Positions 1 to 64,000 of a stretch of DNA of 64,000 nucleotides are shown here, piece by piece. The DNA is from Hydrogenobacter sp. T-2 (GTDB lineage Bacteria; Aquificota; Aquificia; Aquificales; Aquificaceae): positions 874,041-938,040 of the forward strand of contig NZ_CP117180.1 of NCBI RefSeq assembly GCF_033971325.1, read 5' to 3'. The notes under the pieces were generated by a model that was not told the origin of the DNA, did not search any database, and saw only the letters and a program-made list of their open reading frames with translations. The position numbers were made by a program, and so were the translations under genes. Within the stretch, counting starts at the first letter, position 1; each line of letters starts with the position of its first letter.

Positions 1-252
1 TTCGTTTAATGCTATTGAACCAACATTAATTCTTGCAGGATTATAAGCAAAATGTAGGTATCTTACTATCTTATAATTTCGAGTGTTTTTACTTGCTAAT
101 AATCGTCCAAAAAATTCATCTTGCAAGATAAGTCCCGAATTATTTGAAATAGTAAAAACATTAAAATATAGATTTCTATGATTTCTTTCTTTTGTTTCTT
201 CCAAAACCTCCCCCAACTTAACCCTTTTCCACCCATCTGGCAACTTTTCCAT
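1..252 (-). CDS. hsdS: Type I restriction-modification specificity subunit (HsdS), 5' part only
   Basis: Target-recognition subunit of a type I restriction-modification complex; only the first 84 codons are in the window. I translated it from the ATG at 252-250. The protein opens with MEKLPDGWKRVKLGEV, the usual start of HsdS proteins, and continues into a first target-recognition domain (FNVFTISNNSGLILQDEFFG). It starts 5 bases after the hsdM stop, which is the normal hsdM-hsdS order. The DNA target cannot be read from this part. Confidence 0.8.
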   Translation of the reverse strand, partial: MEKLPDGWKRVKLGEVLEETKERNHRNLYFNVFTISNNSGLILQDEFFGRLLASKNTRNYKIVRYLHFAYNPARINVGSIALNE

Positions 253-257
253 ATTTT

Positions 258-2744
258 TTAACCCCCATAATATCCTAACTTTTTCAAAAATTTCTCTAAT
301 TCCTTAACCTCTTTATCTCTCTCCTCCCTTAATTCCACAAGAGAAACTTTATATTTATCCCAAAGATTTTCAAAAATTTTTACAAGCTCCTTTTTCTCTG
401 CATTTAGGTATTTCTCAAGGTAGTTCTCAATGGTTAAATAAAACTTTTCTAAAATTAATTCCCTTGCTTCATCTTCGGTCAATTCTTCCCTTTTTTGGGC
501 TATAAGTTCCTCAAGTTCCTTTTCTTTATTTTTAAGTTCTCTTTTAACTTTATTCAATTCTTTATTTTTTTCTTCAATTCTTTGATGTCGTTGCCATAGC
601 TCTTTGATAGCTTCTCTTGCTGTATTAGATAATGGCTCATTGTTAAACTTGTATAGCCTCGTAACTAAATTATTGTTCCACTTTTCATTTTTGGGTAAAA
701 GTAGAATATCTCTTATCTGTTCTTTTATGTAGTCCATTACTCTTTTTGCTGTTTTTTCTCCATATTCTTCTTCATCCCAATCCTCAACTTCTTCTAAAAT
801 ATCACTAAGTTCTGCCTCAATCTGTGTAATCTTTTCTTCTATTTCTTCAATCTCTTGTAATTCAGATTTAAAAAACTTTTCTTTTATAATCTCATCCGTA
901 ATTAGGTTTTTACTCCAGCCAACAGATATTATTGTTTTAAAATCATATTTCAAATCTTCCCACCAATTTACAAACACCCCAGCAATTTTAAACTCATCAA
1001 GCACACCAAGGGGAATAAGTTTTTCTTTTAGTCTCTTAATGCCTATATTTCTGAACCTCCATAAGTTATTATTTCCCTTGAGACTTTCTATTTCCTCCTT
1101 TATTTCCTCCCACCATTCCTTTAATTTTTTCATATGTTCAGATAATATTGACTTTAAATTTTCATTGTTTTCAATTATTTCCCTTATTTTGCTTTTGTCG
1201 TCTATAGTATATTCCAAATATTCGTCACTCTTTTCTCTTAGGAATGTATAAGGAGAAACGCCAAATTTCTTGAATGTTTCTCCATAAAGTTCTAATTCTT
1301 TTTTGGGCACACCACCGAAGAGATGGGCTCTTATGTCTTCTATTTCTGGGTCTGGAGAGTTATCTACATATCTACGAATATTTAAATTAAAATCATTTTC
1401 CTCTATTTCCTTAATATCTACAAGCCTTGAATATTTTGGAATTTCCCTTTTTTCATGAAAGACTGTGACAATCTTCTCAATATCCTCTGGTCTTAGATAG
1501 TTTTGATTTCTTCCCTCTCCATATTCTTTATCCGCATTTATAAAAAAGATTTTATTTTTTAAATGTTCTGGCTTGTTTTTATTAATAACAATTATGCAGG
1601 CTGGAATTCCCACATTATAAAAGAGTTTTGGTGGCAAGCCAATAATTGCTTCAATTAGGTCATCTTTTACTATTCCCTCTCTTATAATTTTTTCCTGTCC
1701 ACCTCTAAATAAAACTCCATGTGGCATGACTGTTGCCAAAATTCCATTATTTTTCAAACTTGCAATCATATGCTGCAAAAACATTAAATCTGCCTTTTTT
1801 CCTGTCTCAGGTGTAAATCCATATTTAAATCTTTGAGGAAATTGCATATTTGCACGAGAATAATTCTGTGAAAAAGGTGGATTTGCCAGTATTCTATCAA
1901 ATTGTTTTATGTATCCATTCTCTATAAATTGAGGGTTAGTTAAGGTGTCTTCGTTTTCAATGTGGGCATCTGGAATATCGTGAAGAATCATATTCATTTT
2001 GCATATGGACCAAGTAAGCCCGTTAAGTTCCTGTCCATATAGCCCCAAATTTCTTGGATTTTGTCCTTGTTCTTCAATATAATCTCTTGCCTCAATAAGA
2101 AAACCACCAGACCCAACTGTAGGGTCATAAATAGTCATACCTTCTTGAGGATTTACAAGACGAACCATTAACTTTCTTACATGAGGCGGAGTATAAAATT
2201 CGCCTCCCTTTTTCCCAGCAGAGTCTGCAAACTGTTTAAGTAGATACTCATAAGCTGCCCCAAGCAAATCAGGAAACTCAAAGTTTTCATTGGTAAGCTT
2301 GTATTTATTAAAGTGATGAATTAGGTCAATAAGTTGCTGATCTTTTAATTTTGTCTTTCCTTTAACTGCGTTAAAATCAATATGTTTTAAGACGCCTTCA
2401 AGCTCTGGGTTTGCCTCTTCTAATGCTGCCAAAGCTTTGTTTAAATTATTACCAACATCTTCCTTTAAATTGAGTATATTCTCCCATCTTGCTTTCTCTG
2501 GAACAAAAAAGGTATCTCCATAAGAATTAGGGTCTTCTAAAAGCTCATTAATTTGCTCTTCAGAAAAGCCATGAGATTTAAATTCTTCTTTTAACTTCTG
2601 CCTTTTAACCTCAAAAACATCAGAAACGCGCTTAAGGAATAGCATACCAAAGATATATTCCTTGTATTCAGAGGCGTCCATCTTGCCCCTGAGGATATCG
2701 GCAGCCTTAAATAAGTACGTTTCAAGCTCTCTTAAGGTTATCAT
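258..2744 (-). CDS. hsdM: Type I restriction-modification DNA methyltransferase subunit (HsdM), long form
   Basis: N6-adenine DNA methyltransferase subunit, 828 residues. The N-terminal HsdM domain (about 1-160) is followed by [14 protein letters not shown] (about 180), the SAM-binding motif [10 protein letters not shown] (about 207-216) and the catalytic NPPF (about 287-290). Residues from about 480 on are an unusually long Glu/Lys-rich tail with strong coiled-coil character ([27 protein letters not shown]). Ordinary HsdM proteins are near 500-550 residues, so this is the long subtype. It lies just upstream of hsdS. No hsdR is in the window and could lie beyond the left edge. It is more A+T-rich than the genes to its right, which fits acquisition by transfer. 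Confidence 0.95.
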
Positions 2745-2754
2745 GAGATCTTAC

Positions 2755-3006
2755 CTATGTATAATCTCTAAAGAGCAAACCTGTTTTTATGTAGCATTGA
2801 TACTGATTTATCCAGTAAAGTTTTACTTTCTCACAATTGTAAGGAATAGCATATTTGTGTCCTTTTATAGAATAGCTATATTTAGGAACAAATTCGTAAT
2901 TCAAGATACGGCAAATTCCAAAATCTAAGTCCGATGCTTCAAATTGAAAAAGCTTTCTAAGTAATTCTTTGAGTTTTTTGAGACTGCCCATCACCGCCTC
3001 CAGCAT
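2755..3006 (-). pseudogene. Internally deleted remnant of a type III-like adenine DNA methylase
   Basis: This 83-codon frame joins two pieces that I recognise as distant parts of one methylase family. Residues 9-35 (LKKLKELLRKLFQFEASDLD FGICRIL, split here) match the extreme N-terminus of type III-like, Eco57I-type adenine methylases. Residues from about 45 on (GHKYAIPYN, VKLYWINQYQCYIKTG) match a conserved block that normally lies much deeper in the protein. No SAM-binding or NPPY motif remains. It ends 10 bases before hsdM and is probably co-transcribed with it. I read it as a deletion fossil of an earlier methylase. A residual short protein cannot be excluded. The family match is from memory. 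Confidence 0.6.
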
Positions 3007-3206
3007 AAATACCCTTTATACCATATTAATCAAAATCGAAATATATAACATTAATACCCTGCATATATATTCTAACACATGAAAAATAATTTGTCAACCT
3101 TCCTTTTGGACATCAGACGCTCTAAACAGAAGAACTGTCCGAGAGCTTTTAGGTCTGTTTAAAAGTAGAGGCTACGGAGTGGTAAAGGTTTAGTGTAGGC
3201 TTATGT

Positions 3207-4205
3207 CTACTTCTCCGTTATGGTCTCTTCCACCTTCATGCCAAAGTGCCTGCCGGGTGTTTCTATGTATCCGAGCACTTCATCGCCTTCCTTTAGCTCA
3301 GCCACAGATATGGGAGTGCCATCAGGTCTTGTAAGTCTTATGGTCTCTGCGTTTTGGAGCACCGCACTTAGCTTTTTCTTCTCATAAACGCCTTCCACCA
3401 AAAGCATAGGTCTTCTTTCCACCTTTGCCCTACCCACATAGACGAGCCTTCCTCTACCCGTGTAGTCATAAACCATCACAGGGTCTCCCGCAGAAAGTTC
3501 ACAAAGATACTTGGTCTTGTTCTCTGGCACTCTTATATACATATGCACCGCACCTGCGTTTACCCTAAAGGGTCTTGAAGCCACGTAGGGGTTTTCTTCT
3601 GTCTCCGCATGCACCAAAAACATACCACCCGAAGAGTTTCCCACAAGCATACCTTCGCCTCTGTTTAGCAGAGAAGTAGTATCCACACAGACCCTATCTC
3701 CAAGACCAAGAGGCAATATCCTCGTTATCCTTACCACCACAAGGGGGAGTTTTTCTTCCTCCTCTTCAAGCACCTTTCCCACCCTCTTTATAGTGTTTAT
3801 ATCCTTAGTTTTGAGGACAATACCCTTTACACCCTTTTCAAGCACCCTTATGGCAAGTCTTGCCTCCTCTTCGTTTTTCACTACCGCATAGAGCTCTTCT
3901 CTCTGTGCTATGAGGTTTTCAAGGGGTATTATGGTCCAGTCAGTGGTCTCCACTATCACCTTTATATGAGGTGGAAACCTTCCTGCTCTTTCTTCGTCTT
4001 CTTTGCCTTTTATGAGAACATATACATAATCCTCACCCTCCTTGAGGTCTCCACCTTCCTTTGAGGCTACTTGAACCCTGCCAAGGGCTTTGACCTCCGA
4101 AGACCTTGAGGGGTCAGACAAAAGTATTACCCTTGCACCAGATTCAAGTGCGGTGGTTATTAGCTTTTTGTCGTATTCTTCCGCCCAAAACCAAAAGTCT
4201 TTCAT
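3207..4205 (-). CDS. aroB': 3-dehydroquinate synthase II (archaeal type)
   Basis: Converts the transaldolase-type product of ADH synthase into 3-dehydroquinate, the archaeal entry to aromatic amino-acid synthesis. The 332-residue protein is full length for the family, with [10 protein letters not shown] at the N-terminus, the mid-protein [14 protein letters not shown] and [19 protein letters not shown], and the C-terminal GRHFG. The partner gene (ADH synthase) is at 10759-11550. It lies 7 bases downstream of cmk. It has no Shine-Dalgarno sequence; instead TATAAT (4217-4212, minus strand) lies 6 bases before the ATG and overlaps the cmk stop codon, suggesting an internal leaderless promoter. 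It ends with TAG. Confidence 0.95.
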
Positions 4206-4212
4206 AGGATAA

Positions 4213-4854
4213 TTATACCCTTTCTTTTACAAGGCTAAGTATTTTTTCCACCACCTCCTCTGGGCTAAGGCTTGTGGTATCAATCACAATTGCATCCTCT
4301 GCAGGTCTAAAGGGATACAAGGGTCTATTTTTGTCCCTTTCGTCCCTCTCCACTATAGCCCTTAGCACCTCTTGGTAGTTGGCAGGTATGCCTTGAGCCA
4401 TGAGTTGCTCGCACCTTCTTCTTGCCCTCTCTTCTGCAGATGCGGTAAGGAATATCTTTACAGGTGCATCTGGAAATATATGCGTTCCCACGTCCCTGCC
4501 TTCTGCTACCACCTGTCCCTCTCCCACCAAAGACCTAAAAAACTCATTTATCCTCTCTCTAAAGGCTGGCAGGCTGGCTATCTCAGAGGCGGTTTTCCCC
4601 ACATCTTCAGAGCCAAGTAGTTGGCTTATGTCTTTTCCTTTGTAGAAGACCCTTGTCTCCGCAGGCAGGATTTTCACCAAGGGTGGGTTTTCAAAAAGTA
4701 GTATGGGGTTTTCCAGTCCTTCCTCTCTGTATATGTATGCAAAGGCTCTGTATACGAGCCCTGTGTTTAGGTAGGGCAAGCCGAGCCTTTGAGAGAGCTT
4801 GCGTGCTACCGTGCTTTTTCCACTTCCTGCGGGACCGTCTATGGCTATCTTCAT
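4213..4854 (-). CDS. cmk: Cytidylate kinase
   Basis: Phosphorylates CMP and dCMP to the diphosphates. The P-loop GPAGSGKST is at residues 8-16, and NTGLVYRA, VAEGRDVGTHIFPDA and RRRCEQL are typical of Cmk. At 213 residues it is slightly shorter than many bacterial relatives. Its ATG overlaps the pilT stop codon (TGATG), so translation is probably coupled to pilT. aroB' follows 7 bases downstream. Confidence 0.97.
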   Translation of the reverse strand: MKIAIDGPAGSGKSTVARKLSQRLGLPYLNTGLVYRAFAYIYREEGLENPILLFENPPLVKILPAETRVFYKGKDISQLLGSEDVGKTASEIASLPAFRERINEFFRSLVGEGQVVAEGRDVGTHIFPDAPVKIFLTASAEERARRRCEQLMAQGIPANYQEVLRAIVERDERDKNRPLYPFRPAEDAIVIDTTSLSPEEVVEKILSLVKERV

Positions 4855-5951
4855 CAGATAAAGCCTCTACCTCCAGAAGCTATACCCTTTAGTCTAAGCT
4901 CTAAATCTGTAGGTCTGCTTGCATACCTTATGGCGGTATTGTAGTCTATTAGACCATTTCTATACAGCTCTTCTAAGTGTTGGTCAAAGGTTTGAGTGCC
5001 ATAGGCAGGCTTACCCTTTTCAAGAAGAAGGGAAATCTCGTCCAGCCTTGAGGGGTCTATGATGGCTTCCTTTATAGAAGCTGTGTTTATTAGGACTTCC
5101 ACCGCAGGAACAACTCCTGTTTCGTCTGCCTTTGGGAGAAGTCTTTGGGAAAATATGGCTATTAGGGTTTCCGCAAGTTGTATCCTTATCTGCTCCCTTA
5201 CCTCAAGGTTAAACATACCTATAAGCCTGTTTATGGTCTCTTTGGCATCCAGAGTGTGCAAGGTAGACATAACTAAATGTCCTGTTTCCGCTGCCTGCAG
5301 TGCTATCTGTGCGGTTTCTGGGTCTCTTATCTCACCTACCATAATAACATCTGGGTCTTCTCTAAGTGCTGCACGAAGTCCTCTTGCGAAAGAAGAAGTA
5401 TCTATACCCACCTCACGCTGAACTATATAAGACTTTTCATCCCTAAAGAGGTATTCTATTGGGTCTTCTATGGTAACTATCACATCACTTCTCGTGCTGT
5501 TTATGATGTTTATAAGCGAGGCAAGGGTGGTGGATTTGCCCGAGCCTGTGGGTCCTGTGACAAGTATAAGACCTTTGGTATTTTCAAGAACGACCTTTTT
5601 CATCACCGCAGGGAGGTTGAGGCTCTCAAAGGAGGGTATGCTGTAAGGTATGGTTCTGAAAGCCATACCCACACTTGTCCTTTGTCTGTATACGTTTACA
5701 CGAAAGCGAGCAACACCAGGCAGTGAGTAGGAGGTGTCCGCCTCTCCAAGCTCTTCAAACTCTGCAAGCTTCCTGCGATTTTTACCAAGAACCTCATTGA
5801 GGAACATTTCCATGACCCTTTCATCTATAACAGGAAAATCCTCCAGCCTCTGGAGTTTCTTTTTCAGTCTTATTACAGGTGGAGATGCTGTCTTTAGGTG
5901 TATATCCGATGCACCAAGCTCTACCGCTCTCTTAAGTATCAACTGGAGCAA
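4854..5951 (-). CDS. pilT: PilT-type twitching motility ATPase
   Basis: Cytoplasmic hexameric ATPase that drives type IV pilus retraction. The sequence shows GASDIHL near the N-terminus, Walker [10 protein letters not shown], the Asp box EDPIEY, Walker [17 protein letters not shown] and the His box [14 protein letters not shown]. The 365 residues are normal length. No other pilus genes are nearby; it sits between recA and cmk. Its start overlaps the recA stop region by 20 bases. Confidence 0.96.
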
Positions 5952-6954
5952 GACCAGCTACCTCCCTTACTTTTTTTTCTATCTCATTGGCAATCTCGGG
6001 GTTTTCCATAAGAAACTTCTTTGCCTGCTCTTTACCCTGCCCCAGTCTTATATCACCGTAGCTATACCACGCACCGCTTTTGTTTATAACTTTTAGCTCG
6101 CTTGCAACATCTATAAGGTCGCAGAGCTTACATATACCCTCTCCATAAAGCACGTCAAACTCCGCTTCTTGAAAAGGTGGTGCAAGCTTGTTTTTTACCA
6201 CCTTTACCCTTACCCTGCTACCCGTTTTCTCTCCGCTATCTTTTACGTCTCCTATCCTTCTCACATCAAGCCTCATGTCCGCAAAGAACTTGAGGGCTCT
6301 TCCACCAGGTGTGGTCTCTGGGTTTCCAAACATTACACCTATTTTCTCTCTGAGCTGGTTTATGAAAACAATAGCTGTGTTTGCCTTGTGAGCCATACCC
6401 TTTAGCTTCCTGAGTGCCTGAGACATGAGCCTTGCCTGTTTACCCACATGAGCTTCACCTATTTCACCCTCAAGCTCATCCTTTGGCACAAGGGCAGCGA
6501 CAGAGTCTACAACTATGACGTCTACCGCATTGCTTGCTATGAGGCTCTCCGCTATCTCAAGAGCTTGCTCTCCGTAGTCTGGCTGGGATATGTAGAGGTT
6601 TTCCGTGTCCACTCCTATCTTTTCCGCATACTTGGGGTCAAGGGCATGCTCCGCGTCTATAAAGACCGCTATGCCTCCTCTCTTTTGTGCTTCCGCTATT
6701 ATATGAAGGGCGAGGGTGGTTTTTCCAGAGGACTCTGGACCGAATATCTCAATAACCCTTCCCTTTGGTATACCGCCTATACCTGTGGCTATATCAAGGG
6801 CAAGAGAGCCTGTAGGTATAACATCCACCTTTACCTTTTCCGCATTTTTGAGAGGCATTATAGAGCCTTTGCCAAACCGCCTCTCTATGCTTGTAAGAGC
6901 ATTTTCTAAAGCCTTCTTTTTCTCAAGGGTTTCCTTTTGGACTTCTTCTATCAT
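5932..6954 (-). CDS. recA: Recombinase RecA
   Basis: Central recombinase for homologous recombination and SOS control. It is 340 residues, a usual length, with Walker [10 protein letters not shown], the [20 protein letters not shown] block (L2 region) and the RecA signature [14 protein letters not shown]. The ATG at 6954 is preceded by an AGGAG Shine-Dalgarno sequence. It is the upstream member of recA-pilT-cmk-aroB'. gatC ends 12 bases before it. Confidence 0.99.
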
Positions 6955-6966
6955 ATGTGTCTCCTC

Positions 6967-7236
6967 TTAATATTCTACCACTCTTGGCACTACAAAGAAA
7001 CTCCCTTCCGCCTCTGGTGCCTGCTCCAAAACCAGTTGAGGGTCAAAGTCTTTTAAAGGCTCATCCTCTCTCATAGGTGTCTCCTCAAAAGGCAGAGTAA
7101 AGGGTTCTACCTCTGAGGTGTCAACCTCCTGGAGTTGTTCCACAAAGTGCAGGATGCTTGTAAGCTGTCTCTCAAAGTATTCCTTCTCTTCCTCCGTTAG
7201 CCTTAGCCTTGCAAGATGAGCTATCTTCTCCACCAT
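6967..7236 (-). CDS. gatC: Aspartyl/glutamyl-tRNA amidotransferase subunit C
   Basis: Small stabilising subunit of GatCAB, which converts mischarged Asp-tRNA(Asn) or Glu-tRNA(Gln) to the amidated forms. The 89 residues show the GatC pattern: IAHLARLRLTEEEKEYFERQL near the start (shown in two parts LARLRLTEEE and EYFERQL), FVEQLQEVDTSEVEP, and the MREDEP motif. gatA and gatB are not in the window. There is no Shine-Dalgarno; TATATT lies 8 bases upstream of the ATG. Confidence 0.93.
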   Translation of the reverse strand: MVEKIAHLARLRLTEEEKEYFERQLTSILHFVEQLQEVDTSEVEPFTLPFEETPMREDEPLKDFDPQLVLEQAPEAEGSFFVVPRVVEY

Positions 7237-7260
7237 AAGGATAGAATATAGCAGAGCCTC

Positions 7261-7746
7261 TTAATTTTTTCCACCCTTTGGTAAGAGTTCCCTAATGAGG
7301 AGAAGAAATATGGCGGTGCTTATGCTGGCATCTGCCAAGTTAAAGGCGGGCCAAGAAAGACCTCCATAGGAAAGATATATAAAGTCTCTTACATGACCCA
7401 GAAAAACCCTATCGTAGAAATTCCCAAGAGCACCCCCACCAACCATACCCATAAGAACTGGAACAAGTATGCCCCTGACCCTTACCGCATACAAAAAGGT
7501 TATAACAAGAGCAATCAGAGGAGTTATAAAAAGGACGGGAATTCTTATAAGGTCTGGTGCGTCCGCAAGAAGTCCGAAGGCTATGCCCCTATTGTAGACA
7601 AGCACAAGATGAAGAAAGGGCAAAAGGCTTATGTCCCTTTCTTTGAGAGAGGATTCTGCAAGACTCTTGGTAATGAGGTCAAGGCTTAGCACCGTGAGGA
7701 CACTTAGCACATATATTAGAGCAATCTTTCTAAAGCCCTTTTCCAT
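7261..7746 (-). CDS. lspA: Lipoprotein signal peptidase (signal peptidase II)
   Basis: Inner-membrane aspartyl protease that cuts signal peptides from prolipoproteins. The 161-residue protein has about four membrane segments and the family motifs VYNRGIAFGLL, GNFYDRV with GHVRDF, and FNLADASI, which supply the catalytic Asp pair. Its start lies 31 bases inside the 3' end of purL, so the two are probably translated together. Confidence 0.97.
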   Translation of the reverse strand: MEKGFRKIALIYVLSVLTVLSLDLITKSLAESSLKERDISLLPFLHLVLVYNRGIAFGLLADAPDLIRIPVLFITPLIALVITFLYAVRVRGILVPVLMGMVGGGALGNFYDRVFLGHVRDFIYLSYGGLSWPAFNLADASISTAIFLLLIRELLPKGGKN

Positions 7747-9929
7747 AACTCTTCAAGCTCTTCCAAAGGTAGTTCTAAAAGGCTTTCGTCGTTATTTGTT
7801 AAGGTAAAAGACCTACCCTCCTTCACCTTTCCCAAAAACATCCAATCAAGCCCATACTCTTCCACGAGGTCTTTAAAGGCTTCCGCATCCTCCTTTTTCA
7901 AACTCACAACCACAAGGGTAGGGTTTTCAGAAAAGAGAAAGAAGTCAAGCCTATCCTCCACGTATAGGTTTATGTCTATTCCCAGACCTGTTTCAAAGGT
8001 GCTTTCAAGGAGTGCTATGGCAAGCCCACCTACAGATACATCGTGAGCGGATCTGAGCAAACCCTTTTCTATGAGCCTTATAAGTAAGGCATGAAGTTTT
8101 TTCTCCTTCTCAAGGTTTACCTGAGGAGTCCTACCTGCTACTTTTCCGTGCACCACCTTTAGGTATTCACTGCCTGCAAGGGAAAACTCCCTCTTGAGGT
8201 CTCCCACCAAAAAGATAAGGTCTCCCTCCTCCTTAAAGCGATGGTCTACCCACCTTCCAGAATCTATGTAGCCTACCGCAACCAGTATGGGTGTGGGGTA
8301 TATGTTTCTTATCTCCTCCCTTTCCACCGTTTCGTTATACAAGGACACATTACCGCTAATCACGGGAACTTCAAAGAACCTGCAGGCATCGGATATGCCT
8401 TCTATAGCCTTCACAAGTTGCCACATGACCTCTGGTCTGTCTGGGTTTCCAAAGTTAAGGCAGTCTGTTATTCCCAGAGGCTTTGCACCCACGCAGGCAA
8501 GATTTCTGAGGGCTTCCGCCACCGCATATTTTCCACCCTCATAGGGGTCAAGGAAAAACATCCTACCGTTGCCTTCCGATGTAATGGCTATGAGTTTTTC
8601 ACTCCTTAACTCTGGCTTTTGAACCCATTTGACCCTGAGGATGGCGGAATCTCCCCCAGGCTTTAGGACGGTGTTTGTCCCCACTTGGTGGTCATACTGG
8701 GTGTATATCCACTCCTTTGAGGCTATATTGGGTGAGCTAAGGAGTTTAAGGAGTGCTTCCCTTAGGTCTATCTGAGGTAGCTCCTCTTGGTTAAAGGACC
8801 AAAGGGTCTTTAAGTAGGCTGGCTCTGAGTAGGGCTTTTCGTATACGGGTGCTTCTTCCACTATAAGGCTTGCTGGAAGCTCCGCCACTGTCTTACCTTC
8901 ATAGTAAGCTCTAAACATTCCATCTTCTGTAAGCCTGCCTACCACCGCACCCTCAAGATGGTAATAATTGGCGAGCTCTAAGAGCCTTTGCAGTTTGTCC
9001 TCTTGTGTTATAAGTAGCATCCTCTCTTGGCTTTCTGAGAGGAGTATTTCAAAGGGTTTCATGCCCTCTTCTCTTAGAGGGACTTTTTCAAGCCATAGCT
9101 CCACGCCACACTTGGACTTGCTGGCAAGCTCCGAAGAAGCACCAGATAGCCCCGCCGCACCAAGGTCCTGAAGACCCGTTATAAGACCCTCCTCTATAAC
9201 CTGCAGAACCGCCTCTATGAGCTTTTTGCCAAAGTATGGGTCTCCTATCTGGACGTTTGGTAGCTTCTCCTCCGCACCTTCTCCGAACTCCGCAGAAGCC
9301 ATAACCGCACCGTGTATACCATCCCTTCCAGTGGCAGAACCAAGAAGAAAAAGAAGGTCTCCGGGTTTGCCCCTCGCTCTAAGCATCCTACCCGCAGGTA
9401 GAATACCAAGACAAAAGGCGTTTACCAGAGGGTTTGTCCTGTAGCACTCCTCAAAGTAGGTCTCTCCTGCCACGGTGGGAATGCCTATGCAGTTGCCATA
9501 ATGAGATATACCACTTACCACTCCCTTTACTATCCTTTTGTCTATAGGTAGTCCAAACCTCAAAGAATCCACAAGGGCTATGGGTCTTGCACCCATAGAT
9601 AGCACATCCCTTATTATTCCTCCCACACCCGTTGCTGCACCGTGAAAGGGTTCTATGTAAGAGGGATGGTTGTGGCTTTCTACCTTAAAGGCGAGCCAGA
9701 CCTTGCTGTCAAGCTCCACCACTCCTGCATTTTCACCGGGTCCCTGGATTACCCAGTTTGCACTGGTGGGAAATTTTCTAAGGTGCACCCTTGAGGACTT
9801 ATAAGAGCAATGTTCAGACCACAAAGCTCCAAGTATGCCAAGCTCCACCTCATTTGGCTCACGTCCGAGCCTTTGGACTATTCTTTCGTATTCCTCTTCC
9901 TTTAGACCATAAAGCTCGTAGTGTTTCAT
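7716..9929 (-). CDS. purL: Phosphoribosylformylglycinamidine synthase, subunit PurL
   Basis: ATP-dependent step 4 of purine synthesis (FGAR to FGAM). At 737 residues it is the small multi-subunit type that needs PurQ and PurS, not the ~1300-residue fused type. Visible motifs are LGALWSEHCSYKSS, GPGENAG, FKVESHNHPS (ATP/Mg region) and GAATGVGGIIRDV. purQ and purS are not in the window. It lies between fabI (5 bases upstream) and lspA (31-base overlap). Confidence 0.97.
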   Translation of the reverse strand: MKHYELYGLKEEEYERIVQRLGREPNEVELGILGALWSEHCSYKSSRVHLRKFPTSANWVIQGPGENAGVVELDSKVWLAFKVESHNHPSYIEPFHGAATGVGGIIRDVLSMGARPIALVDSLRFGLPIDKRIVKGVVSGISHYGNCIGIPTVAGETYFEECYRTNPLVNAFCLGILPAGRMLRARGKPGDLLFLLGSATGRDGIHGAVMASAEFGEGAEEKLPNVQIGDPYFGKKLIEAVLQVIEEGLITGLQDLGAAGLSGASSELASKSKCGVELWLEKVPLREEGMKPFEILLSESQERMLLITQEDKLQRLLELANYYHLEGAVVGRLTEDGMFRAYYEGKTVAELPASLIVEEAPVYEKPYSEPAYLKTLWSFNQEELPQIDLREALLKLLSSPNIASKEWIYTQYDHQVGTNTVLKPGGDSAILRVKWVQKPELRSEKLIAITSEGNGRMFFLDPYEGGKYAVAEALRNLACVGAKPLGITDCLNFGNPDRPEVMWQLVKAIEGISDACRFFEVPVISGNVSLYNETVEREEIRNIYPTPILVAVGYIDSGRWVDHRFKEEGDLIFLVGDLKREFSLAGSEYLKVVHGKVAGRTPQVNLEKEKKLHALLIRLIEKGLLRSAHDVSVGGLAIALLESTFETGLGIDINLYVEDRLDFFLFSENPTLVVVSLKKEDAEAFKDLVEEYGLDWMFLGKVKEGRSFTLTNNDESLLELPLEELEELWKRALERLL

Positions 9930-9934
9930 TCCTT

Positions 9935-10747
9935 TTATTCTCCAAAGACCTCCTTCTTTATCTCCTCTTCCCTTCCAAAGACACCCATTATATGGTAGCC
10001 GTTGTCCACGTGGATAACCTCACCGGTTATAGCCCTTGCCCAATCACTGCAGAGAAACACCGCTGTATCTCCCACATCCTCTATGGTTATAGCTTTTCCA
10101 AAGGGGTTTACCTTTATAGTGTGTTCCATAAGAAGGTGAAAGCCCGTTATGCTGTATGCGGCAAGGGTCTTTATGGGTCCTGCGGATATGACGTTTATTC
10201 TGTGTCCGTGCTTGGCAATATCATAGGCAAGGTATCGCACCGTGCTCTCAAGGGCGGACTTAGCAATACCCATCACATTGTAGTGTGGAACCACCTTCTC
10301 CGCACCGTAGTAAGAAAGGGTTATTATTGAGCCTTGTCTACCCTCCATTAGAGGCAGTAGCTCTCTGGTGATGGCTATAAGAGAGTAGACAGATATGTCC
10401 ATTGCGGTCTTAAATCCTTCCCTTGAGGTGTCTATAACACCGCCTTTGAACTCTTCCTTTGGAGCGTAGGCTATAGAGTGAACTACGATATCTAAGCTTC
10501 CCCAAACCTTAGAGAGCCAATCCTTCAAGGCGGTAATGTGTTCGTCCTTTGAAACATCGCACTCAAACACAAGCTCAGAGCCAAACTCTTTGGCAATCTC
10601 TTCCACCCTCTTTTTGAGCTTTTCGTTGGCGTAAGTAAAACAAAGCTCCGCTCCCTCTCTGTAAAAGGCTTTTGCTATACCGTAGGCTATGCTACGCTCG
10701 TTGGCTATACCCGTTATAAGGGCTTTTCTGCCTTCAAGAAGACCCAT
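9935..10747 (-). CDS. fabI: Enoyl-[acyl-carrier-protein] reductase (NADH), FabI type
   Basis: Last reduction step of the fatty-acid elongation cycle. The protein begins MGLLEGRKALITGIANERSI, giving the FabI nucleotide-binding pattern (G-x5-SI), and has LSYYGAEKVVPHYNVMGIAKSAL with the Tyr-x6-Lys catalytic pair plus INVISAGPIKTLA. I chose the ATG at 10747 because GAGGAGG lies 6 bases upstream; an in-frame GTG at 10762 would place that ribosome-binding site inside the gene. The result is 270 residues. It follows the ADH synthase gene closely. fabF and acpP are elsewhere in the window. Confidence 0.96.
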   Translation of the reverse strand: MGLLEGRKALITGIANERSIAYGIAKAFYREGAELCFTYANEKLKKRVEEIAKEFGSELVFECDVSKDEHITALKDWLSKVWGSLDIVVHSIAYAPKEEFKGGVIDTSREGFKTAMDISVYSLIAITRELLPLMEGRQGSIITLSYYGAEKVVPHYNVMGIAKSALESTVRYLAYDIAKHGHRINVISAGPIKTLAAYSITGFHLLMEHTIKVNPFGKAITIEDVGDTAVFLCSDWARAITGEVIHVDNGYHIMGVFGREEEIKKEVFGE

Positions 10748-10758
10748 ACCATGCCTCC

Positions 10759-11550
10759 TCACTCTAAGATTTTTATAGCTTCTTCCACGCTTTTGCCTTC
10801 ATGCACTATAAGGCTCAAGGCTCTTACCATGGCGACCCTGTTTTTTGCCTGAAAGACATTGCGACCTATAGAAAGACCCTTCGCACCAGCCCTTATAGCT
10901 CCATATACCATCTCAAGCACTTCCCTTTCTGTTTTCATCTTAGGACCGCCCGCTATAACCACCGGTATAGGAGAGCCTTCAACCGCTTTTGAAAAACTCT
11001 CTGAGTCTCCTGTATAGGGAACTTTAACTATGTCCGCACCAAGCTCTGCACCCAATCTGGCACAGTGAGCTACCACCTTCGGGTCATACTGGTTCATATC
11101 TTTGCCCCTTCCGTAGACCATGGCAAGCAGAGGCATACCCCACTCCTCGCAAACCTTAGAAACATAGCCAAAGTCCCTTAGCATCTCCCTTTCCATATCC
11201 GCACCCACATTTACATGGATAGATACACCATCCGCACCCAGCTTTATAGCCTCCTCTACCGTGCATACCAGCACCTTGTCATTTTTGGTAGGTGCCCAGT
11301 CAGTAGAGGCGGAAAGGTGGACTATAAGCCCTATATCTCTGCCCCTGCCCCTGTGCCCTGCCCTCACCATACCCTTGTGTAGCACCACTGCGTTGGCACC
11401 ACCTTCTGCCACATCCTCTACCGCTTTCCTTATGTCCTCAATGCCTTCTATAGGACCAGAGCTCACCCCATGGTCCATAGGCACTATTATGGTCTTGCCC
11501 GTATCCCTGTTAATAAGCCTTTCTAACCTTACCTGTTTTCCTATACTCAT
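10759..11550 (-). CDS. aroA': 2-amino-3,7-dideoxy-D-threo-hept-6-ulosonate synthase (ADH synthase), class I aldolase family
   Basis: First enzyme of the archaeal-type route to 3-dehydroquinate. It has the class I FBP aldolase/ADHS fold: [12 protein letters not shown] at the N-terminus, [22 protein letters not shown], the Schiff-base Lys region [17 protein letters not shown] and [13 protein letters not shown]. The 263-residue length fits. The partner 3-dehydroquinate synthase II at 3207-4205 favours ADH synthase over fructose-bisphosphate aldolase. It is in the same minus-strand run but not adjacent to the partner. Confidence 0.9.
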
Positions 11551-11552
11551 TT

Positions 11553-12254
11553 TTAACCTCCCTTAAACCTAAAGGTTATTACACCAGTCTGGACTACGTT
11601 TTCCCTTATGGCTTCAAACCTTATGCCACGAACAAACTCCACCATCTTCTGGTCTACCTGTGGAGAGCCACTTTTTTGAATTATCTGAACCCTTGAAACC
11701 ACACCTGATGGGTCTATCCATATCCTCACCCTCAAGGGGCTAAGTGGCTCATCAGAGCTTATCTTTGGAAAGGGTGGAGTGTATACGGTTGCTCTTCCAC
11801 CACCCGATAGACCAATACCTCCAGGCGAGACAACTGCAGTTATATTCCCAATGTCCGTACTTCTTACACCTTCTTTCTCTATTTCCCTCTCCCTTCCTCG
11901 CACCCTCTGCTCAATTTCCTGGAGCAGGGAGGGTTCTTCCTTTGGTCTGCCTACGGGAACTTGTATGTCTCCTGTGTTTCTTGAGACTTCCATAGGGCTT
12001 GAGCTAACAAAATGCCTATCCTTCCTTACAATGCCCTCACCTGTTTGCTGTCTTAGATTGGGAGTGCCTTTACCAGAGGCGAGTTTTACTTCTTTAATTT
12101 CTGGCATTTCCTGAAGGTAAACCTCCATAGGCTTTGTGGGGTTTTTGACTTCAATTCTGACAGAAAGATACAAAGAGAGGAGGGTAAAGATTATCAAGTT
12201 AAGAACCAGAGACACACCCCAGTAAAGGCTGTTTTCAAGTTTTTCCTCAAGCAT
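11553..12254 (-). CDS. TonB-family energy transducer
   Basis: TonB-like protein of 233 residues: one N-terminal membrane helix (about 12-32, [20 protein letters not shown]), a long polar linker rich in Arg, Glu and Gly, and a C-terminal TonB domain (about 165-233; [36 protein letters not shown]). It would couple the inner-membrane proton gradient to outer-membrane transport. No ExbB/ExbD or TonB-dependent receptor is nearby, so the substrate is unknown. Divergent from gpsA across only 20 bases; its -10-like TATACT (12270-12265) lies in that gap. Confidence 0.85.
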
Positions 12255-12274
12255 ATTCTGATATAGTATAACAC
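12255..12274. promoter_or_regulatory. 20-bp divergent promoter region between tonB-like gene and gpsA
   Basis: The whole gap between two divergent start codons is 20 bases. On the plus strand TATAGT (12262-12267) is 7 bases before the gpsA ATG. On the minus strand TATACT (12270-12265) is 10 bases before the tonB-like ATG. Neither gene has a Shine-Dalgarno sequence, so both transcripts would have leaders of 0-4 bases. The -35 elements, if any, would have to lie inside the opposite gene. Confidence 0.55.
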
Positions 12275-13255
12275 ATGAACTTCTCTGTCCTTGGTGGAGG
12301 CCGTTGGGGCACTGCCCTTGCTTTACATTTAGGAAATTTAGGACACAGGGTTTTAGTCTTTGAAAGAAAAGAGGAAACAGTTAGGCTCATAAAAGAGGGA
12401 AAGCATCCCCACATGGAAGGGGTCAAGCTAAGAGGCGTGGACGCCACACAAGACCTTGACAAAGCCATTGACTTTTCGGACTACATAATAGTAGCTTTAC
12501 CTGTCCAAGCTATAAGAGAGGTCTTAGGCAAGAAAGCCCTAAGTGACAAGAGGATAATCTCCGCCTCCAAAGGACTTGAGGTAGGGACTGAAAAAAGGGT
12601 TTCTCAAATCCTGCTTGAAATAGAGCCTTCTGTAAAGGTTTTTTGTCTTTCTGGTCCTTCCTTTGCCAGCGAGGTTTCCAAGGGCTTGCCCACTGCCTTG
12701 GTGCTTGCAGGGAATGACCTTGAGGAGATGGAGAAAGTAAGAAAATGGATAAGCTCTGAAAACTTTAGGGTTTACCTCTCCACAGACCTCATAGGTGTTG
12801 AGTTGGGTGGTGCTCTCAAAAATGTAATAGCCATAGCCTGTGGCATATCTGATGGACTTGGGCTTGGAGAAAACGCAAGGGCTTCTCTTATGACCCGTGG
12901 ACTTGCGGAGATGGTAAGGCTTGGTGTCTCCCTTGGTGCAAAAAAAGAGACCTTCTATGGTCTTTCTGGCATGGGAGACCTCTTTTTGACCGCCAGCTCT
13001 CCACAGTCAAGAAACAGAACCCTTGGCTACCTTTTGGGACAAGGTCTTTCTGTGCAAGAGGCTCTCCAAAGACTAAACCAAACAGTGGAGGGCATACACA
13101 CTGTCAAAGCGGTTTACAAGATTTCCACAGAAAGAGGGCTATACGCACCTATAAGCACTGCGGTCTACAAGGTCGTGGTGGAGGGCTTTCCTCCAAAGGA
13201 GACCGCTCTTGAGCTTCTGAGGAGACCTCCTCAAAACCCCCTTGAGACTCTATGA
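12275..13255 (+). CDS. gpsA: Glycerol-3-phosphate dehydrogenase [NAD(P)+]
   Basis: Makes sn-glycerol 3-phosphate for phospholipids. The 326-residue protein starts with the Rossmann motif GGGRWGTALA, and has SASKGLEVGT, LSGPSFASEV, the catalytic Lys region ELGGALKNVIAIACGI and the C-terminal GLSGMGDLFLT. Its last 107 bases overlap the opposite-strand zinc-ribbon gene. Confidence 0.97.
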   Translation: MNFSVLGGGRWGTALALHLGNLGHRVLVFERKEETVRLIKEGKHPHMEGVKLRGVDATQDLDKAIDFSDYIIVALPVQAIREVLGKKALSDKRIISASKGLEVGTEKRVSQILLEIEPSVKVFCLSGPSFASEVSKGLPTALVLAGNDLEEMEKVRKWISSENFRVYLSTDLIGVELGGALKNVIAIACGISDGLGLGENARASLMTRGLAEMVRLGVSLGAKKETFYGLSGMGDLFLTASSPQSRNRTLGYLLGQGLSVQEALQRLNQTVEGIHTVKAVYKISTERGLYAPISTAVYKVVVEGFPPKETALELLRRPPQNPLETL

Positions 13256-13361
13256 GCTCTCCATAAAAGTAATACTCTCCACAGCTTTCACACCTAAATA
13301 TCCCACCACCACAGCATTCTATAACCTCAAGCAAAGCACCGCACTTTGGACAGTTTTCCAT
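13149..13361 (-). CDS. Small zinc-ribbon protein
   Basis: A 70-residue frame with two Cys pairs, CPKC near residue 4 and CESC near residue 24, typical of a zinc ribbon, plus an extra Cys-Cys between them. The last 35 residues are Glu/Pro/Ser-rich and are encoded antisense to the 3' end of gpsA, a 107-base overlap. The well-formed ribbon in the non-overlapping half and a separate start argue that it is real. No function can be assigned. Confidence 0.55.
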   Translation of the reverse strand: MENCPKCGALLEVIECCGGGIFRCESCGEYYFYGELIESQGGFEEVSSEAQERSPLEESPPPRPCRPQCL

Positions 13362-13379
13362 ACTTTATAATTTATCCCT
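13362..13379. promoter_or_regulatory. 18-bp divergent promoter region, zinc-ribbon gene / PerM gene
   Basis: TATAAT at 13366-13371 is 8 bases before the GTG at 13380 on the plus strand, with no Shine-Dalgarno. A weaker TAAATT on the minus strand overlaps it and is 7 bases before the zinc-ribbon ATG. This is a second case of two start codons separated by about 20 bases with overlapping -10-like boxes. Confidence 0.45.
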
Positions 13380-14441
13380 GTGAGGGAAAAGGTCTTTCTC
13401 TATTTTCTTCTTGCTCTGACGGTCTTTTTTGCTTTCTTTGCCTTCACCATGCTTCTACCCTTTTTAAAACCCATCCTATGGGCTATAATCTTTTCCCTTG
13501 TCCTCTACCCCCTGCATATGAAACTCTCAAAGAGAATAGGAAACACCATATCCGCTCTCTTGTTGACCCTTTTGGTGTTCCTGCTGGTGGTAGTTCCCTT
13601 TAGCTTGGTGCTTACCTTAGCCATAAGACAGTCCATAGAGCTACTACATTTTGCAGTAGGTTTTACCCAAAACAGTTCTTATGTAGATTTAATAAGGGCT
13701 GTGCTTGATCATCCCCTTTTTAAAAAAATTCTTACAGACCAAGAAATAAGTAGCTTTCTTGCGTATGTGGAGTCTGAGGAGTTTAGAAACATTCTTATAA
13801 GTGGTCTTAGAGACCTTCTTCAAAGAGGGCTAAACATCTTAGCTTCCATAGTCCCTGCGGTAGGGAGCTTTGCCTTCAAAACTTTTGTCTTCTTGCTTAC
13901 GCTTTTTTTTATACTTAGAGATGGTCCAAAGTTTGTCAAGTTCGTGGAACGTTTTCTTCCCATGCATAGAGAGGACATAGAGCAGGTTTCCATCACCGTA
14001 TACAAAACAGTCCTTGCCACCGTTTATGGGTCCATTGGTGTAGGCATAGCCCAGAGCACCGTAGGTTTTATAGGATACAAGCTGGCAGGCTTAGACTACG
14101 CAATCCTTCTTGCTATAGCAACCTTTATAAGCTCCTTTGTGCCACCCTTTGGTGCAGGCTTTGTATGGTTTCCAGTGGCACTATACACATTTGCAGTGAA
14201 AGGCGTATACGCAGGTGCCTTTATGTTCCTTTATGGCATGTTCGTTATATCCACCATAGACAACTTTGTAAGACCCCTCATAATGAAAATGGGTGTAAAT
14301 ATGCCCTACATAGTGCTATTCTTTTCCATAGTAGGTGGTTTGCTAACCTTCGGCTTTGTAGGCATATTCCTTGGACCTATAATATTTACCACACTGTTTA
14401 CCCTCGCACTCATATACGAAAAGAGGATACTAAGAGAATAG
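13380..14441 (+). CDS. AI-2E/PerM family permease
   Basis: Polytopic inner-membrane protein of 353 residues in the PerM/YdiK/TqsA family. Hydrophobic segments lie at about 7-35, 55-80, 150-180, 205-235, 240-275 and 305-345, with family motifs PFLKPILWAI, LFFILRDG (about 180) and the C-terminal DNFVRPLIMKMG followed by GIFLGPII. Substrate is unknown; family members have been linked to autoinducer or ion export. Start is GTG at 13380, supported by the upstream TATAAT. It ends with TAG one base before the convergent regulator gene. Confidence 0.85.
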   Translation: MREKVFLYFLLALTVFFAFFAFTMLLPFLKPILWAIIFSLVLYPLHMKLSKRIGNTISALLLTLLVFLLVVVPFSLVLTLAIRQSIELLHFAVGFTQNSSYVDLIRAVLDHPLFKKILTDQEISSFLAYVESEEFRNILISGLRDLLQRGLNILASIVPAVGSFAFKTFVFLLTLFFILRDGPKFVKFVERFLPMHREDIEQVSITVYKTVLATVYGSIGVGIAQSTVGFIGYKLAGLDYAILLAIATFISSFVPPFGAGFVWFPVALYTFAVKGVYAGAFMFLYGMFVISTIDNFVRPLIMKMGVNMPYIVLFFSIVGGLLTFGFVGIFLGPIIFTTLFTLALIYEKRILRE

Positions 14442-14442
14442 C

Positions 14443-15081
14443 TTACTCCAACCCGTGCATCTTGAGGTTTTCCTTTATCCTATGGAGAAGCTCCGCTGGG
14501 TTCTTTATGGGATATTCCAACTCCTTAAGGACTTCCTTTGCGGTTCTACCCTTTATGTAAACACCCTCAAGCCTGTCGGATATAGCCTCTGCGGACTGGA
14601 TAGGAAAGTCTGTCCCCTTGAGCCTTTTGAGCACCATATAAGCCCATGGGATGTCAAGGGCGTAAGCCACCCTCTCACAGTATTGGAGGAATACCTGAGG
14701 CTCTTCATGTCCTTCTTTCACCAGTTTGTAGGCAAGTTTGGCAATGCCACCAGCGGTATGCACTTTTAGTTCCTTCTTCTCTTCTTCAAGAAACTCCTCT
14801 ATTCTTTTGAGCTTTTCAAGAGCGGTAGAAGGCTCAGCCCTTAAGATGTTTCTTACTGTTTGGACGGTAAGACCCACCTTCTCCGCTATTTCTCTGTCCG
14901 TTTTGAAATACTCTTCCCTAAGCACCACACAATAAACCGCTCTGGCAAGAGAGGGAAGCCATGTGAGGGTTTTGTATTCCGCCAGCTTTGAAAGACCACC
15001 CAACACATCAATAGACTTGAGGAAAACCCTCAAGACAAGAGACTCCATGTCCTTTTCTACAGCTTCTACAACTACGACCAT
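14443..15081 (-). CDS. Predicted helix-turn-helix regulator, Aquificales/archaeal type
   Basis: A 212-residue protein with a recognisable helix-turn-helix at about 60-82 (KTDREIAEKVGLTVQTVRNI) followed by a coiled segment and a C-terminal domain (DIPWAYMVLKRLKG, YIKGRTAKEVLKELEYPIKN). I recall similar hypothetical regulators in Aquificales and some archaea, but cannot assign a ligand or target. It lies just downstream of tRNA-Pro on the same strand and ends 1 base from the convergent PerM gene. Confidence 0.6.
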   Translation of the reverse strand: MVVVVEAVEKDMESLVLRVFLKSIDVLGGLSKLAEYKTLTWLPSLARAVYCVVLREEYFKTDREIAEKVGLTVQTVRNILRAEPSTALEKLKRIEEFLEEEKKELKVHTAGGIAKLAYKLVKEGHEEPQVFLQYCERVAYALDIPWAYMVLKRLKGTDFPIQSAEAISDRLEGVYIKGRTAKEVLKELEYPIKNPAELLHRIKENLKMHGLE

Positions 15082-15103
15082 GTCCCAACCTCCTCTTTTA
15101 AAA

Positions 15104-15176
15104 TCGGGGTGACGGGACTTGAACCCGTGACCTCTGGCCCCCCATGCCAGCGCGCTTCCGCCTGCGCCACACCCCG
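15104..15176 (-). tRNA. tRNA-Pro (anticodon GGG)
   Basis: Read on the minus strand it folds as a full cloverleaf: acceptor CGGGGTG/CACCCCG, D arm starting TGGCGCAG, anticodon stem CTGGC/GCCAG with the seven-base loop ATGGGGG (anticodon GGG at 15143-15141), and T arm ACGGG-TTCAAGT-CCCGT. Discriminator base is A and CCA is not encoded. It sits between the HU-like gene and the regulator gene. Confidence 0.95.
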
Positions 15177-15182
15177 TAGAGT

Positions 15183-15425
15183 TTACATTTTAAGCCTTTT
15201 AGCTTCTAATTTCAACCTGCTTATGAGCTTTTTGCTTGGTCTAAAAAGAACTCGCTTACCCTTTCTTTTAAAACTGCCAAAGCCTGAAATCTTTAGACCG
15301 TCCTCAGAGGCTACACCTTCCCTCATCCTATCTAACAGAAAGTTTATCATCTTATAGACCCTTTTCTTTGAGTAAACATGAGAATACTCTTCGTGTAGCC
15401 TCTCAACGAGGGTTTTCTTTTTCAT
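15183..15425 (-). CDS. HU/IHF-family DNA-binding protein, short
   Basis: An 80-residue protein with the HU fold signature: N-terminal helices (LVERLHEEYSH, VYKMINFLLDRM) and ISGFGSFKRKGK, which matches the conserved GFGSF block. The C-terminal arm is shorter than in standard 90-residue HU and very basic. Its ATG overlaps the rpsA stop region, so it is probably co-expressed with rpsA. Confidence 0.85.
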   Translation of the reverse strand: MKKKTLVERLHEEYSHVYSKKRVYKMINFLLDRMREGVASEDGLKISGFGSFKRKGKRVLFRPSKKLISRLKLEAKRLKM

Positions 15426-16993
15426 ATTTTCATCTTTTTCTTGAGTATGTCACCCAGTGTAAAGCCCTTGTCTGAGGTGGTTATTATATCTTCCTTCTTC
15501 TCCTCTTCTTTCTCCTTCATGCTAAAGGTTATCTTGTCTTGAGAAAGCTCTATTATTTTTGCTTCCACCTCTTGACCTTCCTGAAGTTTCACACCCTTTG
15601 GTATCTCCGATATGGGTAAAAGACCCTCTATACCCTCTGGAAATTGCAGAAAGGCACCAAAGGGGTGCATACTCCTTACTTTTAGCTTTACCCTATCTCC
15701 CACTTTGTAATTTTTAAGAACTGTCTCCCAAGGGTTTTCTGTAAGTTGTTTAAGACCGAGCTTTACGAACCTTCCATCAAGCCCAAGCACCGCAAACTCA
15801 AGAGATTGACCTGCCTGCAGCACTTCCTCTATCCTTCCGGGTTTTACCCAAGCAAGATCAGCCCTATGGATAATACCCTGCACGCCCTTTTCGAGACTGA
15901 CTATAGCCTTTGCCCCCTCTATCCTTTCCACAGTTCCCACAACTCTACTACCAGCTGGATGTTCCTTTAGAAACTCTTCCCACGGTTTTGGAAGGGTTTT
16001 CTTTATGCTGAGAACCAACTTATGCCTTTTGGGGTCAAAGTCAAGCACTTGAGCGGACACTCTATCGGCCTTCTTGGGTGTAGTTCCATCGTAAGATATC
16101 TCTTCCTTTGGCACAAAGCCCTCTACACCCTCCATAACCTCAAGGATAAGACCATTTTCCCTTATCTCTACCACCCTTCCGTTTAACACTTGACCCTTTT
16201 GTATGCTTTGCTCCGCCTTACGCCATGGGTTTTCCTTTGTTTCCTTTAAGCTCACAAATATGAACTGCCCATCCTTGGGTATTCTCTTGACCTTTACCCT
16301 TAGTCTTTCGTCTATCTCTGCGTAATTGTATGGGTTTCTGTCCCTACCCCAGCTAAGCTCCTCAAGAGGCAAGAAGGCCCTTAGGACACTACCCACCAGC
16401 AAGGTTATACCCTTATCTGGGTCTATCTTTATCACCCTGCCCTCTACCACATCTCCCACTTTTATCTTAGAAAGAAGTCTTGTCTTCTTCTTTTCTTCTT
16501 GAGCCTTTATATAATCCCTTTGGGAGAGAGTTACCTTAAGACCATCCTCTTCTTTTTTGAGTTCTATTATCTTTGCCACTATTTTTTTGCCTTCTCTGAG
16601 GTTTCTAAGAGCTTCCTTAGCAGGAAGGAAAACCTTTAAACCGCTCACATCTACTATATAGCCATCGTCTCTTTTTTCTACCACCGTCCCTGTTATGAAT
16701 TTGCCCTTTTCATAGCAGGCTTTCAAAAAGCCCGTTAGCTTGTTTTCAAGATATTTCTTGTAAGACAAGAGAGGGGAGCCATTCTTGGTAAACCTAACGA
16801 CCACAGCCTTTATTTCATCACCCACCTTTGTATCTGGTAGCTCTTCCTTAGGTATTATACCCTCTACCTTGTAACCTATATCCACATAGAGATTCCTTTC
16901 ATCTACCTTTACCACCCTTCCCTTTATCACCTCCCCTCTTTTTATTTCCTTCATCTCAAGACTTTCTTCAAGCAATTTCTCAAACTCACCCAT
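15422..16993 (-). CDS. rpsA: 30S ribosomal protein S1, six S1 domains
   Basis: RNA-binding ribosomal protein for translation initiation. I count six S1 repeats in 523 residues: about 18-85, 92-165, 172-255, 265-340, 350-425 and 432-505. Each begins with a G-x-V-x-G-x-V pattern, for example GEVIKGRVVKV, GKFITGTVVEK and GDRVKLKVRSM. The ATG at 16993 has GGAGG upstream. It follows rtcB and precedes the HU-like gene. Confidence 0.95.
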   Translation of the reverse strand: MGEFEKLLEESLEMKEIKRGEVIKGRVVKVDERNLYVDIGYKVEGIIPKEELPDTKVGDEIKAVVVRFTKNGSPLLSYKKYLENKLTGFLKACYEKGKFITGTVVEKRDDGYIVDVSGLKVFLPAKEALRNLREGKKIVAKIIELKKEEDGLKVTLSQRDYIKAQEEKKKTRLLSKIKVGDVVEGRVIKIDPDKGITLLVGSVLRAFLPLEELSWGRDRNPYNYAEIDERLRVKVKRIPKDGQFIFVSLKETKENPWRKAEQSIQKGQVLNGRVVEIRENGLILEVMEGVEGFVPKEEISYDGTTPKKADRVSAQVLDFDPKRHKLVLSIKKTLPKPWEEFLKEHPAGSRVVGTVERIEGAKAIVSLEKGVQGIIHRADLAWVKPGRIEEVLQAGQSLEFAVLGLDGRFVKLGLKQLTENPWETVLKNYKVGDRVKLKVRSMHPFGAFLQFPEGIEGLLPISEIPKGVKLQEGQEVEAKIIELSQDKITFSMKEKEEEKKEDIITTSDKGFTLGDILKKKMKI

Positions 16994-17023
16994 AAGTTCC
17001 TCCAGAATTACTTATTATAACAC

Positions 17024-18466
17024 TTAACCTTTCAAAGTGCCTAATGGTTTAAACCTTGCTACCAATTTGGCTATACTTAGGGAATGAACCACATAGGCAA
17101 CTTCTGAGATATCCTTGTAAGCCTGTGGAATTTCTTCCGCAACGGTTCCCTTGCCCCTTGCCACCACCACGAGACCGCTAAGTACCTTTTCAAGCCCCTC
17201 TTTCCTTACAAACTCTTTTGCCTTTGTCCTTGACATAAGCCTCCCAGCTCCATGGCAAGCACTTCCAAAGCTCATATTCATACTACTCTCTTGACCCACA
17301 AGCAGGAAGGAATACCTTCCCACATCTCCAGGAAGAAGCACAGGTTGACCTATATCTCTATAGTCGGGAGGGATGTCTGAATTGTAGGGTGGAAAAGCCC
17401 TTGTGGCACCTTTGCGATGAACGAGTAGCTTTTTCCTCTTGCCATCCACCTTGTGCTCTTCAACCTTACCTATGTTATGGGCAAGGTCATAAATAAGCCT
17501 GTAGCCAAGCTCTTCCCATGAAAGTCCAAAAAACCTGCGAACCGTGTCCGCGGTCAGATATCCCAGTATCTGTCTGTTGGCAAAGGCATAGTTTGCCGCA
17601 GAGTTCATAGCTTTAAAGTAGTCCTGACCTTCTGGAGAGGGAAAAAGCATGCAGGCAAGTTGCATGTCTGGTATATCTATTTTGTATTTCTTGAGGGCTT
17701 CCCTTGCAACTTTTAGGTAGTCTACGCACACCTGATGTCCAAAACCTCTTGAGCCTGAATGCACCATTATGGTAACCTGTCCAAGGCTTAGCCCCAGCCT
17801 CTGTGCCACCTCTTCGTCATATATCTCATCCACATACTGCACTTCCACAAAGTGATTTCCAGAACCCACAGTCCCAAGTTCTTCTGCTCCTCTTTTAAAA
17901 GCCAAGTCTGAAACCTTTGATGGGTCAGCATTAGGAAGTGCGCCGTTGCTCTCTATATGCTGCAGGTCCTCCTCAAAACCAAAGCCTCTCTCTATAGCCC
18001 AGCGAGCACCCTTTATCGCAACCTCAGAAAGTTCAGCCTTTGAAAGTTTAAGCTTTCCTGTTGAGCCTACACCTGCAGGAACATTTTTGAGTATCTCCTG
18101 CATGAGCTCTTTTCTTACAGGCTGGACCATATCCGCAGTGAGATCTGTGGCTATAAGTCTTACTCCACAGTTTATGTCGTATCCTATGGACCCTGGGCTT
18201 ATTATGCCTTCTTCTATGTCTGTTGCCATTACGCCACCCACAGGGAATCCGTAGCCTACATGCACGTCTGGCATCACATATATAGCCTTTTCCACCCCTG
18301 GTAAGGTTGCGGCGTGGCCTGCCTGCCTTATAGCATCCTCCTCTAAGAGTTCAAAGAGCTTCTCGCTAAGATAAAAATAAACTGGAACTTTTTGACCCTG
18401 TATCGTGCCCTTCGGAAGCATATACACAAAGGGTGATACATTAACCAGACTTTCCTTCAAGCCCAT
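17024..18466 (-). CDS. rtcB: RNA-splicing ligase RtcB
   Basis: GTP- and Mn-dependent ligase joining 2',3'-cyclic phosphate or 3'-phosphate RNA ends to 5'-OH ends. Family landmarks are MPDVHVGYGFPVGGVMATD, SPGSIGYDINCGVRL, GTVGSGNHFVEVQ, MVHSGSRGFGHQ, YDLAHNIGK and the guanylylated His region AFGSACHGAGR. I chose the ATG at 18466 (480 residues); an in-frame TTG at 18487 is the alternative. It starts about 30 bases after the hydrogenase large-subunit gene and may share its transcript. No archease gene is adjacent. Confidence 0.96.
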   Translation of the reverse strand: MGLKESLVNVSPFVYMLPKGTIQGQKVPVYFYLSEKLFELLEEDAIRQAGHAATLPGVEKAIYVMPDVHVGYGFPVGGVMATDIEEGIISPGSIGYDINCGVRLIATDLTADMVQPVRKELMQEILKNVPAGVGSTGKLKLSKAELSEVAIKGARWAIERGFGFEEDLQHIESNGALPNADPSKVSDLAFKRGAEELGTVGSGNHFVEVQYVDEIYDEEVAQRLGLSLGQVTIMVHSGSRGFGHQVCVDYLKVAREALKKYKIDIPDMQLACMLFPSPEGQDYFKAMNSAANYAFANRQILGYLTADTVRRFFGLSWEELGYRLIYDLAHNIGKVEEHKVDGKRKKLLVHRKGATRAFPPYNSDIPPDYRDIGQPVLLPGDVGRYSFLLVGQESSMNMSFGSACHGAGRLMSRTKAKEFVRKEGLEKVLSGLVVVARGKGTVAEEIPQAYKDISEVAYVVHSLSIAKLVARFKPLGTLKG

Positions 18467-18498
18467 ATTTATAAAAGTATGCAACAACGTTGGCTTTT

Positions 18499-20199
18499 CT
18501 ACAATACCTTTATAGAAATCAGCTCTTCTTCCTCCTTATATAGATGCACCGCACAGGCAAGGCAAGGGTCAAAGGAGTGTATGGTTCTTAAAATCTCAAG
18601 AGGTTCTTTAGGGTCTGCAAGGGAGTGTCCCACGAGGGACACCTCGTAGGGAGAGGGTTGACCCTTTGCATCCCTTGGCGAGCCATTCCACGTGGTAGGC
18701 ACCACAGCCTGATAGTTTTCTATTTTGCCATCTCTTATATGAACCCAGTGAGAGAGGGAGCCCCTTGGTGCTTCCATAAGTCCCAAACCCTTTGTATCTT
18801 TTTCCCATGTGGATGGATCCCATTTATCCGAGTTGAAGGTTTTTGTGTCTCCAGACTTTATGTTTTCTATTAACTCATCATACCATCTTTTCATAGCGTG
18901 TGCGTATATATGGGTTTCTATGCCTCTGGCAAGTGTCCTGCCCATAGTTGAAAAGAGGGCTGAGTGGTTAAGTCCAAGTTTTGAGAGATAAGAATCTACC
19001 AATTCCTTTACACCAAGCATATCCCTTGCGTAGAGAGATAAAATTCTGGCAAGAGGACCCACCTCCGCAGGCAAACCATCATACCTTGGAGCCTTAAGCC
19101 AGCTATATTTACCCTCCACATCGAGGAATTCATAAGGAGGCTCTGGACCTGTGTAATTAAGCACCGTCTCACCATCAAAAGGGTGAAGCCCAATCTGATC
19201 CCCCTTAGAATAACTATACCAGCTATGGGTAATATACTCCTCCACCTTTGAGTAGTCCACATCTTCATAGGATTCCAGTTTTCTGTTTCTTATAAAGGTG
19301 GGTGGAATGAAAAATTTACCTTCTCTGTGAGAGTCACCCTCTGGTTCTCCAAGCACCAAAAAGTTACCAATGCCTTCTCCTTTTTCAAACCAATCTCTGT
19401 AAAAACCGGCTATGGCAGTCAGGTCTGGAAGATAAACCTTATCCACAAAGTCCACCATCTGGTCTATCAGTGTTTTGACCCTTCCAAGCTTTTCCATGTT
19501 TATTGCGGTATCACTATCAAGGTCAATGGGCGAAGGCATGCCTCCCACTGCAAAGTTTGGATGGGGGTTCTTCCCACCAAATATTGTGTGAACCTGCACC
19601 ACCTATGTCTGCCAGTTGAGGGCATCTATATAGTGGGCAACAGCCATAAGGTTTGCCTCTGGTGGAAGCCTATATTCTGGATGGTCCCAGTATCCTTTGT
19701 TGAATATACCCAGCTGTCCTCTCTCTACCTGTGCTTTTAGCTTTTCTTGAACTTCTCTGAAGTAAGAGGGTGATGACCTTTCATGGTTGGATATGCTTCT
19801 GGCTAGCTCGGAGGTTTTTATAGGGTCTGCTCTAAGAGCAAGCACTGGATTTACCCAATCGAGGGCATGTAGGTGATAAAAGTGTACCACATGGTCATGG
19901 ACAAAGAGAGTTCCTATCATGAGTTTTCTTATAAGTGAGGCGTTCTTTGGAACATTTATCTTTAGAGCGTCCTCCACCGCCCTTATGGAGGCAAAGGCGT
20001 GCACTGTGGTGCAGACACCACATATCCTCTGAGCAAAAGCCCAAGCCTCTCTTGGGTCCCTCCCCTTGAGTATAATCTCTATGCCTCTTACCATAGTGCC
20101 AGAAGAGTAAGCGGATTTTATGGTGCTACCCTCAAGTTCCGCTTCAATCCTTAGGTGTCCTTCTATACGAGTTATTGGGTCCACTACAAGTCTTTTCAT
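18499..20199 (-). pseudogene. hynL: [NiFe] hydrogenase large subunit HynL, interrupted by an in-frame TAG
   Basis: Ni-Fe active-site subunit of the uptake hydrogenase. The N-terminal half (20199-19606) has [11 protein letters not shown], the first Ni-binding CxxC. The C-terminal half (19602-18499) has GGKNPHPNFAVGGM and the second Ni-binding DPCLACAVH, followed by a 14-residue tail of the kind removed by a maturation protease. At 19605-19603 a TAG interrupts LNWQT*VVQVHTIFGG. The frame continues unchanged on both sides. In relatives I recall Glu at this point (WQKEIVKIHT), so GAG to TAG is the simplest explanation. Every other landmark is intact. It could be a true nonsense mutation, two separately translated halves (GTG at 19602), readthrough, or a sequence error. 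The gene itself ends with TAG. Confidence 0.85.
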
Positions 20200-20201
20200 T
20201 T

Positions 20202-21509
20202 TTATTCCTCCCCTGTGGCTTCAGCCACAAGCTCCACTATGCTTACAAAACGGTAGTCTCTCTTTAGCTCCTGACTACTCTTTGTAAGTGCAAGCATACA
20301 GTTTGCACAATAGCAAACCACAGTTTTTGCCTTTGCCTTGTCAAATAGTGTCATCTTTGATATGAAGGCCTTTTGTCTGTAGTAGTCCGCATCACCTATA
20401 ACAAGAACCCCTCCACCCCCACCACAGCATATGTTATGCTCCGGTATGAGCACAGAATCTCTGAAGTCCTCAGACACCATATTCATGATTCTCCTCGGCT
20501 CTCTGAGCACTCCTCCCCTCCTGCCTATTTGACAGGAATCATGCAATGTTGCCCTTTCCTTTAGAACCTTCTTGTTTATCTTGAGCTTTCCTTCCTTTAT
20601 CATTTTATCTATGAATTCCACTATATTCAGCACCTCAAAGGTCCACTCCTCCGGAAATACATTCGGAGCTATAAACCTCACGGATTGATAGGCATGGCCA
20701 CATTCTGGTGCTATTATGTATCTGATACCGAGCTCCCTTGCTCCTTCAACAATCCTTCTGAGCATCTCCTTAGTTACTTCCTTGCTCTGGGCAAACACCC
20801 CAAAGTTTGTAGCTTCGTGGGCTAAGCTAGATACAGTCCAGTTAACCTCTGCCCTATTTAAAACCTTTGCTGCGGATGCAACAGAAGCTGGGAATTTCAT
20901 AAGCTCTATGGATGATAGAATGTAAAGATATTCAGAGGGCTTTTTATCCACAGGGATTTCCACCTCATACTCTTCTGATATAAACTCTATCCTCTGCAGG
21001 AAGGTCTGAGTATCTACGCCTAAGGGGCTACCCTTTTCAACAGACATGTTGGTTGCGTCCGCAAGGTCTTTGGGTGTTAGCCCTGCGTAGGTTAGAGCTC
21101 CCCTTACTATGCTTACGAGCTTTGGCGTGTCTATACCCATAGGACAGGCTTTGGTGCATCGGTCACAGTTGGTGCAGGTATAAAAGGCAAGCCTCACCTG
21201 TTCCTTTAGATCTTCTGGTTCTATCTTTAAGCCAAAGCCAAAGAGCTTTTTTAATCTGCCAAGGAGTGTATAGTTTTCCTTGTATATCTCTCTTAAAAGG
21301 TCTGCTTTGTAGGCGGGTGTTAGGGTTGGGTCTATCCTTCCTGAGACGTTCTCACCCATATAGAATAGACAAGCCTCCGCGCATATGCCACAACGCACAC
21401 AAGCTTCTAAATAAGAAGCCACCTCTGTGTTTATGCTATTTTTACAAAACTGGTAAAACTTTTCCACCTCCTCATGACCAACTCTTTCCTTTGAAAAAAC
21501 CACAGCCAT
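20202..21509 (-). CDS. isp2: Hydrogenase iron-sulfur protein Isp2 (HdrC/HdrB-like)
   Basis: Electron-transfer protein of 435 residues. Two ferredoxin motifs ([11 protein letters not shown] at about 37-47, [14 protein letters not shown] at about 112) resemble HdrC. The C-terminal half has two cysteine-rich CCG-type motifs ([11 protein letters not shown] with [10 protein letters not shown], and [10 protein letters not shown]) resembling HdrB/HdrD. Its place between the small-subunit/Isp1 genes and the large-subunit gene is the HynS-Isp1-Isp2-HynL arrangement known from Thiocapsa and other group 1e hydrogenases. It probably links the hydrogenase to the membrane quinone pool or a sulfur reductase. 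Confidence 0.88.
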
Positions 21510-21521
21510 AGCACACCTCCT

Positions 21522-22193
21522 TTAAAAGGAAACACCCCTTTTGCCTGCGTTCCATCCCATAAAACCAACTGAGAGAAAGTAGTATACAAAGTGAGAAAGC
21601 CTGCTAAAGGGTATGTATATGATAAGAAGGTTAGCGAGGAACAGATGAAGAGAGACTAACCATATATAACTGCCACCACCTGCCCAGCGTGTTGCAAGAA
21701 GCCCTGTGAAAATTATCAAGGCTATAAGAAGGTTGGCAAAATATTCATCTTTGCCTGTCAACAACTTTAAGACAGGGTTAAGAGCCCTATGAATTGTTAG
21801 AGCAATGAGAGAGCCCAAGGCAGCATAGGCTAGAACATCGGAGACTATGTTTGGAAGTGTTGGAAAGGGTATGCCCGTTATTTCCTTCCAAAGGAGGGCA
21901 TGGGCTGGAACAAAAAAGGTAAGACCAAGAAAACCAAGATGAAAGAGAAAGCCACCTATAAAGTTTATGGCTCTCCTTGAGAATATCTCATTAAAGGTCC
22001 AACCCATGGTGGGCTTTATGATTATCTTCTTGAGAGCCATAAAGGGTGGGCTTCCCTTGGGCTTTGCGTAATCTGGAGGCATTCCGAGAAAAATAACTCT
22101 GAAAAATCTATAAGCTATACCTACAAAGAATACAAAGAGAGCAAACTTCAAAAAAGGACCTCTCACAAAATCATAAAAGGCAACATCGCTCAT
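21522..22193 (-). CDS. isp1: Hydrogenase membrane protein Isp1 (b-type cytochrome, NarI-like)
   Basis: Integral membrane protein of 223 residues with about five hydrophobic segments (near 13-35, 65-95, 108-130, 148-168, 175-205). Conserved His residues sit in membrane segments (FHLGFLGLTFFVPAHALL, LTIHRALNP, LVSLHLFLANLLI), as expected for a di-heme b NarI-type subunit. It is 1 base from the hynS stop and 12 bases from isp2. It would anchor the hydrogenase and pass electrons to the quinone pool. Confidence 0.85.
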   Translation of the reverse strand: MSDVAFYDFVRGPFLKFALFVFFVGIAYRFFRVIFLGMPPDYAKPKGSPPFMALKKIIIKPTMGWTFNEIFSRRAINFIGGFLFHLGFLGLTFFVPAHALLWKEITGIPFPTLPNIVSDVLAYAALGSLIALTIHRALNPVLKLLTGKDEYFANLLIALIIFTGLLATRWAGGGSYIWLVSLHLFLANLLIIYIPFSRLSHFVYYFLSVGFMGWNAGKRGVSF

Positions 22194-22194
22194 A

Positions 22195-23235
22195 TCACTT
22201 CCCTCCTCTTGACTTCTTATTCATGTAAGCTACGCCCACGCCGACCGCGGTTCCCACTGCAACACCCACAAGAGCTTCCCTAATTCCAAAGCGTCCGCTC
22301 ACCACCGAAAGAGGTGTGTATAACATTCCCCTGTCCCAGAAGTCTGGCTCTGAACAGCCAAAACAGGGATGTCCAGACTGTATAGGAAAGCTGAGTCCAC
22401 CGTTCCATCTAATGGTGGCACAGGCATTTCTGGTAATAGGACCTTTGCATCCAAGCTTGTAAAGGCAGTAACCCTTTTTAGCTCCCTCATCATCAAGAGA
22501 GTTGGCAAATCTGCCTGCGTTGTAGAAGGGTCTCCTGTAGCATCGGTCATGAATGGTCTGTCCGTAAAAGGTCTTGGGTCTGCCCATACTATCTAACTCA
22601 GGAGCCTTTCCTGTTATCACATAATTAGCTATTACAGAAACCATCACATCTCCTATAGGTGGACAGCCAGGTATGTTAACCACTTGCTTTCCTTTTAGTA
22701 CCTCACTTACCGACAAGGCACCAGTAGGGTTGGGATAGGCATGTGGTATTCCTCCCCAACTGGCACAGCTACCTACCGCTACTATAAGACCTGCACCCTC
22801 TACAGCTTCTCTGAGAAGGTCTACGTTTGACTTGCCGGCTACAGTGCAGTATACACCTTTATCCTTAGGAGAAACAGAACCCTCTACCACAAGCACATAC
22901 TTACCTCTGTACTTTTCCATAGCTTCCCTCTTTGATTCTTCCGCATAAAAGCCCGAGGGAGACATGAGGGTTTCATGGTATTCAAGGGAAAGGTAATCTA
23001 AAAGGACATCAGTAGGCAATATGCTTGTGCTTCTTATAAAAGACTCGGTGCAACCCGCACAGTCCTGAAACTCAAGCCATATCACCACAGGTTTTGGTTT
23101 TACCTCAAGGGCTTTGACAACCTTTGGCAGTAAGGAAGAAGGTAAACCAAGGGCTGTAGAAATAGCAATGGCAGAGGTTAAGAAATCTCTCCTTGTGTAT
23201 CCCCTCCTTTTGTATATATGATAAAGGCTTTCCAT
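22195..23235 (-). CDS. hynS: [NiFe] hydrogenase small subunit HynS, Tat-exported
   Basis: Electron-transfer subunit carrying three Fe-S clusters. The start at 23235 is fixed by AAGGAGG 5 bases upstream, giving 346 residues. A Tat signal (TRRDFLTSAIAISTALGLPS) is followed by the proximal-cluster motif EFQDCAGCTES, GSCASWGG, NIPGCPP, and the C-terminal cluster region HDRCYRR, CLYKLGCKG and HPCFGCSEPDFWD. The proximal motif has the standard CxGC form without the extra cysteines of O2-tolerant enzymes. A C-terminal hydrophobic helix (REALVGVAVGTAVGVGVAYM) anchors it in the membrane. Confidence 0.95.
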   Translation of the reverse strand: MESLYHIYKRRGYTRRDFLTSAIAISTALGLPSSLLPKVVKALEVKPKPVVIWLEFQDCAGCTESFIRSTSILPTDVLLDYLSLEYHETLMSPSGFYAEESKREAMEKYRGKYVLVVEGSVSPKDKGVYCTVAGKSNVDLLREAVEGAGLIVAVGSCASWGGIPHAYPNPTGALSVSEVLKGKQVVNIPGCPPIGDVMVSVIANYVITGKAPELDSMGRPKTFYGQTIHDRCYRRPFYNAGRFANSLDDEGAKKGYCLYKLGCKGPITRNACATIRWNGGLSFPIQSGHPCFGCSEPDFWDRGMLYTPLSVVSGRFGIREALVGVAVGTAVGVGVAYMNKKSRGGK

Positions 23236-23264
23236 CTTAGCCTCCTTTAGGTAGTTATGCTTAA

Positions 23265-23292
23265 AACATAGACAGAATATGATATTTGTCAA
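23265..23292 (-). promoter_or_regulatory. Promoter of the hydrogenase operon
   Basis: On the minus strand TTGACA (23292-23287), a 16-base spacer and TATGTT (23270-23265) lie about 30 bases before the hynS ATG, with AAGGAGG between. It sits between the left att copy and hynS, so the operon keeps its own promoter despite the integrated element upstream. Confidence 0.6.
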
Positions 23293-23310
23293 TATTGAAC
23301 TTTGTAGATG

Positions 23311-23358
23311 ATGGGCGATGGAGGACTTGAACCTCCAACCTCCATCTTGTGAGGATGG
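23311..23358. repeat. attL: Left attachment site (partial tRNA-Val copy)
   Basis: These 48 bases repeat 30816-30863 with one mismatch (A for G, in the variable loop). They cover the 3' part of tRNA-Val from the anticodon stem to the acceptor end; the 5' part is absent here. The integrase gene lies immediately to the right. This is the usual scar of integration into a tRNA gene. Confidence 0.9.
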
Positions 23359-23393
23359 GTGAAAGCCTAATTCTGTCAAGGTTTTCGTGGCGG

Positions 23394-23420
23394 GTGTTAA
23401 CTACAGGTTAACTTTTGGGC
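23394..23420. repeat. 27-bp terminal direct repeat, left copy
   Basis: The 27 bases from GTGTTAACTACAGGTTAAC to TTTTGGGC recur exactly at 30655-30681 near the other end of the element. Each copy contains two GTTAAC sites with starts 11 bases apart, about one helical turn. The left copy overlaps the integrase stop codon. They are good candidates for integrase or excisionase arm-type binding sites. Confidence 0.75.
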
Positions 23421-24496
23421 AAAGATTTATCCATAACCTCTGACAGGGTGTCAAGGGCAGACCTAAGATGCTCTGGGCTAAGGTGGGCGTATCTCTTTAC
23501 CATGCTTGTGGACTTATGCCTTGTTAGGTGTTGTATGGTGTAAAGGTCTACTCCTTTCATGGCAAGCCAGCTGGCAAAGGTATGCCTAAGGTCATGAAAC
23601 CTAAGGTCTGGTATGCCTGCTTTCCTGCATGCGGTTTTAAATGCTTTTAGATAGGTCTTGTCCTCTACCTTGTAGGGCTTGCCTTTTGAGTTGGTAAAGA
23701 TGTAGCCTATGCGAGGAGTATTGCCCTTAAGCCTTTTAAGGAGTTCAATGGCTTGCTTTCCCAGTGGAAGCCTTGCTATTTCATTATTCTTGGCATTGGT
23801 TATAGCTATAGTGCCATGCTCTAAGTCCACATCTTCCCATTTTAGGCTAAATATCTCACTGGCTCTAAGACCTGTATAGACTGCAAACTCCACTGCGGGT
23901 CTTAGCCATGACGGGCATGCTTGTAGTAGGCGGGCAAACTCCTCTGGCTTTAAAAACCTAAGCCTACTGTCATCTACCTTGAAAAGTTTAACCTCTGGCA
24001 GGTCTCCAGAGTATAGCTTTAGGGTTTTAGCTTTCTTGAGGATGGCTCTGAGAATGTTAAGCTCTGAGTTTATTGTGTTGGGCTTTACTCCAGCGGATAG
24101 CCTATGCTGTTTATACTGCTCTATGGTGAAGGTGCTTATATTGGATAACTCCATAGTGCCAAAATAGTCAACGAGCTTGTGGACTTTCCTTTCTATCTCA
24201 TAGCTTGTCCTTGCCTTTGCATGTGGGCGGGTAGAGTGATACCACTTTAGATATTCCTGTGCCAGTTCTTTAAAGGTCAGCTCCTTCTCTTCTACTGGCA
24301 GGTAAGTGCCTTGAATTATCTCTTGCTTTATCTTTATGGCTATGTTCCTTGCCATTGTCAGAGGCAGTTCCTCAACCTTGCCAATCCTCTCATAGTATGT
24401 TTTGCCTTTGTAGGTAAACTTTAGCCAGTAAGACCCATGAATTTCATAAAGGTTGTCTCCGTAAGACACTTTGCCTTTCTTTCTTGCCTTTGCCAT
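23408..24496 (-). CDS. int: Tyrosine-type site-specific integrase
   Basis: Phage/plasmid-type integrase, 362 residues from the ATG at 24496. An N-terminal arm/core-binding part (about 1-170) precedes the catalytic domain with Arg211 (TGLRASEIF), the HDLRHTFASW block (His301, Arg304), His327 (LTRHKS) and the nucleophile Tyr336 (VKRYAHLS). All catalytic residues are present. It lies next to the left att site. An in-frame TTG at 24508 overlaps the upstream stop codon (TTGA) and could be a coupled alternative start. Confidence 0.95.
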   Translation of the reverse strand: MAKARKKGKVSYGDNLYEIHGSYWLKFTYKGKTYYERIGKVEELPLTMARNIAIKIKQEIIQGTYLPVEEKELTFKELAQEYLKWYHSTRPHAKARTSYEIERKVHKLVDYFGTMELSNISTFTIEQYKQHRLSAGVKPNTINSELNILRAILKKAKTLKLYSGDLPEVKLFKVDDSRLRFLKPEEFARLLQACPSWLRPAVEFAVYTGLRASEIFSLKWEDVDLEHGTIAITNAKNNEIARLPLGKQAIELLKRLKGNTPRIGYIFTNSKGKPYKVEDKTYLKAFKTACRKAGIPDLRFHDLRHTFASWLAMKGVDLYTIQHLTRHKSTSMVKRYAHLSPEHLRSALDTLSEVMDKSLPKS

Positions 24497-24504
24497 GACA
24501 GACC

Positions 24505-24612
24505 TCAACCCTTAGGTTCATCATGCCAGACAGTCCATGTCATGTAGGCTATCATACCCAAAAGTAGGACTGAGATTAATACGATTATGCTAATGCCTAA
24601 TAGCTTGTCCAT
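24505..24612 (-). CDS. 35-residue single-span membrane protein
   Basis: A very short gene with AAGGAGG 7 bases before the ATG at 24612. The product is a single membrane helix (LLGISIIVLISVLLLGMIAY) with a short charged C-terminus ending DEPKG. Its stop overlaps the alternative integrase start, and it starts 3 bases after the next gene upstream. Function unknown; it could be a holin-like or regulatory small protein. Confidence 0.6.
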   Translation of the reverse strand: MDKLLGISIIVLISVLLLGMIAYMTWTVWHDEPKG

Positions 24613-24614
24613 TG

Positions 24615-24845
24615 CTATAACCTCCTTATGAGCCTTCTGGCTCTTATGTGTAAACTGATAGCAAAAATAAAAAGAAAAACCCACACTAAAGAGCCTGACA
24701 AGATTAGCCCTTTTGCAAGCAGGCTCTCCCACTTAAAAGCAAGCCCTACAAGACCACCAGTAAGCAAAAGTAAAGCATTCCACACATGGCTAAACAGGTG
24801 CTTGTAGTAAGCTATTAGCTCTTTCACTTCCTCACTGCCTTTCAT
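24615..24845 (-). CDS. Small two-span membrane protein
   Basis: A 76-residue protein with two hydrophobic segments (WNALLLLTGGLVGLAF and GLILSGSLVWVFLFIFAISL) and a basic C-terminus (RARRLIRRL). TAGGAG lies upstream of the ATG at 24845. It appears to be first in a small operon with the 35-residue protein and the integrase. Not recognised. Confidence 0.6.
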   Translation of the reverse strand: MKGSEEVKELIAYYKHLFSHVWNALLLLTGGLVGLAFKWESLLAKGLILSGSLVWVFLFIFAISLHIRARRLIRRL

Positions 24846-24868
24846 TCCTAAACTCCTATAGCCACATG

Positions 24869-24916
24869 GCAGTTAACCAACCCTTATGACCTAATGTCTT
24901 GTGGTTAGTTGACTGC
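24869..24916. promoter_or_regulatory. Inverted repeat GTTAACCAACC-N20-GGTTAGTTGAC, left
   Basis: Fourteen-base arms (24869-24882 GCAGTTAACCAACC and 24903-24916 GGTTAGTTGACTGC) pair with two mismatches across exactly 20 bases. The same arm sequence and the same 20-base spacing recur at 30388-30430. It lies upstream of the operon that ends in the integrase gene, so it may be an operator. Confidence 0.55.
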
Positions 24917-24987
24917 AACACATGGCTTAAGTCTTACCCTTCTCATGGGGTGTAGGCTTAAACTCTTCATAAAGATTGCCCTCTCAC

Positions 24988-25185
24988 CTATGCGTTATCT
25001 TGTCCTTTATCTTCCTCTTTCTGACGGGCGGTCTCAAGGATTTCTGTGATTAAGAGGGAGAGGGACTTGCCTTCTTTTTGAGCTTTCTGTGTAAGCCATT
25101 CCTTTAAGTCCTCTGGCACTCTTAACTCTATCCTTGCAATCCTCAACAGGCTACTTAGCCTTTTAGCTCCTTTTACTCTTGGCAT
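24988..25185 (-). CDS. Ribbon-helix-helix (Arc/CopG-type) regulator
   Basis: A small DNA-binding protein. From the ATG at 25185 it is 65 residues: a basic N-terminus (MPRVKGAKRLSSLLR), the ribbon strand ARIELRVPEDL and two helices (KEWLTQKAQKEG, LSLLITEILETARQK). I prefer 25185 to the in-frame ATG at 25209 because TATAAT lies 7 bases upstream of 25185, inside the longer version. It is divergent from the 25307 operon and probably controls both directions. Confidence 0.8.
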   Translation of the reverse strand: MPRVKGAKRLSSLLRIARIELRVPEDLKEWLTQKAQKEGKSLSLLITEILETARQKEEDKGQDNA

Positions 25186-25192
25186 GTTTCTA

Positions 25193-25220
25193 ATTATATC
25201 AACTCTCATGCCTCTGTCAA
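25193..25220 (-). promoter_or_regulatory. Near-perfect promoter of the RHH regulator, leaderless
   Basis: Minus strand: TTGACA (25220-25215), 16-base spacer, TATAAT (25198-25193) preceded by TGA (extended -10). The predicted first base is 25186, one before the ATG at 25185, so the transcript would be leaderless. Confidence 0.75.
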
Positions 25221-25243
25221 CCCGTTTTTTATGACATGACTAC

Positions 25244-25272
25244 TTGACAGGACTAAGAGACAGGATTATAAT
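25244..25272 (+). promoter_or_regulatory. Consensus promoter of the 25307 operon
   Basis: TTGACA at 25244-25249, a 17-base spacer and TATAAT at 25267-25272 match the sigma-70 consensus exactly. TTGACAGGA recurs at 25289-25297, and TTGACAG appears on the other strand at 25220-25214. These three copies around two divergent promoters may be operators for the RHH regulator. Confidence 0.8.
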
Positions 25273-25306
25273 TACCCCTATCAATACCTTGACAGGAGGG
25301 TTAACC

Positions 25307-25681
25307 ATGCAAGACCTTCAACTCTTAAACGGCTGGCTAACGAGCCTAAGCCAAGAGCTTAGGCAAGTCAAGGCAAGGAAGAAGACCCTCAAGAGGCTAA
25401 TGACCCAGCAAGGTTATAGCCTCAAGACCATCAAGGGTCATACCTACCTGTATGTATGGAAAACTGTGGGACATGGTAAGGCTAAGTGGAAGTGCCTTGG
25501 CAACCTTGCAAAGATAGGTGGTATGGCGGTCATTGAGGAACTCCGTAGAGACCGTATGGATGTCTTGCTAAAGGAATGGGAAAGGCTAACCCAGAGAGAA
25601 GAGGAAATCCAGTCCCTTGTTAAACAAGCCCTTGAGGTCTTAGAAAGAAGAAACCAAAACTCTATGGAGGTAGTGGCATGA
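25307..25681 (+). CDS. Element protein with a Y-x-Y-x-W/GKxKWKCLG motif (possibly DUF6788-like)
   Basis: A 124-residue protein; the start is ATG 25307, with GGAGGG then GTTAACC directly before it. An N-terminal helix, a short beta-rich segment (TIKGHTYLYVWKTVGHGKAK, then WKCLGNLAK) and a long C-terminal helix can be seen. The middle part resembles DUF6788-type segments that carry a Y-x-Y-x-R...K-x-K-Y-x-G pattern, but this is only a resemblance. First gene of a three-gene operon with ATGA overlaps. Confidence 0.65.
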   Translation: MQDLQLLNGWLTSLSQELRQVKARKKTLKRLMTQQGYSLKTIKGHTYLYVWKTVGHGKAKWKCLGNLAKIGGMAVIEELRRDRMDVLLKEWERLTQREEEIQSLVKQALEVLERRNQNSMEVVA

Positions 25682-25935
25682 ACCAAAAGCCTAAACAGAA
25701 CAGCTGGCAGGAGGTGGTCAGCCTCCTGCACTACAACGAGAAGACTGAAAGCTACAAAAAGCTAACCGTATCCATAGCAGAGGATGGCGGTGTGATGCTT
25801 TCCTTGTCAGAAGGTAAGAAAGGAGACAAGGACAGCACCGTAAAGGTCAACTTTAGCCTTAACAGGCAAGAACTCATTTATCTTGCCAAAGAACTTGAGC
25901 TTTTGTTTATGAAAGGCAAAGGAGGTAAGACATGA
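25678..25935 (+). CDS. Small orphan protein of the element
   Basis: An 85-residue protein starting in an ATGA overlap with the preceding gene. It has three predicted beta strands (KKLTVSIAEDGGVMLSLS, TVKVNFSL) and a C-terminal helix (RQELIYLAKELELLFMKG). This strand-strand-strand-helix outline resembles small single-strand DNA-binding proteins, but the idea rests on outline only. Confidence 0.6.
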   Translation: MNQKPKQNSWQEVVSLLHYNEKTESYKKLTVSIAEDGGVMLSLSEGKKGDKDSTVKVNFSLNRQELIYLAKELELLFMKGKGGKT

Positions 25936-26339
25936 TAAAGTGGACTTTGGACTTAACAGAGCTTAAGCAAGACATGGTGGAGACCTTAGACTACTGGACT
26001 GGCTTGCTTATCTATCCTTTACCTTTCCCACATGCAACGGTTTACTGGGACTTTGAGAGGGTGCAGGAACATGGCAAGCTCTTCTGGATTGACAGGCTGG
26101 CTTTTAAACATCACTACCTGTATGGAGAGGGTGAATTGCCAGAGCTAAGAGAAGTCATCTACTGGATACCTCTTAGCAAGGAGGAGCTTATGCCTTTCCT
26201 TTCCGAGGACAGGCTTGTGATAGAGGTTTATGAGACTGCAGAGGGTATGGACGGAGACATTGTAGTGGCAGTCAACAGCGTGCCAGTAGCAAGAAGCAAC
26301 AAAAGACTTTTGGTAGAAAAAGCAAAACAAAAGCCATGA
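25932..26339 (+). CDS. Orphan protein of the element
   Basis: A 135-residue protein, ATGA-coupled to the gene before it. It is rich in aromatic residues (LDYWTGLLIYPLPFPHATVY, WDFERV, FWIDRLAFKHHYLYG), mixed alpha/beta, without a signal peptide or membrane segment. Not recognised. A strong hairpin follows at 26353-26389. Confidence 0.6.
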   Translation: MIKWTLDLTELKQDMVETLDYWTGLLIYPLPFPHATVYWDFERVQEHGKLFWIDRLAFKHHYLYGEGELPELREVIYWIPLSKEELMPFLSEDRLVIEVYETAEGMDGDIVVAVNSVPVARSNKRLLVEKAKQKP

Positions 26340-26352
26340 GCGGGTTAGTGAA

Positions 26353-26389
26353 GGCAAGGCATGGGGTGGCAGTTAACCCCATGCTTGCC
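26353..26389 (+). terminator. Strong stem-loop after the first element operon
   Basis: GGCAAG plus CATGGGG pair with CCCCATG plus CTTGCC (13 base pairs, one bulged G) around the 10-base loop 26367-26376, which contains most of a GTTAAC site. No T-run follows, so it may act as an attenuator or RNA-stability element rather than a classical terminator. It lies 14 bases after the orphan gene stop. Confidence 0.5.
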
Positions 26390-26552
26390 TGCCTTGATAA
26401 TCCTAAAAAGCTCAGGAACATTTGCACAAAAAAAACATCCTTTTGACTACCCACTGGAAACACAAGGTTTTTCAAGCAACTGCCTTGTCTTCTCATTTCA
26501 ACACACCTGATTACATTAAGTCCCAGCAAAAACCAATCAAGGAGGTGTTAAC

Positions 26553-26753
26553 ATGAAAGAGATTTACACCATTAAGGAGCTTGCAAGCCTTCTTGGGAAA
26601 AGCCCCCAAGCTATAAGGCAGTTGATTTACAGGGGGCATCTACCAGCCCGTAAGCTGGGTAATACCCTTTATGTTTTCAGAAGAGACCTTGAACAAGCCC
26701 TCAAGCGGGTTGAGCGGCAAAAGAAAAAGGCAAGCAAGGAGGTTGAAGTATGA
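26553..26753 (+). CDS. xis: Excisionase/AlpA-like helix-turn-helix protein
   Basis: A 66-residue MerR-like winged-helix protein: YTIKELASLLGKSPQAIRQL (helix-turn-helix) followed by IYRGHLPARKLGNTLYVFRRDLE. This matches small excisionase-type proteins of mobile elements. GGAGGTGTTAAC runs directly into the ATG, so a GTTAAC motif covers the ribosome-binding site, as at 25300. Its stop overlaps the primase-helicase start (ATGA). Confidence 0.8.
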   Translation: MKEIYTIKELASLLGKSPQAIRQLIYRGHLPARKLGNTLYVFRRDLEQALKRVERQKKKASKEVEV

Positions 26754-28792
26754 AGGAAAGGGAAGACCTTAATCAAAACACACAACCTGAGGAAATTTTA
26801 AACCAAGAGGAACAGTATGTCAACCAAAACGAGCAGTCCACTAACCAAAAGAAGAGGCAATCAGAAGACCTCAAGGGACTAAAAATAGACCAATCAGCCT
26901 TAGCAACCTTTATTGAAACCCTCGCACAGGAAAGAGGTGGCAAGGTTTATATAGAGAAAGGTTATGCGGTCATAAGATGCCCCTTCCATGACGACGAGTA
27001 TCCGAGTTTGTCAGTAAGCATGAAAACGGGACACTTCCACTGTTTTGCTTGTGGAGAGACTGGAAGTATCGTAAAACTCATAGAAGGTTTGGCTCGGGAG
27101 TGGGATAAGACTGAAGGCAAAACTGAGGGCGAGGATTTTGGGCGGTCTAATGCAATTACCTTTCTCAAGAGGGCTGGGATTTTAAAACAAGACAAGCCAA
27201 AAGAGGAAGCGACTTACTACTACTACCTACCACCCTACTACTTTTTCCCAGCCTACAGGAAGAGGAAGCTAAGGTATGCTGATGGCAGGAAGACCTTTGT
27301 TTACGAACACTATGACCATGAAAGGGAAATGTGGGTGGTAGGCAAGCCAAAAGACTGTCCACCCTTACTCTACAATGGCTATGGTGTGGAAAAAGCAAGG
27401 GAAAAAGGCAAGGCAATTTTCTTTGTAGAAGGTGAGAAGGATGTAGAGACCTTAAAAGCTCTGGGGTTATATGCCACTACTTCTGGTGGGGCTAACGACT
27501 GGCATCCAGAGCTGGCAAAAGAGTTTGAGGGAATGGAAGTAGCACTCATTCCAGATAACGATGTAGCTGGCAAGACATGGCTTGTTAAGGTAGGCACTGA
27601 CCTTTTGAATGTGGCTAAGGAGGTCTACTGGGTAGACCTATCTGAGGAAGCCAAAAAGCTGGGTCTTGAGCTTAAGGAAGGCGGTGATATCACTGACCTT
27701 CTTGAACTTGTGGGCGAGGATAGAGAGAAAAGACTTGAGGTCATTAAGGGTTTTGACTACAAGCCTTTTGACCTTGAGGCTATTAAAGAACAACAGGAAG
27801 AGGAAACACTTAAAGGCTTTGAGTGGTTTTTGAAGGCTGAGGACTTAGAGGGTAAAAACCTTGAGTTTCTTTTTGAGGGCTTTTTACCATACGGCTATGT
27901 AGTAGTTTTGAGTGGAGAGGCTGGAGTGGGTAAAACTTGGTTGTCTTACGGACTTGTAAAACAAGCTATAAAACAGGGAGTAAAGGTGGTTTATCTTGAT
28001 GCGGACAACAGCTTGCCATACATAAAACAGATGCTTGAGGATTTTGACCTTTACAAAGAACTGGGAAAAAACCTCTTCATTCTCTCAAGACAAAAGGCGG
28101 AGGTTAGCATAAGTAAGGATAACAGCAAGTGGAAGGCGGTCAAAAGGCTTTTAAACAACGTAGACAGATGCCTTGTGATAGTGGATACCTTAGGAAGTTT
28201 TTCAAGAGGCTATGACCCTAACTCAGATAGAGACATGAGAGAGGTTATGTCAGAACTAAAGGAGACAAGGGACATGGGACATGCGGTCTTGGTCTTACAC
28301 CACACACAAAAATACGCATCTTTTGATGATAGCCAGCCAGTGGAGACCAAATACAGAGGGTCAGCAGTGATAAAGAGTGATGCGGACGGGCTTTATTACA
28401 TCAATAGAGAGGACAACTCATACTATCTCCATGCGGGGAAACTCCGATTTATGGGGTCTTCACTGGTTGTAATAACCTTGACAGTAGAGGGAGCTAAGAT
28501 TGAACCCCAGACCACTGAAAGCAAGCTGGAAAAAGACGCACGGAGGCTACTGGACTTGATGGAAGAAGGCAAGGAGTATACACGGCAGGACATTATAGAA
28601 TTGGCTAAGACTTGGTATGACTGGGGCAGGGATAAGACCCTAAAGCTACTGAAACTGATACAAGACAAAGGGCTACTGGAAGTCCAAAAAAGCCAAAAGA
28701 GTAAAGGTAAGGGCTATGTTTACATAAAACCCTCGGGGCAACAGTCCTCGGGACAAGGGGATGCTACAGATGACCTGCTTACTGACTTCTAA
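26750..28792 (+). CDS. Primase-helicase (CHC2 zinc finger, Toprim, RecA-like ATPase)
   Basis: Replication protein of 680 residues. After a Gln/Asn-rich start (about 8-34) come a DnaG-type zinc finger (CPFHDDEYPS at about 77, FHCFACGETG at about 98), a Toprim domain (VEGEKD at 226-231, IPDNDVAG at 267-274) and a RecA/RepA-like ATPase with Walker A GEAGVGKTW (about 389-397) and Walker B LVIVDT (475-480), then LVLHHTQK. A winged-helix-like tail follows. It would prime and unwind DNA at the element's origin, and is the main sign that the element can replicate. Confidence 0.92.
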   Translation: MKEREDLNQNTQPEEILNQEEQYVNQNEQSTNQKKRQSEDLKGLKIDQSALATFIETLAQERGGKVYIEKGYAVIRCPFHDDEYPSLSVSMKTGHFHCFACGETGSIVKLIEGLAREWDKTEGKTEGEDFGRSNAITFLKRAGILKQDKPKEEATYYYYLPPYYFFPAYRKRKLRYADGRKTFVYEHYDHEREMWVVGKPKDCPPLLYNGYGVEKAREKGKAIFFVEGEKDVETLKALGLYATTSGGANDWHPELAKEFEGMEVALIPDNDVAGKTWLVKVGTDLLNVAKEVYWVDLSEEAKKLGLELKEGGDITDLLELVGEDREKRLEVIKGFDYKPFDLEAIKEQQEEETLKGFEWFLKAEDLEGKNLEFLFEGFLPYGYVVVLSGEAGVGKTWLSYGLVKQAIKQGVKVVYLDADNSLPYIKQMLEDFDLYKELGKNLFILSRQKAEVSISKDNSKWKAVKRLLNNVDRCLVIVDTLGSFSRGYDPNSDRDMREVMSELKETRDMGHAVLVLHHTQKYASFDDSQPVETKYRGSAVIKSDADGLYYINREDNSYYLHAGKLRFMGSSLVVITLTVEGAKIEPQTTESKLEKDARRLLDLMEEGKEYTRQDIIELAKTWYDWGRDKTLKLLKLIQDKGLLEVQKSQKSKGKGYVYIKPSGQQSSGQGDATDDLLTDF

Positions 28793-28803
28793 ACCCACGA
28801 AAG

Positions 28804-28823
28804 CCTTGAGCGTCAAGGGTTTG
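28804..28823 (+). repeat. Iteron-like repeat, copy 1
   Basis: CCTTGAGCGTCAAGGGTTTG, a 20-base unit with the dyad CCTTG-N5-CAAGG. Close copies occur at 30479, 30633, 30724, 30754 and 30794. This copy lies 8 bases before the first palindrome. Confidence 0.6.
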
Positions 28824-28831
28824 CCTGTTTT

Positions 28832-28873
28832 TCTGATTTTACGACCCTATATATATATAGCCGTAAAATCAGA
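28832..28873. repeat. Palindrome A (12-bp arms around an AT palindrome)
   Basis: TCTGATTTTACG (28832-28843) pairs with CGTAAAATCAGA (28862-28873) around an alternating-AT core. It is a partly eroded copy of the longer palindrome at 30500-30553. The shared sequence, including the upstream iteron and the downstream TCTCAAAA and ACCAG blocks, extends over roughly 110-120 bases in the same orientation. Confidence 0.75.
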
Positions 28874-28924
28874 CGAACGGAATGAGACCCAATCTCAAAA
28901 AAACCAGCCACTGGAGGGTAAACC

Positions 28925-29425
28925 ATGAGGTTAGGGGTAGAAAGATTTTTGACAGAAGATCCCGCTCCTAAAGCAATAAACCCAGTCCCGCCTGAGACCG
29001 ATAACAAGCCTGAGTTAAAGCCCATAGAAGGTGTAAAGCTCCCTTTTGACCCACAGAGGGATAAGGCAAGGAAGGTCATGGCTGGCTTGTGTGATTGGGT
29101 TAGGCAATATGGCATAGGTGTTTATGAAGTCCACTACAAAGACAAGCTGGCAATCTACTGGGTAGTGGACGAGCAAGAGGTAAAGGTTTACGAGGTAAAG
29201 TATAAGCAAAAAGACCTTAACGAGCTTGAAAAAGAGGTAAGACTTATGCTGGGCTTGGTTATGAAGGCTGACAGGCTTATGAAGGAAGGCTATGACAGGG
29301 ACTTACTCGTTAACTTAGTGATGAAGGCAAAAGAGACCAATGGTAAAGTCATCTTTGTAGACAGGAATGACAGGCTTGAGGTTTATGAGGGAAAGAGGAT
29401 TGTCAAGACCTTGCATAGGGGCTAA
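28925..29425 (+). CDS. Orphan element protein, paralogue 1 (MRL-EkFL-ED family)
   Basis: A 166-residue protein paralogous to the next gene. Shared features are the N-terminus MRLGVERFLTED, a linker, a helical block (ARKVMAGLCDWVRQYGIGVYE), a beta block ending in VKVYEVKY, and the C-terminal VIFVDRNDRLEVYEGKRIVK. Shine-Dalgarno GGAGGG precedes it. No family recognised. It lies between palindromes A and B. Confidence 0.75.
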   Translation: MRLGVERFLTEDPAPKAINPVPPETDNKPELKPIEGVKLPFDPQRDKARKVMAGLCDWVRQYGIGVYEVHYKDKLAIYWVVDEQEVKVYEVKYKQKDLNELEKEVRLMLGLVMKADRLMKEGYDRDLLVNLVMKAKETNGKVIFVDRNDRLEVYEGKRIVKTLHRG

Positions 29426-29469
29426 TATAATACCCTGTAGCATGAGGCAAACCATAAGGAGGTAGCACC

Positions 29470-29982
29470 ATGAGGTTGAGCATTGAAAAGTTTCTCTCGG
29501 AAGATGTGGTAAGAAACCCCGAGACCTTAAGCCACGAAGAGCTATACAGGAGACACAACCTTAACCGCTATTCATACCTACCACCTTTTCTACAACCTGA
29601 CCCTCATGAAGAAGCAAGAGACATTGTAGCACGGTTATGCAAGCAGGCAAGGGAAAGGGGTGTGAGGGTTTACGAGGAGATGGATGAGGACAAGATAGAG
29701 GTCTACTGGAAAAGAGGTAGGTCAAGGATAAAGGTGTATGAAGCACGCTACAGGCTAAAGGATAACGACATGCTTGAGCTGGAAGTAAGGCATATCCTTA
29801 GTTTGGTCATACAGGCTGACAGGCTTTTGAACGAGGGGGTAGACAAGAGGCTTGTGTTTAACCTCTTGGAAAAGGCAAGGAAAACAAAAGGAAGGGTTAG
29901 TTTTGTGGTTAGGGTAAACGGGATTGAGGTTTACGATGGGGTAGTCCTCAAGAGGACGATTTATCGTAAGCTACAGGCTTGA
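29470..29982 (+). CDS. Orphan element protein, paralogue 2 (MRL-EkFL-ED family)
   Basis: A 170-residue paralogue of 28925-29425: MRLSIEKFLSED at the start, ARDIVARLCKQARERGVRVY, IKVYEARYRLKD, VRHILSLVIQADRLLNEGVD and FVVRVNGIEVYDG near the end. AAGGAGG precedes the ATG. The alignment runs the full length except for the linker at about 13-50, so this is a tandem duplication that has since diverged. Function unknown. Confidence 0.75.
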   Translation: MRLSIEKFLSEDVVRNPETLSHEELYRRHNLNRYSYLPPFLQPDPHEEARDIVARLCKQARERGVRVYEEMDEDKIEVYWKRGRSRIKVYEARYRLKDNDMLELEVRHILSLVIQADRLLNEGVDKRLVFNLLEKARKTKGRVSFVVRVNGIEVYDGVVLKRTIYRKLQA

Positions 29983-30040
29983 GGGTAGGGTTTTCTGATG
30001 GGGGGATAAAAAGGCTTGCCCCCACCTACCACCCTACCCT
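29982..30040 (+). terminator. Nested stem-loop after the paralogue pair
   Basis: AGGGTAGGGT (29982-29991) and ACCCTACCCT (30031-30040) are a perfect 10-base inverted repeat, with an inner GGGGG/CCCCC stem. It begins at the stop codon of the last element gene, so it probably ends or stabilises that transcript. Only AAAA follows on this strand. Confidence 0.5.
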
Positions 30041-30068
30041 AAAAGTCCACTGGAATACCCTCATACCC

Positions 30069-30120
30069 GTAAAACGCCTCAAAAAGGCTTGCACTTGCCT
30101 GCCAGCGTGCAGGCTTTTAC
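30069..30120. repeat. Compound inverted repeat
   Basis: An outer stem GTAAAA-GCCT / AGGC-TTTTAC competes with an inner stem GCCTGC/GCAGGC (30097-30102 with 30109-30114). Alternative folds are possible. CCCGTAAAA recurs at about 30164. No role can be assigned. Confidence 0.4.
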
Positions 30121-30387
30121 GCTCTTGGCTTAAAAATTCCATGCAGATTAAACAAGTAAAGCACCCGTAAAAAGGCATACTTTCCCACACTAACTTAAAA
30201 AAATCTCAACCACTCCAGTGCTTGTTTTGACAGCCATTGACAAAAGGATTTTTTAAGCCTACAGCCAAGCCCATGAGGAATTTTTTAAGCATGCCAGCGA
30301 GAAAAATTTATGTTTTATTGAACCACACAAGATAACAGGTCTAAAGGCAACGTGTATGGGGGTCATCTTGCCTTCCTAAAAAAATGT

Positions 30388-30430
30388 CAGTTAACTAACC
30401 AATGCATGGATAGGTCTATGGGTTAGTTAG
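30388..30430. promoter_or_regulatory. Inverted repeat GTTAACTAACC-N20-GGTTAGTTAG, right
   Basis: The arm CAGTTAACTAACC (30388-30400) faces GGTTAGTTAG (30421-30430) across exactly 20 bases, the same architecture as at 24869-24916. Nine of the ten inner bases pair. The loop sequences of the two copies differ, so the arms and spacing are what is conserved. This suggests a protein-binding site with two half-sites three helical turns apart. Confidence 0.55.
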
Positions 30431-30478
30431 TGCCTCAAAACCTTGTGTGGTAAGGTCTTAAGCCTGCGTGGGTCAGAG

Positions 30479-30498
30479 CCTTGAGAGACAAGGATTTG
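30479..30498 (+). repeat. Iteron-like repeat, copy 2
   Basis: CCTTGAGAGACAAGGATTTG with a perfect CCTTG-N5-CAAGG dyad, one base before palindrome B. Confidence 0.65.
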
Positions 30499-30499
30499 C

Positions 30500-30553
30500 C
30501 TGTTTTTCTGATTTTACGACCCTATATATATAGCCGTAAAATCAGAAAAACAG
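30500..30553. repeat. Palindrome B (19-bp perfect arms)
   Basis: CTGTTTTTCTGATTTTACG (30500-30518) and CGTAAAATCAGAAAAACAG (30535-30553) are perfect inverted repeats. The 16-base centre contains the self-complementary CTATATATATAG (30522-30533). It is the intact version of palindrome A, 1.67 kb away in the same orientation. Such structures occur at replication origins, resolution sites and telomere-like sites. Confidence 0.8.
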
Positions 30554-30632
30554 ACTGGGTCTCAAAAACCAGTAGGCAGGTAAGCCATACAGTTAACACC
30601 CTACAGACCAGTTAACCCAGACCACCTAAAAC

Positions 30633-30813
30633 CCTTGACAGACAATGCTTGGAAGTGTTAACTACAGGTTAACTTTTGGGCGTAATTTCCTGTGTTTTCC
30701 TGTAATTTTCTGTAGTGTAAGACCTTTGACACACAAGGCTTTGAAAACTATCTCATTGAAAGACAAGGCTTTTAAGAAGGGCTTTTCTCAAGGCTTTGAG
30801 TGATAAGGATTTG
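30633..30813 (+). repeat. Iteron-like repeat cluster, copies 3-6
   Basis: Units at 30633 (CCTTGACAGACAATGCTTGG), 30724 (CTTTGACACACAAGGCTTTG), 30754 (CATTGAAAGACAAGGCTTTT) and 30794 (CTTTGAGTGATAAGGATTTG), with starts 91, 30 and 40 bases apart. The consensus is CYTTGANAGACAAGGNTTTG. The last unit ends 2 bases from the right att site. A looser match is at 30441-30460. Confidence 0.65.
30655..30681. repeat. 27-bp terminal direct repeat, right copy
   Basis: Exact copy of 23394-23420, with the paired GTTAAC sites at 30657 and 30668. It lies about 135 bases from the right att site; the left copy is about 35 bases from the left att site. This asymmetry is typical of integrase arm sites. Confidence 0.75.
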
Positions 30814-30815
30814 GA

Positions 30816-30863
30816 ATGGGCGATGGAGGACTTGAACCTCCGACCTCCATCTTGTGAGGATGG
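30816..30863. repeat. attR: Right attachment site (inside intact tRNA-Val)
   Basis: 48 bases matching 23311-23358 with one mismatch. They form the 3' part of the intact tRNA-Val gene, so the element carries the sequence that restores the tRNA on integration. Confidence 0.9.
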
Positions 30864-30888
30864 CGCTCTGCCTCTGAGCTAATCGCCC
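30817..30888 (-). tRNA. tRNA-Val (anticodon CAC)
   Basis: Minus-strand cloverleaf: acceptor GGGCGAT/ATCGCCC, D stem GCTC/GAGC, anticodon stem CCATC/GATGG with loop CTCACAA (anticodon CAC at 30856-30854), T arm GGAGG-TTCAAGT-CCTCC, discriminator A, no encoded CCA. It is the integration site of the element, which extends from its 3' end. Confidence 0.95.
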
Positions 30889-30922
30889 TTTGGTTCAACT
30901 TAATATTATACACACGGAGATT

Positions 30923-31129
30923 CTACAAAGGAAGCCTTTTCTTTTTGACCCAGTATAAAAGGGTAAGGGTAATTAGGAAAAGAGTAATTCCAATAGAAAA
31001 GGGATAAGCCAAAGTCTTGTTCACTCTTAGCGTGGTATCAAGAAGAAAAAGAAAGAGAAGATAAAAGCCGTAGGCTACAAATATGAAAGATATAGCTTGA
31101 AAGAGGTAATGCCTTACTTTTTTATCCAT
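30923..31129 (-). CDS. Small two-span membrane protein
   Basis: A 68-residue protein with two hydrophobic helices (AISFIFVAYGFYLLFLFLLD and AYPFSIGITLFLITLTLLYW) and basic ends. Its ATG directly abuts the stop of the deacetylase-like gene, so they are likely co-transcribed. Function unknown. Confidence 0.7.
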   Translation of the reverse strand: MDKKVRHYLFQAISFIFVAYGFYLLFLFLLDTTLRVNKTLAYPFSIGITLFLITLTLLYWVKKKRLPL

Positions 31130-32059
31130 TTAAGCCTCCAAGAGCTTTTGTATAGTAAGGCTTACGCATTCTGAAAGAGCTCTTAGATTATAGCCTCCTT
31201 CAAGGGCAAAGAGGATAGGTATAGAAAACCTCTTAGCACTCTCAATTAGATGGCTCACAAGCCTTCCAAAACCCTCTGTGGAAAGGTTAAGGTATGTTAG
31301 TGGGTCATCTTTGTGAGCGTCATAGCCTGCAGAAACAAGAAGAAACTGGGGTGAGTATTCGTAGAATAGCTTAGGAAAGACCTCACCGTATATCCTGTCA
31401 AACTCCATATCACCTGCTCCCGCAGGAAGTGGTTCGTTGTGGGTAGAACCGTAGCCTTTGCCTGCACCCTTTTCTTTAGAGGAGCCAGTGCCGGGGTAGA
31501 AGGGATATTCGTGAGAAGAAAAGTAGAAAACCCTGTCATCTTCATAAAAGCTCCTTTGAGTGCCGTTTCCATGGTGGGCGTCAAAGTCCACTATAAATAT
31601 CCTCTCAAAGCCCTTTTGGAGAAGATAGTGTGCACCTATGGCAATATTGTTAAATAGACAAAAACCCATAGCCTTAGAGTGTTCCGCATGGTGTCCTGGG
31701 GGTCTTACCGCACAGAAGACCGCATCTACCTCTTTATTCAAAAGCCTGTCTATGCCTTCAAGCACTCCACCCACTGCATGAAGTGCCACTTCGTAAGAGC
31801 TCTGCACCGCATAAGTGTCTGGGTCAAGGTATCCACCACCTCCTGCGCAAAAGTCTGCTACCTCTTGAACGTATGCAGGGTCATGGTTTAGGGAGACTTC
31901 CATGGCGGATGCTCTTCTGGGGTTTATGTGAACAAGCTCCTTTAAAAGTCCTCTTCTCTCAAGCTCTTGTATTATGGCTATTAGTCTGTCCTTGTTTTCT
32001 GGATGACCCTTCCAGTGGTGCTCAAGGTATATTGGGTCGTAAACAAAGCCTGTCTTCAT
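31130..32059 (-). CDS. Histone deacetylase-family hydrolase
   Basis: Zn-dependent deacetylase of the HDAC/AcuC/acetylpolyamine amidohydrolase superfamily, 309 residues. Active-site motifs are intact: RPPGHHAEHSKAMGFCLFNN (His pair), VDFDAHHGNGT (Zn ligands Asp and His) and SAGYDAHKDDPL (Zn ligand Asp). The substrate cannot be told from sequence. No Shine-Dalgarno; TATAAT (32072-32067, minus strand) is 7 bases before the ATG. Confidence 0.92.
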   Translation of the reverse strand: MKTGFVYDPIYLEHHWKGHPENKDRLIAIIQELERRGLLKELVHINPRRASAMEVSLNHDPAYVQEVADFCAGGGGYLDPDTYAVQSSYEVALHAVGGVLEGIDRLLNKEVDAVFCAVRPPGHHAEHSKAMGFCLFNNIAIGAHYLLQKGFERIFIVDFDAHHGNGTQRSFYEDDRVFYFSSHEYPFYPGTGSSKEKGAGKGYGSTHNEPLPAGAGDMEFDRIYGEVFPKLFYEYSPQFLLVSAGYDAHKDDPLTYLNLSTEGFGRLVSHLIESAKRFSIPILFALEGGYNLRALSECVSLTIQKLLEA

Positions 32060-32160
32060 GAAGATGATTATAACCCGAGTTGCAAACTATAGGGGATTGA
32101 TGGCTTTGAACCCACCATAAGGGATAAGAGGAGAAAGTTGTTTGATGATATAATCTCTCT

Positions 32161-33054
32161 GTGCCCTCAAAAGATATAACTCTCAAAGACATCTTTGAGG
32201 AAGTCCCCCATAGGCTTAGTAAAATCCTCTCTCCAGCCCCTATCAAAGAGCTATTGCCAACATCTCTACCATCCACAGAGCTAAGAGTGGACTTCTTGGC
32301 AAGACTTGAAGATGAAAGCATCCTACATATGGAGTTCCAATCCTTTAACGATACAAACATGCCTTGGAGAATGCTCCGCTACTATACCGCCATAGCAGAA
32401 AAATACAAAACACACAACATAAAACAGCTTGTGGTGTATGTGGGAAATGAAAAGCTCAGGATGAAGTCCTCTCTCAAGATTAAGAACTTAGTCTTTAAGT
32501 ATGAAATACTTGACATAAGGCAAATAGACTGCAAGATACTACTTGAGAGCCAAGACCCTGTAGATAGGATAATGGCATGTTTGTGCAAAGTAGAGGATGA
32601 AAGATATTTGATAGAGAAACTCATAAAGACAATGGAAAGCATGAACGAAGAGGAAAGAAAAGACTATCTATTGAAAGCCTTGACATTGACAGAACTAAGA
32701 CCTAACTTAAGGATAAGGTTAACAGAGGAGGTAAAGCCTATGCCTATAGTGGTTAGACCTGAGGATATAAAACTGTCAAAGAGAAAGTTGAGAAAGGATA
32801 TTTTGTATAGGCTTGGGCTTGAAGAGGGTAAAAAAGAGGGTGAGATTATTGGCATTGAAAAGGGTCTTTTAAAGTCTGCACAGGAGATGGTTATAGCTAT
32901 AATTGAGGGTAAGCTTGGCTATGTGCCTGAGGAGATAGCAAATAGGATAAGAGAAATAAGAGATGTGGAGTTTCTGAGGTCTTTAGCCAAAAAGTTGGTT
33001 TCTGCTTCTGAGGATTTTATGCAGGTTTTGGCTACTGAACTGAAAATTTCATAA
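32161..33054 (+). CDS. Rpn-family PD-(D/E)XK nuclease (recombination-promoting nuclease/putative transposase)
   Basis: A 297-residue protein with the PD-(D/E)XK core near the N-terminus: ELRVDFLARLEDESILHMEF followed by Q (Asp and Glu-x-Gln) at about residues 40-60. A helical middle follows, then the YRLGLEEGKKEGEIIGIEKG tract and a C-terminal domain (IEGKLGYVPEEIANRIREI) like DUF4351. Such proteins promote RecA-independent recombination. Start is GTG at 32161; TATAAT at 32149-32154 with TG upstream puts the predicted transcript start on this G. Confidence 0.85.
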   Translation: MPSKDITLKDIFEEVPHRLSKILSPAPIKELLPTSLPSTELRVDFLARLEDESILHMEFQSFNDTNMPWRMLRYYTAIAEKYKTHNIKQLVVYVGNEKLRMKSSLKIKNLVFKYEILDIRQIDCKILLESQDPVDRIMACLCKVEDERYLIEKLIKTMESMNEEERKDYLLKALTLTELRPNLRIRLTEEVKPMPIVVRPEDIKLSKRKLRKDILYRLGLEEGKKEGEIIGIEKGLLKSAQEMVIAIIEGKLGYVPEEIANRIREIRDVEFLRSLAKKLVSASEDFMQVLATELKIS

Positions 33055-33068
33055 CCTAATTCAAAAAC

Positions 33069-33467
33069 TCGTAAGGATATAAGATTGCCAAAGAGGAAGC
33101 TGAGAAAGGACATCTTATCTTATATAGGCTTGGGCTTGAAGAGGGTAAAAAAGAGGGTGAGATTATTGGTATTGAAAAGGGCAAACAGATTGGACTTGAA
33201 GAAGGTAAGTAAATTGGACTTGAGGAGGGAAAACAAATCGGGCTTGAGGAAGGGCTTTTAAAAGCATTGCAAGATACAGTGTTGACCCTTATAAGGGGCA
33301 AGCTTGGACGAGTTCCTGAAGGTGTGGAAGTAAAGGTAAAGGGCATAAGAGACAGGGAATATTTAAATGCCTTGATAGAGAAGTTAATAAACTCTGGGGA
33401 TGTTTTAGAGGTTTTGAGACAAGATAGGCTTTTGAGTAGAGTTGTAATTGACAGGAAAGCACTATAG
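33069..33467 (+). pseudogene. Broken C-terminal copy of the Rpn-family gene
   Basis: Starting 15 bases after the intact gene, the sequence repeats that gene's C-terminal part from the DIKLSKRKLRKDI-equivalent on, with a frameshift after KRKLRKDIL and an in-frame TAA in GLEEGK*IGLEEGK where Gln (CAA) is expected. The GLEEG tract is expanded to several KQIGLEEG units. The last stretch (ALQDTVLTLIRGKLGRVPEG, then VKVKGIRDREYLNALIEKL) stays open to 33467. It is a decayed second copy from tandem duplication. Confidence 0.8.
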
Positions 33468-33708
33468 ACAGTTTATTTAGGGAAGTAGGCTTATGAGGAA
33501 CTATCAAGCTATAGTGTCTAACTTTATAATAACTTGCAACTTGGGTGATTATAGTTGCTTTGTCCAATATACTTGCAGAAAAGGTAGAAACTTCAGTCAT
33601 CTGGAGAATTTTCATGATATAAATCATGATTATTGAGCTGTTGTCCTTCAATAATCTTAAGGCAAGGGCTAAAAATATTAGACAAAGTAGATTATAGTCC
33701 AAAAGTGT

Positions 33709-33714
33709 TATAAT
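33709..33714 (+). promoter_or_regulatory. Extended -10 box upstream of lysS
   Basis: TGT-TATAAT ends 9 bases before the lysS ATG, predicting a leader of about 3 bases. The 250 bases before it (33470-33708) are A+T-rich, and I see no gene in them. Confidence 0.5.
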
Positions 33715-33723
33715 CCTTTTCCT

Positions 33724-35427
33724 ATGGAAAGCTCAAGACTTGAAAAGCTAAAGGAGTTAGCAAAAGGAGGACAGGCTTATCCTTATAGGTTTGAGATAAG
33801 CACGCGGATAGGTGATATAAGGAACAAATATGAAAAATCTACAGAAAACAGAGAAGTTCTTTTAAGGGGAACGGTAAAGAGGTCTTCAAAAATAGAAGAG
33901 GGCTATCTTTTAAGACTTGCAAGCTCCAAAGGCGTGGAGATGCTCGCCATAACACAACAAGAACTAAAGGTTGGGCAGGAATACGTCCTTATGGGAAAAC
34001 TTGGCAGGTATGAGGGGAAGCTTTGCCTTTATGATGCGGTCCTATCGGAGGGGCAAGTTCTTGAAATAGAAGACATAAAGCCTCTGTATGACCTTGACCC
34101 TAACTTTGAAGAGGTATCTATTGCAGGGAGGCTTATAACCCTTAGGAGCATGGGTAAGGCTATCTTTGGACATTTGCAAGATGCTACAGGTAGAATACAG
34201 ATATACCTCAAAAAGGACATAGTGGGAGAGGAATCCTTTAAGGAGTTTGAAGAGCTTGTGGATACTGGAGACATATTGGGTGTAAGGGGCAAGCTCTTTA
34301 GGACAAACACGGGAGAGCTAACGGTAGAGGTAGAGAGCTTTCAGATACTCTCAAAAAGTTTACACCCTATGCCAGAAAAGTGGCACGGCATAAAGGATGT
34401 GGAAGTAAGATACCGTCAAAGATACCTTGACCTAATAGCTAACGAAGAAGCAAGGAGGATTTTCCTACTTAGGAGCAAGGTCATCAAAGAGCTTAGAAAC
34501 TTTTTAGACAAAGAGGGCTTTCTTGAGGTGGAAACTCCCATACTACAACACATAGCCTCTGGAGCTAATGCAAAACCCTTTATAACCTATCACAACTACC
34601 TTGAGCAGAACCTATACCTTAGAATAGCACCAGAGCTTTATCTCAAAAGGCTAATCGTGGGGGGCTTTAACAGGGTCTATGAGCTTGGTAAAAACTTCCG
34701 CAACGAAGGCGTAGATACCACGCATAATCCAGAGTTTACCATGGTGGAGTTTTATACCGCCTATTGGGACTATAAGGACCTTATGGACTTTACAGAAAGG
34801 CTTTTATCGCATGTTCTACTTTCAACGGTGGGTAGTCTAAAGCTAACTTATGGAGGTAGAGAGCTTGACTTTACACCACCATACAAAAGGTATAGATACT
34901 TTGAGCTTTTAGAGGAAAAAACAGGCAAGAACAAGGACTTTTTCTTGAGGGATTTAGAAGGTCTGAGAAGGTTTGCAAAGGAAATAGGAGTGCCAAAGGC
35001 AGAAACTTTAACTCATGCCAAACTCATAGATAAGGCTTTTGACCTGCTTGTAGAAGATGAGCTTTGGGGTCCTTGCTTTGTCTTGGACTTTCCAAAGATA
35101 CTTTCGCCCCTTGCCAAAAGCCACAGAGAAGACCCAGACCTCGTGGAGAGGTTTGAGCTTTTTGTAGCAGGAAAGGAGCTTGCCAACGCCTACACGGAGC
35201 TAAACGACCCCTTTGAGCAAAGGGAGAGATTTTTACAGCAGTTAAGGGAAAAGGAGATGGGAGACGAAGAAGCTATGCAGATGGATGAGGACTTTATAAC
35301 CGCCCTTGAGTATGGCATGCCACCAACCGCAGGAGAGGGTATAGGTATAGACAGACTTGTGATGGTCTTGGCAGATGTGGACTCCATAAGGGAAGTTATA
35401 CTCTTCCCAGCTTTGAGGAGGGTCTGA
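33724..35427 (+). CDS. lysS: Lysyl-tRNA synthetase (class II) with an extra N-terminal OB-like insert
   Basis: Charges tRNA-Lys. Class II motifs are visible: RYRQRYLDLI and FLEVETPILQ (motif 1), RIAPELYLKRL, GKNFRNEGVDTTHNPEFTM (motif 2) and GEGIGIDRLVM (motif 3). The 567 residues exceed the usual ~500. The excess is an added domain at about 40-112 (EVLLRGTVKRSSKIEEGYLL to KLCLYDAVLSEG) that itself looks like an OB fold, placed before the normal OB domain (VSIAGRLITLRSMGKAIFGH). The flavin reductase gene overlaps its stop by 1 base. Confidence 0.96.
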   Translation: MESSRLEKLKELAKGGQAYPYRFEISTRIGDIRNKYEKSTENREVLLRGTVKRSSKIEEGYLLRLASSKGVEMLAITQQELKVGQEYVLMGKLGRYEGKLCLYDAVLSEGQVLEIEDIKPLYDLDPNFEEVSIAGRLITLRSMGKAIFGHLQDATGRIQIYLKKDIVGEESFKEFEELVDTGDILGVRGKLFRTNTGELTVEVESFQILSKSLHPMPEKWHGIKDVEVRYRQRYLDLIANEEARRIFLLRSKVIKELRNFLDKEGFLEVETPILQHIASGANAKPFITYHNYLEQNLYLRIAPELYLKRLIVGGFNRVYELGKNFRNEGVDTTHNPEFTMVEFYTAYWDYKDLMDFTERLLSHVLLSTVGSLKLTYGGRELDFTPPYKRYRYFELLEEKTGKNKDFFLRDLEGLRRFAKEIGVPKAETLTHAKLIDKAFDLLVEDELWGPCFVLDFPKILSPLAKSHREDPDLVERFELFVAGKELANAYTELNDPFEQRERFLQQLREKEMGDEEAMQMDEDFITALEYGMPPTAGEGIGIDRLVMVLADVDSIREVILFPALRRV

Positions 35428-36158
35428 TGGAGCTTGAGAAAAAGCCTGTAAAGGAGTTTAAGGCAAAGGTAATAAAAGTTATCCAAGAAACGCCAAGCAC
35501 AAAAACATTGGTCTTTGACATAAGCCATGTGGACTTTGACTTTTACCCCGGGCAGTATATGATGGTGAATGTCCCTTACGAGGGGCAGGTGTTAAAAAGA
35601 GCCTACTCTATTGCAAGCCCACCCACTCAAAAAGAAACCCTTGAGCTAACCATAAAGAAAGTGCCAGAAGGCAGAGCCTCTACCTATCTCACAGAGAAGG
35701 TAAAGGAAGGAGAGGAGTTTCTCCTAAAGGGTCCCTATGGAAAGTTTGTGTGGCTTCCTCAGATGGGCACAAGCCTTGTGCTTATAGGTGCAGGAAGTGG
35801 CATCGTGCCTCTTATGTGCATACTAAGATACATAGTCTCCGCCAAGTTAGAACACGTGAAGGCTACGCTTTTATATTCAAACACCCACTATGAGGAGATA
35901 ATCTACAGAGAAGAGTTAGAGAGAATGGACAAGCACTCAAACATAAAGGTAGTCCACACCCTTACACGCTCTCATCCACCAGATTGGAAGGGATACACGG
36001 GAAGGATAAATGTGGAGATGATACTAAAAGAGGTGGAGGATATTCCTACAAATCTCTACTACCTTTGTGGACCACCAGCCTTTGTGGAAGACATAGCAAG
36101 CATGCTCCTTGAGCTTGGAGTGGATAAGAACCAGATAAAGAAGGAAAAATACGACTAA
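35427..36158 (+). CDS. Ferredoxin-NADP reductase-family flavoprotein
   Basis: FAD- and NAD(P)-binding oxidoreductase of 243 residues. The FAD domain has YPGQYMMV and the RAYSIASPP motif; the nucleotide domain has LVLIGAGSGIVPLMCI, LLYSNTH and YLCGPPAFVEDI. It lacks a ferredoxin domain or other cofactor motif, so it probably passes electrons between NAD(P)H and a separate carrier. It overlaps lysS by 1 base; its stop codon shares CTAA with the convergent neighbour. Confidence 0.88.
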   Translation: MELEKKPVKEFKAKVIKVIQETPSTKTLVFDISHVDFDFYPGQYMMVNVPYEGQVLKRAYSIASPPTQKETLELTIKKVPEGRASTYLTEKVKEGEEFLLKGPYGKFVWLPQMGTSLVLIGAGSGIVPLMCILRYIVSAKLEHVKATLLYSNTHYEEIIYREELERMDKHSNIKVVHTLTRSHPPDWKGYTGRINVEMILKEVEDIPTNLYYLCGPPAFVEDIASMLLELGVDKNQIKKEKYD

Positions 36159-36922
36159 GAGAGGCTCTCAAGAATTCTTAGGTTTATGTATGCTCTCTCT
36201 AGGCTCTGTGGGTCGTATGTGCCTCTTAAAAAGTCCTGTAGCATAAGTTTTAGCTTGTCTCTTTTTTCTTCTTTGACCACCTTTTGGTCTTCGTATACTC
36301 TTTCGTTGCCAAAGTCCAGCATAAGCCTGTCATCTATATTCCACACTCTTCTTGGCTCTGGATGCTCCCATGCAACGCTTAGGCTAAAGGGCACTTCATC
36401 TATGTAGCCTTCAAGAGTCCATATGTTTTTTTCTATTCTAAGGTCTCTAAGAACTATGTTTTTGGAAATTCTCTGAAGGAGATACAGGTCATGCCAAGCG
36501 AGGTCCCAAAGGGGCGAAATGTAGCCTTTTGCTCTTCCAAACCTCTCTATCTTTATGAATTTTTTTGGTCTTTGCAAAAAATCCACACACACCGAATAGC
36601 TTTCCACCTCTGAGATATACAGGTTTGGGTAGTCTTTTATCCTGTCAAACTCCTTAGAGCTTAATGCGGGAGGCTTTTCAAGAAGAAGAGGTGTTCCTTT
36701 TTTTAAAAATTCTTGGGCTATACCTACATGCTCCTTTGGGTCTACTGCTACTATAACCGCCTTGAGCTCTTCTTTAATATCTCCAAAATGACAATAAAAA
36801 GGGTAAGGCTTTTTTTCCTTGTTTGGGTCTATATCGCACAGAACCAGTTTCTCACCAAGCTCCTCTAACTTCCAAAAGTATTTGTTTCCCATATTGCCAA
36901 GACCTACCAGTAAAACATGCAT
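36155..36922 (-). CDS. Gfo/Idh/MocA-family NAD(P)-dependent oxidoreductase, short
   Basis: The N-terminal Rossmann motif is MHVLLVGLGNMGNKYF, followed by AVIVAVDPKEHVGIA and the family's TPLLLEKPPALS (EKP motif). At 255 residues it is shorter than the usual 330, having a reduced C-terminal domain. Substrate unknown. No Shine-Dalgarno; TAAAAT lies 7 bases before the ATG. Confidence 0.8.
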   Translation of the reverse strand: MHVLLVGLGNMGNKYFWKLEELGEKLVLCDIDPNKEKKPYPFYCHFGDIKEELKAVIVAVDPKEHVGIAQEFLKKGTPLLLEKPPALSSKEFDRIKDYPNLYISEVESYSVCVDFLQRPKKFIKIERFGRAKGYISPLWDLAWHDLYLLQRISKNIVLRDLRIEKNIWTLEGYIDEVPFSLSVAWEHPEPRRVWNIDDRLMLDFGNERVYEDQKVVKEEKRDKLKLMLQDFLRGTYDPQSLERAYINLRILESLS

Positions 36923-37014
36923 GTATAGAATTTTAAGGGAATAAGCATAAACCTATAAGGTTGAAATTCGTCCCAGCTCTACTAAAATTATGCATAAACC
37001 CAGGAGGTGGAGCT

Positions 37015-37833
37015 ATGAAAAGACTGTATCTTGCCTTTGCTTTGCTTGTTGGAATTTCTTTCTCACAGCAGATAACCATGAAAAGACCGCCCAAGTCCCT
37101 TGAAAAATACTACCCTCCTCAGTCTCAAAGGATGGAATATCTGTCCAATATGCATGCCATGAGCGTAGCCTTTCACGGAATTAACCTAAACATAAACGAA
37201 GGCAGGTGGGATAAAGCTCTTGAGTGGGCTAACCAGTTAAAAAAGGCTTATGAAGAATCTGCAAGGATGGTGCCAGAGTGGAAGGACTACTATAAGCCAG
37301 CACTGGCGGACAATCTTGTAAAGGCGGTCCAGTCAAAGAATGTGGATGCGGTAATAAAGGCATCAAGAGAGCTTGGACAAACCTGTAGCAAGTGCCATCA
37401 GGACAATCAAGCAGTGGTAAAGCTCTACTATCACTTTCCCAGATACGATAACATAACCCTCGAAGACCCTGTAGAGCTTCAGAATCTAAAAACAAAGGAC
37501 TATATGAAAAAGTTAACGGACTCTATGAAGTCTCTTAGGGTGTTTTTAGTTCAGGGCGATATGGCTAAGGCAAGGGAGCATGGTGATAACTTTGTAGAGA
37601 GGGCAAAACAGCTCAATACCATGTGCACCAAGTGTCATACCTCAAAGGCTTCTATAGAGTCTCTCGCAGGAAGGGAATACCTTACCGCACTTGATAATCT
37701 CCAGAAGGCTCTCAAGGCTCCTCAGATAAACAGAGATAATGTCTTCAGACATCTTTCGGAGGTAGGACAGTTTTGCTACAGATGCCATAACGTGCACCTA
37801 ATACCTGTGCTTGTGCAAGATGCTCTAAAGTGA
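37015..37833 (+). CDS. Periplasmic tri-heme cytochrome c
   Basis: After a signal peptide (MKRLYLAFALLVGISFSQQI), the 272-residue protein has three heme c sites: TCSKCH, MCTKCH and FCYRCH. Helical spacing between them (AREHGDNFVERAKQLN) suggests a cytochrome c-prime or four-helix outline, with internal repeats of about 100 residues. The start at 37015 is fixed by CAGGAGGTGG upstream. It could shuttle electrons for the sox or hydrogenase pathway, but nothing adjacent proves it. Its last 9 bases overlap the convergent ZIP gene. Confidence 0.88.
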   Translation: MKRLYLAFALLVGISFSQQITMKRPPKSLEKYYPPQSQRMEYLSNMHAMSVAFHGINLNINEGRWDKALEWANQLKKAYEESARMVPEWKDYYKPALADNLVKAVQSKNVDAVIKASRELGQTCSKCHQDNQAVVKLYYHFPRYDNITLEDPVELQNLKTKDYMKKLTDSMKSLRVFLVQGDMAKAREHGDNFVERAKQLNTMCTKCHTSKASIESLAGREYLTALDNLQKALKAPQINRDNVFRHLSEVGQFCYRCHNVHLIPVLVQDALK

Positions 37834-38550
37834 GGTGTCAAGAAAGAGCATAAGCAAGAGACCTAAAAGAAAGGCTATGGTGGACTGGGTATGTTTGCCT
37901 TCTGCGTAGGCTTCTGGGAAGACCTCTTTTGCGGTAATGTATACCATAGCACCACCACCAAAGCCAAGACCTACCGCCAAAAGGTTTTTGAAGACCTCAA
38001 AAAAGGCATAGCCTATCAGAGAAAAGAGGGCTTCAAGAAGACCACTAAGAAAGCCAACCCACAAGGGCATGAGAACCTTGCTTGTGATTACCATAAGAGG
38101 TAAGCTCACCACAAAGCCTTCTGGAATATCTTGGAGGGCTATGGCTATAGCAGTTTGAAAACCTTTCTCTCCTGAGTAGGCGGATGCTATACCTACACTT
38201 AAGCCTTCGGGTATGTTGTGAATAATTACCGCAAACACTATCAAGTATAGCCTGCTTAGTCTTTGAGGAGAGACGCCTTCCATACCCTTTATGGTGTGCT
38301 CGTGAGGCACAAGGCTTTCCACCAAAGCCATAAGCACAAAGCCTAAAACAATACCAAAGGCAACCTCAAAAAAGCTACCCAACTCAAGCCCCGGCAGGAT
38401 AAGACTTGTAAAGCTGGCAACGAGCATAACACCACCTGTAAAAGAAAGGCTCACACCAACGCTTAAAAAGGGCTTTTTAAGCAGGACAGCAAGCAGGCTA
38501 CCAAGAAAAGTGCCAAGAAGTAGGAGAGAGGATACGAAAAGTATATTCAT
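37825..38550 (-). CDS. ZIP-family metal transporter
   Basis: Zn/Fe permease of 241 residues with eight predicted membrane segments. The signature HNIPEGLSVG in the fourth helix and QDIPEGFVVSLPL in the fifth carry the metal-binding His/Glu positions, and the short loop before them contains PHEHT. Imported metal could be Zn or Fe. It overlaps the DUF29 gene upstream by 4 bases. Confidence 0.9.
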   Translation of the reverse strand: MNILFVSSLLLLGTFLGSLLAVLLKKPFLSVGVSLSFTGGVMLVASFTSLILPGLELGSFFEVAFGIVLGFVLMALVESLVPHEHTIKGMEGVSPQRLSRLYLIVFAVIIHNIPEGLSVGIASAYSGEKGFQTAIAIALQDIPEGFVVSLPLMVITSKVLMPLWVGFLSGLLEALFSLIGYAFFEVFKNLLAVGLGFGGGAMVYITAKEVFPEAYAEGKHTQSTIAFLLGLLLMLFLDTSL

Positions 38551-39020
38551 ATTTCTTCTATTTTACCCGTAAGGGCTTCTGTTAGGTCATAGGGACAATC
38601 TATAAAGGTGTAGAAAAAACTTATAGCTTCTGACTTTTTATCCAAGCTCTCAAGCCAAAGTTTTATCCTAACCCTTGCGTAGTTCCAAGCCCTATAAAGC
38701 TCCCTTTCAAGCCTCTGTCTCATGCTTGGCGAAAGCTCTAACTCCAACTCAATCCTGTCTCTAAGGTGATATATCTCTATCCTATGTCTTTTTGGCTCTT
38801 TTATAAGCTCCTTGTAGTTTTCCCATATGTATAGCTTTTCTAAGAGTAAAGATAAATAGCTTGCTACCTCGTCCACCTCTCTTTGGATGAGCTTTTCCAA
38901 CTCTGTATATAGATTTTCCCAATCAACTTCTTGATATCTTCCTTCCTTGAGAAGTTGGTAGTTTATCTCAGCCCAGAGAGGAAAATCTTCTCTGTATAGC
39001 TCCTTTAGGTCCTTTTCCAT
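38547..39020 (-). CDS. DUF29-family protein
   Basis: A 157-residue helical protein with the DUF29 outline: LYREDFPLWAEINYQLLKEG, the WENLYTELEKL segment and YRAWNYARVRIKLWLES near the end. DUF29 proteins are common in Aquificales and cyanobacteria, and their function is not known. It sits 2 bases after pyrE. Confidence 0.8.
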   Translation of the reverse strand: MEKDLKELYREDFPLWAEINYQLLKEGRYQEVDWENLYTELEKLIQREVDEVASYLSLLLEKLYIWENYKELIKEPKRHRIEIYHLRDRIELELELSPSMRQRLERELYRAWNYARVRIKLWLESLDKKSEAISFFYTFIDCPYDLTEALTGKIEEI

Positions 39021-39022
39021 CC

Positions 39023-39565
39023 TTACAAAAGCTCAGACACTCTAAAAAGAGCGTATACTTCAAGACCTTCCCTTTGCAAGTTTTCCCTGCCACCCTCTTC
39101 TCTGTCAACCACCGCATAGACACAAAGCACCTCATAGCCCTCCCTTTTGCAGGCTTGGACTGCCTTGAGAGCAGAGCTTCCTGTGGTTATCACATCCTCT
39201 AAGACCACAACCCTGTCTCCTGCCCTTAATAGTCCTTCCACCTGCTTTCCAGTGCCGTGAGCCTTTGGTTCCTTTCGGACCACAAAGGGTTTTATAGTAT
39301 CTCCCTCAAGGTATGAGACCATGCTTACCGCATAGGCTATAGGGTCCGCACCAAGGGTTAGACCTCCCACACCCTGAGGCTTTAGGTCTTTTATAGCCTG
39401 ATATAAAACCTTACCCAAAATATACACACTTTCTGGGTCAAAGGTTATCTGCTTTAGGTCTATGTAATACTTGCTTAGCTTTCCAGAAGAAAGTTTGAAT
39501 ATAGGCTCGTCCGCAACCTTGAGAGACCTTTCCCTTATTAGAGCTTTTAGTCTTTCCCTATCCAT
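39023..39565 (-). CDS. pyrE: Orotate phosphoribosyltransferase
   Basis: Makes OMP from orotate and PRPP. The 180-residue protein shows LSSGKLSKYYIDLK, GGLTLGADPIAYAV and the PRPP-binding motif VVVLEDVITTGSSALKA. Its start overlaps the leuD stop region by 8 bases. Confidence 0.96.
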   Translation of the reverse strand: MDRERLKALIRERSLKVADEPIFKLSSGKLSKYYIDLKQITFDPESVYILGKVLYQAIKDLKPQGVGGLTLGADPIAYAVSMVSYLEGDTIKPFVVRKEPKAHGTGKQVEGLLRAGDRVVVLEDVITTGSSALKAVQACKREGYEVLCVYAVVDREEGGRENLQREGLEVYALFRVSELL

Positions 39566-40061
39566 TGGCTTTCAACTTTTCCTTAGCATACTCCATCAGA
39601 CCACCAGCTTTTAGGATAGCCATCAAAGTATCTGGAAACTTGGTGGCGGTATACTCTTTACCGGTCGTCAGATTCTTTATAATGCCCTTTTCCAAGTCTA
39701 CCTCTATCTCATCGCCCTCTTTTATCTCATCCACTGCCTGTGGTGCTTCCACTATAGGAAGACCTATGTTTATGGCATTACGGAAGAATATCCTTGCAAA
39801 GGATTTGGCTATAACCACAGGCACTCCAGCATACTTTATGGCTATGGGTGCATGCTCTCTGGAAGAGCCAGAGCCAAAGTTTCTACCCGCCACTATTATA
39901 TCCCCTTCCTTGTGCTCCTTTGCAAACTCTGGATGCTCCGAGTCCTCCATTACATGCTGGGCAAGTTCGTAAGGGTCAGAGGTGTTTAAGTATCTGGCGG
40001 GTATTATCTGGTCTGTGTCCACATTGTCTCCAAACTTCCACACTCTACCTCTTATAACCAT
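39558..40061 (-). CDS. leuD: 3-isopropylmalate dehydratase small subunit
   Basis: Small subunit of the leucine-pathway isomerase (aconitase family). The 167 residues include RVWKFGDNVDTDQIIPARYL, AGRNFGSGSSREHAPIA and KSFARIFFRNAINIGLPIVE. leuC is not in the window. No Shine-Dalgarno; TATAAT (40074-40069, minus strand) is 7 bases before the ATG, predicting a leaderless leuD-pyrE-DUF29-ZIP transcript. Confidence 0.95.
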   Translation of the reverse strand: MVIRGRVWKFGDNVDTDQIIPARYLNTSDPYELAQHVMEDSEHPEFAKEHKEGDIIVAGRNFGSGSSREHAPIAIKYAGVPVVIAKSFARIFFRNAINIGLPIVEAPQAVDEIKEGDEIEVDLEKGIIKNLTTGKEYTATKFPDTLMAILKAGGLMEYAKEKLKANG

Positions 40062-40096
40062 GTTGTTTATTATAAACCCTTTTTATTAATCTTCCT

Positions 40097-40297
40097 TTAG
40101 GTATAAAGACCCCACTCCTCCTTAACCGCATCGCCTCCCATGCTTACGCTACCCGCTAACCGATTTAGAAGTTCTGTATATCTTGTATTTACGTTTTGTT
40201 GCTTGCCTAAGTTATCCTTATGGTTTATCTCTATAGCCCTAAATGTTTCAGTGTTAGATGTATATTTGTTTTTCTTCTGCCTTTTCCTATGCTTCAT
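40097..40297 (-). CDS. Possible small basic protein downstream of gyrA
   Basis: A 66-codon frame starting 5 bases after the gyrA stop. The N-terminal third is very basic (MKHRKRQKKNKY); the end reads ELLNRLAGSVSMGGDAVKEE. AAAGGGG inside the gyrA end could serve as ribosome-binding site. The last 20 residues resemble antitoxin-type short proteins, but no toxin is nearby. It may be spurious. Confidence 0.35.
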   Translation of the reverse strand: MKHRKRQKKNKYTSNTETFRAIEINHKDNLGKQQNVNTRYTELLNRLAGSVSMGGDAVKEEWGLYT

Positions 40298-40302
40298 GAA
40301 GA

Positions 40303-42597
40303 TTACCCCTTTACCACCACTCTCACAACCCTATCTTCCCCAAGCTCCCACCTTTTCTTTGCCCTCTGGTCAAGCCTACTAAGAGGCAAGTCCTTTTCTT
40401 CAATTCTGTCATAGAAAACCTTACCCTCAGAACTCACTAACATCAGGTCTACAGAGCCCTTTATAGGTATAACATCCACAAGCCTCTCCCGCGCAGAGCC
40501 GAGGACTTCCACACCCTTGGTATATCTGCCTCTCTGTGGAATTTCCTGGAGAGATACCTTTTTTATACCTCCGTCCTCTGTTATTACCAAAAGATGCTCC
40601 GCATCCCTCAATGCCCTTATGCCTACCACCCTGTCCTCTTTTTCAAGTTTTATACCTTGGACACCCTTTGAGCCTGCACTGGCAGGAGGAACTTCACCTA
40701 CTGGAAATCTCAAAAGCCTGCCTCTGTGCGTAAAGAGGAGAATGTCCCCCTCCTCTGGTGCTTGCACCACTTTAACAACCCTGTCATCTTCCTCGGAAAA
40801 CCTTATTATCTGCATTCCCTGAGACTTGTATTCAAAATCCACAAGAGGTATTTTCTTCACATAGCCCCTTTCTGTGGCAAGAAGCACCCTTCCTTCCACG
40901 CCAGAACGCACAAAAGCTCCCACTATCCTTTCCTCAGTCTCCTTTAAAGACAAAAGACTTCCCCTTAAGGCTTGAGAGCCTGCTATCCAATAGACCCTTC
41001 CTCTATCAGAGACCATAAAAAGCCCATCGGTAAAAGGCACTTCCAAAATGTTTACCACCTCTTCGCCCTCTTCCATCTCCTCAAGAGGCACAACCCTGCC
41101 TTTAGCATAGATCATAACTGTGAGGCTACCCTCTTCTAAGCTTTGAACGCCCTCCACAAGGGTTTTCCTTGGAGTGCTAAAGGACTTGGAAAGTTCCTGC
41201 ATTTCCTCAATAAAGACCCTTACTCTCTCTTCTTCACTTTCCACAAGCTTCGTGTAGTATTCTATCTTTTGCCTAAGGTCCCTTTCTTCTTCTTCCAGTT
41301 TACTCCTTTCAAGGGATGTGAGCCTCTGAAGCCTCATATCAAGCACTGCGTTTGCCTGTGCCTGTGATAGACCGTATTTTTTAGTGAGCTTTTCTCTGGC
41401 TTCTTGCGTGTCTGCGGAGCTTCTTATGTCCTGTATTACACTGTCAAGGTTTTTAAGGGCTATGAGCAAGCCTTCCACTATATGAAGCCTTTCCTTTGCC
41501 TTTTGCAGGTAAAAGTTAGACCTTCTTAGGATAACTTCCAGCCTATGAGCTATAAACTCTTGAAGCAGTGCCTTTATGCCAAGGAGCTTTGGCTCACCCC
41601 TTACCAAAACCACGAAGTTTAGAGGGAAGTTCTTCCTTAGAGCGGTATACTTGTATAGCTTTTCTAAGACCTTTTCCCCCTTTGCCTCACGCTTTAGCTC
41701 CACCACTATCCTTATGCCTTCCTTATCAGATTCATCCCTTATATCAGATATTTCCTTTAGCTTGCCTTCCCTTGCAAGGTCTGCCATACGCTTTATGAGG
41801 TCTGCCTTGTTTACCTGATAGGGAATCTCGGTTATCACTATCTGTTCCCTTCCCCCTTGAAGCCTTTCCACATGAGCCTTTGCCCTTATACGCACTTGAC
41901 CCCTGCCCTTCTCATAAAACTCTATAAGCTCCGAGTAGTTCTCCACTATTGCTCCAGTGGGAAAGTCTGGACCCTTTATGTATTTCATAATCTCTTCTGT
42001 GGTCAGGTCTGGGTTCTTTGCAAGTTCAATAAGAGCTTGACAGACTTCTCTTAGGTTGTGTGGAGGGATAGAAGTGGCAAGACCTACCGCTATACCGCTT
42101 GTGCCATTGCAAAGGAGATTTGGAAACTTAGCAGGTAGGACCGACGGCTCAAAGGTAGAGCCGTCAAAGTTTGGCACAAAGTCCACCGTGTTTTTGTCTA
42201 TGTCCTCAAGAAGTTTGACCGCAAATTTGGAGAGCTTTGCCTCCGTATACCTCATAGCGGCGGGAGGGTCTCCATCCACAGAGCCAAAGTTCCCTTGACC
42301 TATCACCAACGGGTAGTTCATGTTAAAGTCCTGTGCCATACGCACAAGAGCTTCGTATACCGCTTGGTCTCCGTGAGGATGATAATATCCAAGCACCGCA
42401 CCCACAATCCTGGCACTTTTGACAAAAGCCTTTTCTGGGTATAGACCCATATCGTGCATAGCGTAAAGTATTCTTCTTTGGACAGGCTTTAGACCATCCC
42501 TCACATCAGGGATAGCCCTGCCCACAATAACGGACATGGCATAGTCTATGTAGGACTGCTTAACCTCTTCTTCTATGGGAACGCTGATGATTTCCAT
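40303..42597 (-). CDS. gyrA: DNA gyrase subunit A
   Basis: Topoisomerase II breakage-reunion subunit, 764 residues. The N-terminal domain has [20 protein letters not shown], the catalytic-Tyr region [15 protein letters not shown] and the [11 protein letters not shown] block. The C-terminal beta-pinwheel repeats run from about 490 ([46 protein letters not shown]). I see no clear QRRGGKG-type GyrA box (nearest: QRGRYTKGV), so a ParC-like or intermediate activity is possible. It is divergent from the Toprim gene across 20 bases. Confidence 0.93.
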
Positions 42598-42617
42598 GGA
42601 GCTTTTAAAATTATAAC
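42598..42617. promoter_or_regulatory. 20-bp divergent promoter region, gyrA / Toprim gene
   Basis: Minus strand: TGT-TATAAT (42615-42610, extended -10) lies 12 bases before the gyrA ATG. Plus strand: TAAAAT (42606-42611) lies 6 bases before the Toprim ATG, so the predicted transcript start coincides with it. The two -10 boxes overlap by 2 bases, so polymerases could not occupy both at once. Confidence 0.55.
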
Positions 42618-43034
42618 ATGCTTGAGGGCTGGTTGAAAAAACTAAGGGAAGTGTCTCAGAACTCTGCAGTCCTCGTGGAAGGCAAAAGGGACAGGCAAGC
42701 CTTACAAAAGTTTGGAGTAAAAAACATCTTCACCCTTGAGGGCAAAAGGCTTACAGACCTTCCAGACCTTCTTGAGGGTTTTGAAAAGGTAGTGCTTCTT
42801 TTTGACCTTGACAAGCACGGTGAAAGGATAAACTCAAAGGTTAAAGAAATCTTAACCAAACAGGGCTATATTTTAATAGAAGACTTTAGAGAAGAGTTAA
42901 GGACTAAGGGAATAATTTACGTGGAGGACATAGATGGAAAAGGTAGGACTTCTAAGCACACTGATGGTGCAGGACAGACTAATAAGGCTCAACATACAGA
43001 TGTTGGAGGGCATTCTCAAAGAGATAAAAGCTGA
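42618..43034 (+). CDS. Small stand-alone Toprim protein
   Basis: A 138-residue protein. Residues 15-105 form a Toprim domain ([19 protein letters not shown] with the catalytic Glu; [14 protein letters not shown] with DxD). The last 30 residues ([11 protein letters not shown], then [13 protein letters not shown]) look unlike folded protein and lie in the 101-base overlap with the next gene. They may be a tail forced by that overlap, or mark a frameshift. RNase M5-like or primase-like roles are possible. Confidence 0.75.
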
Positions 43035-43437
43035 TGTGGAGGAGATAAGTATTCTTGCGGAGGCTTGTCTCTCTGAGGAAGAATACAAGATATACAAGGA
43101 AGTAGTCCTCAAAATTGAGGCAGACCTTTTAGCCAAAATATCGGAAGTTATAGAGCATATACACGACATATATGAGGTTTTCAACTTTGACATAACCTTC
43201 CTTTCCACATTGCCAAAGGAGTTGGGCAGGGAGATAGAAAGGCTTAATGTCTTAAACTCTATAAACTCCAAGCTGGAGCTTATAATCGCTATACTTGAGG
43301 AAATCCTGCTTATTGCAGAGGAGAGCCCAAGGATGTCTGCCATACTTACACCTTTTAGAGTTTATGAAGAGGTTCTAAAGCAGAGTATTGAGTTTAACAA
43401 AAGGCTAAACGACCTTAGCTTTCAGAAGATAGGATAA
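42934..43437 (+). CDS. Helical orphan protein overlapping the Toprim gene
   Basis: A 167-residue all-helical protein ([37 protein letters not shown]) without recognisable family. It begins 101 bases before the Toprim stop in the +1 frame, an unusually long same-strand overlap. It also overlaps the convergent rnc by 23 bases. Confidence 0.65.
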   Translation: MEKVGLLSTLMVQDRLIRLNIQMLEGILKEIKADVEEISILAEACLSEEEYKIYKEVVLKIEADLLAKISEVIEHIHDIYEVFNFDITFLSTLPKELGREIERLNVLNSINSKLELIIAILEEILLIAEESPRMSAILTPFRVYEEVLKQSIEFNKRLNDLSFQKIG

Positions 43438-44119
43438 GCTCAAGGACTTTTTTAGCAGCAAGTTGTTGTGCGGACTTTTTGCTTCTACCCTTTGCGGTAG
43501 CCCTAAACTCCCTTATATTGCATTCCACCTCAAAAACCCTGTTGTGATGTGGACCTTCCACGCTCACCACACGGTAGATGGGTCTTTCCTTCCATCTTTT
43601 CTGAGTCTCTTCTTGGAGGAGAGTTTTGTAGTCTCTTTTATAGTCCTTGTTTTTGACTGCGGACACAAGCCTCTCTCTGTATAGCTTGCCAAAGAGTTCC
43701 TTCACAAAATCCGCAGACCTTCCACAGTCCAGATACACTGCAGCCCACAGAGCTTCAAAGGTATCTGCCATAAGGGAAGAGCTCACATAGCTGTTTTTTC
43801 TTCTTCCGCCGTAGAGTATATACATATCAAGGGAAAGCTCCTCTGCCAGCTCATGCAGGTAGTCTTCGCTTACAAAGTAGGATTTCATCATGGCAAGCTC
43901 ACCCTCAGAAGCGGAGGTAAACTCAGAAAGCAGGATGTCCACCACGAAGAAGTTTATAAGGGAGTCTCCAAGAAACTCAAGGGTCTCATAGCTTTTTAGA
44001 CCATGCTCCCCTGCGTAGGATTTGTGGGTGAGGGCTTGTATGAGGAGTTCTGAGTTATTGAAGCTATAGCCGAGCCTCTGCTGAAGCTCTTCAAGGCTTT
44101 TTGAAGACAAGGCAGGCAT
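43415..44119 (-). CDS. rnc: Ribonuclease III
   Basis: Double-strand RNA endonuclease for rRNA and mRNA processing. The catalytic domain has [15 protein letters not shown] (signature) and [14 protein letters not shown] (second acidic site). The double-stranded RNA-binding domain ends [21 protein letters not shown] prefer the ATG at 44119 (234 residues), with GGTGG just upstream, over 44155. Either start lies inside the 3' end of fabF. Confidence 0.95.
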
Positions 44120-45329
44120 TTGTTCCACCAAAGCCGAAGGAGTTGGACAAGGCATACCTAACAGGATAATTTATTGCCTTGTTTGGCACGTAGTCAAGGT
44201 CGCACTCGGGGTCTGGGTTCTCAAGGTTTATGGTAGGAGGTATTATACCCGTTTCTATAGTTTTCACTGTTGCTACCGCTTCTACTGCACCTGCCGCACC
44301 CAAAAGATGCCCTATCATGGATTTGTTGGAGCTTATCTTGAGCTTATAGGCATGCTCTCCAAAGAGCCTCTTTATTGCAAGGGTTTCAGACTTATCGTTT
44401 AGAGGCGTAGATGTTCCATGAGCGTTTATGTAGTCCACTTCTTCTGGTCTTATGCCTGCATCTTCCAAAGCAAGCTTCATACACATATATGCACCCTCAC
44501 CATCCGCACAGGGAGCAGTTATGTGGTAGGCATCATCTGTGGCACCATAGCCCACAAGCTCTGCGTATATCTTTGCACCCCTTGCTTTGGCATGCTCGTA
44601 TTCTTCCAAAACCAGGATGCCAGCACCCTCTCCCATCACAAAGCCATCTCTATCCGCATCAAAGGGTCTTGAAGCCTTTTGTGGTTCATGGTTTCTTGTG
44701 GATAGTGCCCTCATAACCGCAAAGCCCGCAACACCAAGAGGAGTTATGGCACTTTCGCATCCACCTGCAATAGCCACATCAATGTCTCCCTTCTGTATGA
44801 GCCTCATGGCATCGCCTATGGCGTGGTTTCCAGTGGCACAGGCAGATACCACGCAGTAGTTTGGACCCTTAAAACCAAACCTTATGGCAACAAGCCCGCT
44901 TGCCATATTGGAAATACCGTAGGGTATAAAGAAGGGAGAGACCCTTCTGGGACCCTTTTCCATAAGGACCTTCTGCTGTTCTTCTATGTCCCTTAGCCCA
45001 CCTATGCCCGTGCCTATTATAACTCCTACCCTGTAGGGGTCGTATTTACTTTCTAAAAGACCGCTGTCCTTTATTGCTTCCTCAGAGGCTGCAACCGCAA
45101 ACTTGATAAAGTCTGAGACCTTTTGAGCTTCCTTTTTGTCAAAATACCTCTCTGCTTCAAAGTCCTTTACCTCTCCCGCAATATGGACAGTAAGCCCAAC
45201 CTCAACAGGGTCAAACCCTTTTATTATGTCTACTCCACTAACACCTGCTATGAGATTTGCCCAAAACTTTTGCACTCCAGTCCCTATGGGAGTCACCGCT
45301 CCCAGACCGGTCACCACCACACGACGCAT
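44091..45329 (-). CDS. fabF: 3-oxoacyl-[acyl-carrier-protein] synthase II
   Basis: Condensing enzyme of fatty-acid elongation, 412 residues. The active-site Cys lies in [19 protein letters not shown], and the catalytic His residues in [13 protein letters not shown] and [19 protein letters not shown]. It overlaps acpP by 1 base (TGATG) and rnc at its 3' end; acpP-fabF-rnc is a common order. Confidence 0.97.
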
Positions 45330-45565
45330 CAGCCCTTTACTCTCTCCTTGAGATAGTCTATAACATCGCCTACTGTTCTTATTTTCTCTGCGTCTTCGTC
45401 AGGTATTTCAATGCCAAACTCTTCTTCAAAAGCCATTACAAGCTCAACCACGTCCAAAGAGTCCGCACCCAGGTCTTCCACAAACTTCGCTTCTGGGTTT
45501 AACTTTTCCACTTCAACGCCAAGCTGGTCTGCAATTATCTCCTTTATCCTTTGTTCCAAGTCCAT
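45329..45565 (-). CDS. acpP: Acyl carrier protein
   Basis: 78-residue carrier of fatty-acyl chains; the phosphopantetheine Ser lies in [22 protein letters not shown] precedes the ATG at 45565. First gene of acpP-fabF-rnc. Confidence 0.98.
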
Positions 45566-45766
45566 TTTCTACCTCCTGCTTTTTATAGCGTTCTAATATT
45601 ATAGCACAAATTGGACTTCTTGCATATGCAATCCTTAATAAGAAAGTTAGAATGCGTTTATATAGTCATATAGCTTTATAAAATCAAGTTATGATTGTAT
45701 ACAAACTTTTGATTGATTATAAGTTAGGCTCTTGATATTATTATTCCCCCAAGGAGGTATAAAAAC
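45566..45766. promoter_or_regulatory. Divergent intergenic region acpP / sox operon
   Basis: About 200 A+T-rich bases separate acpP and soxY. AAGGAGG lies just before soxY. TATTAT near 45739 follows TTGAT-like sequences, so a promoter is likely here, but I cannot fix one confidently. No gene or RNA is visible. Confidence 0.4.
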
Positions 45767-46210
45767 ATGGACAGGAGAAGATTTTTTGCACTGTCCGCAT
45801 TTGCAGTCGTAGGTTTAACCCTTGCCCCAGCACTTCAGCCAGCCTTTGGTGCCACAAAACTTGAAGAAGAGGTGCAAAAAAGGCTTGGAGTTCAGCTGTC
45901 TCAAATCAAAGAAGTGGAAGACATCAAACTCACAGCTCCTACCATAGCAGAATCTGGTGCCAATGTGCCAATCACTGTGGAGTCCACCATACCCGTGGAC
46001 AGAGTGGAAAGGCTCTGGATATTCGTTGACAAAAACCCTGTGCCTTGGATAGCGGATGTGTCCTTTACTCCTATGAACGGGCAGGTCTTTTTCTCCACAA
46101 GGATAAAGATGGGAGAAACCTCCAATGTGAGGGCAATTCTCAAGCTAAAGGACGGTTCTTATGTGATGGCAACAAGGGAGGTCAAGGTTACCGCTGGCGG
46201 ATGCGGATAA
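45767..46210 (+). CDS. soxY: Thiosulfate-oxidation carrier protein SoxY
   Basis: Periplasmic protein that covalently carries sulfur intermediates. A Tat signal (MDRRRFFALSAFAVVGLTL) precedes an Ig-like domain, and the protein ends in VTAGGCG, whose Cys is the sulfur-binding residue of the GGCGG-type C-terminus. 147 residues. First gene of soxYZAX, with AAGGAGG upstream. Confidence 0.95.
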   Translation: MDRRRFFALSAFAVVGLTLAPALQPAFGATKLEEEVQKRLGVQLSQIKEVEDIKLTAPTIAESGANVPITVESTIPVDRVERLWIFVDKNPVPWIADVSFTPMNGQVFFSTRIKMGETSNVRAILKLKDGSYVMATREVKVTAGGCG

Positions 46211-46254
46211 TTCCATAGGCTTTCAATACCAAAATTCTATACAGGAGGTGCAAT

Positions 46255-46581
46255 ATGGCAGTAGGGACGGGCATACTTCGTGTGCCAAGAGAAGCAAAGA
46301 AGGGAGAGGTTGTAAGGGTGCAGATGGTTATAACCCATCCCATGACACCACCAAGGAAAGACCCACAGACAGGGCAGGAGGTGCCTGCTTATAGTCTGAC
46401 CAAACTTGAGCTTTTCTTTAACGATAAGCCTGTAAGCACTGTGAGCATGGGTGCTGGTGTGAGTGCAAATCCCTTTATGGCTTTTACTCTAAGGGCAGAG
46501 GAAAGTGGTGTTGTGAAGATAGTTTATGAGGACAATAAGGGTGGAAAGTGGGAGAGAACTGCGGAGATAAGAGTTTCTTAA
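46255..46581 (+). CDS. soxZ: Sulfur-oxidation protein SoxZ
   Basis: Partner of SoxY in the SoxYZ carrier. The 108-residue, signal-less protein is one Ig-like domain (MVITHPMTPPRKDPQTGQEV, NPFMAFTLRAEESGVV). Lacking a signal, it is presumably co-exported with SoxY through Tat. AGGAGG precedes the start. Confidence 0.94.
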   Translation: MAVGTGILRVPREAKKGEVVRVQMVITHPMTPPRKDPQTGQEVPAYSLTKLELFFNDKPVSTVSMGAGVSANPFMAFTLRAEESGVVKIVYEDNKGGKWERTAEIRVS

Positions 46582-46592
46582 GGAGGTGTAAT

Positions 46593-47396
46593 ATGAGAGG
46601 GAAAGTTTTGTTGACTTTGTGTTTGCTTGGCTTTAGCTTTGCGGAGGACCAAGACCCAGTAAAGCACGTGCAAGAGCAAAGAAGGATGCTAAGGGAAGCC
46701 TTTGGTTTATTGATAGAACAGTATATAGAGGAAGGTAAAGAGCTTTTTAAAAAATATGGACTTGACAAGTGCGATTTTGGTGCTGGTCCTGGTGTTGTTA
46801 AGGGTGTGGCAGCAAGGTTACCGAGATACTTCCCAGATGCGGACAGGGTTATGAGTTTAGAAACGAGGATTTATTACTGCATAGCCAAAAGCACTGGAAA
46901 AACTATGCAAGAAGTTGCATCAGAGATGACCAAAAACTGGCAGGGTCCCGGTTCAAGACCACCTTCAGATATAGATAAGATATCCTTTTACATAGTTTCT
47001 GAGTCAAGAGGTATGAAAATAGAACCCTCTGTAAGTCATCCAAAGGAAAAAGAAGCACTCAAGGTTGCGGAGGCGATCTTTTACAAAAGATGGGGAGCTC
47101 TTGACTTTTCTTGTGCGGTCTGCCACGCAGGGGATGGAAAAAGGATAAGATTGCAACAGACTTCAAACTATGCTGACCCCTATCCTAGGGCAAAGCAACA
47201 GGATGCTAATATATACCCAATATTCAGAGCAGCCTCGGAAGCCACACAATTTTTCCATCATCGCTGGGCGGACTGCTTCTGGCAGATGAGACTGCCAACC
47301 CTTCTGCCGGGTTCTCTAATATCAGATGCCCTGACCTTGTATGTATATAACATGATGAGAGGCAAGCCCATAGAAGCTCCAAATGTATCAAGATAA
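46593..47396 (+). CDS. soxA: Cytochrome c SoxA, mono-heme form
   Basis: Catalytic subunit of SoxAX, which attaches thiosulfate to SoxY. The 267-residue protein starts at 46593 (AAGGAGG upstream) with a signal peptide (MRGKVLLTLCLLGFSFA). It has a single heme motif (SCAVCH at about 184) and the active-site Cys region WADCFWQMR. The N-terminal region has lone Cys residues rather than a second CxxCH, placing it with mono-heme SoxA. Confidence 0.92.
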   Translation: MRGKVLLTLCLLGFSFAEDQDPVKHVQEQRRMLREAFGLLIEQYIEEGKELFKKYGLDKCDFGAGPGVVKGVAARLPRYFPDADRVMSLETRIYYCIAKSTGKTMQEVASEMTKNWQGPGSRPPSDIDKISFYIVSESRGMKIEPSVSHPKEKEALKVAEAIFYKRWGALDFSCAVCHAGDGKRIRLQQTSNYADPYPRAKQQDANIYPIFRAASEATQFFHHRWADCFWQMRLPTLLPGSLISDALTLYVYNMMRGKPIEAPNVSR

Positions 47397-47409
47397 AGGA
47401 GGTAGGAAT

Positions 47410-48090
47410 ATGAAAAAGGTTTGGTTTCTGGCAAGTTTTGGAGCTCTACTGTGTATACCTTTTATCCTTGAAGCCAAAGAAAAGGTGAAAAAGGAACCTA
47501 CAAAAGGAGAAGACTTTGAGCTTGTAGTGGAGAGGTATATCAGAGAATCCTTCGGACCTGTTCCTGGTTACCCTGGGGTAAATCTCGGGCTTTCGCAAGA
47601 TTATTCACAGCAGATGTGTAGCAAATATAAAGACAATCCTCCCGAAAAGGTATGGAAAAACATTATGGAGTTAGAGCGCTCAACTATAAAATATCCGAGC
47701 TATTTTAACGGAGACTGGATGGTAATTATGGAAAAGGGAGATTGGAGAAGGGTTGCACCTCTTGCAAAATCTGGAAGAGGTTTCAGAGCTGGGAAGTTGC
47801 AAACAGACCCTGCGGATATAAGAGCCTTTGGAAATTGTCAAGCCTGCCATATGCTTGAAAAAACGGAAGTGGTAGGCGGTAACTTTGGACCACCTCTCAC
47901 GCACTACGGAAGGCTAAGACAAATAACGCCAGAAATGATTAAGTACACCTACGAGAAGATATACAATGCATGGGCTTATGTTCCTTGCTCCAGTATGCCA
48001 AGATATGGTTTTCATGGTCTGTTGAGTCCAGAACAGATAGCAGACTTTGTTCATTATCTTCTCTCTCCAGATTCTCCAATAAACAAATAA
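47410..48090 (+). CDS. soxX: Cytochrome c SoxX
   Basis: Electron-accepting subunit of SoxAX, 226 residues, with a signal peptide (MKKVWFLASFGALLCIPFIL). The heme motif is NCQACH, followed by GNFGPPLTHYGRL and the axial-Met region SSMPRYG. It is longer than minimal SoxX because of an extra N-terminal segment of about 90 residues. AAAGGAGG precedes the ATG. Last gene of the cluster; soxB and soxCD do not follow. Confidence 0.92.
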   Translation: MKKVWFLASFGALLCIPFILEAKEKVKKEPTKGEDFELVVERYIRESFGPVPGYPGVNLGLSQDYSQQMCSKYKDNPPEKVWKNIMELERSTIKYPSYFNGDWMVIMEKGDWRRVAPLAKSGRGFRAGKLQTDPADIRAFGNCQACHMLEKTEVVGGNFGPPLTHYGRLRQITPEMIKYTYEKIYNAWAYVPCSSMPRYGFHGLLSPEQIADFVHYLLSPDSPINK

Positions 48091-48097
48091 ACCTCTG

Positions 48098-48112
48098 CCC
48101 CGCTATGCGGGG
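48098..48112 (+). terminator. GC-rich hairpin after soxX
   Basis: CCCCGC-TAT-GCGGGG, a 6-base-pair GC stem with a 3-base loop, 7 bases after the soxX stop. No T-run follows; instead TATAAT for yebC begins 3 bases later. It probably marks the 3' end of the sox message. Confidence 0.5.
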
Positions 48113-48115
48113 TGC

Positions 48116-48121
48116 TATAAT
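48116..48121 (+). promoter_or_regulatory. Extended -10 box upstream of yebC
   Basis: TGC-TATAAT ends 9 bases before the yebC ATG, the same geometry as at lysS. No Shine-Dalgarno is present. The predicted leader is about 3 bases. Confidence 0.5.
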
Positions 48122-48130
48122 ATATCTACC

Positions 48131-48880
48131 ATGGCAGGACACAGTCATTGGGCTCAGATAAAGCACAAAAAGGCAAAGATTGACGCACAAAGAGGCAAGA
48201 TATTTACGAAGATAATACGAGAGATAACCGTTGCAGTAAGGGAAGGCGGACCAAACCCAGATACAAACCCAAGACTGAGAACAGCCATAGAAAACGCCAG
48301 AAAGGTCAATATGCCCACAGAGACCATAGAAAGGGCAATAAAAAAGGGAACTGGCGAGCTTGGGGGTGAAAACTACGAGGAGGTGCTCTACGAAGGCTAT
48401 GCCCCTGGGGGTGTGGCTCTTATGATACTTACCTATACAGATAATAGAAACAGAACCACTTCAGAGGTAAGGCACGTGCTTTCAAAACATGGTGGAAATC
48501 TTGGGTCTTCTGGGTGTGTTTCCTTTCTCTTTGACAGGGTGGGTATAATTGAAGTGCCAAAGGAAGGCATAAGCGAGGACGAAATATACGAAAGAGCTAT
48601 AGAAGCGGGTGCGGAGGATGTGGAAGTGGGAGAGGTTGCCTATACCCTATATACAAAGCCTGAAGACCTCTACGCAGTGAAAGAAGCCCTTGAATCAAGT
48701 GGACTGCAGATAGAAAGAGCGGAGATAGCCTATAAGCCTAACACTCTTGTCCAGGTGCAGGACTCAGAGACAGCAAAGAAGATTTTTAAATTACTTGATG
48801 CCCTTGAAGACCTAGACGATGTGAAGGAAGTTATAGCCAACTTTGATATACCAAAGGAAGTTATAGAGCAGGCAACTTAA
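48131..48880 (+). CDS. yebC: YebC/PmpR-family protein
   Basis: A 249-residue member of the YebC/TACO1 family, regarded as transcription regulators or as helpers of translation through proline-rich stretches. It begins MAGHSHWAQIKHKKAKIDAQ and has GKIFTKIIREI, VNMPTETIERAIKKGTGE and GNLGSSGCVSFLF. Its stop shares TTAA with the convergent prenyltransferase stop. Confidence 0.95.
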   Translation: MAGHSHWAQIKHKKAKIDAQRGKIFTKIIREITVAVREGGPNPDTNPRLRTAIENARKVNMPTETIERAIKKGTGELGGENYEEVLYEGYAPGGVALMILTYTDNRNRTTSEVRHVLSKHGGNLGSSGCVSFLFDRVGIIEVPKEGISEDEIYERAIEAGAEDVEVGEVAYTLYTKPEDLYAVKEALESSGLQIERAEIAYKPNTLVQVQDSETAKKIFKLLDALEDLDDVKEVIANFDIPKEVIEQAT

Positions 48881-49758
48881 ATTAGTCTGTCTAAAAGGAC
48901 AACTACAAGGAAAACCACGCTTACATATCCATTTACCGTAAAGAAGGCTTTGTTTATTTTTGAAAGGTCGTGTGGCTTTATTAGACTATGCTCGTAGTAG
49001 AGAAATAGCCCAATGCCAAAAAGACCAAGAAGATACAAAATACCAAGAAATTCAATTCTCAAAAACAAGCCTAAGAGTGCAAAAAAGGTTATAGTGTGAA
49101 AAAACCTCGCAATCAAAAGAGCACCCTCTATGCCAAACTTCACCGGAATGGACTTTAGACCTTGTCTTTTGTCAAATTCATAGTCCTGAAGGGCATACAA
49201 AATATCAAAGCCAGCAACCCAAAAAGCCATGGCAATGCCAAGAATTATGGCATTAAAGGATATACGCTCATTGAAGGATACATCTATAGCCAAGGGTATG
49301 AGAAAATAAACTGCGCCAAGAACTAAGTGAGGATAATAGGTTATTCTTTTGGCGTATGGGTAAAACCAAAGAAGAAAAAGCACTATGGGAGAAAGCAAGA
49401 AGGCGTATATGTTTATCATAAGGGTAGAAAAGATAAAAATCCCACCAGAGAAAAGAATAAGCCTTTTTATGCTCTCTTCTGAGACCTCACCCCTTGCGTG
49501 AACCCACTGGCTCGTTCTTGGGTTTAGCCTGTCTATTGGAAGGTCTATAAGCCTATTAAGTGCCATACCTACGGTTCTTGCACTAATAAAGGCAAGAAGA
49601 ACCCAAAAAAGCCTCCAGAAGGAAGGCATCTGCTCATACAAAAGAATTACGCTTGCAAGAGCAAAGGGTAGGGCAAAAATAGTATGCTCAAACTTGACAA
49701 GCTCGAGGTATTTTCCAGTCCTACTCATGTTTAGGGCTTTTAGCTCTCCATTCACCAT
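48877..49758 (-). CDS. UbiA-family prenyltransferase (quinone biosynthesis)
   Basis: Membrane prenyltransferase of 293 residues with eight or nine hydrophobic helices. The two Asp-rich motifs are NRLIDLPIDRLNPRT and DYEFDKRQGLKSIPVKFG. The N-terminus (LVKFEHTIFALPFALASVIL) is typical of the UbiA/MqnP group. In organisms making menaquinone-type quinones through futalosine this is MqnP; I did not see other mqn genes, so the exact substrate is open. In-frame ATG at 49728 is a possible alternative start. Confidence 0.88.
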   Translation of the reverse strand: MVNGELKALNMSRTGKYLELVKFEHTIFALPFALASVILLYEQMPSFWRLFWVLLAFISARTVGMALNRLIDLPIDRLNPRTSQWVHARGEVSEESIKRLILFSGGIFIFSTLMINIYAFLLSPIVLFLLWFYPYAKRITYYPHLVLGAVYFLIPLAIDVSFNERISFNAIILGIAMAFWVAGFDILYALQDYEFDKRQGLKSIPVKFGIEGALLIARFFHTITFFALLGLFLRIEFLGILYLLGLFGIGLFLYYEHSLIKPHDLSKINKAFFTVNGYVSVVFLVVVLLDRLI

Positions 49759-49800
49759 AATATCATAAAACTTCTGTCACTTTGGGCTTATATTATATGT

Positions 49801-50676
49801 ATGCTTGACATAAAGGAAAGAGACCCACTTAACAATCTTGTGCTTGAAGTCTTAGATGACCCCTCCAAAAAGGAAATGGTCTTTTACCTTATGTGCTATT
49901 CACAACTTGTGAGAAGGGAAGGGAATCCATATGTGGAGCTTGAGAAGTTTCTGTCCTGTGCCTATAGAAACTTCAGAAACGCAAGGAACTACTGGAAAGA
50001 TGTGCTTGTGGAGATGAACCTCTTCGTCATATCAGACCTATATGGGAATATCTACTCGGGTAAAGATATATACAGAGTAGAGGAGGGTGGCATATACCTT
50101 ATAACCATAAGAAGTGAATATCTTGGCATCTTTGAAAGTATTAGCCAAAAGGCTCTAAGGCTATGGAACATACTTAGCAGAACCATGGTATACAGAAAAC
50201 ACCTAACCGCACAAGATGCGGTGGTTATATCAACCATGATGTTTAACGAGGGTCTTTATGAGGAGCTTAAGAGTTATTGTGAAATTTGTGTGGAAAGATA
50301 TCCAAGAGAAAGAGGATATTTCCAGCTACTTTATAGACTTGCAACTCTCTACTTGGGTCAGAGAAGTGTGTCTATAAAAGAAATAAGAGACGCTCTTCAG
50401 GAAGCTCAAAATCTTGGAGATGTATACTATGGGTTTAACATTTTTAAACTTAAAAAAGACCTTGAGAACCTTCTCAGAAGGGTGGAAGTGGGAAAAAGTA
50501 TAAGCCCTCTAAAAATAGAATTCATAAACCAAAGGAGAAAAAAGGGAAGCTGGCTTAGGAGAATGTTTAGCAAGTTTAAGGATATGATAGATAAAATGTT
50601 CCGCAGAGATAAAGATAAGTATTTCTTTGAGGGGGCTTTATGTTCAAAGAGTTTTCAGACCCTATACACGAGCTGA
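49801..50676 (+). CDS. Helical protein of unknown function upstream of the HD hydrolase
   Basis: A 291-residue cytoplasmic protein, mostly helical, with TPR-like spacing in the middle (MFNEGLYEELKSYCEICVER, FQLLYRLATLYLGQRS) and a basic tail (RRKKGSWLRRMFSKF). No family recognised. Its last 37 bases overlap the HD gene, so the two are probably co-translated. TATATT lies 6 bases before the ATG, predicting an exactly leaderless transcript. Confidence 0.7.
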   Translation: MLDIKERDPLNNLVLEVLDDPSKKEMVFYLMCYSQLVRREGNPYVELEKFLSCAYRNFRNARNYWKDVLVEMNLFVISDLYGNIYSGKDIYRVEEGGIYLITIRSEYLGIFESISQKALRLWNILSRTMVYRKHLTAQDAVVISTMMFNEGLYEELKSYCEICVERYPRERGYFQLLYRLATLYLGQRSVSIKEIRDALQEAQNLGDVYYGFNIFKLKKDLENLLRRVEVGKSISPLKIEFINQRRKKGSWLRRMFSKFKDMIDKMFRRDKDKYFFEGALCSKSFQTLYTS

Positions 50677-51749
50677 TAAAAACTTACGACTGCGAGATAA
50701 GGATAATAGATAGCTTCCCTTTTCAAAGGCTCAGGTTCATAAGTCAGTTGGGTATAGCCTATATGGTATTCCCATCTGCACAGCACAGCAGGTTTGAGCA
50801 CTCCTTGGGAACTATGGAGCTCGCAGGAAGAATTTACAATAGCCTTGGGCTTAAAGATGAGAAGCTCTACAGAATACTGAGGTTGGCAGGTCTTTTGCAT
50901 GACATTGGACACACACCCTTTTCTCACACCACAGAGGTGCTTCTCGGAGACAAGAGCCACGAATCCATAGGAGAACGGGTCCTCTTTGAAGAGGGAATAG
51001 CGGACATACTAAAAAACTGTGGATACGCTCTTGAGGATATTGGGCTTATAGTGGAGCTTGCCTTTAGAAAGAGTAATAGCTTGCCGAAGATAATCACGGG
51101 AGAATTCGGTGCAGACAGGATGGACTATCTTAGGAGAGATGCCTATTTTTGTGGGACTTCCTATGGCTTTTTTGACTACCGTAGGCTTTTGGAGAATATG
51201 CTTTTTATAGAGGGTAAAAAGTGCGTCCATATAAGTGCACTCAGAGCTTTGGAAAGTTTTATTCTTGGAAGGTATTTTATGTATTCTCAGGTCTATTTTC
51301 ACAAGGTGGTGCGTATCTTAAACATCCATTTGGAAGAGGTAATTCAGGACTTTTTGGAGAGAGGACTTCTTAGCCAAAAGGACTTTTATAGAAAGACAGA
51401 CTCTCATATAATCCACCTTATGTTAGATAGATATCGCGAGGAAAAGGTAAGGAGAGTGTTTGCAAGAGAACACTATAGACAGGTTTTTTCTACTTCATCA
51501 GAGGAGCACTTTGAGTTTGTGAAGAAAAGACTTTTGGAAAAATACGAGGAAGACCTTTTGAGGTTTGACCGAGCAAGCAAAAGGGTGCTGGATGAAGACA
51601 TACCCATATGGAATGGAAACGAGCTACTTAGCCTGCGAGAAGTATCTCCTATTGTAGCCTCCTTGGAAGATATAAGACTTTACAGAATATACGCACATCC
51701 AAGATACAAGGAAGAGGTCAGGGAGTATGTTAGAAAAATATCTAAGTAG
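50640..51749 (+). CDS. HD-domain phosphohydrolase (SAMHD1/dGTPase-like)
   Basis: A 369-residue metal-dependent phosphohydrolase. The start has DPIHELIKTYDCEIRIID (typical DPVHG-like opening); then RLRFISQLG, HSRFEHSLGTMELA with the first His, LAGLLHDIGHTPFSHTTE with His-Asp, and the late GEFGADRMDYLRRDA with Asp. This is the pattern of SAMHD1-like dNTP triphosphohydrolases. It overlaps both neighbours. Confidence 0.9.
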   Translation: MFKEFSDPIHELIKTYDCEIRIIDSFPFQRLRFISQLGIAYMVFPSAQHSRFEHSLGTMELAGRIYNSLGLKDEKLYRILRLAGLLHDIGHTPFSHTTEVLLGDKSHESIGERVLFEEGIADILKNCGYALEDIGLIVELAFRKSNSLPKIITGEFGADRMDYLRRDAYFCGTSYGFFDYRRLLENMLFIEGKKCVHISALRALESFILGRYFMYSQVYFHKVVRILNIHLEEVIQDFLERGLLSQKDFYRKTDSHIIHLMLDRYREEKVRRVFAREHYRQVFSTSSEEHFEFVKKRLLEKYEEDLLRFDRASKRVLDEDIPIWNGNELLSLREVSPIVASLEDIRLYRIYAHPRYKEEVREYVRKISK

Positions 51750-53652
51750 CTCTCGCCTAACAACCATAACCCTTGTGCGTCTTACTTCCCTTGTGGGTAT
51801 ACTGTCCTTGTGGAATGTGGCGGATGCGGTATATTTTCTTGGCTTTTTAGCCCTCTACTTTGTGGGTGTGCCTATGGACATAAAGGCTACCTATCCAGTA
51901 AGGAGGCTATTTCTAAACCTTTTTGGCGTTGCCTTGACCCTGTATTTTCTGTCCTTTCTCAGCCTTGAAGACCTTCTCAAGCCCTTTTCTCATATAGTTC
52001 TTTTACTTCTTTCTATAAAGAGCCTTGAGGAGAAAAAACCCAGAGACCTTTATCAGATACTGCTTTTGAGCCTGTTTGCGGTGTCCATATCTACCGCATA
52101 CAATCTTAGCCTTAGCTTTCTTTTCCTTTTTATCCTGCATAGTCTTTTGGCTGGTTCTTCTCTTGTGTTTCTTAATCTATACAGGACTACGGGAGATAAG
52201 AGGCTTGAGCTTTCAATTTATAAGCATTACATATTGGTGAGCCTTCTACTCTTTCTCTTAGTTGCGGTTTTTACCCTTCCCTTTTTCTTTCTTCTTCCAA
52301 GAACACAAACTCCTCTTTTTGACCTCATATCCAGAGGCAGTGGACTAAAAACTGGTCTTGCGGAGAGCGTAAGCCTTGGCAAAGTGGGAGAAATACAGGA
52401 GGACAATACGGTTGTTTTTAGGGTTTATGGACTTCCTCAAGATATAAAAGACCCATACTGGAGGGTGGTAGTTTTTGGAGACTACGTAAAAAACACGTGG
52501 GTTAAAGTAAAGGAGGAAACCTTCCAAATGCCTTCGGGAAGTGGAGACATGGTATACACTCTTGTTATTGAACCATCCTTTGATAACCTAATACCCGCAC
52601 TTGACTACCCTTATAGGGTCTTAGGTGTGGAAGGGCTTTCCGCCAATGCCTATATGGCTACAGGGAACACCCTTCGCCTAAGTAGAGAAATAAACAGAGC
52701 CATAAGGGTCAAAGTTAGCTCCTCAAAGAGCCTCTATCTTGAAGAGGACCCAAGAGATTACATGAGGATACCGCCAGATATAAGTCCAAACCTCAAAAGG
52801 CTCGCAGAGGAGCTATCCGCCAATGCAAAGACCGATATGGAAAAGCTAAGAAATGTTATCCAGCACTTTTCAAAGGGTTATAGCTACACTTTGAAGTTGG
52901 AAAAGTATGAAGGAGACCCCCTTGATTACTTTGTTTTTGTATCTAAGAAGGGAAACTGTGAATACTATGCCAGTGCTACCGCTCTACTTTTGAGGCTTAT
53001 GGGCGTGCCTGCCAGGGTAGTGGGAGGATACAAGGGTGCTCTCTGGAATCAGTATGGTGGATATCATATAGTAACCAACTCTATGGCTCATGTGTGGGTG
53101 GAGGCTTATGTGGAAGGAAGATGGCTAAGGGTAGACACCACACCACCCTACGTGTCTCCCAGCTTAGAAAGGATTTCCACACTTGCTCTAATAAGAGACT
53201 CCATAGTGAGCTTTTGGTATTCCAACATAGTGGGCTACACTTCAGAAAAGCAGATAAGGCTCTTTAGAAACATAGGAGAGGGTCTAAGGGCGGAGTTAAA
53301 GTTAGAAAACCTAAGAACAAGGGCTTTTCAGATATCTCAGCTTTTCCTCTTTGGCACTGCTCTTTATCTCGCCTTTTTTCTATTCCAGAGACTTAGAAAA
53401 ACTCCCGAGAACCTATACCGTATGACAAGGGAACTCCTTGAAAGGGAAGGCATCGTATCAAAAAATCTCCTACCAGAAGAGATAATATCCGCCTGCAAAG
53501 GCACAGACCTATACAACCACGTTAAGTTTATCCTCTCCATATATCAAAGATACAAATACTCCCCCTACAAGGTATACCCTGACGAAATAGAGGAAGGCTA
53601 CAAGGCACTAAGGAAGCTAAAGGATATTATCCGTAATTCTCGTCGCTCCTAA
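51727..53652 (+). CDS. Membrane transglutaminase-like protein (TgpA type)
   Basis: A 641-residue protein. Six or so N-terminal membrane helices (about 10-205) are followed by an extracytoplasmic part with a transglutaminase-like Cys-His-Asp core: [16 protein letters not shown] (Cys), [20 protein letters not shown] (His and Asp). One more membrane helix ([20 protein letters not shown]) precedes a C-terminal domain (DUF4129 position). Its 3' end overlaps convergent queF by 26 bases and its 5' end overlaps the HD gene by 23. Substrate unknown. Confidence 0.88.
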
Positions 53653-54007
53653 CCTTTATGACTGTATGCACATTACCCCTTGGGTTAAAGTCTCCAATCA
53701 CCTCAAGGAAACGAGGCTTTAGGGTCTCATAGAGTGCGGTATATATTTCATTAGTTGCTTGCTCATGAGATATGTAGCGATTTCTAAACTTATTAAGCCA
53801 GAGCTTTAGGGACCTAAGCTCCACAATGTATTTATCTGGAATATACCTTATCTTTATGGTTGCATAATCTGGATACCCCGAGCGAGGACAAAGACAAGAA
53901 AACTCAGGAAAGGTTATCTCTATCATGTAGTTTCTCTCTGGTGTTGGATTTCCCCAAGGCTCAATCTGTGCCTCTTCTATGGCTATCTCTCCGTATTTCT
54001 TCTCCAT
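53627..54007 (-). CDS. queF: NADPH-dependent 7-cyano-7-deazaguanine reductase
   Basis: Reduces preQ0 to preQ1 in queuosine synthesis. This is the short, unimodular form (126 residues). The catalytic Cys lies in [14 protein letters not shown]; the NADPH/substrate motif is [20 protein letters not shown]. Other queuosine genes are not in the window. Confidence 0.93.
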
Positions 54008-54013
54008 GGTAGT

Positions 54014-55279
54014 CTATTTTAGCCCATTTTCACAGTCAAGCAATACATAGAGACCGTCAAACTCTCTACCTTTGACTAAGGGTTTGCAGTTTTCAAAGTC
54101 TTTGCTGTATTTATCCTTTGTTATGACAAGTCCCTCCGCCTTATGAGACTCTTCAAGTTTCTTTATGCACCTGCCTGAATAGAAAACAAGGGCAGAGTCT
54201 TCCGCCCTATAGAAGTAAACATCTCCCTTATAGGCTTTTACTACAGGGTAGGCTTTTGGTGTGAACCTTTCCTTCTCATATAGATGCAAGCCAAGGGTAA
54301 GCAAGAGTATTGAGACAGTGGAAAGTCCCAGAACCACCTTTAGATACCGCTCACTTACCAAATAAGACAGCATTATGGCTATGGGTGGGTAGGAAAAGAG
54401 TATGTAGTGATGTAGTTTGTTTTTTGCAAGGCTAAAGAAAAGGATAACGAAGAAAGCCCAGAGCAAGAGAGGGAGCCATTCTCTTTTGAAATGCCTTATT
54501 AGCTTTGGATACAGAGGCATATACCAGAGGGTAGCCACCAAAAGGACAAGAAGGTAGTAATAAAAGGGTGCAGGATGTGTAGACCTTTGTCCTGTATATC
54601 GCATTATGTTTTCGTAGATAAAGAACCTGTAAAAGTATTCGTAGCCATGTTGAAAAAGCATAAGGGCATACCACGAAAAACCTACAAGAATAAAAAGCAA
54701 AAGACCAGTGGGTTTTATAAAGTCAAGCCTTCTCTTCCAAAGAAGATACGCACCCACAGAAAGCACCACACCCACAGGACCCTTTGTAAGAAAGGCAAAA
54801 GCTAAGGCAAGCCAGCCAAGGGTAAACCTCTCCTTCAAAAAAGCATAAAGACCAAGTAGGGCAAAGAAGGTGTTTAGCATCTCCGGAACAACAGCCCTCG
54901 ACTCAAGCCAAAGGTGAGGAAAGGTAATAAGGACAAATGCGGACTTTATGGCTATGTCCTTTGAGAAAAAGTCTCTGGCTATAAGGTAAGTAATCAGGGT
55001 TAAACCCACTGCGGAAAGTCCAGAGATAAGCCTTGCGGAGAACTCATTAAGTCCAAAAAGGTAGGAGCTAAGGGATATGAGCCAGTAGAGCATGGGTGGT
55101 TTTTCAAACCTCCACTCACAGTTATAAACTGGAGAGACAAAGTCTTTGCTCCTAAGCATATTCTGGACTGCGTCCATGTTCCTGCCTTCGTCAATGGAGG
55201 TAAAGGACAAAACCCAACTGCCAAAGAGGGAAAAGAAAAGAGAAAGGATTAAAACCCAACGCAGACTAAAAGGAAACAT
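54014..55279 (-). CDS. ArnT-like/PMT-family glycosyltransferase
   Basis: Integral membrane glycosyltransferase of 421 residues with about ten helices, using a lipid-linked sugar donor. The N-terminal catalytic Asp-Glu pair is in SIDEGRNMDAVQNM, followed by the typical WRFEKPPMLYWL. The C-terminal soluble part is short. It could modify lipid A or glycoproteins. The start lies 31 bases inside the PAP2 gene. Confidence 0.87.
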   Translation of the reverse strand: MFPFSLRWVLILSLFFSLFGSWVLSFTSIDEGRNMDAVQNMLRSKDFVSPVYNCEWRFEKPPMLYWLISLSSYLFGLNEFSARLISGLSAVGLTLITYLIARDFFSKDIAIKSAFVLITFPHLWLESRAVVPEMLNTFFALLGLYAFLKERFTLGWLALAFAFLTKGPVGVVLSVGAYLLWKRRLDFIKPTGLLLFILVGFSWYALMLFQHGYEYFYRFFIYENIMRYTGQRSTHPAPFYYYLLVLLVATLWYMPLYPKLIRHFKREWLPLLLWAFFVILFFSLAKNKLHHYILFSYPPIAIMLSYLVSERYLKVVLGLSTVSILLLTLGLHLYEKERFTPKAYPVVKAYKGDVYFYRAEDSALVFYSGRCIKKLEESHKAEGLVITKDKYSKDFENCKPLVKGREFDGLYVLLDCENGLK

Positions 55280-55752
55280 AGCACACCTATAGCCCAGCCA
55301 ACAACCACATCCAAGGGAAAATGAGCACCCATATAGACCCTACCATAGCCTATAAGCATAGGATAGGCTAACAACACAGGCTTAAGAAGGTGAGGAGAGC
55401 CCTTTAAAAGACACAAGGCTATAGTCATAGACATGGCTGAGTCTCCAGAAGGGAAGGACTTTAGCCTAAGCCCTTCAAGAAGGTAGACCTTTTCAAGAAC
55501 CGCAGAAGGTCTTTTTGCCCTAACTGTATACTTAAGAGCTTTTACCACAAGAGCCTGCAATAGCATGGCAAGAAGGTATTTCACAAAGCGGGGGTCATGC
55601 AGGACAAAAAGCACAATCCCCACAAAAGCCCCAAACCAACCCTTTCCAAGAAGGTAAAAGTGCCTGTAAAAAACGTCAAGAAGGGGATGCCTATTGTGGT
55701 TTATAAGGAAAAAGAGTTTGTGGTTAAGAGTAAAGTTTTCTACGTTTATCAT
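55249..55752 (-). CDS. PAP2-family membrane phosphatase
   Basis: A 167-residue membrane phosphatase with all three PAP2 motifs: KYTVRAKRP, PSGDSAMS and GRVYMGAHFPLDVVVG. Such enzymes recycle undecaprenyl diphosphate or dephosphorylate lipid A. Next to an ArnT-like transferase this fits envelope lipid modification. Coupled to the gene before it by an ATGA overlap. Confidence 0.9.
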   Translation of the reverse strand: MINVENFTLNHKLFFLINHNRHPLLDVFYRHFYLLGKGWFGAFVGIVLFVLHDPRFVKYLLAMLLQALVVKALKYTVRAKRPSAVLEKVYLLEGLRLKSFPSGDSAMSMTIALCLLKGSPHLLKPVLLAYPMLIGYGRVYMGAHFPLDVVVGWAIGVLCFLLVCVGF

Positions 55753-56174
55753 GCATACCTGTATACTATTTTACCCCTTTGGACCTCCTCTGGAACGAGA
55801 ACCGCCTTTTGTTCGCTCATAAAGGAAACAAAGCCTTCTATAAGTCCAGCAAAGAAGTAGACCACTGGTGAGTTTATAAGGTCTTCGCCCACTATGGCAT
55901 CGGTAAAGATATCCTCTTCTGCTATAACCTTTCCATCCTCCATCCTTATGGATTTGGAAAAGCCAAGGTCTTCAAGGATTATGCAGGCTCTTCTGAGAGC
56001 TTCTTCTTTGGGCAGTGTCTCGGGGAAATGCCCTATTAGACTTTCTAAGAGTTTAGGTCCTGCCTGCTTGCCCGCATCGCGCATAACCGCCTTAGCACCT
56101 TTTTCTCCTATGAGGTTTTTTACACCCTCTGCCATGTTAACTATAGCCAGCAGGAGAATATCCGCATCAATCAT
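55749..56174 (-). CDS. Conserved hypothetical protein, possibly V4R-like
   Basis: A 141-residue cytoplasmic protein beginning MIDADILLLAIVNMAEGVKN. It has GEKGAKAVMRDAGKQAGPKL, FTDAIVGEDLINSPVVYFFA and GLIEGFVSFM, a layout resembling V4R (4-vinyl reductase/BchJ-like) ligand-binding domains, but the resemblance is weak. Shine-Dalgarno AAGGAGG precedes it. First gene of an operon running through PAP2, the ArnT-like gene and queF. Confidence 0.6.
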   Translation of the reverse strand: MIDADILLLAIVNMAEGVKNLIGEKGAKAVMRDAGKQAGPKLLESLIGHFPETLPKEEALRRACIILEDLGFSKSIRMEDGKVIAEEDIFTDAIVGEDLINSPVVYFFAGLIEGFVSFMSEQKAVLVPEEVQRGKIVYRYA

Positions 56175-56256
56175 ACTGACCCTCCTTTCCCTAATTTTAG
56201 CATGTTCCTTGTGGTTTTAGGTTATCAGATGTGCTTATAGAATCTATAAGCCCTGC

Positions 56257-57621
56257 TTAACCCACGGACTCGTATATCCTGCCTCTGAACCTCGCTCCAA
56301 AAGAGCGTGCAAGCTCTTCGGTTTTTTTCATATCCACGCCCTCGTAGTCCACGGCGGTGGCAACCACCTCAAAGCCTTCCTTGACAGCTTCTTTTATAAA
56401 CTCCACAACCTTTTCAAAGGCATCTCCTTGTGCGGGTCTGCAGACTTTGTTATAGGTTTCCTTGTCCTGTGCGTTAAGGCTCACCGACCACACATCCACA
56501 AGACCCTTTAATTCTCTTAACTTTTCCTTTGGAAGGAAGGTAAACATGAGCCCGTTGGTATCCACACGCACCTTACCACCCTTCTCCTTTACCCACTTGG
56601 CTATTTCCTTGAGAGCGGAAAACCTCAGAGTAGGCTCGCCGTATCCACAGAAGACTATCTCTTCGTATTTTGTAGGGTCTCCTATTTCCCTTATCACCTC
56701 TTCCACAGAGGGGTCTCTGGATACCCAAACCCAATAGCCCTTTACCATAAAGTTTCTCTCCCTTTCTCTTTGACAAAACTCACAATGGAGATTGCACTTG
56801 TTGGTAAGGTTTATGTATAGCTTGTTGTTTATTACATAGGTTATGGTCTCCTTATGACCGTTGGTGGAAAGGTTAAAGAGAAGTTTGGCGTTTTCTGAGG
56901 TCATCCTCTCTATGTCTTCAAAGGAGCTGTTGGGGATAAGTTGTGCCATAACCTCTGCGGTGTAGCGTATGTAGGGTGGCTTGTTGGGTTTGCCTCGCAC
57001 AGGCTGAGGTGCCAAGAAGGGTGCATCCGTTTCAATAAGCAGTCTGTAGGTAGGTGTCCTCTTTACCACTTCTCTGAGGTTTTGAGCGTTGGGGTAGGTA
57101 ATTATGCCAGAGTAGGATATATAAAAGCCTAAGTCAAGACAGGCTTTCATAAACTCGTAAGAACCCGTAAAACAGTGCATTACGCCACCCACTTCGTATG
57201 CCTTCTCCTCTTTCAAAATCCTTATGGTTTCCTCTTCCGCCTCCCTTGAGTGCACCACAATGGGAAGTCCAAGCTCCTTAGCTATGGCTATCTGTTTTCT
57301 AAAGCCCTCTTCTTGTTTTTTTCTATCAGAGTAGTCCTTATAAAAATCCAGACCCATCTCTCCGAGAGCTTTCACCTTTGGATATCTTTGTGCGGTCTCC
57401 TTTAGCCACAGTAGGTCTTCCTCCTTTACCTTGTCCGCCTCATGGGGATGAAATCCTACCGCACAAAAGACATGAGGGTTTTCCTCAGAGAGCCTTATGG
57501 CGTTTTTTATGGTTTTCTTATCGTATCCTACCGTTATAAGATACTCCAATCCCTTGTCCTGGAGGGTTTCCTCCAAGTCTTCCTTCTTCAAAAGGTCAAG
57601 GTGGCAGTGCGTGTCTATCAT
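56257..57621 (-). CDS. TatD-family metal hydrolase fused to a radical SAM domain
   Basis: A 454-residue fusion. Residues 1-255 are a TatD deoxyribonuclease-like domain: MIDTHCHLDLL, AVGFHPHEAD, GEMGLDFY, VVHSREAEEE and IETDAPFLAP. Residues about 262-454 are a radical SAM domain: YINLTNKCNLHCEFCQRER (CxxxCxxC iron-sulfur motif), VFCGYGEPTLRF and VDTNGLM. I recall a family of TatD-linked radical SAM proteins usually encoded next to tatD; here both are one chain. The reaction of the radical SAM part is unknown. Confidence 0.93.
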   Translation of the reverse strand: MIDTHCHLDLLKKEDLEETLQDKGLEYLITVGYDKKTIKNAIRLSEENPHVFCAVGFHPHEADKVKEEDLLWLKETAQRYPKVKALGEMGLDFYKDYSDRKKQEEGFRKQIAIAKELGLPIVVHSREAEEETIRILKEEKAYEVGGVMHCFTGSYEFMKACLDLGFYISYSGIITYPNAQNLREVVKRTPTYRLLIETDAPFLAPQPVRGKPNKPPYIRYTAEVMAQLIPNSSFEDIERMTSENAKLLFNLSTNGHKETITYVINNKLYINLTNKCNLHCEFCQRERERNFMVKGYWVWVSRDPSVEEVIREIGDPTKYEEIVFCGYGEPTLRFSALKEIAKWVKEKGGKVRVDTNGLMFTFLPKEKLRELKGLVDVWSVSLNAQDKETYNKVCRPAQGDAFEKVVEFIKEAVKEGFEVVATAVDYEGVDMKKTEELARSFGARFRGRIYESVG

Positions 57622-57667
57622 GGTGATAAAAAGATATCTTCCAAAGGCTTTCTTTCAATGCGACTTA

Positions 57668-59650
57668 TCATAGGCTAAAGTGTTCCCTTATCCTTTTCAC
57701 TATCTTTTCTGGACTAAAGCCAAAGTGTTCCATAAGCACATCGCCCGGTGCGGACTTGCCAAAGGTGTCAAGCCCTATAACGAGACCTTCAGGTCCCACA
57801 TACTTGTGCCAGCATAGGCTTCTTCCAGCTTCTACCGCCACCCTTTTTCTTACCTCTGGGGGTAATATTGACCTTTTGTATTCTTCCTCTTGACTTTCAA
57901 AGACCTCAAAGCTCGCCATGTTAACCACTCTTACCTTTAGACCTTCCTGAGAGAGTATTTCACCAGTCCTTAGCGTTGGGTGGACTTCTGAACCACTCGC
58001 TATTAAGATTAGCTCTGGCATACCCTCACAGTCAAGGAGTGTGTAAGCACCTTTTGTGATGTTTTGTGCTGGTGGATACTTAGACCTGTCTATTAGGGGT
58101 AGCTTTTGTCTTGTGAGTATGAGTGCGGTTGGTCCCTCTTTTCTTTGGATTGCCATGTCCCATGCTACTGCAGTCTCATTGGCATCCGCAGGTCTTATAA
58201 CCCAAAGATTAGGAATGAGCCTCAGAGAAGAGAGCTGTTCCACGGGTTGATGGGTTGGACCATCCTCTCCAAGCCCTATGGAATCATGGGTAAAGACATA
58301 AATTACCTGCAAACCGGACATACTGGCGAGCCTAATGGAGGGTCTCATGTAGTCAGAAAAGACAAGAAAAGTCCCACCATAAGGCAGGATGCCACCATGG
58401 TATGCCATACCGTTAAGTATGGCACCCATTCCATGCTCTCTTACGCCAAAGTGCAGGTTTCTTCCAGTAGGGTTCTCCGCAGAAAAGGCTCCCATGCCAT
58501 GCAAGTAGGTGTTGTTAGACTCAGATAGGTCCGCAGAGCCACCAAAGAGGGTGGGTATATGCACCGCTATGGCATTTAAAACCTTACCGCTTGCTTGACG
58601 GGTTGCCATAGCCTCTGTGAAAACTGGGATATGCTTTCTGTATTCCTCTCCCCAGTCCCTTTTGAAAACCCTAAGGAGTTCTTGTGCCAGCTCTGGATAG
58701 CTCTTAGCGTATGCATTAAAGAGCCTGTTCCACTCTTCCTCAAGCTCTTTGCCCCTTTTTATTTTCTCCTCTCTATAGCTTAAGGCTTCCTCTGGCACAT
58801 AAAAGTCCTCTTCCACCCACTTGAGGTTTCTCTTCGTCTCAAGTGCCTTTTCCCTTCCCAAGGGTGCACCGTGCACGCTGGCATCGTCCTGCTTTGGAGA
58901 GCCATAACCAAGATGCGTTCTGACTGAGATAAAGGAAGGTTTCTCCTTTTGAGAAAGGGCATTCCTTATAGCCCTCTCAAGCTCCTCAAGGTTGTAGCCA
59001 TCCTCTATGTGCTGGACATACCAGCCAAAACCCTCAAACCTCTTGCACACATCCTCAGACCAAGCAAGGGATGTGGGTCCATCTATGGAAACCTTATTGT
59101 TGTCCCAGATTACTATGAGCTTGTGGAGTTTCCAGTGTCCTGCAAGCTCTCCCACTTCGCAGGATATACCCTCCATAAGGTCTCCGTCGCTTACCAGTGC
59201 AAAGGTATAGTGGTCTATTATAGGAAAGCCCTCTCTGTTAAAGTAGGAGGCAAGATACTTTTCTGCAAGTGCCATACCTACCGCATTGCCTATACCTTGA
59301 CCAAGTGGTCCAGTGGTAGCCTCCACGCCGGGAGTGAGAAAGTTCTCGGGATGTCCTGGAGTTCTACTGCCCAACTGTCTAAAAGCCTTTAGGTCTTCCA
59401 GCGTAAGGTCATATCCCATCACAAACAAGAGAGAATAAAGCATGGCACTGGCATGACCTGCAGATAGAACAAACCTGTCTCTGTTTATCCAGTTTGGGTT
59501 TTTGGGATTAAAGCGTAGAAAACGGTCAAAGATAAGATAAGCTATGTGGCTTGCACCAAGGGGCATGCCAGGATGTCCCGACTTTGCCCTTTCTACTTGG
59601 TCTACACTTAGAAACCTTATAGTGTTTATAAGAATCTCATCCCTACTCAT
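57668..59650 (-). CDS. tktA: Transketolase
   Basis: Thiamine diphosphate enzyme of the pentose phosphate pathway, 660 residues from the ATG at 59650, which overlaps the metE stop (ATGA). It begins [20 protein letters not shown] and has [34 protein letters not shown], the ThDP motif [18 protein letters not shown] and [17 protein letters not shown]. An upstream in-frame start at 59761 would extend into metE and is unlikely. Confidence 0.96.
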
Positions 59651-61923
59651 GCCTGAACCAGCTCTTTTCTGAGCTCCTGTGCGGTCTCTACCATGTTCTT
59701 CAAAGAGGGAACTACCTCTTCCCATCTTCTGGTCTTTAGACCACAGTCGGGGTTTACCCACAGTATCTCCACTGGCAGAACCTTCATAGACCTTTCCAAG
59801 ACAGTTCTCATCTGCTCCTTTGTAGGAATGGCAGGAGAGTGTATGTCATAAACGCCTATGCCTATGTGCCTGTCCCAACCTTTGAAGTTTTCAAAGGCGG
59901 AGATTATCTCGCCCTTACTCCGTGAAGCCTCTATGGAGATTACATCAAAGTCCATCTGATAGATATAATCCAAAACCTCGTTAAATTCGCTGTAGCACAT
60001 GTGGGTGTGTATCTGAGTTTGTGGTTGAGCCTTGGAACACAGCCTAAAGGCTTTTACCGCCCAGTCAAAGTATTCCTGCCAGTCCTTTCTCTTGAGAGGT
60101 GCACCTTCCCTAAAGGCAGGCTCGTCTATCTGAATTATCTTTATGCCAGCCCTTTCAAGGTCTTTTACCTCCTCAAGCAGTGCCAGAGCTATCTGATAGG
60201 CTATTTCTCTCTTGCTTATGTCTTCTCTGTAGAAGCTCCAGTTTAGTATGGTTACAGGACCTGTGAGCATGCCCTTTACAGGCTTTTCCGTGAGAGACTG
60301 TGCGTAGCTAATCTCCTCTACCGTCATAGGCTCCGGTCTGTAAACATCGCCATATATTATGGGTGGTCTATAAACCCTTGAGCCGTAAGAGAGCACCCAT
60401 CCGTGCTTTGTGACCGCAATACCCTCTAACTTCTGAGCGAAGAACTCCACCATATCCGTCCTTTCAAACTCACCATGCACCAAAACATCAAGCCCTATCT
60501 CCTCTTGAACCCTTATTGCGTGTTCTATCTGTTTCCTTATAAAGTCCTTGTATTCCTCTTCTGTTATTTTCCCAGAGGTGTATGCGGTCCTTGTTTTCCT
60601 TACTTCCTCTGTCTGTGGGAAAGAGCCAATGGTAGTGGTGGGAAGAAGAGGAAGTTTCAAAAGGTCTTGCTGTAGCCTTATCCTTTCCGCATAGGGCACA
60701 TCCCTTTCAAAGTCCGAGGCGGTAAGGGATGCGACCCTTCTTCTTACTTCCTCTCTTACACCAAAAGCCTGCGTAGAGAGTTTTTCTGAGTGTTCCACTT
60801 CTCTTATCGCATCTTGGTCTCCTTGCAGAGCCTTCTTTATGGTGTGGAGCTCTCTTAGCTTTTCCTTTGCAAAGGAGAGCCTTTCCTTTAGACCCTCCTG
60901 CAGGCTATCCTCTGGCTCTACGCTCACAGGCAGATGGAAAAGGGGACAAGAGTTGGAAATAATTAGTTCTTTGCTAAGTTTGGCAAGCTCTTCCACAAGG
61001 TTTAGCTTTTCTCTGAGGTTTGCCCTCCACACATTCCTGCCGTTTATTATGCCCGCTATAAGAGCCTTGTCCTCTGGAAAGCCTTCCTTTCTTAGGTTTT
61101 CAAGGTTTTCTCTGTTAGAGACCAGGTCAAAACCAAGAGCCTTGACAGGAAGCTCCACAAACCTCTTGTAGTTAGAAACGCTGTCATAGTAGGTTATCAC
61201 ATAAACGCTTGCATGCTTGCTCAAGCAGGCATAGGTCTCATGCACCAAGTCCCACTCCCAATCTTGTATATCAAGACACAGAGCAGGGTCTTCCATTATC
61301 ACCACCTGTGCACCCGCAGAACTTAGTGCCTTGAGCAACTCTTCGTAAGCTGGAAACACCGCATTGAGATATTCTTCAAAGTCCTTTTGACCTTCCAACT
61401 TTGAAAGCTCATAAAGAGGCAAATCTGACACAGAAGACCTTTTCAAGACCTTTGAGAGCTTAAGGAAAGTGTAGGGTGCTATTACCTTTGGAAGAGCCTC
61501 GTGTCCTTTGCCTTTTAGATAGGAGTATTCTTCAAGGGGTATGTTTTTGAAAAGCCTAAAGTCTTTGCCCTCAAGTTCTGGGACAAGGTAGTGATAGTTG
61601 GTATTGAAGTATTTTGTCATTTCAAGAGCCTGAGCACCCCGTGCCATCTGGAAGTAGGTCTCAAGACCCTTGTATTCTCCAAACCTTCTGGGAATTGCAC
61701 CAAGGGTTATGGACATATCCAACATAAAGTCGTAATAGGAGATGTCTCCAGAGGGGAAGAGGTCTACACACTGCTTGTAGAGCCCAGCGATCCAATCTTT
61801 CAAAGAGTTCATGCCATCTATGAAATCCTGCTCTGATATTTTGCCCTTCCAAAAGTTTTCAAGAAGGCTTTTAAACTCCCTTTTCTCTCCCAGCTTAGGG
61901 AAGCCATAAGCAAGGGTTTTCAT
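59647..61923 (-). CDS. metE: Cobalamin-independent methionine synthase
   Basis: Transfers a methyl group from methyl-tetrahydrofolate to homocysteine without B12. 758 residues from the ATG at 61923 (AGGAGGTG 7 bases upstream; the GTG at 61932 overlaps that site). The N-terminus is [18 protein letters not shown], with [45 protein letters not shown] (Zn ligands His and Cys) and [12 protein letters not shown] (Zn Cys). Confidence 0.96.
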
Positions 61924-61935
61924 GGTAAACACCTC

Positions 61936-62943
61936 CTACTTTAATAGGGACGAAATACTATTATATGCCAACTCCTCTATCTGTCTTATTTTGGGATAAG
62001 GCTCCGGCTTGGAAAATATAAAGCCTTGAATGAAGTCCACACCAAGCTCAAGGAAAAAGTCCAGCTCTTCCCTTTTTTCAACACCCTCTGCCAAAACCTT
62101 TATATCAGCCTCTTTACAAGCCTGAACAAGGGCTTTTACTATGGACTGCTTTAGTCTATCCTTATGCACATCTCTGACCAAGTTCATGTCTAACTTTGCA
62201 ATATCAGGATTTATCTCCACAAGCTGATAAAGCCCAGCATACCCTGCACCCACATCATCGAGGGCAACACCAATACCTGCGGACTTCAAAAAAGACCTAA
62301 TCATCTTAAGAGCCTTTATGTCCAGACCCTCATATTCGTCTATCTCTACCACAATAAGATTAGGGTCTATTTCCTTTATATGAAGCGTAGCCTCAAGCTC
62401 GCCCACATTTTCAAGGGGGTCCTTTAGAAATTTAGGATGGAAGTTCAGAAATAGTTTATAGTTTCCAAAAAAGCGAGCCTTAAACTCCAAGAGTGCCCTT
62501 TCTCTGCAGTAGTGGTCAGATATAAAGGCTACCCTATCGCTCATCTGGAAAAGTTTCCATACAGGTATCTTTGTTCTACAAAGTGCCTCAAAGCCAAAGA
62601 CCTTTTTAGTTTTTGTAGATACAATGGCATGAAAGAAGGTTTGAGCTTCACCAAGTATTTTAGACAGGTCTGTAAAAACTTTAGTTTCCACAAAATCCTT
62701 AAAGCTAATGCTTCTGAAACCCAGATTAAGTAGAAGCTTTGGATCCCTTAGTTCTTCTGGTTTTGCGGAAGTTAGCTTGATTTCCTTCAATAAATGTTCT
62801 TCCGCATCGTATAGGACATCCATTATATCTTCCTCAGAACCATCTATAAGGAAAACTTCACCTATCTTTCTGTAGTTCAGGCTCTTGTTAGCAAGAAGTT
62901 TAACAAAGTCCTCAGAGTAGCTACCCGCGTATATAAGAAGCAT
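61936..62943 (-). CDS. EAL-domain c-di-GMP phosphodiesterase-like protein
   Basis: 335 residues. The N-terminal ~85 residues are of unknown type. From about 105 an EAL domain shows FGFEALCR (EAL motif), LFLNFHPKFL, VVEIDEYEG, ALDDVGAGYAGL (DDFGxG motif with Val for Phe), AKLDMNLVRD, VLAEGVEKREELDF and FIQGFIFSKP. The catalytic acids look complete, so it may hydrolyse c-di-GMP. It ends 12 bases before metE and follows the GGDEF gene by 1 base, making a synthesis/degradation pair. Confidence 0.9.
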   Translation of the reverse strand: MLLIYAGSYSEDFVKLLANKSLNYRKIGEVFLIDGSEEDIMDVLYDAEEHLLKEIKLTSAKPEELRDPKLLLNLGFRSISFKDFVETKVFTDLSKILGEAQTFFHAIVSTKTKKVFGFEALCRTKIPVWKLFQMSDRVAFISDHYCRERALLEFKARFFGNYKLFLNFHPKFLKDPLENVGELEATLHIKEIDPNLIVVEIDEYEGLDIKALKMIRSFLKSAGIGVALDDVGAGYAGLYQLVEINPDIAKLDMNLVRDVHKDRLKQSIVKALVQACKEADIKVLAEGVEKREELDFFLELGVDFIQGFIFSKPEPYPKIRQIEELAYNSISSLLK

Positions 62944-62944
62944 T

Positions 62945-63667
62945 TTAGCTCTTTTTATTATACTTTATCTCATACATCCTTTTGTCCGCCAATCTAAGAA
63001 GCTCATCAAATTTTTTACCGTCATTTGGAAAGCAAGAAAAACCTATGGAGAAAGAGAGCTCAAAAGGCAAATCTCTATTTTTAGCTTCCATGTAATGTTC
63101 TATTCTAGTAACTATGACCAAAGCGTCCGCACAAGCTCTTACATTCGCAACTACAACGAACTCATCACCTCCATATCTGACTATCATGTCCTCCTCCCTA
63201 AAATTCTCCCTCAAAGCCTTTGCAAATTCCACTATGGCTTTATCGCCTGCGGAATGTCCTAAGGTGTCGTTTATCTATTTTAGGTTATCCATATCAAAGA
63301 AAAATACCACATAAGGCATCCCTAACATCTCGTATTTTTTTAGCTTTTCCCTTAGAACCTTTTCAAAATACAGCCTATTCTTGACGCCCGTGAGTGCATC
63401 AATGTATTCTCGTCCTTCTTGCCTTCTTTCCAAAACTACAAGGCGGTAGTTCATATAGAATATGAAAACCCACATGGTATATCCAAAAAAGCTCAAAATC
63501 TTGCCCGCAAAGACCGCTTGCCCTTGTATGAACCTACTAACAGAGATAAGCAAAAAGGCAACAGAATACATCAGAGAAAGCTTCCTAAATATCTGGTCAC
63601 CTACCCCAAGCCCTACTAAAAAGAACAGAACCGCCAAACCTATAGTTAGATATATTTCATAAAACAT
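62945..63667 (-). pseudogene. Membrane GGDEF diguanylate cyclase, interrupted by an in-frame TAG
   Basis: Three or four N-terminal membrane helices (FYEIYLTIGLAVLFFLVGLG, ILSFFGYTMWVFIFYM) lead to a GGDEF domain: DALTGVKNRLYFEKVL, FFFDMDNLK, then TAG at 63277-63275, then INDTLGHSAGDKAIVE and the active-site RYGGDEFVVVA. The frame is unchanged across the TAG. Relatives have Lys, Gln or similar between FK and IND, so one base change explains it. Active-site residues are otherwise intact. An IS end lies 8 bases upstream and may have altered the promoter or N-terminus. Confidence 0.85.
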
Positions 63668-63675
63668 GCTATATA

Positions 63676-64000
63676 GAGACCCCCCTCAAAATTTGTGTAA
63701 ATTATACCACACCTCATAGCCTACCCTCAAAAAGAATTATCAGCTGGGCATATATCCTCTCCCAGTCCCTCAAAGGCTTCTTCCACTTCTCCTCTAAGTC
63801 CATAGCTACTCCATAACACACCTTCAACAACGCCTCATCCGTCGGAAATATCCTCTTGCCATATATCACCTTCCTTATCTTGCTGTTTATACTCTCCACA
63901 AAGTTCGTCGTCGCTAACATCCTCCTTATCTCATAAGGATACTTGTAAAAGGTCAATATTTCCTCAAGGTCTCTTTCCCAGTCCTTCACTACCTGTGGAT
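63676..64000. mobile_element. End of an IS256/Mutator-type insertion sequence
   Basis: From 63676 the sequence GAGACCCCCCTCAAAATTTG looks like the terminal inverted repeat of Mutator-type elements, and the transposase gene ends 38 bases inside it. The other end is beyond the window, so the target duplication cannot be checked. Confidence 0.75.
63714..64000 (-). CDS. IS256-family transposase, C-terminal fragment
   Basis: C-terminal ~95 codons of a DDE transposase; the gene continues past the right edge. WERDLEEILTFYKYPYEIRR, TTNFVESINSKIRKV, GKRIFPTDEALLKV and KPLRDWERIYAQLIILFEGR match the end of IS256/Mutator transposases, including the late catalytic Glu in NFVESIN. The frame stays open upstream of the first possible start at 63989, so it is cut by the window rather than truncated. 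Confidence 0.9.
   Translation of the reverse strand, partial: PQVVKDWERDLEEILTFYKYPYEIRRMLATTNFVESINSKIRKVIYGKRIFPTDEALLKVCYGVAMDLEEKWKKPLRDWERIYAQLIILFEGRL

Follow-up and report, generated by a model that had tools for sequence, protein, structure and literature searches.

A palindrome that follows the primase-helicase gene as candidate replication origin of a small integrative element in Hydrogenobacter sp. T-2, present there in two copies

What is the function of a long palindrome that is found twice, in the same orientation, before and after a pair of paralogous genes? This question is raised by a locus of Hydrogenobacter sp. T-2 within the window, the stretch of 64,000 nucleotides (64 kb) that was analysed here. 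An earlier note on this DNA had offered three readings of the duplicated module: an origin and its decayed twin, a resolution site, or the boundaries of a cassette.

Both copies of the module are located on an element of about 7.5 kb (23311-30863) that is integrated at a tRNA-Val gene. The right attachment site, attR (30816-30863), lies inside this gene (30817-30888, minus strand); attL (23311-23358) is a copy of the 3′ part of the tRNA gene and identical to attR in 47 of 48 bases. On the minus strand, the element encodes a tyrosine integrase (23408-24508; Phage_integrase, 6.5e-41) and a ribbon-helix-helix regulator (24988-25209; RHH_5, 3.1e-6). The plus strand carries the genes for an AlpA/excisionase-like helix-turn-helix protein (26553-26753; HTH_17, PF12728, 1e-11) and for Rep (26750-28792), a fused primase-helicase with a CHC2 zinc finger and a RecA-like AAA_25 domain (Pfam; PHROG DNA primase/helicase, 2.4e-23), as well as the paralogues par1 (28925-29425) and par2 (29470-29982), whose products are 44% identical and have no Pfam or PHROG match. 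Further small proteins are also encoded. According to Pfam and PHROG, the element combines an integrase, an AlpA-like regulator and a primase-helicase without structural phage genes, and no resolvase-type gene other than the integrase was found among its main reading frames. A perfect direct repeat of 27 bp, GTGTTAACTACAGGTTAACTTTTGGGC, is present just within both ends of the element (23394-23420 and 30656-30682) and also in a related element of the same genus (G036, see below); it probably represents arm sites of the integrase or excisionase. In addition, a dyad, GTTAACTAACC ... GGTTAGTTA, is found once in the element of the window (about 30388-30433) and twice in that of G036 (L015, about 8800-8740 and 8375-8325).

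Confidence in the structure model of Rep is low (mean pLDDT 60), and its fold matches to Twinkle and T7 gp4 add no more than agreement with the family searches. In this model, the order of helices and strands at the C terminus (residues 592-659) looks like that of a winged helix. The helicase domain of Rep is distantly related to RepA of RSF1010 (1g8y, E 0.0086). For the par protein, the predicted fold is good over residues 40-166 and gave no significant structural match; relatives of par were found, among 136 genomes, only in the window genome and in G036.

Each module consists, in this order, of a quasi-palindromic iteron, a palindrome with 19-bp arms around a TA run, and a TCTCAAAA/ACCAG block; the inverted arms stand on both sides of the TA run and the iterons on one side only. 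Module A (28804-28907) occupies the gap between rep and par1. Its iteron CCTTGAGCGTCAAGG, of the CTTGANNNTCAAG type (28804-28818), is followed by palindrome A (28825-28880), which begins 32 bp downstream of the rep stop codon and comprises a left arm (28825-28843), a centre (28844-28861) with the TA run at 28848-28859, and an eroded right arm (28862-28880); block TCTCAAAAAAACCAG follows at 28893-28907, rearranged immediately upstream. Module B (30479-30572) ends about 260 bp from the tRNA gene. Here, iteron CCTTGAGAGACAAGG (30479-30493) precedes palindrome B (30500-30553), in which perfect 19-bp arms (30500-30518 and 30535-30553) enclose the 16-nt centre ACCCTATATATATAGC (30519-30534; TA run 30523-30532), and then comes block TCTCAAAAACCAG (30560-30572). 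All these parts read on the plus strand. The modules are in direct orientation with an offset of 1675 bp. Across the 56 nt spanned by iteron, left arm and centre, their identity is 95%, and a third copy was not found in the 1.69-Mb genome.

With this, the arrangement described in the earlier note, a module present twice in the same orientation about 1.67 kb apart and flanking the paralogues, is confirmed, and so are the perfect 19-base arms and the alternating-AT centre of copy B, which came out of an inverted-repeat scan. The erosion reported for the right arm of copy A is also real: it is confined to the outer part of that arm, where 3 of 19 pairs are non-Watson-Crick, two of them G.T. The layout of iteron, palindrome and block holds overall, but not downstream of palindrome A, where the sequence (28883-28907) reads TGAGACCCAATCTCA instead of the GGGTCTCA found in B and in G036. 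The former looks like a template-switch product of the latter.

In the scan of the 64-kb window, palindrome B was the sole perfect 19-bp inverted repeat with a loop of at most 21, and apart from it at least 12 perfect pairs were found in palindrome A alone. The DNA-folding z-scores were -11.2 for B and -6.3 for A, and none of 200 shuffles reached either value. These comparisons, together with the arm scores given below, rule out a chance palindrome. Neither strand shows an intrinsic terminator, which would have a G+C-rich stem and then a U-run: the arms are rich in A/T, and what comes after them is A-rich or lacks a U-run. A search against Rfam gave tRNA alone above the cut-off and no known RNA family for the palindromes.

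The related element of G036, from the same genus, is integrated in tRNA-Met and has a Rep with 64% identity. It contains one full palindrome, located as copy A just after rep, then one par gene and then cargo unlike that of the window; close upstream of the palindrome is a partial second unit made of an iteron and the start of a left arm. Between these two elements, the palindrome after rep is thus the common feature, and the presence of two full palindromes is peculiar to the element of the window. The integrases of the window (23408-24508) and of G036 (L015:13786-14913) hardly differ in their N-terminal part, which binds the arm sites, and have diverged in the remainder, a pattern that matches the different tRNA targets (Val and Met) and the shared att-proximal region. 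A weak terminase-small-subunit-like match in G036 (L015:7765-8178) hints at a phage satellite. In a second genome, G028, an orphan palindrome stands beside a tRNA-Val att remnant, inverted relative to it; its arm letters are different, yet it has 19-nt arms with one mismatch. In the element of G045 (L051, L052), the integrase, the RHH and HTH proteins and the att region are related to those of the window, but the replication gene is another one, and there is no TA palindrome within the L051/L052 sequence covered, which speaks for a tie between palindrome and rep; apparently, its replication module has been swapped. A simple pattern check of short DNA matches in G091 and G092 found nothing.

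These relatives bear on the idea that the palindromes are a site for recombination or resolution, or bound an exchangeable gene cassette. Direct repeats do flank par1-par2, the cargo past the first palindrome does differ between the window and G036, and copy B does adjoin the conserved att region. However, the modules resemble each other far more than the paralogues do (95% in DNA over iteron, left arm and centre versus 44% in protein), the only full palindrome of G036, an element with different cargo, is not repeated at the junction of cargo and att region, no resolvase-type gene accompanies the integrase among the main reading frames, and in the relatives the palindrome is single and located within rep or directly behind it; the copies within the rep genes of distant elements bound nothing. 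Taken together, neither the resolution site nor the cassette boundaries of the earlier note are supported, and we regard any such function as very improbable. That note had named relatives with one palindrome only, and with no link to gene content, as the finding that would refute its case. With the single copies found, the link to the gene pair is lost, but the palindrome itself remains as a conserved part of the replicon.

When the arms of the window and G036 were aligned by sequence alone, four pairs were found to have changed on both sides with pairing kept; three had changed without keeping Watson-Crick pairing, two of these being G.T. With G028 added, 9 of 19 pairs had changed on both sides and 96% of the cells pair, compared to 0-1 both-side changed pairs in a control with slid partners. 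Since the G028 copy was found via its palindrome, its pairing is partly selected; this does not apply to the changes in G036. It is the symmetry that is conserved across the elements while the arm letters change.

To look beyond these close relatives, a covariance model built from four copies was searched over 136 genomes of Aquificota. It led to G021:C103 (E 1.7e-5) and to G007:C186, a match that taken alone is weak (E 0.005); both are located in the 3′ part of rep homologues found earlier by a separate protein search. On reading the sequence, the reps of G007:C23 and G004:C81 have the same plan. In these four distant Rep homologues (20-29% identity), a TA run in an inverted repeat lies at the 3′ end of rep, inside the reading frame, and the same iterons stand upstream in three of the four. 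TA runs, counted at a length of at least 8, are rare in the contigs compared. The arms score 7-19 around the runs at the ends of rep and around that of the orphan, compared to 3-3.5 for the three runs elsewhere in the same contigs and a median of 3.5 (99th percentile 7) at random centres; the 80 viral contigs contain 33 TA runs, all with scores below 8. In the three Aquifex loci, the arms are short, with 7-10 pairs as judged by the score. When one mismatch is allowed, the iteron CTTGANNNTCAAG precedes the centre at a fixed distance in 7 of 8 copies, compared to 3.5% of random stretches; this distance is 44-49 nt in the window, G036 and G028, while the three Aquifex loci have 37-38 and 88-89 nt. 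The arm motif is repeated upstream in G004, G007 and G028, and the arms may therefore be repeats to which the initiator binds. The iteron motif is also present in the att-proximal region, where the integrase or some other protein may use it.

Only a few related elements are available, all of them from one phylum. One further Rep homologue, G023:C33, has an AT-rich 3′ region with no clear equivalent of the palindrome. Two weak matches of the covariance model (G082, G032) turned out on reading to be AT-rich stretches without the module. Scans of viral contigs with rep yielded no match or, for the most part, matches limited to the zinc finger, and L169, the broadest viral match to rep, is without a TA-centred palindrome. 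The pattern CGACC-(TA)n-GCC was absent from the viral contigs and, in the phylum, present only in the window genome and G036.

The location inside rep is also difficult to reconcile with a role in the regulation of the par genes, in which the palindrome would act in the par1 leader as an RNA structure or protein site and copy B would be the leftover of a lost par gene. In the window and in G036, the palindrome directly precedes a par gene, B is followed by a remnant of a par start, and four of the six non-Watson-Crick departures in copy A and G036 are G.T, which would be G.U in RNA of the coding strand. On the other hand, the four distant elements have the palindrome within the rep reading frame, relatives of par are limited to two of the 136 genomes, and the G028 copy stands alone. 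A regulatory hairpin or operator is, therefore, unlikely.

We consider it probable, on the basis of sequence comparison, that each module is a copy of the replication origin of the element. This argument rests on the presence of the same structure at the rep end of related elements, where the sequence has changed but the changes come in matched pairs. Of the three suggestions of the earlier note, an origin and its decayed twin fits best, since the palindrome follows rep across distant elements. In the mechanism that we envisage, the element would excise and circularise, and Rep, as fused primase and RecA-like (ring) helicase, would bind the iteron and both arms flanking the TA run. The TA run would be melted by Rep or stabilised as a hairpin or cruciform. 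Rep would then load outward on both sides as helicase and prime synthesis there. It could read either two inverted duplex sites or a folded hairpin; the matched changes in the arms agree with either mode, because two sites read by one Rep would be expected to change alike.

Phage P4 has a replicon that consists of an origin and a second cis-acting site (crr). By analogy, A and B could be required together, which is conceivable for the window element only; indeed, iteron, inner arms and TA centre are retained in both copies. But the family does not show two separate cis sites: G036 has one full site with a partial unit close upstream. Moreover, copy A is decaying, and we take such a two-site replicon to be quite unlikely.

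If each module is an origin, the two copies have had different fates. Copy A is found at the ancestral place after rep and is eroded on its right side, whereas copy B, near attR, is intact. Copy B keeps block GGGTCTCAAAAACC, which is also present in G036, and its similarity extends further into GGTAAGCCAT (30579-30588, plus strand), a remnant of the par ribosome-site and start region; identical letters stand directly before the par gene of G036, but no gene follows in the window. This indicates that B formerly preceded a par gene that is now lost, or that it arrived by recombination with a close relative. Given 95% identity of the modules and 44% of the par proteins, the modules were not duplicated jointly with the gene pair; the relative divergence rules out such a joint duplication of module and paralogue. 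Because A has lost outer pairs of its right arm and its block is rearranged, B appears to be the better candidate for the working origin and A the eroded copy.

Comparable origins are known from other systems. In phage-inducible chromosomal islands (PICI/SaPI; pri-rep-ori), the origin is immediately 3′ of rep with repeats around an AT-rich centre, and the gene order of integrase, regulator, AlpA-like protein, primase-helicase and origin is also alike (PMC6092414). In contrast, the element described here has one iteron and one long inverted arm pair instead of two iteron sets, a much longer palindrome and a second origin copy, and no helper phage or packaging is known. In plasmid pRN1, a stem-loop 3′ of rep is required for replication; it is found shortly after rep (54 bp, compared to 32 bp for copy A), its structure is kept as the sequence changes, the initiator is a primase-helicase as well, and recognition of the folded hairpin was proposed (PMC4234260). 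However, the pRN1 initiator is a prim/pol with an SF3 helicase rather than a CHC2 zinc finger with a RecA-like helicase, and its stem of 21 nt and loop of 58 nt differ from the 19-bp stem, the TA-rich loop of 14-18 nt and the upstream iteron seen here. In this reading, the element would function in the manner of pRN1, yet its Rep is of another kind and places it outside that group.

The origin of phage lambda, with iterons and an AT-rich stretch, lies inside the reading frame of gene O, and in this it resembles G021, G007 and G004; the O protein, however, loads the host helicase and is not itself a helicase, and lambda is not known to have a long palindrome around a TA run. RSF1010 has ssi priming sites, two hairpins on opposite strands. 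It shares with the present element hairpins near iterons and, in RepA, a distant relative of the Rep helicase domain, but its primase is a separate protein and the ssi hairpins do not form one symmetric palindrome. More speculatively, and rather doubtfully, hairpin origins recognised by their folded structure may have evolved independently in heat-loving bacteria, where the initiator is a fusion of DnaG-type primase and RecA-like helicase, and in archaeal plasmids with their prim/pol-SF3 initiators; the window element would have two such origins, an intact one replacing a decaying one.

The palindrome provides a testable candidate origin for these small integrative elements of Aquificota, a family on which a search of open-access papers found nothing. 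Genomes from hot springs can be searched for replicons by the plan seen here, an iteron followed by inverted arms around a TA centre where rep ends. A more general question also becomes testable, namely whether fused primase-helicases read two inverted duplex sites or, as has been proposed for pRN1, a hairpin in its folded form. Finally, the element would be a natural case of origin duplication with one copy eroding.
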